Shown: piece by piece, positions 1 to 22,931 of the stretch
How the letters are laid out: every line of letters begins with the position of its first letter
How positions within the stretch are numbered: position 1 is the first letter of the stretch
Source of the DNA: a virus
Direction: 5' to 3' (one strand)
Virus record (IMG/VR): IMGVR_UViG_3300042866_001127
Span: 1 to 22,931 of that record
Length of the DNA stretch: 22,931 nucleotides
The notes under the pieces: generated by a model
What the model saw: the letters and a program-made list of their open reading frames with translations, nothing else
Databases searched by the model: none
Told to the model about the DNA's origin: nothing
Position numbers and translations under genes: made by a program

Positions 1-2587
1 TGCCGATCCGGTTCATTGCGCCGTTGAACTTGAACGATGCGCGGCGGGGTGCGCCACCGGCCCGCCAGGCTTTGCCGAGTCTGGTGGTCGGTTCGGGCAG
101 TGCGTCGGCAGCGAACTTCCATTCGCGTGCCGGTGCCGACAACGATTCGTTGTCGAGGCGGGCGAACACGGTACGCAGTTCCTCAGGGGTCATCCGCGAC
201 ACTTTCCGCATCGACGCATACATCGTGAACGGGTCAACCCCACCTTGGGTCGCCATGAACGCAAGGCCAACAGCGTCGCCGACCTGCCAGCGGACAGAGA
301 ACGGCAACACCAGAGCTTTGAACTTGGAGTTGATTTTCGCAAGTGTGGTGAGGAACGCGTTGACGTTCTTCGGCGGGATGTACGGGATCAGCCGGTCACG
401 CATACCGCGTGGCATGACGACCATGTCGCCGCCGTTCTCGCGGAGGATCCGGCCGATGTTCTCGAACTGTGGAGCTTTCTCAGGGTTGAACGCGCCGACC
501 CGCACATCGGTCAGGTCGCCATCCAGCAACTCCAGGCCCTTGTCGTCCAACAGTTCGACGACCCGCTTACCGAATGCCGTGAACGTTTCGGCCGATGTGG
601 CCGGGTTCTGGACACGCATCCCGCGTGCCTCCAACAGGGCATCGCCCCACGCCCGATTCAACGCCGCATCGTCCAGCGCGCGCCGGGCCGTGACCGACGC
701 ACCATCGGTGTAGAGCTTCAGCAACGCATCGTTCTCCACCGCCCGCCTGGTGTCCTTCGCGAGCTTCTCGGCGAGTGTCCGCGCGCTGTACGGGTTCATC
801 ATCGCCGCCGACCGGACCTGTTCCGACGACCCCAGCCCGATGCCTGACGTGCCGGTACGGATCGGGGCACGGCCCGTCTTGTCCGCTCGAGGCCGCACAA
901 TGTCGGATTCGCCGCCAGGCAGATACCCCGGCTTTGCGCCACCCGACGCCAGCCACTCGCCCGGTCGCACCGGGATCTGTGCGCGCACCTGGGCGATCTC
1001 TGCTGCGGTCGCGCCGGCCGCACCCAACTGGTCTTCCATCTGTGCGACAGCCCGGTTCGCCATCACCATCTGTGGACGCCACGGGGCCGGGTACACGCCT
1101 GGCATGTCGAGAACCGATTCCAACAACACGGCGTCGTCTGGCGTGACCCACGCCTGGAGGTCGTCCATCGGTGGGAAGTCGGCGGCACGGGCAGGGTCGT
1201 CAGCGATGATCCGTTGCGCCTGCGTCAAAGAGCGTTCCTTGCCGTCCAACGCGTCAACAGCGACAAGACCCTTGCCTTTCTGTTGCCGCAGTTCGTAGTC
1301 GACACGTTCGATGAGCGGGTCGCTGCCTTGCTGGCGGGGGTCCAGCGGGCCCGCAGCGACACGGCCCGTTCCGGCCAACGCTTCCTGTGTGCGGGTAGCG
1401 ATCTGGTCGTCGACGAACGCCTTGTACCTGTCCATCGCGTCGAGCTTGTCGGCAGGCAACGCCCGGTTCCGGTAGTCGGTCGCGACCGCGGCGATGTCCG
1501 GTGTGAATGTCTGCTCAGGGATGTCGAGATGGACAGCGAGTTGGCGGGCCTGTTCGTACGGGATGCCGGTGCGGTCGGCGATGGTTTGCACCATTGCGTC
1601 GGCGTTCAACCTGTCGGCGGTGATCGCGCCCTGCTCGACGGGTGACAGCCCGAACTCCTGCGCGGCTTCGTAGAAGTTGTTGCCGACGGCGTTCGACGCC
1701 CGGTTCGCTTGCCGATCCACGTTACGGATCCCGAGCAGGTAGTGACGGCCGAGCGGGTCGAGGAGGGCAGGGAACCGTCGTTTCAACGGCTGCATGAACG
1801 CTGCGTTTGTCGTGACCGCTTTGCGGCTGGCGTACTTCGCGGCTTTCGGTGCCCCGTAGAACGCGCCAACAGTGTCGGCAGTCTTCTGAATTTTGCTGGC
1901 GGCGTCGGCGACCGAACCCAGTTTGTTGGCGAGCCCTGCGCGGCCGGCGGTTGCTGCTGCGCCCTGTGCTGCTTTCGCGACTGCACCTGCGCCACCGGCT
2001 GCGAGTGCAATGTTCGATGCGTCCTCAAGGCCGACTGCGACGATGGTCTGGTTGTTGAACGCGTCGATGTAGCGGGATGGGTGCCGGAACCGGCCGAGCG
2101 TGTTGCCGACCGAGTCGGTAGCCATCGTCGCCATCTCGCCTCGGCCCGACCCGAACGGATCCACTGCGGCGGCGGTGTAGTCGCGCCAGCCGAGATCACC
2201 ACCCCTGCCTTCGACGCCAGCCATCGTTGTGCCGATGATGCCGCCGCCGTTACGCAGATCGTTGACCGCGGCCACCGCCCCTTCTTCGTCGCCGGTCACC
2301 GCGTTCCATCCGGCACGCGCCAAGTTGTACGGCAACTTGAACGACCCTTTCGTGGTGTCGGCTGCCAACTGTGCGACACCAGCCACGATTCCTTTGCCTG
2401 CATCGACGAACTGGCCGGGAATCGACAAAGCGTCCATGTACCACGGTTCGTCTTTGTCCGCTGACTGCTCTGTCGGCGCGACCCGCGGTCGAGGCGTGTA
2501 GTTGAACTGCGCAGGGCGAGGTAACACAGGCACCGGACGCGTTGTGCGCCGACGCAACCCCCCCTGGTCAACAGCCCGCAGAGACAT
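1..2587 (-). CDS. Very large putative internal virion protein, 3' part cut by window edge
   Basis: An open frame runs from an ATG at 2587 to the left edge without a stop (862 codons visible), so the protein is C-terminally incomplete here. Its ATG shares one base with the stop of the preceding gene (TGATG), implying coupled translation. It begins MSLRAVDQGG, with a proline/arginine-rich N-terminus to about residue 45. An alanine/glycine-rich stretch follows at about 195-235 (for example ALAAGGAGAVAKAAQGAA), which could be amphipathic or membrane-active. Further on it is helical and charged, with a hydrophobic segment FKALVLPFSVRWQVGDAVGL near residue 770. I see no recognisable catalytic motif in the visible part. 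Size, position after tail genes, and the row of helical proteins before it fit an ejected internal virion protein of a short-tailed phage, or a large polyvalent phage protein. Function is inferred from context. Confidence 0.75.
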   Translation of the reverse strand, partial: MSLRAVDQGGLRRRTTRPVPVLPRPAQFNYTPRPRVAPTEQSADKDEPWYMDALSIPGQFVDAGKGIVAGVAQLAADTTKGSFKLPYNLARAGWNAVTGDEEGAVAAVNDLRNGGGIIGTTMAGVEGRGGDLGWRDYTAAAVDPFGSGRGEMATMATDSVGNTLGRFRHPSRYIDAFNNQTIVAVGLEDASNIALAAGGAGAVAKAAQGAAATAGRAGLANKLGSVADAASKIQKTADTVGAFYGAPKAAKYASRKAVTTNAAFMQPLKRRFPALLDPLGRHYLLGIRNVDRQANRASNAVGNNFYEAAQEFGLSPVEQGAITADRLNADAMVQTIADRTGIPYEQARQLAVHLDIPEQTFTPDIAAVATDYRNRALPADKLDAMDRYKAFVDDQIATRTQEALAGTGRVAAGPLDPRQQGSDPLIERVDYELRQQKGKGLVAVDALDGKERSLTQAQRIIADDPARAADFPPMDDLQAWVTPDDAVLLESVLDMPGVYPAPWRPQMVMANRAVAQMEDQLGAAGATAAEIAQVRAQIPVRPGEWLASGGAKPGYLPGGESDIVRPRADKTGRAPIRTGTSGIGLGSSEQVRSAAMMNPYSARTLAEKLAKDTRRAVENDALLKLYTDGASVTARRALDDAALNRAWGDALLEARGMRVQNPATSAETFTAFGKRVVELLDDKGLELLDGDLTDVRVGAFNPEKAPQFENIGRILRENGGDMVVMPRGMRDRLIPYIPPKNVNAFLTTLAKINSKFKALVLPFSVRWQVGDAVGLAFMATQGGVDPFTMYASMRKVSRMTPEELRTVFARLDNESLSAPAREWKFAADALPEPTTRLGKAWRAGGAPRRASFKFNGAMNRIG

Positions 2588-3858
2588 CAGCCGCCCAGCA
2601 GCGGATCGTTGGGCAGGCGGTCGTTGTACATCGCTAGCAGGACACGCAACAGCGGGTCGTTCGCCGGGTCGGCAGCGATGTCGGTCACGACTTGCTGGAG
2701 TGCTGCCGGGTCGTTGCCTGAGATCGCTTCTCGAGCAGCAGTGACCGCTTCAGCGAACGCTTCCGAACTGACAACTGAGTAGAGGCCGTCCATTGGCAGA
2801 TCGCTGGCTGCGGCAAGCGCGCCCGCATCGAACCCGGTTGCGTCTGCGATGCCGTCTTCCAACGCGACCTGCTGGGCGTCGATGTCGGCGTCGTACTGTT
2901 CGTCGCCGAGCTTCATCATCTCATCCAACGCAGCCTGGTACTGCTCCGGTGTCTGGCCGGTCGCCTCGTAGATGTCGGCGGCGCGTTGAGCGTTCGCCGC
3001 GGCGATGTCTCCCTCGGCATCGAACCAGTACGCAGCGATCTCGGGCGCGATCCCGAGTGTGGCCGCGGCCTGGTTGCCGTAGACGCTGTACGGGGCGTAG
3101 CGGCCCTGGTCGGCCATGTCTTGCAACGCCAACTGTTGCGCCATGTACGGGACGGCTTCCTGCTCGTACCACGGCTGCAACGACTCGTTGAGGTAGGCGC
3201 GAATGTCGGGCTCTTCCGACTCCAACGCCGCCGCCGACTCCGACACCATCTGCGCCTCAGGGATCGACTGAATCGATGCCGCAGCGCGCTTCACCGCACC
3301 AACCGGTGACCAGCCCGACGCATCCTGTGCCACAGCGATCTTGGGTTGCGCGGCATTCATGCGTGCGTAGTGCGACGACAGGTCCGACAAGTTGTCGGTC
3401 TGCAAGATCGCGCCACCACCATGCGGGATCGCCTTGACAGCGGCGTCATAGGTCGACGCAGTGTCATCCAGTCGCTGTCCCGCCATCTGATCCAACGCGT
3501 CGAACTGGGCGCGACCCTGCTTCTGGTACTGGTTCGCCAACCCTCGAGTTGCGGCCTCCATCATGCCTTGGGTCTGGTAGCCGGCGTACTTGCCGTCACC
3601 CCGCCCTACTGTCTGCTGGTAGGTGCCGGGGGCGACTTGAGCCAGCCATTGGTCGAACAGGTCTGACGTTGTCGTGTTCGCGGCGTACTGCTTGGCAGAC
3701 GGGTAGCCGGTTGATGCGCTGACCGGGTTGTCGGCCATCGTGCCGACACCGCCGTAACGACGTTCGTTGCGGATGTCGTTGAGCGCGTCGCGTCCACCTT
3801 CGAGCAGGCGGCGACTGTACACGTTGTCAGGGATCGGACGAGGCGGCTGAGGGGGCAT
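2587..3858 (-). CDS. Putative internal virion protein, Ala/Gln/Asp-rich, 423 aa
   Basis: ATG at 3858, one base after the TAA of the upstream gene. The product starts MPPQPPRPIPDNVYSRR and is mostly predicted helix rich in Ala, Gln and Asp with no membrane segment. The C-terminal third is strongly acidic (around DEQYDADIDAQQVALEDG). The N-terminal part has tyrosine/glutamine stretches (YQQTVGRGDGKYAGYQTQ). No enzyme motif is visible and I do not recognise a family. Its place between other helical, low-complexity proteins and the very large downstream protein suggests a virion core or ejection component. It could also be a scaffolding or chaperone-like protein. Confidence 0.8.
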   Translation of the reverse strand: MPPQPPRPIPDNVYSRRLLEGGRDALNDIRNERRYGGVGTMADNPVSASTGYPSAKQYAANTTTSDLFDQWLAQVAPGTYQQTVGRGDGKYAGYQTQGMMEAATRGLANQYQKQGRAQFDALDQMAGQRLDDTASTYDAAVKAIPHGGGAILQTDNLSDLSSHYARMNAAQPKIAVAQDASGWSPVGAVKRAAASIQSIPEAQMVSESAAALESEEPDIRAYLNESLQPWYEQEAVPYMAQQLALQDMADQGRYAPYSVYGNQAAATLGIAPEIAAYWFDAEGDIAAANAQRAADIYEATGQTPEQYQAALDEMMKLGDEQYDADIDAQQVALEDGIADATGFDAGALAAASDLPMDGLYSVVSSEAFAEAVTAAREAISGNDPAALQQVVTDIAADPANDPLLRVLLAMYNDRLPNDPLLGG

Positions 3859-3859
3859 G

Positions 3860-4357
3860 TTACTTGCCGGGGATCATCCAGCGCAGGAAGTCACGGGCCG
3901 ACTCTGCGTAGGAATGCGTCGGGTCGGACGCACGGTTGTCCTTGAACCGCATGTGTGCCGCACCGAGCTTCGCTTCACGCGAACGGTTCCTGACGCCGAG
4001 CGGGCCGGGACGCTTCTCAGCGTGATCCCAGCCGAGGCGACGCTGTGCCGGGGCACCGAACATCGACCCAGGCGTGCCCGACATCGTGTCCAACGCTGCC
4101 ATCTGCGGCTTGGCGAACGCGCGGCCCTCACCAGGCATCATTGCCGGGGACTGCATCAGCCCTGCGGCCGACCGCATCTTGTTCTGCTGGTCGTAGATCG
4201 ACTGGTCGTACAGTTCCGCACTCCGGTCGGCCGACATCTGGCCTGCGCCCTGCACCCGTGCCTGGGCCTGCTTCTCGAACTCGGCCTGCATCAACGCCAA
4301 CGCGGCAAGCGTCGCCTCGTCCAGCCCTTGCAGATTCGACAGATCGTGTCGGTTCAT
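3860..4357 (-). CDS. Small putative internal virion protein, 165 aa
   Basis: ATG at 4357 preceded on the coding strand by an AGGAAGG Shine-Dalgarno-like sequence. It ends with TAA one base before the next ATG. The N-terminal 60 residues are helical and Gln/Ala-rich (LAALALMQAEFEKQAQAR), the middle is methionine-rich (SAAGLMQSPAMMPGEG), and the C-terminus is basic and aromatic (RDFLRWMIPGK). No known domain is recognised. The 14-base gap before it is the largest inside this four-gene cluster. The role is inferred from the cluster only. Confidence 0.75.
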   Translation of the reverse strand: MNRHDLSNLQGLDEATLAALALMQAEFEKQAQARVQGAGQMSADRSAELYDQSIYDQQNKMRSAAGLMQSPAMMPGEGRAFAKPQMAALDTMSGTPGSMFGAPAQRRLGWDHAEKRPGPLGVRNRSREAKLGAAHMRFKDNRASDPTHSYAESARDFLRWMIPGK

Positions 4358-4371
4358 CTTCTTTGCCTTCC

Positions 4372-4839
4372 TCAGTAGTCGCCTTCAGAGCGTTTGTGTC
4401 TACGGTTGTCAACCACCGGCCGCTGCCCATACGACGGCGGTGCCAGCGGTCGCGGCGAGTTCTCTTCCAGATACTGGAAGAAGTCGCCGAACAACGCTTG
4501 CATGGGATCAACCGGACTGGTCGGGACAGTCGAACCTGTCGACATGCCGCCAGAACGACGAACCCGACCCATCCCGCGCCGCGCCTCCTGTTTGCGTTGC
4601 TCACGCAACGCGTCCAACGCAGCGTTCGTACCGGCGAACTGGTTGTTGCGGGCCGTAGCGACAGCGGCGTTGCGGTTCGCCCACAACTGTCGAACCGTGC
4701 TGGCCCGATCCCCGACAGGGGCTTCCAACGCCGGACGAACAACGCGCTGCCACATCGCCGGATCGGCAGCAACCCGGCCTGCGCCAGCGTTGGACAGCAT
4801 CTGCTCGAGCGCAGCCCGTCGTGCTTCTTCAGGGGTCAT
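4372..4839 (-). CDS. Small putative internal virion protein with PPSYG motif, 155 aa
   Basis: ATG at 4839 shares a base with the preceding stop (TGATG). The N-terminus is helical (MTPEEARRAALEQMLSNAG), followed by a coiled-coil-like stretch and a basic, glycine-rich linker (RRGMGRVRRSGGM). Near the end it carries the motif LAPPSYGQRP and finishes with a highly charged tail. The upstream neighbour ends with a similar LKPPSYGGKP, so the two proteins share a short C-terminal motif despite otherwise different sequences. No function is recognised; probably a minor virion component. Confidence 0.75.
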   Translation of the reverse strand: MTPEEARRAALEQMLSNAGAGRVAADPAMWQRVVRPALEAPVGDRASTVRQLWANRNAAVATARNNQFAGTNAALDALREQRKQEARRGMGRVRRSGGMSTGSTVPTSPVDPMQALFGDFFQYLEENSPRPLAPPSYGQRPVVDNRRHKRSEGDY

Positions 4840-5693
4840 CAGTACCTCACCACCTGAGGTCCGGTTGCCCGCGGCTTCCCACCGTACGACGGTGGCTTCA
4901 ACGCGTTCACGCCGGTCTGGACGCGTGGCTGAAATCTCGGCTGGTCGGGCGCGCCACCTGTGGGGGACGCCGCCCGGCGGATCGTCGCCCGGTACGCAGA
5001 ATCAGCAGCGGACGACTGTGGGGCCGGTGCAGACGGGGCCGGGTTGACCGTGCCCGAGTTCGTCAACGTGGCCGCTCGGGCATCCATGCGGGCCTTTGAC
5101 GCGGCGATCTGGTTGGTGCGGTCGTTCTCGAGTTGGGTGAGTGCCCGCATCTTGTCGGCCTCGATGGTGCCCAACTGGTTGTTGTAGTTGGTGTCGATGC
5201 CTTGGCGTTGCTGGGAGAGTGTTTGGACGAGTTCGTCGCGGCGACGTTCGGTTTCGCCGCTGTTCAGCACGCCACGGGAGATCAGCGACGTGTTCTGGTT
5301 GCGGGCGGTGATCAGCCCTTGCTGTTCCATCGCCGACAACGCGTCTTTGTAGGTGAGGTCGGCTTGACCGCGACGCAGTTCGGCATCGGCGTTTGCTTGC
5401 GCCTTGTTGCCCTCGTAGCCCTGCAACCAGGCGACGTACTGGAGGTCGTCGGACAGGTTCGGGAGCGAATACTCGGGTCCGGTGATCGCAGGCGTCGGGA
5501 CCGGCTGGATCGAGACTTGGCCGTCACCATTGGCCGGGTTTGGGACCGGCTGGATCGACACACGGCCGTCGCCGGCAGCGATCCCTTTCCAGTTGTACGG
5601 GTCGGACGGATCGAACGTGCGACCTTCGGACGCCGCCTGCTGTTGCAGACGGGCGATTTCGGCCCAACCGTACCGGTCGGCAGCGGTAGCCAT
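4839..5693 (-). CDS. Coiled-coil putative internal virion protein, 284 aa
   Basis: The start is the ATG at 5693, which shares one base with the TGA of the preceding gene; an upstream extension of the same frame to 5783 lies inside that neighbour and is rejected. The N-terminal part (MATAADRYGWAEIARLQQQA) leads into two copies of a 15-residue unit with the core VSIQPVP. A long charged coiled-coil region follows (about residues 95-215, rich in Gln, Glu, Arg and Ala), then a Pro/Ala linker and a C-terminal PPSYGGKP motif. The protein resembles structural linker or core proteins rather than an enzyme, and no family was recognised. Confidence 0.78.
   Translation of the reverse strand: MATAADRYGWAEIARLQQQAASEGRTFDPSDPYNWKGIAAGDGRVSIQPVPNPANGDGQVSIQPVPTPAITGPEYSLPNLSDDLQYVAWLQGYEGNKAQANADAELRRGQADLTYKDALSAMEQQGLITARNQNTSLISRGVLNSGETERRRDELVQTLSQQRQGIDTNYNNQLGTIEADKMRALTQLENDRTNQIAASKARMDARAATLTNSGTVNPAPSAPAPQSSAADSAYRATIRRAASPTGGAPDQPRFQPRVQTGVNALKPPSYGGKPRATGPQVVRY
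5494..5583 (-). repeat. Two-copy 45-base in-frame repeat
   Basis: The 17-base sequence GGGACCGGCTGGATCGA (plus strand) occurs at 5497-5513 and again at 5542-5558, exactly 45 bases apart, with similar flanks. In the coding strand this gives two adjacent 15-residue units, each containing GDG, R or Q, then VSIQPVP. It is a recent intragenic duplication within the coiled-coil protein gene. Confidence 0.85.
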
Positions 5694-6004
5694 CAGACAC
5701 GCACCCGTGAGCGTTGTGCGTCTACGGTGACGGTTTGGGCGTCGAACACGCCGTTCCCGGCAGCGCGTGCCTCGAACCGCCACAGGCCGGGGCTGTTGAG
5801 GGTGACGTTGCGGGTTTGGACGCCTGGGCTGACGGTTGTCCAGCCGGTGGTGGTGTTCGTGCCGCCGGTCGCTGTCTGTGTAGGGGTGCGCTGCGCGAAC
5901 AGGGTGCTGTCGGGGGTTGCGAGCTGGCCCGCCGCGTTGCGCCAGACGACGCGGAGGGTGATGGTGTCGCCTTCGTCTGCGATCTGATGTTGGTTTCCGG
6001 CCAC
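5693..6004 (-). CDS. Ig-like beta-sandwich protein, 103 aa (copy 2)
   Basis: I chose the GTG at 6004, preceded by GGAAGG seven bases upstream, over an in-frame TTG at 6019. The product aligns with the neighbouring upstream gene: both have GDTI near the start, a W about seven residues later, a GQ-TP turn, and near the end PG-W followed by alternating hydrophobic residues and a V-rich strand. This pattern is typical of an Ig-like beta sandwich, often found as decoration or adaptor domains on phage tails. It ends in basic RSRVRV. The start is uncertain, but the reading frame is well supported by the paralogy. Confidence 0.75.
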   Translation of the reverse strand: MAGNQHQIADEGDTITLRVVWRNAAGQLATPDSTLFAQRTPTQTATGGTNTTTGWTTVSPGVQTRNVTLNSPGLWRFEARAAGNGVFDAQTVTVDAQRSRVRV

Positions 6005-6060
6005 GACATCACCTTCCAAGACGGGGGTAGTGTATCATGCGAGGTTTCATGCGCGCCGGT

Positions 6061-6441
6061 TCACCAGCCGAGGCGGGACGAGTCGAGTCGGCCTTGGGTG
6101 GCTGACCCGAGGACGAACCGATTGGTGGGGTTGTAGGTGGGGCTGGGGGTCACGTCGATGACGTGGAGTTGGGTGTCGGCGATGCCGGCGACGGTGGCGC
6201 GGCATTCGATGTGCCATTCGCCGGGGTCGGTGAGGTTGATGGGGCGCGTGTATTGGCCGACGGTGCCGGTGGTTTGCCAGCCTTCGCTGCTTGAGGAGGC
6301 TTGAGATTCGGTTTGGCCGGGTTTGCGGACGACGATGGTGCAGGCGGTTGGTGTGGTGGGTTGGCCGTTGGTGTCGGTCCAGTTGGTGGTGAGCCAGATG
6401 GTGTCGCCGAGTGCGGCAACGATGGTGTTGGTGGTTGCCAT
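6061..6441 (-). CDS. Ig-like beta-sandwich protein, 126 aa (copy 1)
   Basis: ATG at 6441, one base after the preceding stop. The product has an N-terminal beta-sandwich-like domain of about 95 residues (GDTIWLTTNWTDTNGQPTTP through GEWHIECRATVAG), followed by a tail with aromatic and arginine residues (NRFVLGSATQGRLDSS). It is paralogous to the next gene downstream. The fold assignment rests on the alternating hydrophobic strands and the conserved PGEW turn. A role as a small tail or baseplate adaptor, similar in general to N-terminal domains of tail proteins that bind receptor-binding proteins, is inference. Confidence 0.78.
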   Translation of the reverse strand: MATTNTIVAALGDTIWLTTNWTDTNGQPTTPTACTIVVRKPGQTESQASSSSEGWQTTGTVGQYTRPINLTDPGEWHIECRATVAGIADTQLHVIDVTPSPTYNPTNRFVLGSATQGRLDSSRLGW

Positions 6442-6442
6442 G

Positions 6443-7219
6443 TCAGACGAAACTGTGGCGTTCGGCCATCTGGAACCGGACCCAGGCTTGGACGGAGTCG
6501 CTTGTGGCCCAGGTGAACGGCGCGGTCGCCGTAATGCCTCCCGCACTTATTGCTTGGACGCCTGAGGGTGAAATCGCCGACGCGCCAGTTGTGCTATAGG
6601 TGCAACCAACAGCGTTGAACGAGCTGTGGAATGTCGTGCCATACCACCGACTGCCGCTGGCGTCGTTCAAGACGACGCTTCCCTGCATCAACCACAATAT
6701 TGACGACGGTTGGATCGCGGGGCTTCCGGTCGGTAGCGAGAAGAGCGGGTTGGCGGTCACCGAGAAACCGGCCGACCCGAGCTGCGCGTAGATTTGCAGG
6801 TCGATGTAGCCGGCCGACCGTTGGAACACGCCTTGCAATGTGCCGCCCGTGCCGACCGTGATGTTCGTCGCGGTCGGCGTGTACGTCTGCGGCGGTTCGG
6901 AGACGATCACCCAACCAGTCCCGTTGTGGAACATCAACCGGAAGGTGTCAGTCTCATAAATCTGCAACCCGTTGTACCCGGTCGGTCGAGTCGCCGAGGT
7001 GCAGATCATCCCACCGGTCTGCGGACGCCACACGAAACCATCCCACCGCCACAAGGTGCCGGTATCCGTTGTCACCGCGAACTGGCCCGTCGTCGGCGAC
7101 AAGATCGCCGCGTCACGCGCCGCAGTCGACGCGAACTGAGCGACCGACTGACGCATCAGATACGAGTTCACATCACCCGACGTGAATACCTCGTCAGGAA
7201 TCCAAGCTTTGAACGGCAT
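6443..7219 (-). CDS. Minor tail / tail fibre-like protein, 258 aa
   Basis: ATG at 7219 with a good AAAGGAG ribosome site. The N-terminal 35 residues (MPFKAWIPDEVFTSGDVNSY) match the usual start of small phage fibre proteins that introduce a trimeric stalk. A segment TDTGTLWRWDGFVWRPQTGG and the following YETDTFRLMFHNGTGWVIVS look like short beta repeats with aromatic turns. The C-terminal 150 residues resemble those of the 223-residue protein encoded at 8247-8918, both running from GTGW-I-SEP to a final PFTWA...S...RF/YRMA motif. Likely a tail-surface or receptor-binding component; receptor specificity cannot be read from sequence. Confidence 0.82.
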   Translation of the reverse strand: MPFKAWIPDEVFTSGDVNSYLMRQSVAQFASTAARDAAILSPTTGQFAVTTDTGTLWRWDGFVWRPQTGGMICTSATRPTGYNGLQIYETDTFRLMFHNGTGWVIVSEPPQTYTPTATNITVGTGGTLQGVFQRSAGYIDLQIYAQLGSAGFSVTANPLFSLPTGSPAIQPSSILWLMQGSVVLNDASGSRWYGTTFHSSFNAVGCTYSTTGASAISPSGVQAISAGGITATAPFTWATSDSVQAWVRFQMAERHSFV

Positions 7220-7229
7220 CAGTTCTCCT

Positions 7230-7424
7230 TTACGGCTTCGGCCCGTTCGGCACCCGATACACGACCGCGCCAGTCACGGCAGCCACCACAGCAGCCTGCA
7301 CATAGGCCGACACGTCGGTCAGGATGTTGGTGAGCGTCGCCGCCAGAATCGGGGTGACGACAGCAACGACTGCTTTCGCGGCGTACGACAGCCGGGACTT
7401 GATCCGATACCACACGATGTTCAT
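7230..7424 (-). CDS. Small holin-like membrane protein, 64 aa
   Basis: ATG at 7424 overlaps the preceding stop as ATGA and has an AAGGAG ribosome site upstream. After a short basic N-terminus (MNIVWYRIKSRLS) there are two hydrophobic segments, about residues 16-35 (AKAVVAVVTPILAATL) and 42-58 (YVQAAVVAAVTGAVVY), and a short polar end. Size, topology and position next to a second membrane protein and the endolysin fit a holin or antiholin of the inner membrane. Holins have little sequence conservation, so the assignment rests on architecture and neighbours. Confidence 0.72.
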   Translation of the reverse strand: MNIVWYRIKSRLSYAAKAVVAVVTPILAATLTNILTDVSAYVQAAVVAAVTGAVVYRVPNGPKP

Positions 7425-7735
7425 GATGCACTCCTTGATGATTTGCGGGGTTTGGGGCGGGCTGCTGGTTCCGGTTCGGTTTCGACCACTCGGAGCCTCT
7501 GGTGGTGTTCACGAAGGTCGGCTTTCACGTCACGCAGATCGGCCCGCATTTCGTGCTGTCCGGCGAGCAGTTCGGTGTGTCCTTCGGCGAGCTTGTCGAC
7601 GGCGGCAGCGGTGGCCTCGACCACAGCGGCGGTGGCCGCATGATCGTGCCGGTTGTCCTTGTGGACTCTCGCCTGCAACCAGATCGTCGCGAGCCCGAAC
7701 GCACCGCCGATGACGGCGACGATGATGGTGGTCAT
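7421..7735 (-). CDS. Holin-like protein with one membrane helix and coiled coil, 104 aa
   Basis: The ATG at 7735 overlaps the endolysin stop as ATGA; longer in-frame extensions to 7861 lie inside the endolysin gene. It has one N-terminal transmembrane segment (TTIIVAVIGGAFGLATIWLQ), a long charged helix rich in heptad-like Ala/Glu/Leu (residues about 35-85, ending DVKADLREHHQRLRVV) and a Pro/Lys/Arg/Ser-rich tail. This layout is common for class III-like holins or spanin-like lysis proteins. With the adjacent two-helix protein it forms a plausible holin/antiholin pair. Confidence 0.75.
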   Translation of the reverse strand: MTTIIVAVIGGAFGLATIWLQARVHKDNRHDHAATAAVVEATAAAVDKLAEGHTELLAGQHEMRADLRDVKADLREHHQRLRVVETEPEPAARPKPRKSSRSAS

Positions 7736-8208
7736 GCCGTCAACTCCGTCCAGCGAGCCTTGATCGGGCCGGGGCACGCCGTGGCGGCGACCTGGCCGTG
7801 CTGCACGATCCGGGCACCCGGCGCGACCGCTTGCACCCACTTCAATACGTCGACCAGCCACTGGAACGACTTGACTTGAGCGTCGGTGCAGGGGTCGTTG
7901 ACCCCGTTCAAGAACAAGATCCCGTACGAGGTGTCGTTGCGGCCTGCACAGTGCGCCGCACGATACGCTCCGGCGAACTCAGCGATGCGGCCGTCCATAT
8001 GGATGATGTAGTTGTACTCGTTCGCTCTCCAGCGGTTGATGCTCTGGATGGCCTTGGCGAGGTCGGCGTTCGCGTACGACTTGTTGACCCCGGTGTAGTG
8101 ACACACGATCATGCCGAGGTTGCGGGCTAGCGCAGGACGCGCGGTGATCCTGTTGGCGTTGGTGACTCGAGCGGGTAGGCCGAGGTCGATGCGGGGGATG
8201 ATGTTCAT
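7732..8208 (-). CDS. Endolysin: N-acetylmuramoyl-L-alanine amidase (Amidase_2/PGRP type), 158 aa
   Basis: The product cleaves the bond between N-acetylmuramic acid and L-alanine in peptidoglycan at the end of infection, judging by the family. Visible landmarks are CHYTG with His37 as first zinc ligand, NYIIHMDGRIAEFAG with Tyr67, then AAHCAGRNDTSYGI, and QHGQVAATACPGP with His137 and Cys145 as the other zinc ligands, the same order as T7 lysozyme. The position matching the catalytic Lys of T7 lysozyme appears to be Thr143. The length equals a bare catalytic domain with no separate cell-wall-binding domain and no signal peptide, so a holin is needed, and two candidates follow directly. The 38-base gap upstream has no clear Shine-Dalgarno. 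Confidence 0.92.
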   Translation of the reverse strand: MNIIPRIDLGLPARVTNANRITARPALARNLGMIVCHYTGVNKSYANADLAKAIQSINRWRANEYNYIIHMDGRIAEFAGAYRAAHCAGRNDTSYGILFLNGVNDPCTDAQVKSFQWLVDVLKWVQAVAPGARIVQHGQVAATACPGPIKARWTELTA

Positions 8209-8246
8209 GGTGGTGTGTCGCTTTGGTCGGGGACAGTGGTGAAGGG

Positions 8247-8918
8247 CTACGAATATCGGCTAGCCATCCGGTAACGGCCTGAAATGCTCACATGGTCACC
8301 GTTCGCCCACGTAAACGGGACAGTAGGAGAAATGTTTGTGACCCGTAGGTATACGGCGTTTGAGTCTGTAGCCAACAGCACCGGAGCGTTACCGGCACCG
8401 ATCACGCCGATATTCACATCGCCGATCGACACGTCCCACAGGTGGAGAGTCATTCCACCGATCATCGCGGTTTCAGCACGGTTTGCCGGAAGCGTGATAC
8501 TAAGCGGAACGCCAGGGATGGTGGAGGTTGTCCCGAGGGTCCACAAGCCCTCAAAATCAAGCCAACCATCGCCGCGCTTGTAGTTGCCACTCCACGTTCC
8601 GTTGCCGAGCGTCCCGTTTGTGAACGGGTAAGCCCACGACTGCGCTGGTTCGGACAGGATCGTCCACCCGGTCCCGTCGTACTGGGAGAGCGTGCGAGTA
8701 TTTGTCGCGTAGTAGGTAAAGCCGGGGGCTGGTTTGTTGGGCCGTTGAGCGGCAGTACCAGACACCGCAGACACGTTCTGCTCGAGGTACACCTCAAGAT
8801 CGCGATCACGGGTTTCCAGTTGCGCTAACGCCACCTCCTGGCCGGCGGGGTCGTTCGACTGGAACAACGCCCTGAGCGAAGACTGCCAGCGGTCGGTGAA
8901 CCGGAACACGTCAGGCAT
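8247..8918 (-). CDS. Minor tail / tail fibre-like protein, 223 aa
   Basis: ATG at 8918, one base from the preceding gene's stop. The N-terminal 50 residues are helical and charged (FTDRWQSSLRALFQSNDPAG, then LETRDRDLEVYLEQN), a likely trimerisation or attachment segment. A collar (PAPGFTYYATNTRTLSQYDG) leads to a C-terminal beta-rich domain from GTGWTILSEPAQSW to PFTWANGDHVSISGRYRMAS. This C-terminal domain matches that of the protein encoded at 6443-7219, on the other side of the lysis genes. It is probably a tail appendage subunit. Confidence 0.82.
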   Translation of the reverse strand: MPDVFRFTDRWQSSLRALFQSNDPAGQEVALAQLETRDRDLEVYLEQNVSAVSGTAAQRPNKPAPGFTYYATNTRTLSQYDGTGWTILSEPAQSWAYPFTNGTLGNGTWSGNYKRGDGWLDFEGLWTLGTTSTIPGVPLSITLPANRAETAMIGGMTLHLWDVSIGDVNIGVIGAGNAPVLLATDSNAVYLRVTNISPTVPFTWANGDHVSISGRYRMASRYS

Positions 8919-8919
8919 G

Positions 8920-10494
8920 TCAGATTTCCTCGCAACGCATGATCACTCGACGCACCTTCAAGCCCTGCAACGTCAGCACCGGGGCGGCAGCCATCGCCGG
9001 GGCAGCGTCGTTCACCTTGAACCGCACCATCTCCCGATCCCCTGCCCGCGTGAACTCCAACGCCGACCACGTCTTCGTCAACGAAGTTGAAGCAGGCGGC
9101 TGCGGATCACCCGACGAGGTGCGACGCAACGTCACATCTTGATCAGTCAACGGCGACGTAGCGATCTGCACCGACAGCGACCTGACCGCATCAGCAATCC
9201 CCGGCCCACCAGCCGCTGCGCTACCGAAGTCGACCTCGACGACCACTTCGGTCACGCGGAACGGTGCTTTGGTCTGGTAGTCGGCAAGAGTCGCGGTCGC
9301 CGACGGAAACAACCCACCTGCTGCGGCCGGGTTGTTCTGCTCTTTCTCTTGGCGCAACACCAGCACCTGTTCTGCGCTGCCGTACGTTCCCACGTTCGCA
9401 AGCACGTTCAGATGAGTTGAACGGTTCCCTTCGTCGCGTACCAGCTGGTGATACCGCAAGTTGTTGCCGTACCCGAGAGAAGCCCCCGTTGGGAGGGTTG
9501 ATGAACGCCACATGCGACGGGCCTCGGACCACAACCAGGCCGAGAACTGTGACCCGGCAGAGTTTGACCCCAAAGCCATCAACACGTCGCCAGCGGCAAC
9601 GATCTGCCGGATGCGGATTCCGAACGGGCGGGCAGCGTCGGCCACACTGGAACCTCGCAACACTCGAATGCCGCGTTCAGCCGCCATGAACGACACACCG
9701 AACTGTGATGCTGTCGCCAACGCCATCTGGGTAACGCCCACCCCTGTTGGCACATCGTTGCCAGACAGCGGTGTGGTAGCCACCTTACGAACCACGTTGT
9801 TCTGGCCGAGGACACCGGACACCGCATACCAGCCGTCGGTCGAAGCGACGTACAACACGTCAGCGGTCGGCACAATCGACAGGATCGGTGCCCATGACGG
9901 GCCGACATCGAAGAAGTTGGTGGATGTCCACGAAGTCGGGTTGCCGGCATCGGAGAAGTAGATCCGGTTGCGGTTCGTTGCGCCAATGGACACAGTGAAC
10001 ACGCCCCACTGCCACAGCCCGGTTGCCTGCGTGAACGTGGTCAACGTGTCGGATGCGACAGTGCCGTCTGCGGCCATCAGCACAATGCGGCCGTTTCTCA
10101 TCGACGCGTACCGCAGGTTGCCTGCTGAATCGGCCAGCTGGATCACTCGACCGCCTGAGGCGAAGGTGTTTGTGGACGCCCCTTTGGCGACAGCGGGGAC
10201 AGCCCCGCCGACGCTCGACAACATCAGATGCAACTGTTCGACCCCGGATGCAACGGTCGTGAAAACCGTCTGGCTGGTGCCGCCATCAATGAACGGTTCG
10301 GACACGCCGAGGAACGTGCCAGAACGTGCCGGATCTGACGCAGCCCACCCGTTGTCGGGCATCAGGAACCCTTGGTCGGCGGTGACAGCGATGTTCGCCC
10401 CGGTGAACGTGTTCATCGGTTGCGCTACGTCATATGCGCCAACGAAATGCCCGCCCGAGAAATCGGCGTACTCGACATCGAACCTGCGACCCAT
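8920..10494 (-). CDS. Tail protein, beta-propeller-like (stabilisation / tail hub candidate), 524 aa
   Basis: ATG at 10494, three bases after the preceding stop. The protein is beta-rich throughout, with repeated blade-like strands. The segment RNRIYFSDAGNPTSWTSTNF followed by FDVGPSW...ILSIVPTADVLYVASTDGWYAV is a hallmark of podoviral tail proteins that close the portal channel, such as the P22 gp10 group and similar tail tubular proteins. The C-terminal 150 residues form a separate beta domain. The upstream neighbour looks like a connector protein, as expected for a short tail built as portal, adaptor, hub. Family placement is from pattern memory and has not been tested by a search. Confidence 0.75.
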   Translation of the reverse strand: MGRRFDVEYADFSGGHFVGAYDVAQPMNTFTGANIAVTADQGFLMPDNGWAASDPARSGTFLGVSEPFIDGGTSQTVFTTVASGVEQLHLMLSSVGGAVPAVAKGASTNTFASGGRVIQLADSAGNLRYASMRNGRIVLMAADGTVASDTLTTFTQATGLWQWGVFTVSIGATNRNRIYFSDAGNPTSWTSTNFFDVGPSWAPILSIVPTADVLYVASTDGWYAVSGVLGQNNVVRKVATTPLSGNDVPTGVGVTQMALATASQFGVSFMAAERGIRVLRGSSVADAARPFGIRIRQIVAAGDVLMALGSNSAGSQFSAWLWSEARRMWRSSTLPTGASLGYGNNLRYHQLVRDEGNRSTHLNVLANVGTYGSAEQVLVLRQEKEQNNPAAAGGLFPSATATLADYQTKAPFRVTEVVVEVDFGSAAAGGPGIADAVRSLSVQIATSPLTDQDVTLRRTSSGDPQPPASTSLTKTWSALEFTRAGDREMVRFKVNDAAPAMAAAPVLTLQGLKVRRVIMRCEEI

Positions 10495-10497
10495 CGG

Positions 10498-11106
10498 TCA
10501 CCACCGGGCCAGTTGCTGCCACCGGAACGACGAATGCAACCGTTTCGGACCCAACGTACGCCACGACGTTTGCATCAGATTCCGCAACCCGGCCTGGTAT
10601 TCGGTGAGATCCTGAGCGATGCGGGCGTTGTCGCCGCGGCGGACGTTCAACTGGTACGAGGTGCGTACCACGGCGAGCTGGTGGTGTTGCGCGGGGAGCA
10701 GCGGGCTCTGCGTATCGACCGCCAGCTCGGGTTCGTTCCGGTAGTACCAGAGGGTCGCTGTCGGGGCGGTGGCGGGCACGGGGAACAGTCGGATTTCGTT
10801 GCCGACTTCGGTCCACATCCATGACCGGGCCTGTTGCAGGAACTCTTCGATGTCGGCCCGGTCGGCGGGGTAGCCGTTGATGACAAGCCGGATGATCGTG
10901 TGGCAGTCCGACGGGAGCGGTGCGGCACCGGACGTGAACGTCAACGCGCTGGTGGTCACCAGCCACGGCCACCGGTTCTCGCTCGAGATGTCCGACAGGG
11001 CTGCGGTGATGCAGTCGTCGATGTCGGTGTGGCCGCCGAGGCCGTCGCCTGTGTCGGGGATCGCGTTGCGAAGCCGGACGCGGGAACGGATCTCTCGTTT
11101 GTCCAT
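10498..11106 (-). CDS. Head-tail connector / adaptor-like protein, 202 aa
   Basis: ATG at 11106, one base after the TAG of the preceding gene. The N-terminus (MDKREIRSRVRLRNAIPDTG) leads into DIDDCITAALSDISSENRWPWL, a helical pattern with a conserved aromatic WPW that is typical of phage adaptor proteins binding under the portal (T7 gp11 / P22 gp4-like in general layout). A beta region with DCHTIIRLVI and a C-terminal helical arm ending in aromatic and basic residues (SSFRWQQLARW) follow. Its position directly before the beta-propeller tail protein supports a connector role. Confidence 0.72.
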   Translation of the reverse strand: MDKREIRSRVRLRNAIPDTGDGLGGHTDIDDCITAALSDISSENRWPWLVTTSALTFTSGAAPLPSDCHTIIRLVINGYPADRADIEEFLQQARSWMWTEVGNEIRLFPVPATAPTATLWYYRNEPELAVDTQSPLLPAQHHQLAVVRTSYQLNVRRGDNARIAQDLTEYQAGLRNLMQTSWRTLGPKRLHSSFRWQQLARW

Positions 11107-11107
11107 G

Positions 11108-11380
11108 CTATTCGGTTGGGTCGAGGTTCAACGCAGACAGGATGCTGGTCGCATCAGCGCGCTTGTTCACCGCCAGGGCTTTGACGGCCTGTAGCAACAC
11201 ATCCATCGTGTCGTTAGTCGTTGGCTGCTGGTCTTGGGCCGGGCTGAAGTCTCGACCGTCGTCAGGAATGACGGTGCAGCCTTCGGGCGGCGACCAGTCC
11301 GGGTTCGCGTCGGCGTCCCACATGACGACGTTCTGCGCTACGCCATCGGCGTCGATGATGAGCCAGCGTTCGACGCCCAT
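11108..11380 (-). CDS. Small tail-fibre partner protein, possible adhesin chaperone, 90 aa
   Basis: ATG at 11380 shares one base with the stop of the glycine-rich adhesin (TGATG); a GTG at 11389 in the same frame is the alternative. The N-terminal 45 residues, with WLIIDADGVAQNVVMWD and PDWSPPEGCTVI, match the pattern of small proteins found next to phage tail fibres, in which an expected-value beta meander ends in a PPEGC turn. A linker and a C-terminal helix (MDVLLQAVKALAVNKRADA) follow. The immediate coupling to the adhesin suggests a role in its folding or attachment; this is inference. Confidence 0.7.
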   Translation of the reverse strand: MGVERWLIIDADGVAQNVVMWDADANPDWSPPEGCTVIPDDGRDFSPAQDQQPTTNDTMDVLLQAVKALAVNKRADATSILSALNLDPTE

Positions 11381-12354
11381 CAGAAACACACCACCATGAC
11401 GAAACCTCCGCCTCCGGCACCACCGGCACCGCTGTTTGCTCCATTGGTACTTGCACCGCCTCCGCCACCGCCTGCGCCGTAGCCGCCAGCGCCACCAGAA
11501 CCCCCGGCAACGGTTCCCGCTGCGTCGCCGGAACCGCCACCTGCGCCACTGGAGCCGCCGTACACGCCGAGGATGAGCGTCGGGTTGACGCCTGCGCCGC
11601 CTGCGCCACCACCGGCAGTGCCAGCGGCCGGGTTTGCAGCAAACACCGACATGGACGTAGCACCTGCGCCGCCAGCACTCGTAACGTTCGCAGAGGTCAA
11701 GCCGCCACCGGAACTGCCCGCAACGGTAGGCAAACGAAAGGTGGCGCTCCCTCCTGCACCGCCCGTAGCCGACGCGCTTGAGCCACCTACGCTCACAAGC
11801 GCGCTTGATCCCGAGCCTCCACCAGTGCCGCCCGTTGCCGAGCCGCCACCAGCCACAAGCGATGCCGTGCCAGAAGCGACAAGGAGCGAGCCAAAAAACG
11901 AGTTGCCGCCGCCAGTGCTGTTGTTGCCGTTCGTATCGTCAGTCGTCACCGCCGCACCGCCACTGCCACCAGCACCAACCGTGACCGACACCGTCGCAGG
12001 CAGGTCGGCAATTCGGAAGGTTGCAAATGCCACGCCTCCACAGCCGCCACCTCCGCCGCCACAGCGAACCGTACCGGCTGCACCGCGACGGCCTGAGCCA
12101 CCGCCCGCACCGCCACCGACCACCGTGACCTGTGCCCACGTGTAAGCAACATCGGTCGGCTTCGTCCACGTGCCGTTCGCCGTTAAGGTCTGCACGTTCG
12201 GGGTTGGCGACCCGGCAACAGTGTTCCGCAACGCCACCATCGACGTACGCGCCTCATACGCCCCAGCAGCGTCCGTGCGAACGAAATACAGTTCGTCATC
12301 ATCATCCAAGTTGAACACCCAAGGGGTGCCACCACGATCAAATACCGAAGGCAT
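11380..12354 (-). CDS. Glycine-rich tail adhesin / receptor-binding protein, 324 aa
   Basis: ATG at 12354. After an N-terminal attachment region (MPSVFDRGGTPWVFNLDDDD) comes a spacer with LTANGTWTKPTDVAYTWAQV, the typical entry strand of phage glycine-rich domains. More than 200 residues dominated by Gly, Ala and Ser follow, broken by aliphatic strands, ending GGAGGGGFVMVVCF. Such domains form polyglycine-II-like sandwiches in T-even gp38-type adhesins and are the part that meets the host receptor. The extreme composition is matched by a strongly Pro/Ala-rich open frame on the opposite strand, which is an artefact. This is the best receptor-binding candidate in the window. Confidence 0.85.
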   Translation of the reverse strand: MPSVFDRGGTPWVFNLDDDDELYFVRTDAAGAYEARTSMVALRNTVAGSPTPNVQTLTANGTWTKPTDVAYTWAQVTVVGGGAGGGSGRRGAAGTVRCGGGGGGCGGVAFATFRIADLPATVSVTVGAGGSGGAAVTTDDTNGNNSTGGGNSFFGSLLVASGTASLVAGGGSATGGTGGGSGSSALVSVGGSSASATGGAGGSATFRLPTVAGSSGGGLTSANVTSAGGAGATSMSVFAANPAAGTAGGGAGGAGVNPTLILGVYGGSSGAGGGSGDAAGTVAGGSGGAGGYGAGGGGGGASTNGANSGAGGAGGGGFVMVVCF

Positions 12355-12372
12355 CGCAAACCACCTTTCCTG

Positions 12373-14154
12373 TCAGGACATTGCTTCTTGGCCGATGATC
12401 TGCACACTCACGTTCGCAGCGTTCGTCGTATCCGTGTTCGTGACCAACACCGTCAAAATGTCCGTGTTGTTACCACGCACCGAGTTGACCAACGGGAACA
12501 ACTGATCGATCTGCTGATCGACCGGGTTGTTCGCCGGAACGAAGATCGAATACACCACTTCACCCGACAACGTGAACGCCGTCGCCGAACTGTCGACCAA
12601 CGCAAACGAGTTCGGGCTCGCAGCGTTCGCAACGAACGACGCACCCGTCAAGTTCACCTGCGACGTAGGAGTCGAAGTCACGATCTCCACGAACACGGCA
12701 CGATCCGACGTGATCTGCAACCGGCGTGGCAACAGCTGCCCACGGTTGATCTGACCAATCGTGTAGTTCTGGCCGGCGACCGGGGCGACAGCGAGAGCCG
12801 CACCAGTCACCACATCGACCAACGTCAACACGGTCGCCGTGTTCGACACGATACGAGCCGTATACGAAACACCCGCAACGATGTAGTTCACGCTGCGGCC
12901 AGCCCACTGGTTCACCGTCCATGCGGCCGTACCTGCGGTCAGTGATGTGGTTGAGCCTGCCGTACAGGCCGCGGTCGCCTGCGTGTACTCCACGGTGCCC
13001 ATCGTGCGGCCACGCATCGACACCAACGGGATACGGTTCCCGGCCGTACCGGCCCCGGCCACCACCTGGCGGCGACCGGCGTTCGCCGAAGTCGCGCTGT
13101 GCGGCGAACCGTACGCGTAGGTGAAACCGCGCTGCTCATTCGCGGTGCCTTCCACGATCACGCTGACACCGAAATGGATCATGTCGTTCGTTGTCGATGC
13201 CGCCGTGTTGCGCTGCTCGTAACGCACCGGCAGGTTGCCGGTCCTCGACCATGCCTTCGTGTTCTGAGGCAACGCATCGATCTGGTATGCAGTCAACCCG
13301 ACCGGGGTTTGCGACGGGTTCGACGCCGAATCGGTCGCCCGAACCTGCAACGTGTCGACCGTGTTCGAGATGATGCGAGCCCGATACTCCACACCTGCAA
13401 CGGTGTAAGTGAACCAGCGGCCAGCCCACTGGTTCACGATCCAGCCAGCGTTCGCAACAGTCACCGTCGAAACGGTCGCGCCTGTCGCCGGTCGCACCAA
13501 ACTCGAGTAGCTCGGCCGGTTGTTGCCGGAACCCAGTTCGTGCAACACGAACGGTTCACCATCGATGTAGATGCCCCAACGGATCACACCGGCCCCATAC
13601 CAGGCGTACTCGATCCACAGCATCTGGATCTTGTTCCAATTGACGCTGTCCTTGATGCCTGCCGGATCCGACCATTCGTTGAGCGGGATGCGGGCATCGG
13701 TCGGCAACCCGACCGACAGTCCGGGTTGTGCGTCGGAACGAACCACGACACCCATACCGGACGGGTTGTTCACCTCGATGTTCGGGCCCTGCTCGAAGAA
13801 CACGCCGTTGGAATCATCGAAGAATCCGACGCGTTGCACCTGCCCCGCCTGGTTCGCGCCGAACCAGACCGCGGTCGCCATGAACAGCGACTTGCCGGGC
13901 TGATAGCGGTGGTATGGCCGGGACTGGCGAAGCGAGATGTTGCCCGCAGTGCCAGAGACACGCAGACGGACACCGCCCTCACCGGGCAGATGGGTGACCG
14001 ATGCGCCGACACCGATAGCGAGCGATTCCCACCGCAACGGCTGCGCCGAATACTCGAAGTCGGCGTCGTACACGTTCTGGCCTTGCGACACCTTGATGCG
14101 ACCCAAGTTGTCACGCAACCGTTGCAGCGTCTTCCACTCTTCGGTGGTGATCAT
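12373..14154 (-). CDS. Large beta-rich virion protein with two internal NQWAGR repeats, 593 aa
   Basis: ATG at 14154 overlaps the upstream stop as ATGA. A helical N-terminus (MITTEEWKTLQRLRDNLGRI) precedes a long beta-rich body with jelly-roll-like pattern (residues about 60-220, including RWGIYIDGEPFVLHEL). Two inserted repeats of about 50 residues follow at about 237-290 and 411-466, each with W-V-NQWAGR, then Y-VAGV-Y-ARI-SNT and a strand. Between and after them are further beta segments, and the C-terminal 80 residues look like a surface domain. The length and gene position after the head genes fit a tail-spike or tail-collar protein. I recognise the NQWAGR-type repeat from other phage tail proteins but cannot name the family. 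Confidence 0.78.
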   Translation of the reverse strand: MITTEEWKTLQRLRDNLGRIKVSQGQNVYDADFEYSAQPLRWESLAIGVGASVTHLPGEGGVRLRVSGTAGNISLRQSRPYHRYQPGKSLFMATAVWFGANQAGQVQRVGFFDDSNGVFFEQGPNIEVNNPSGMGVVVRSDAQPGLSVGLPTDARIPLNEWSDPAGIKDSVNWNKIQMLWIEYAWYGAGVIRWGIYIDGEPFVLHELGSGNNRPSYSSLVRPATGATVSTVTVANAGWIVNQWAGRWFTYTVAGVEYRARIISNTVDTLQVRATDSASNPSQTPVGLTAYQIDALPQNTKAWSRTGNLPVRYEQRNTAASTTNDMIHFGVSVIVEGTANEQRGFTYAYGSPHSATSANAGRRQVVAGAGTAGNRIPLVSMRGRTMGTVEYTQATAACTAGSTTSLTAGTAAWTVNQWAGRSVNYIVAGVSYTARIVSNTATVLTLVDVVTGAALAVAPVAGQNYTIGQINRGQLLPRRLQITSDRAVFVEIVTSTPTSQVNLTGASFVANAASPNSFALVDSSATAFTLSGEVVYSIFVPANNPVDQQIDQLFPLVNSVRGNNTDILTVLVTNTDTTNAANVSVQIIGQEAMS

Positions 14155-14606
14155 TCGTCGTCACCTTTCGTTTCGTTCGCACGGCTGTACATCGACTGCG
14201 TCGGCCGGCGACCACCGAACAGGTGGCCGATGTCCTGACGGACAGCGAATCCGATCTTGTCGGCCACTTCGAGTCGCTTGTCGCGTTCGGTGGCTTCCTG
14301 TTCGGCTTTGATCTTGCGGTTCTGTTCCAACACCTGGGCGAACACGTCGTTCTTCTGCGGGTCGCCAGCGACCAGTTTGTGAAGCAACGTGATGTCGCAG
14401 GCGTGATGGGATGCGGCCATGTACTGGTTGCCGCCCCTGTCGATTCCCCACACCTCGAACCGTTTCGATTCGGGGTTGTACATGAGGAACATCGACGGGT
14501 CGCCACGCCACCCCGACTCGTCGCCATGCTTGATGCGGTGATCGATGTCCAACACGGACGAATCAACCCACACACGGGGCCCGAGAGTCGGGGCGGCGAA
14601 CGACAT
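14151..14606 (-). CDS. Unknown structural-module protein, 151 aa
   Basis: I chose the ATG at 14606, two bases after the preceding stop; a longer frame to 14741 lies inside the upstream gene. The N-terminal half (PRVWVDSSVLDIDHRIKHGD to FLMYNPESKRFEVWGIDR) looks like a small alpha/beta domain with several Trp and His residues. The C-terminal half is a charged helix (LEQNRKIKAEQEATERDKRL) followed by a basic, glycine-rich end. No domain is recognised. Its position between the capsid cluster and the large tail protein suggests a head completion or virion assembly role. Confidence 0.75.
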   Translation of the reverse strand: MSFAAPTLGPRVWVDSSVLDIDHRIKHGDESGWRGDPSMFLMYNPESKRFEVWGIDRGGNQYMAASHHACDITLLHKLVAGDPQKNDVFAQVLEQNRKIKAEQEATERDKRLEVADKIGFAVRQDIGHLFGGRRPTQSMYSRANETKGDDE

Positions 14607-14608
14607 GA

Positions 14609-14920
14609 TCAGTAGCCGATGACCGTGATGTCGACAGCGACAGCCGACAGGTCGGTCGCGTTCGGCACCTGGGTGAGCGCACCGGTCGCAGCGGACTGCT
14701 GATGGGCGAGCAGCGTCGGGGCCGACACCGAACCGTTCCAACTGATGAGGTAGCCGGCGCGTGCTTCGACGTGGACATGTTCGATGAGGTCGAGGCCGAA
14801 ATCGCGGGCGGTGAACGGTTCGCCACCCGTGACGTACGAGTTGTCGAACGTGACCGTGCCGGTCACGACACGACGCTTGCCGCCGAACTGCAACGGATCC
14901 AGGGAGAAAGCCAGAGGCAT
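14609..14920 (-). CDS. Small capsid-associated protein candidate (decoration-like), 103 aa
   Basis: ATG at 14920 with an AGGAAGG ribosome site, just after a strong hairpin that follows the major capsid gene. The protein is beta-rich (KRRVVTGTVTFDNSYVTGGE, then IEHVHVEARAGYLISWNGS) and ends in a hydrophobic strand (AVAVDITVIGY). Proteins of this size and pattern directly after the major capsid gene are common in metagenomic phages, where they are annotated as hypothetical or capsid-associated. A decoration or stabilisation role is plausible by position only. Confidence 0.72.
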   Translation of the reverse strand: MPLAFSLDPLQFGGKRRVVTGTVTFDNSYVTGGEPFTARDFGLDLIEHVHVEARAGYLISWNGSVSAPTLLAHQQSAATGALTQVPNATDLSAVAVDITVIGY

Positions 14921-14942
14921 GGAAACACCTTCCTGAGAGGGT

Positions 14943-14979
14943 GTGGGCCGACCCTCAGGAGGGGTGAGGGTCGGCCCAC
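14943..14979 (-). terminator. Perfect 15-bp hairpin after the major capsid gene
   Basis: The arms 14943-14957 and 14965-14979 are exact reverse complements (GTGGGCCGACCCTCA on one side) around a 7-base loop, which reads CCCCTCC on the coding strand. It lies between the major capsid stop and the next ribosome site. No T-run follows, so it may be a T-less terminator, a partial attenuator or a 3' mRNA-protecting structure that favours capsid output over downstream genes. Confidence 0.7.
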
Positions 14980-14986
14980 GACGGGA

Positions 14987-16246
14987 TCAGAGCGACGACT
15001 CGGTGAGATCGCTGATGACGAAGTGACTGTTGCGCTGCACGCAGGCGAGTTCCATCGACGTGTACAGCGTCGCCTCGAACGCGAGCTGGTTCGGGACACG
15101 CGACAGCACTGCGCCGTCGTCGTCGAGCCACTGCCAGCCTTCCTGCACCTGATGGCAGACGAGGCCGTCGCTGGTGTTGAGGCCGTACAGACGGTTCGAC
15201 GGGCAGTCGAAATCGGGATACCAGCCGAGTTCCTTGCCTGCCGCACCCGACACGCCGGGGGTGACCCACTTGATGCCACGGAACCCGCCAGCGAACTCCA
15301 TCGTGTCGATGTTGCGCTGGTAGGCCGACAGCACCGACTTGCCGGCGATGTACACGCCGACGTTCGACACCAGCACGTCGATGACCTTGCCGGACTCGAC
15401 CTGGTTCTGCATGATCGCGAGATCGACCATCGTTTCCGACAGGGGCCGGTTGGTGCCGCTGTTGGCGTACGCCTGGGCGACCCACACGGGAACGGTCGAC
15501 GGGTTGACGGTGTGCAGGGTGCCCGAACTGGCGACGATGGTCTGCAAGCCGGTCAGTTCCTTCTGGCCGTCACCGGGCTGGCCGGTGCCGCTGGTTGCGC
15601 CACCAGCCGACGTGTTGAACACGAACGCTGCCGACGTGGTCGTCACGGTCGCACCCGAGATCGTGATCGTCCGGTTCGTCAGGTCGACCGCGGTGATCTG
15701 ACGGGCCGACGCGATCGAGGTCGGGGAGGCGACGGTGCCGATGTCGACGACACGACCGATGTACAGGTGACGCATCGCCGACAGAGGCGTGGTCGACGCC
15801 AACTGGACGGTGGCCGACGCCGTGGTCGTACCACAGGTTGCGATCACACCGTTCGAGGTGCCCCACACCTGACGGTTCACGTCACGGATGGCGTCGTTGC
15901 GGATGCCGTCCATCTCGGCTTCCATCGCGTCAGCGAACGAGCCGGGCTCGCCGGTCGCCTGCTGCATCAGCTGGACGGTGAGCTGGATTCGGCCCGTGTT
16001 CCACCGGAGCGGAACCGGAACGGTCGCGTACCGCTGGGTGTCAGCGGTCGGCAGGCTGTCGCCTTCGGCGCGAGCACCGATACCGCCGGAACGGCCGGTG
16101 TGGACAGCGTGACGGGCGATCTTGCCGTTGACGCTGTCCTTCTTGGTGGTCACCTGGGCGAGGATGAACGCTGCGTTGTTGAGGTTCTCCCACAGGGACT
16201 TGTAGTCCTCGCGCAGGATGGCATCGACGTTGGTCAAGCCGGGCAT
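14987..16246 (-). CDS. Major capsid protein, 419 aa
   Basis: I chose the ATG at 16246, preceded by AAGGAG with seven bases spacing; an in-frame TTG at 16279 lies inside a leader hairpin and has no ribosome site. The product begins MPGLTNVDAILREDYKSLWE, a helical N-arm. It continues with RIQLTVQLMQQATGEPGSFADAMEAEMDGI, the spine-helix pattern of HK97-fold capsids. A beta-rich insertion follows (VDIGTVASPT to FVFNTSAGG), then a P-domain-like region with VESGKVIDVLVSNVGVYIAGKS and a C-terminal A-domain ending FVISDLTESSL. It sits after portal and scaffold, in the standard order. No protease gene is nearby, consistent with assembly on a separate scaffold. Confidence 0.9.
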   Translation of the reverse strand: MPGLTNVDAILREDYKSLWENLNNAAFILAQVTTKKDSVNGKIARHAVHTGRSGGIGARAEGDSLPTADTQRYATVPVPLRWNTGRIQLTVQLMQQATGEPGSFADAMEAEMDGIRNDAIRDVNRQVWGTSNGVIATCGTTTASATVQLASTTPLSAMRHLYIGRVVDIGTVASPTSIASARQITAVDLTNRTITISGATVTTTSAAFVFNTSAGGATSGTGQPGDGQKELTGLQTIVASSGTLHTVNPSTVPVWVAQAYANSGTNRPLSETMVDLAIMQNQVESGKVIDVLVSNVGVYIAGKSVLSAYQRNIDTMEFAGGFRGIKWVTPGVSGAAGKELGWYPDFDCPSNRLYGLNTSDGLVCHQVQEGWQWLDDDGAVLSRVPNQLAFEATLYTSMELACVQRNSHFVISDLTESSL

Positions 16247-16275
16247 GGCAAACTCCTTGAGAGTGAAGGGGGGTG

Positions 16276-16296
16276 GCAAACAGAGGGGGTGTTTGC
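16276..16296 (-). promoter_or_regulatory. Leader hairpin able to compete for the capsid ribosome-binding region
   Basis: Arms 16276-16282 and 16290-16296 form a perfect 7-bp stem (GCAAACA with TGTTTGC) with a CCCCCTC loop on the coding strand. The same GTTTGCC seen in the 3' arm recurs at 16247-16253, overlapping the last base of the Shine-Dalgarno and ending at the ATG. The 5' arm could therefore pair with either site, giving two exclusive folds that would expose or cover the start region. The regulatory role is inference. Confidence 0.5.
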
Positions 16297-16310
16297 TGGC
16301 CTCGCATCAA

Positions 16311-16427
16311 CTCGGCCTCTCCAGGCTCGAGGACGTTTCCCTTGGCTCTCCAGCCAGGTCGGTCAGACTTCGGGTTGCACGGTCCCGGCTCTCCTGCCGG
16401 TTGGTGCGTGAGTCGCTCTCCAGCGAC
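16311..16427 (-). ncRNA. Array of four GGAG-loop RNA hairpins in the capsid gene leader
   Basis: Four small inverted repeats follow each other: 16311-16331, 16343-16356, 16385-16400 and 16412-16427. Read on the coding strand the inner stems and loops are GCCT-GGAG-AGGC, TGGCT-GGAG-AGCCA, CCGGCA-GGAG-AGCCGG and GTCGCT-GGAG-AGCGAC. The stem sequences differ but pairing is kept, while GGAG in the loop does not change. The sequence lies in untranslated DNA. Conserved loops on variable stems are the signature of a repeated RNA-binding site; the loop resembles the GGA loop recognised by CsrA/RsmA proteins, or could bind a phage protein. No open frame of note covers this stretch on either strand. 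Confidence 0.7.
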
Positions 16428-16448
16428 AGAGATTCAGTTGTCTTGCAG

Positions 16449-16484
16449 CCACTCCCCCACCCTCAGGGAAAGGTGAGGGAGTGG
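16449..16484 (-). promoter_or_regulatory. Long hairpin at the 5' end of the capsid leader
   Basis: CCACTCCC at 16449-16456 pairs perfectly with GGGAGTGG at 16477-16484, and the stem continues inward after one mismatch with CACC/GGTG. It is the first structure in the predicted leader transcript. Highly expressed phage mRNAs often carry a 5' hairpin that protects against decay; that role here is inference. Confidence 0.6.
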
Positions 16485-16527
16485 ACCAGCAAGGGACACA
16501 CGACGTAGGGGACGTATGCAGAACTGC

Positions 16528-16556
16528 ACGATACACGCCCGTGTGGCGTGTTGCAA
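16528..16556 (-). promoter_or_regulatory. Promoter-like sequence for the capsid transcript
   Basis: On the coding strand TTGCAA (16556-16551) and TATCGT (16533-16528) are separated by 17 bases, a sigma70-type arrangement with four of six matches in each box. It begins just after the scaffold stop codon (16560-16562). A 7-bp inverted repeat (16533-16539 with 16545-16551) occupies the spacer and could be an operator or a terminator stem for the upstream transcript. Transcription would start near 16521, giving a leader of about 275 bases. Confidence 0.4.
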
Positions 16557-16559
16557 ACA

Positions 16560-17300
16560 TCACCGGGTCGGTGAGGCCGTGATCCGGTTCATCATCTTCT
16601 CGCGAGGCGACAGTTGCGATGCGGGGGTGGCCGACATCGGCGCACCCGACGGGGCCGGTGACGGGATCTGACCGGCAACACCAGCCGCGGCCGCAGCCGC
16701 CTGCGACTGCAACGACTGCTCCGCACGGAACACGTTGATCGCTCGACCCATGTCGCCGTCGTACGCCTTCGCGAGCCGGATGATTTCCTGGCCTTCGGCG
16801 GATGCCGGACTGAAACCGGCGTCGGCCATCTGTCGGGTGTAGTCCGAAATGAACTGCTGGGTGCGGACAGTGGTCTGCGCCTCGTAGCGGGCAGCTTCCT
16901 GGGCGGCGGCGATCAACGCCCCGATGTCAGGCATCTGCTGCTGAGCGGGTGCGGCGGGCTGCGGGCTGCCGCCGATGTCGGCGGTTGCCGCCATGCCGCT
17001 GGACTGCTGGCGGGCAGCAATCAGTTCGGTCACGGGACGGCCCGACACGTTCTCGGCGGTCGCCAACGACCAGTTCACGACCGTTTCGTAGTCGCCGGCA
17101 CGAATCGCTTCGGTCAGGCCGATCACAGCGGCCCGTTCGTCTTCGGACAGATCCTTCAGCATCTGCATCGCCGGTCGGTACAGGTTGCGTTCCTGCTGCC
17201 GGAACCCGACCTCGGACTGGTATTTCGCCTGCCAGTCGACGGCTTCGGCGACGGCAGACGCGACGTTCGTGTCGACGGGTGTGGGGTTGTCAGTTTCCAA
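16560..17300 (-). CDS. Capsid scaffolding protein, 246 aa
   Basis: The only usable start is TTG at 17300, inside the end of the portal gene, with AGGAGG nine bases upstream. The protein is Gln/Ala/Glu-rich and largely helical (DWQAKYQSEVGFRQQERNLY near the start), with Ala/Pro/Gln linkers (residues about 100-125 and 205-230). The C-terminal helix is basic (SPREKMMNRITASPTR), the part that usually contacts the coat protein in podoviral scaffolds. Position between portal and major capsid supports the call. The weak start codon may help keep scaffold levels below capsid levels. Confidence 0.82.
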   Translation of the reverse strand: METDNPTPVDTNVASAVAEAVDWQAKYQSEVGFRQQERNLYRPAMQMLKDLSEDERAAVIGLTEAIRAGDYETVVNWSLATAENVSGRPVTELIAARQQSSGMAATADIGGSPQPAAPAQQQMPDIGALIAAAQEAARYEAQTTVRTQQFISDYTRQMADAGFSPASAEGQEIIRLAKAYDGDMGRAINVFRAEQSLQSQAAAAAAGVAGQIPSPAPSGAPMSATPASQLSPREKMMNRITASPTR

Positions 17301-19245
17301 CGGGCATTCCCTCCTGTGGTTGCATGTCTGGCTGTTGGTCGGTGGCTGGCTGCTGCGCTAACGCTGCGGCCTGCTCGAGTTCTGCTTGGAACTTGGCGTG
17401 GATCGCGATGTGGGTATCCATGTAGTCCTGCACCTCAGGTGGGGCGTGCCGATACGACGCCGACGCGCGCACATCATTGTGACACTTGATGTGTTTGGTG
17501 TGGTCATGCCAGTCGTCGACCATCACTTCTGTGTCACCGACACCGGCAATCATCCGGCTGTTCTCCCAATCGGCGAGCGACACCTGCGGATCTTTCACAG
17601 ACGCAAACGCGGTCACATCGGGGGTTCGCAACACGGCAGCCAACTGGCCTGGCGACATGTCTTGGAACAGGGCCGGGAACGCCCCGGCGAGCCGCAACAT
17701 CACATCTTGGATCGCTGCCTGCGAACGGGGAACCACCGATTCGAGCGGGACACGCACAACCGGGTTGTGAGGCAGATCGTCGGCTGTCCAGATCACATCG
17801 GACGGATGATCGCCGTCCATCACCACGTCCTCGACCCGCATCGGGCCTTGACCGGATGGGACCATCACCTCATCGATCTCATCCATCAGATGCTTCATCG
17901 TTGCGAGCGTCATCTGGGCAACTTTCTGCCAGGCACGCTGCTGCGATTTCGACATCGGCCCCAACGGTGTCTCATCCTTCTCCGCAAGGATCGACAGGGC
18001 CAAGCCACTGTTGCGGTCACCAGGCGCGATACCTCGGGACACTTGATGGGTGGAGAACAAGTCGTCCATCTCCATCTCCAACTTCTCGATGTGTTCCCGC
18101 AACCAGCGAGGGATCTGTGGGGCAAGCATCCAGTGCGGATCACCGACGTTCGGGTCGACACGGATCACTTCACCCACATCGCCGGTCAGGTCATCTTCTT
18201 CGGACAGCACAGCACCCATCGGCAAGATCAGTCGGGCGTTGTCGGCTTTGCCGATGTGCGCGTTGATCGACGTGAACGCCTTGTTGTAGTTGCGTTGCAG
18301 CTGGCGGGCGTCGTTCAGCAGGGTGTCGCCACGCCAGTTCGACCCGACCGGCGTCTGGACGGTCAACGCCAGGTTCAGATGATCTGTGAACGGGAACGGC
18401 CACGGGCTGCACTGCACGATCTTGTCGCCGATCACATGCGCCACACAGCCAGGGGAACGCCACGACGGACGCTCGTAGTAGATGTAGACGAGACACATCT
18501 TCGATTCGGGACGTTGCCGGCCGCTGCGTCGCGAGATCAACGCCCGATGCATCACCGAGAACGTGGAGGCGTCAGCGTCGGGTGACGGGGCTTTCTCCAA
18601 CTGGTAGCGATCCTGGGCCTGTTCGGGTGACAGGGTGGTGCAACGCATCCACCAGCGGGCATCTTTTGAGTCGCGGGTGCCGGGTTCGATCCCGAACTCG
18701 GCTGCGGACAGGGCCGACAGTTTGACCGACGGTCGTGTCGGCAACCGGACGGCGTCACCGGTTTCGATCAGCGGGACAGGTGCCGGGGCGTATTCCCAGT
18801 CGGGTTCCACGCTGATCGCGGCGACTGCGCCCAGCAACGTGTTCAGCACAGTGTCGGCCCGCACCTGTTCCCAGTCGGAACGGTGAGCTTCGATTTCCAA
18901 CACCTGGCGTTGCAGCGATGCTTTGCGGACGGCGTCTTGGTCGACGCCTTGGGGGCGGGGCTCGAACTCGAGAGGGGTTTGGGTGAACCGGGCAAGCAAC
19001 ATGACTGTGCGAGGCTTGAACTTGTTGACGGTCACCCGCACGTCGGCGTCGGCAGAGGATCCGAACGGCAGAACGTCGACACGGCCCGCAGAGTCATCCC
19101 ACTGGATCCACTGGTCGCCGAGGAAGTAGGAATGGTTCAGCCAGTAGTTGCGGCGAACGTCCAGCATGTCATCAACGATTTCGGCCCATTTCTTCTTGAT
19201 GGCCGCGGCGGTCGGGACGTGCGGCTCCATCGTGTCGATGTTCAT
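17290..19245 (-). CDS. Portal protein (podovirus-like), 651 aa
   Basis: ATG at 19245 with CTGGAG upstream. The product forms the dodecameric ring at one vertex through which DNA enters and leaves. The N-terminal clip/wing helices are visible (WAEIVDDMLDVRRNYWLNHS, then YFLGDQWIQWDD), with VTVNKFKPRTVMLLARFTQT typical of P22/T7-like portals. The central segment has NARLILPMGAVLSEEDDLTG and GIAPGDRNSGLALSILAEKD followed by helical stem residues (WQKVAQMTLATMKHLMDEID). The C-terminus is Gln/Pro-rich. The length, above the roughly 400-500 residues of siphoviral portals, fits a short-tailed phage. It sits directly before the scaffold gene. Confidence 0.9.
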   Translation of the reverse strand: MNIDTMEPHVPTAAAIKKKWAEIVDDMLDVRRNYWLNHSYFLGDQWIQWDDSAGRVDVLPFGSSADADVRVTVNKFKPRTVMLLARFTQTPLEFEPRPQGVDQDAVRKASLQRQVLEIEAHRSDWEQVRADTVLNTLLGAVAAISVEPDWEYAPAPVPLIETGDAVRLPTRPSVKLSALSAAEFGIEPGTRDSKDARWWMRCTTLSPEQAQDRYQLEKAPSPDADASTFSVMHRALISRRSGRQRPESKMCLVYIYYERPSWRSPGCVAHVIGDKIVQCSPWPFPFTDHLNLALTVQTPVGSNWRGDTLLNDARQLQRNYNKAFTSINAHIGKADNARLILPMGAVLSEEDDLTGDVGEVIRVDPNVGDPHWMLAPQIPRWLREHIEKLEMEMDDLFSTHQVSRGIAPGDRNSGLALSILAEKDETPLGPMSKSQQRAWQKVAQMTLATMKHLMDEIDEVMVPSGQGPMRVEDVVMDGDHPSDVIWTADDLPHNPVVRVPLESVVPRSQAAIQDVMLRLAGAFPALFQDMSPGQLAAVLRTPDVTAFASVKDPQVSLADWENSRMIAGVGDTEVMVDDWHDHTKHIKCHNDVRASASYRHAPPEVQDYMDTHIAIHAKFQAELEQAAALAQQPATDQQPDMQPQEGMPVGN

Positions 19246-19288
19246 CGGGGCTCCAGAGAAACAGGGGTTGTCGCGTATTGTGCCACGT

Positions 19289-19477
19289 TCACACTACCTC
19301 TGTGATGGACGGTGTGCGGCGACGGCGACGATCCCGGCTGTCGGGGTCGGGAGGCGCGAATTCGGTGGTGAACGCTTCGTGCCAGCCGACGGGATGCTGA
19401 TGGTGTCGCCACAGGACGCGCCACAGTTTGTGGGTGACGATCCCGACGACCCAGGCGATGATCAGCCAGGAGATCAC
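19289..19477 (-). CDS. Single-pass small membrane protein, 62 aa
   Basis: GTG at 19477 overlaps the preceding stop as GTGA. The N-terminal half is one membrane helix (MISWLIIAWVVGIVTHKLW) followed by an aromatic/basic stretch (RVLWRHHQHPVGWHEAFTTE) and a very basic segment (DSRDRRRRRTPS). Expected topology is N-out with a cytosolic basic tail, by the positive-inside rule. No family is recognised. Its place between packaging genes suggests an accessory role, perhaps at the membrane during assembly or superinfection control; no function is claimed. Confidence 0.65.
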   Translation of the reverse strand: MISWLIIAWVVGIVTHKLWRVLWRHHQHPVGWHEAFTTEFAPPDPDSRDRRRRRTPSITEVV

Positions 19478-19794
19478 GGGTCGACCAGATGGATCGATGA
19501 CCGGATCGCGTCGATGCGGGCTTGCAGTTCGTCGCGTTCCCGTTCGACATAGTCGAGGCGTTGCTGGACGTACAGGTAGTCGTCACGCAAGTCGGAGGCG
19601 ACGATGGCTTTGCCGACGGCAGGGCCGATCAACTGGCCGACGTAGGTGGCGCAGTCGGCGCACAGGTACACCCGATGCGTGCGGGCGTACACCCCGAGAT
19701 CGGCGACCTGTAGATCGATGACTGGCCCAGTCTTTGATGTTCCACAGGTGGCACAGCAACCTGGGGCCGCTCGGAACCCTTCGGTCAACTCCAT
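19474..19794 (-). CDS. Zinc-ribbon protein with C-terminal coiled coil, 106 aa
   Basis: I chose the ATG at 19794, preceded by an AAGGAAG ribosome site and overlapping the 3' end of the large terminase gene by ten bases; the frame to 19842 lies inside that gene. Two CxxC pairs, Cys14/Cys17 (CCATCGTS) and Cys45/Cys48 (YLCADCATY), 27 residues apart, form a likely zinc ribbon. After a short amphipathic region the C-terminus is a coiled coil (YVQQRLDYVERERDELQARI). Nucleic-acid or protein binding is likely; location between terminase and portal hints at packaging or its regulation. Confidence 0.75.
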   Translation of the reverse strand: MELTEGFRAAPGCCATCGTSKTGPVIDLQVADLGVYARTHRVYLCADCATYVGQLIGPAVGKAIVASDLRDDYLYVQQRLDYVERERDELQARIDAIRSSIHLVDP

Positions 19795-21431
19795 GATGGT
19801 CTTCCTTTCCGTTTGTCCATGCGGCGAAGCATCTGTTGCCATTTGGCGTCTGCGCCGACCGCGGGGATGCGGCGGCGATGCACTTCGTTCATTGGTCGTA
19901 CTGCGAGCATGTAACGCAACGCGTCGACTGCGTGATCTTCGAGGTGGGTGTCGAGGTCTTCAGGGTTGTGACGCGAGTGCTGCATCAACGGCAGGGTGCG
20001 TGCCAGGTTGGTGCAGGTGTTGAAGATGTACAGCCGTGGCCCACCGACGGTGCCTTCGGCCTGGTCGATCTTCTCTGGATCCCACAGGTATTGGCGTACG
20101 TTTGCCCAACCGGCGACTCGCTGGTTCTTGGCCCGTACGACATGCAACCCGTTCGCCCGCCACATGTCCGCGATCGATTGGCCGGTGCCACGCCGATCCG
20201 AGAACACCGACGGGTCAGCAACGGTCGCCTGAAACTTTTCGCGTCGCTGGTTCCCGTCAACAGACCGGGCGACGACTTTGCGGGCCTGCGTGTCGGGGGT
20301 GAGCCCGGCTTCGTACTCTTCGCGGTAGACGTAGCAGTTGCCGTCGTTGTCCCACGCCCCCCACAGACAGCAGTACGGCGCGGTCGAACCGTAGTCCAAC
20401 CCTCTGATCCGACCCCACGATTCGGGAATCTCGAACGGTTCGATCACATGTGTCGCCCGCGAGTACGCCTCAAAGAACTGGCCTTCAAACGTGTCCCAGT
20501 CGCCGTCGCGTAGTTGGCGGCGTCGGCGTTCCGGTAGCGCGTTCAAGAACTTGAGGTAGGACGGGTCGATGTGCGGGTTGTCGGTCGCTTTCGCCGGCAC
20601 GAACGCGACCGCGAGCTGGGTGGCCGGATCAACCTCGACATGCAGGCCGTTCGCCCACGGGATCAGCACGTCATAGAGTTCGTCGTAGGTGGCGTCGCGC
20701 ACACTGACCGGAGCTTCGTACTCGCGGACCGGGAACAGTTTCTCCAACCCTTGCGACACGTCGTACACGACGATCTTCTGGCCGTACCCGCAGGCGGTGA
20801 CGAACGTGTCGTACAGCCAGGCGTGCGCCACGTCGCCAGGGTTCGTGAACAGGCCGAGATGGGGGCGGGCTCCGAGAGCAGCCTTGTCTTTCGTGGTTCG
20901 CAACCGGGCCGAGAGTTGAACGATCTGGTCGGGGGTCAACTGTGACGCCTCGTCGATCACCATGCAGTCGTACTCTGCGGACAGGTACTTGCCGACATCC
21001 TCGTCGGTGGCGCAATGACCACACTCGATCAGTGACCCGTTCTGGTAGTCGAACCCTGACTGCCCGTCACGTTTGCGGTAGCGGGCCGGGATCTTGTACT
21101 GCTTGATGCGGGTGATCAACCGGAGGATCAGCGAACGTCGGAGCTCGGGGATCGATTGTCGGATCAGTAGGCTGTTGTGGTTCGGGATCCTGTTCGACAG
21201 TTCGTTCACATGGTGGCACGCGAAGTCGGATTTGCCGCCGCCGGCCGCGCCGCCGTACAGCAACCAGTCGACGTGCCGCCAGACGGCGTCTGCATACTGC
21301 TGTTTCGGGGTCAACGTCCACCGGTTCGGGACGGATGCGTCCATGAGTCGGAGGAACTCGATTCGTTCCTCTTCGGTGAGGAGATCGAAGTCGAAATCGC
21401 CGAGTACCCGGTCGATTGCGTTGCGGGTCAC
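19785..21431 (-). CDS. terL: Terminase large subunit (packaging ATPase/nuclease), 548 aa
   Basis: The start is the GTG at 21431, overlapping the preceding stop as GTGA; a longer frame to 21611 lies inside the upstream gene and is rejected. The N-terminal ATPase has Walker A LLYGGAAGGGKSDFA (about residues 57-70) and Walker B YDCMVIDEAS (about 153-162), with a coupling-motif-like LFTNPGD after it. The C-terminal RNase H-like nuclease shows acidic residues in RGLDYGSTAPY (about 345), VADPSVFSD (about 405) and LEDHAVDALRYML (about 497-502). The enzyme docks on the portal, pumps DNA into the prohead and cuts the concatemer. Confidence 0.95.
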   Translation of the reverse strand: MTRNAIDRVLGDFDFDLLTEEERIEFLRLMDASVPNRWTLTPKQQYADAVWRHVDWLLYGGAAGGGKSDFACHHVNELSNRIPNHNSLLIRQSIPELRRSLILRLITRIKQYKIPARYRKRDGQSGFDYQNGSLIECGHCATDEDVGKYLSAEYDCMVIDEASQLTPDQIVQLSARLRTTKDKAALGARPHLGLFTNPGDVAHAWLYDTFVTACGYGQKIVVYDVSQGLEKLFPVREYEAPVSVRDATYDELYDVLIPWANGLHVEVDPATQLAVAFVPAKATDNPHIDPSYLKFLNALPERRRRQLRDGDWDTFEGQFFEAYSRATHVIEPFEIPESWGRIRGLDYGSTAPYCCLWGAWDNDGNCYVYREEYEAGLTPDTQARKVVARSVDGNQRREKFQATVADPSVFSDRRGTGQSIADMWRANGLHVVRAKNQRVAGWANVRQYLWDPEKIDQAEGTVGGPRLYIFNTCTNLARTLPLMQHSRHNPEDLDTHLEDHAVDALRYMLAVRPMNEVHRRRIPAVGADAKWQQMLRRMDKRKGRPSWS

Positions 21432-22075
21432 TCGTCGTCTTCCAGATGGACGGTTTGGCGAACGTTGCCGGGTTGCGCCGACCTGGCTTCGATGCGTTGG
21501 CGCAGGTCGTTGAGGTGACGGACAACGTCTTCGGTGGTGTCTTTCGCTGTCGTTTCGACAAGCTTGTCCATTGCGGCACCGGTCTTGTAGGTCTGCCGGA
21601 TCGTGGCCCAATGCTTCGCCATCTCGGTTGCTTCTTTGCCGGTCACTGGGGAGAACTGGGGTCCGCCGGTCAGCACGGCCGCGGCCATCAACCGGACGAT
21701 GTCGTCAGCCATCTTCGGGATCGACGCCTGTTTCGCTCGTTGCGCGGCGACTTCCATGTTGGCCTTGGTGTTCTCCAAGATTTCGGCTGCGGTTTCTCGA
21801 GCCTGTTCGTCGCGGAGTTTGCGGGCTTCCCGGTAGGGGCCGCGTGATTTCTTCTGTAGTTCTCTTGCCCGTTCGGATCCTTCGGGGGTGGCCTGAAGGG
21901 TGCGGGGGAGCCAGCGGGGGTTGTTGACTCGTTCGGCGATGACTGTGTTGTCGTCGGGTATGCCGTGGTTGATGCGGTCGTCGGTTGCGACAGGGGCCGG
22001 TTCGGCTTCGATTCGGGTTTTGCCAGTCAGGATGTTGTGCAGGTCGTCGTCAATCTCGATGCGATGGTCAGCCAC
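21428..22075 (-). CDS. Putative terminase small subunit, 215 aa
   Basis: GTG at 22075, eight bases inside the end of the preceding short gene. The protein is helical and charged: a polar N-terminus (ADHRIEIDDDLHNILTGKTR), an Arg/Lys/Glu-rich coiled stretch at about 70-120 (KSRGPYREARKLRDEQARET), a more hydrophobic helix pair (PKMADDIVRLMAAAVLTG), and an acidic end (VHLEDDE). No classic helix-turn-helix is obvious. The call rests on its position immediately before terL with overlapping stop/start and on its size and oligomer-like helical content. Confidence 0.6.
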   Translation of the reverse strand: MADHRIEIDDDLHNILTGKTRIEAEPAPVATDDRINHGIPDDNTVIAERVNNPRWLPRTLQATPEGSERARELQKKSRGPYREARKLRDEQARETAAEILENTKANMEVAAQRAKQASIPKMADDIVRLMAAAVLTGGPQFSPVTGKEATEMAKHWATIRQTYKTGAAMDKLVETTAKDTTEDVVRHLNDLRQRIEARSAQPGNVRQTVHLEDDE

Positions 22076-22229
22076 GGCGAGCCTCCCAGCAGCCGCACCC
22101 GTCTACGGTGCAGGTCTTGCACTTGCAGGACAGATCGTTGCACCACACGGCGCGTGACGGGTTGAGCATCCACCAGTAGCGACGTGCAGCCCAAACTAAA
22201 TGAGTACCGAATCGGTGCTGTTCGCTCAC
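22068..22229 (-). CDS. Short cysteine-rich protein, 53 aa
   Basis: This frame runs from a GTG at 22229, overlapping the preceding stop as GTGA, to a TGA that overlaps the next gene's GTG by eight bases. The product starts VSEQHRFGTHLVWAARRYWW and carries six cysteines in a short C-terminal stretch (CNDLSCKCKTC, then VDGCGCWEA). That spacing suits a small zinc knuckle or a metal/disulfide-bound domain. The N-terminal half is aromatic and basic. Seamless overlap on both sides is the main reason to accept it over a longer overlapping frame. Confidence 0.6.
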   Translation of the reverse strand: MSEQHRFGTHLVWAARRYWWMLNPSRAVWCNDLSCKCKTCTVDGCGCWEARRG

Positions 22230-22576
22230 GGCTGGCCTCCCACATCTGTAGCACCGGCGCTACCGTTGGTGCGGGCGGTGCGATAGGCGGCGATGGCGAT
22301 GTGACTAGTAGGCCGAATTAGCCGCACCCGATCGGGGGGCAACAATGCGAACACATCGTTGAACGCTTCGGCTAACTGGTCGGCCAGGGCACGCTCAGCG
22401 TCGTGCCACCGCTGCCAGCAGCCGCTTTCAGCCTGAAAGCCCCTGACCTCGGCCCGCAGCCGTTTGATCTCGGTTGGGCGCGGGCACATCGGGCACGACC
22501 AGCCGTGGTCGCTTTCAACGAAGCCGATGCCGTGCCAGTGGCAGCGTGGGTCACCGCTCACGACGGGCCCCCACAT
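22226..22576 (-). CDS. Small zinc-finger-like protein with ALADQL helix, 116 aa
   Basis: ATG at 22576 overlaps the end of the upstream gene by 26 bases; a GTG at 22561 is the alternative. An N-terminal CxxH...CxxC set (Cys12, His15, Cys28, Cys31, in RCHWHG and GWSCPMC) suggests a zinc-binding head. A coiled helix with EIKRLRAEV and DAERALADQLAEAF follows, then a conserved tail ARTNGSAGATDVG. The helix and tail recur in the next gene upstream, so the two are related. Function unknown; such small proteins are typical of accessory regions ahead of phage terminase genes. Confidence 0.7.
   Translation of the reverse strand: MWGPVVSGDPRCHWHGIGFVESDHGWSCPMCPRPTEIKRLRAEVRGFQAESGCWQRWHDAERALADQLAEAFNDVFALLPPDRVRLIRPTSHIAIAAYRTARTNGSAGATDVGGQP
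22239..22283. repeat. Gene-junction repeat, copy 1
   Basis: About 45 bases beginning CCCACATCTGTAGC on the plus strand match 22570-22614 with a few differences. The repeat encodes the shared NGSA-ATDVG tail of two neighbouring proteins and carries the overlap with the next gene, so tail and junction were duplicated together. Confidence 0.7.
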
Positions 22577-22931
22577 CTGTAGCGCTGGCGCTACCGTTGG
22601 CGCGGGCGGCGGCGTGGGCGGCGAGGATGGGGACGCGGACAGTGCTGGGGCACCAGTCGCGGACGATGATGCGCAGGACATCGGCAAGTTGGTCGGCCAG
22701 GGCGCGCTCGGCGGCGAAGTTGGTGGCAACAATGTCGGGAAGGCTTCGGCCGAGATAGTCGGCTGCGTGGAGGCGGTTCACATCTCCAGCGATCTCATTC
22801 CATTGGTTCAGCACGATGGTCGCCTCGGCCTTCCAACGCCGCAGCCGCTCGATCTCGGCCTTGGCGTCTCGGGCAAGCAGCATGATCCGCAGATCGGCAT
22901 CGGTGGTGGCTTGGACGCCACTGCCGAAACA
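22551..22931 (-). CDS. Small helical protein with ALADQL helix, 5' end beyond the window
   Basis: An ATG at 22883 opens a 110-residue frame, but the same frame stays open to the right edge (another 16 codons ending DADLRI before the ATG), and no ribosome site marks that ATG, so the true start is probably outside. The visible part has a charged helix (LLARDAKAEIERLRRWKAEA), the motif AERALADQLADVL and a tail ARANGSASATDVG. The motif and tail are shared with the downstream gene, which lacks this N-terminus and instead has a zinc-finger-like head. Function unknown. Confidence 0.65.
   Translation of the reverse strand, partial: CFGSGVQATTDADLRIMLLARDAKAEIERLRRWKAEATIVLNQWNEIAGDVNRLHAADYLGRSLPDIVATNFAAERALADQLADVLRIIVRDWCPSTVRVPILAAHAAARANGSASATDVGARRER
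22570..22614. repeat. Gene-junction repeat, copy 2
   Basis: Second copy of the sequence at 22239-22283, at the 3' end of the gene reaching the window edge. In this copy the ATG inside the repeat serves as the likely start of the following gene. Confidence 0.7.

Follow-up and report, generated by a model that had tools for sequence, protein, structure and literature searches.

The window analysed in this work, a stretch of 22,931 nucleotides from an IMG/VR virus record, is a fragment of a tailed phage, in minus-strand orientation. The features that bear on the region upstream of its major capsid gene (MCP) are the following:

19785-21611, minus strand: terminase
17290-19245, minus strand: P22/SU10-like portal
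16560-17300, minus strand: upstream open reading frame of 246 aa, placed between portal and capsid, in the position of a scaffolding gene
16528-16556, minus strand: weak promoter-like sequence TTGCAA-N17-TATCGT upstream of the array, a candidate picked out by eye and absent from the consensus-scan list
16412-16427, minus strand: hairpin 1, GTCGCT-GGAG-AGCGAC, from sequence and predicted fold; within a match (16384-16443) to the covariance model R1
16385-16400, minus strand: hairpin 2, CCGGC-AGGAGA-GCCGG, from sequence and predicted fold; A opposite A replaces the U-A closing pair
16343-16356, minus strand: hairpin 3, TGGCT-GGAG-AGCCA, from sequence and predicted fold; within an R1 match (16312-16369)
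16315-16326, minus strand: hairpin 4, GCCT-GGAG-AGGC, from sequence and predicted fold
16253-16258, minus strand: Shine-Dalgarno sequence AAGGAG of the capsid gene, read from the sequence, outside the array
14987-16246, minus strand: MCP, 419 aa, start codon at 16246; matches phrog_14242 major head protein (E 2.9e-73)

An SU10-type adaptor is also encoded in the window, and the 246-aa open reading frame has no match in Pfam or PHROG. The MCP shares 27-29% identity with capsid proteins from phages of Arthrobacter, Microbacterium and Cellulosimicrobium. A leader of 313 nt runs from the upstream open reading frame to the MCP start codon, and on its capsid-sense (minus) strand, between 16315 and 16427, it carries four hairpins in tandem, each with a GGAG-containing loop; three of them are closed by a U-A pair and one has an A·A mismatch, and the MCP start lies 68 nt downstream of the array. 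The first-pass annotation had reported four GGAG-loop hairpins at this place; all of them are present on the minus strand, but the loop of the second one is the six-base AGGAGA and not a closed GGAG. Directly upstream of the array there is a strong inverted repeat, CACTCCCTCACC...GGTGGGGGAGTG (16448-16481, minus strand), without a T tract. A fifth copy of the hairpin core, CGCTGGAGAGCG, is located at 8023-8034 (minus strand) in a coding frame (Arg-Trp-Arg-Ala), and probably occurs there by chance.

The minimum-free-energy fold and the centroid of the minus-strand leader both contain the four hairpins. The folding energy of the whole leader is ordinary (z -0.8), so the signal resides in the hairpins and their loops and not in the total folding energy. 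When perfect hairpins sharing any common four-base loop were counted, the largest cluster within 120 nt had four members in the window versus two at most in 60 first-order Markov shuffles, and three hairpins of the type UGGANA within 130 nt, each with at least three further Watson-Crick pairs, were reached in 0/1,500 Markov shuffles of the window. The earlier claim that such an array does not easily arise by chance is upheld by these results.

A search of IMG/VR with the window MCP gave L001, a near-identical contig with a single mismatch over 7,257 bases, and ten further contigs whose MCP is 53-57% identical (L002-L011). Only the near-identical contig has the array; in the other ten a leader is present and the array of the window is absent from it, so that conservation with changed stems was not found among relatives of the window's own capsid gene. 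Their leaders carry three other small GGA-loop hairpins, CGTCT-TGGATT-AGACG, TGAC-GGAA(C/A)-GTCA and GTT-CGGAG-AAC, in contigs too similar to each other for a covariation test. In these contigs a consensus-like promoter (TTGACA ... TATAAC) was also seen, and it lies with the GGA-loop hairpins in the region approximately 80-190 nt upstream of the capsid start. In the more distant relatives, from phages of Arthrobacter, Microbacterium and Cellulosimicrobium, there is hardly any leader at the capsid gene. The first-pass annotation had named relatives that keep the capsid gene without the hairpins as the outcome that would speak against its proposal, and the ten contigs are of this kind; nonetheless, in a wider survey the array turned out to be recurrent in capsid leaders.

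A pattern scan for two copies of GCTGGAGAGC unexpectedly gave contigs with three UGGAGA hairpins on differing stems, in most cases immediately before an MCP gene of the HK97 type (PF05065). The array-bearing MCP is preceded by a gene for a Peptidase_S78 prohead protease, and the array is either intergenic or lies within the 3' end of the protease frame. The first pattern scans gave mostly coding repeats, which were sorted out by stem pairing and MCP position; a three-copy scan combined with classification by MCP profile yielded 77 MCP-near loci, some of them redundant. Copies of CTGGAGAG near the MCP were extended by at least one further pair in 222/223 cases and by at least two in 205/223; for copies elsewhere the counts were 399/887 and 177/887, respectively. 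When a scan with fixed 21/33 spacing was run with no gene information, 35 of the 36 three-stem sites were upstream of an MCP.

An unbiased set was obtained by fetching MCP homologues by protein similarity alone, which gave 74 distinct leaders, none shorter than 150 nt. At least one GG-loop hairpin was found in 73 of these leaders and at least two in 68, proportions that measure retention within the capsid families of the array-bearing phages used as queries and not the frequency among all phages; equal lengths taken inside the MCP genes as a control showed nothing similar to GG-type loops. The commonest loops were GGAG (108), GGAC (47), GGAU (11), GGUAGA (5) and GGAA (4). Among 194 cores the closing pair gave UGGANA in 189 and CGGANG in 5, in a search that demanded U-A or C-G closure, and the distance from core to core was 21 nt in 59 cases and 33 nt in 44; intergenic arrays hold a spacing of 21-22 and 32 nt. 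The typical design consists of GGAN loops closed by U-A, in most cases on three successive hairpins, immediately before an MCP gene of the HK97 type.

The MCPs of array type fall into 11 clusters when grouped at 40% identity and into 103 at 90%. In a second capsid family the loops are UGGAGA, with GGUAGA or GGUG in some members, and other members have no arrays; the variant loops GGUAGA, GGUAUA or GGUG were observed in the capsid leaders of L312, L313, L316, L317, L422, L423 and L425. Close MCP relatives without arrays also exist (L318, L321-L329). Among relatives of the array-bearing capsid proteins, the human-gut record MT835488 carries the array, and the cultured Butyrivibrio and Terrisporobacter phages do not. 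No array match was obtained in 391 genomes of one class under strict filters, and three were obtained in 191 genomes of another order.

Several observations indicate that these arrays are selected at the RNA level. In an alignment of 38 arrays, made with MAFFT and no structure-fitted model from members preselected for three stems, 91.5% of 683 cells are paired, versus 65.6% in shuffled and 33-51% in slid controls; double changes were found in 16 of the 18 pairs, and the covariation score was 0.709 versus 0.213. The arrays located in the protease frame encode L/V-E/D-S/N/T and, when they are collected regardless of stem pairing, AG comes after CTG in 77/78 cases, AA after TTG in 52/56 and AC after GTG in 47/47. 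Given that the synonymous Leu codons CTG and TTG require different partners two codons on, protein-level selection cannot explain the coding arrays. The compensatory stems around a constant loop, which the first-pass annotation had described for the window's array, are in this way confirmed across phages. At the three inner pairs of the sense strand, G-U and A-C occur in a ratio of 32:13, an excess of G-U that indicates the capsid-sense transcript as the functional form; a reading on the antisense strand or as DNA (CUCC loops on the plus strand) is disfavored by this preference and by stems that vary by compensation. Decoys of the Shine-Dalgarno type, in which GGAG would recruit ribosomes, were discarded given that the fourth position is unconstrained and the GGA is flanked by U/A, so that pairing to the anti-Shine-Dalgarno sequence is not the conserved feature. 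Pairing of UGG with the CCA end of tRNA found no evidence, and the CGGANG and AGGAGA variants speak against it. The arrays are a family of hairpins under selection at the RNA level, placed at capsid genes and usually present once per genome.

The array of the window shows the design of this family, that is, at least two tandem U-A-closed GGAN hairpins upstream of an MCP (three strict hairpins and one variant). The two best matches in the window of R1, which was built without the window, are the array itself (16384-16443, E 0.008; 16312-16369, E 0.04), in a search run with filters off; with default settings it was missing from the matches in the same record. The usual, not universal, core spacing of 21/33 nt is absent from the window, where the cores are 27, 43 and 29 nt apart, and neither its capsid nor the neighboring genes show BLAST-level similarity to the HK97-type array group. 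Membership is then assigned from the loop, the tandem design and the position, its nearest relatives being without the array. On these features of sequence we regard it as quite probable that the window's array belongs to the family of GGAN hairpins in capsid leaders, whether by homology or by convergence, both of which are possible.

A different arrangement was found in two related phage-plasmids with a parA-like gene (L066, L074). Four GGA-loop hairpins are located in a non-coding stretch away from the MCP, between a strong promoter-like site, TTGACA-N17-TACAAT, upstream and a strong stem with a T-rich tail downstream, and no array is present at their MCP. This array is possibly a separate, stand-alone RNA, and such a form, more than any other observation, is not expected from a model in which the element works only in cis. 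The loci L442:2866-3180 and L441:2469-2740 are listed with this candidate.

The array may be a cis-acting element of the sense strand in the leader of the capsid mRNA, roughly 45-130 nt before the start codon, in which each hairpin would display a constant GGA-type loop, usually a U-A-closed GGAN, on an arbitrary stem. The loops could be read by a trans-acting factor, and two to four hairpins at preferred distances would allow one oligomeric factor, or several copies of it, to hold several loops together. Binding would determine how much the capsid gene yields in comparison with the preceding genes, through translation or through processing or stability of the mRNA, or by transcription attenuation where hairpin 1 has a U-tract. 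A role in cis is favored by the fact that phage records mostly have one R1 site, at the MCP. The last core is mostly 49-81 nt before the start codon, a distance that leaves the ribosome-binding site free. At 28 of the 77 MCP-near loci a T-rich tract follows directly on the first hairpin, as in an intrinsic terminator, which makes attenuation possible at those loci; the coding-class arrays and the array of the window have no such tract after the first hairpin. T-rich tracts after the first hairpin, resembling a terminator set before the capsid gene, were noted at L282, L023, L030, L044, L048, L049, L103 and L115, among others. As for the factor, only terminase, portal, protease and MCP are common to all ten array-type phage genomes compared, none of which the window shares by BLAST, and for this reason a host factor seems more likely; a dedicated phage-encoded binding protein was discarded given that none is common to the ten. 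Taken together, we give about even chances to a cis-acting leader element whose loops are bound by a trans factor, probably the host's, and which sets the output of the MCP.

Feedback by a structural protein is an unlikely alternative, although the likeliest of those considered: the capsid precursor, the protease or the scaffold would bind the hairpins and limit its own synthesis, as the P22 scaffold does post-transcriptionally. The location of the arrays at the MCP and the core proteins common to these phages, which include the protease and the MCP, agree with it, but one loop type precedes very different capsids (the 11 clusters at 40% identity, and the window MCP, unmatched by BLAST), whose N-termini range from basic to acidic, and close MCP relatives lack the array (L318, L321-L329).

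Somewhat less likely is that an endoribonuclease cuts the GGA of the loop, like T4 RegB does at GGAG/U, to separate and stabilise the capsid message. The arrays do lie between the protease and capsid genes, and a GGAN tetraloop would satisfy the preference of RegB for an unpaired GGA with a partly constrained fourth base (PMC3014915). However, the GGUAGA loops do not fit this idea, and a RegB homologue gave no match in 17 phage or host genomes, in a search whose control was also without a match.

The first-pass annotation had also suggested that the array titrates a host regulator. An abundant late mRNA would then act as a sponge for a host RNA-binding protein, in the way that the RNAs CsrB/RsmZ titrate CsrA, and the four hairpins of L066/L074, away from the MCP and between a promoter-like site and a terminator-like end, fit such a role; elsewhere, however, there is usually only one array, located at the MCP, a placement that disfavors titration, and CsrA was not found in the hosts tested, so we consider this improbable. 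Finally, a repeat kept for the protein (heptads with Leu-Glu-Ser in the tail of the protease) or mere coincidence, with no RNA function, is very improbable in spite of the many arrays inside the protease frame whose spacing is 21 nt (7 codons), and the protein repeat is rejected for the family, given that the synonymous Leu codons dictate the partner codon (CTG/AG 77/78, TTG/AA 52/56) and that arrays are also intergenic, the window's own array lying in an intergenic leader.

Few late products of a phage are made in such quantity as the capsid protein, and to our knowledge it is poorly known how HK97-type phages set its output apart from that of its operon neighbors. A conserved RNA element at the capsid junction of many phages suggests a common control step and a binding factor, and the natural variants of the array are a ready set for pull-down and mutational tests. 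The broader reading of a cis-acting leader element, namely an undescribed phage RNA family that is read by a widely distributed bacterial RNA-binding factor and sets capsid synthesis across several host groups, with a stand-alone RNA in some phage-plasmids, is in our opinion as probable as its opposite.

The covariance models of Rfam 15 gave no match in the window and none at the array loci apart from one tRNA. No capsid-leader RNA of this kind was found in a search of the open-access literature; PMC8040213 makes no reference to the capsid in its main text. Within Rfam 15 and this literature the earlier statement that there is no named equivalent holds, and the GGA-loop arrays of capsid leaders look like an undescribed RNA element, for which an earlier, poorly visible description is possible.

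Among known systems, the operator of the MS2/PP7 coat proteins is a single hairpin with a bulged A. It is likewise a hairpin of phage mRNA tied to capsid production, with a conserved loop, whereas the arrays occur in DNA phages, are tandem and have no bulge. T4 RegB alone recognises GGA, and GGAG is cut efficiently when the GGA is unpaired, the fourth base being partly constrained (PMC3014915). Its sites resemble the arrays in that GGAG/U is found in an unpaired context of phage mRNA, but they are single, mostly in initiation regions of early genes, and are not conserved hairpin arrays. The RNAs targeted by ANTAR proteins likewise have hairpins in tandem whose loops are constant and whose stems vary, in some cases beside a terminator; nevertheless, the ANTAR hexaloop must carry A at position 1 and G at position 4 (PMC3369931), which the UGGANA loop lacks, and those RNAs have two hairpins instead of the three that are mostly found here. 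An ANTAR protein gave no match in 17 genomes, with a control search that was likewise without a match. The likeness drawn by the first-pass annotation was to CsrA/RsmA-binding RNAs. PF02599 was not found in four array-carrying host MAGs (G001, G002, G571, G593), which are possibly incomplete and whose phage contigs are possibly mis-binned, nor in any of the 12 genomes of the order of G001 or in the phage records; the same search detected it in two sibling genomes and three controls. The consensus for CsrA around the GGA is A(N)GGA(N), and a spacing of approximately 20 nt would suit a CsrA dimer bridging two sites. The GGA in most loops and the presence of several GGA-loop hairpins, in mRNA leaders or in stand-alone RNAs, are shared with the CsrA/RsmA leaders and with CsrB/RsmZ; in contrast, the bases 5' of the GGA (UGGANA) do not fit that consensus and in a minority of the arrays the loop is GGUAGA or GGUG, with no GGA, so that, together with the result for the host MAGs, the arrays do not appear to be members of that class and the analogy with CsrA is functional at most.
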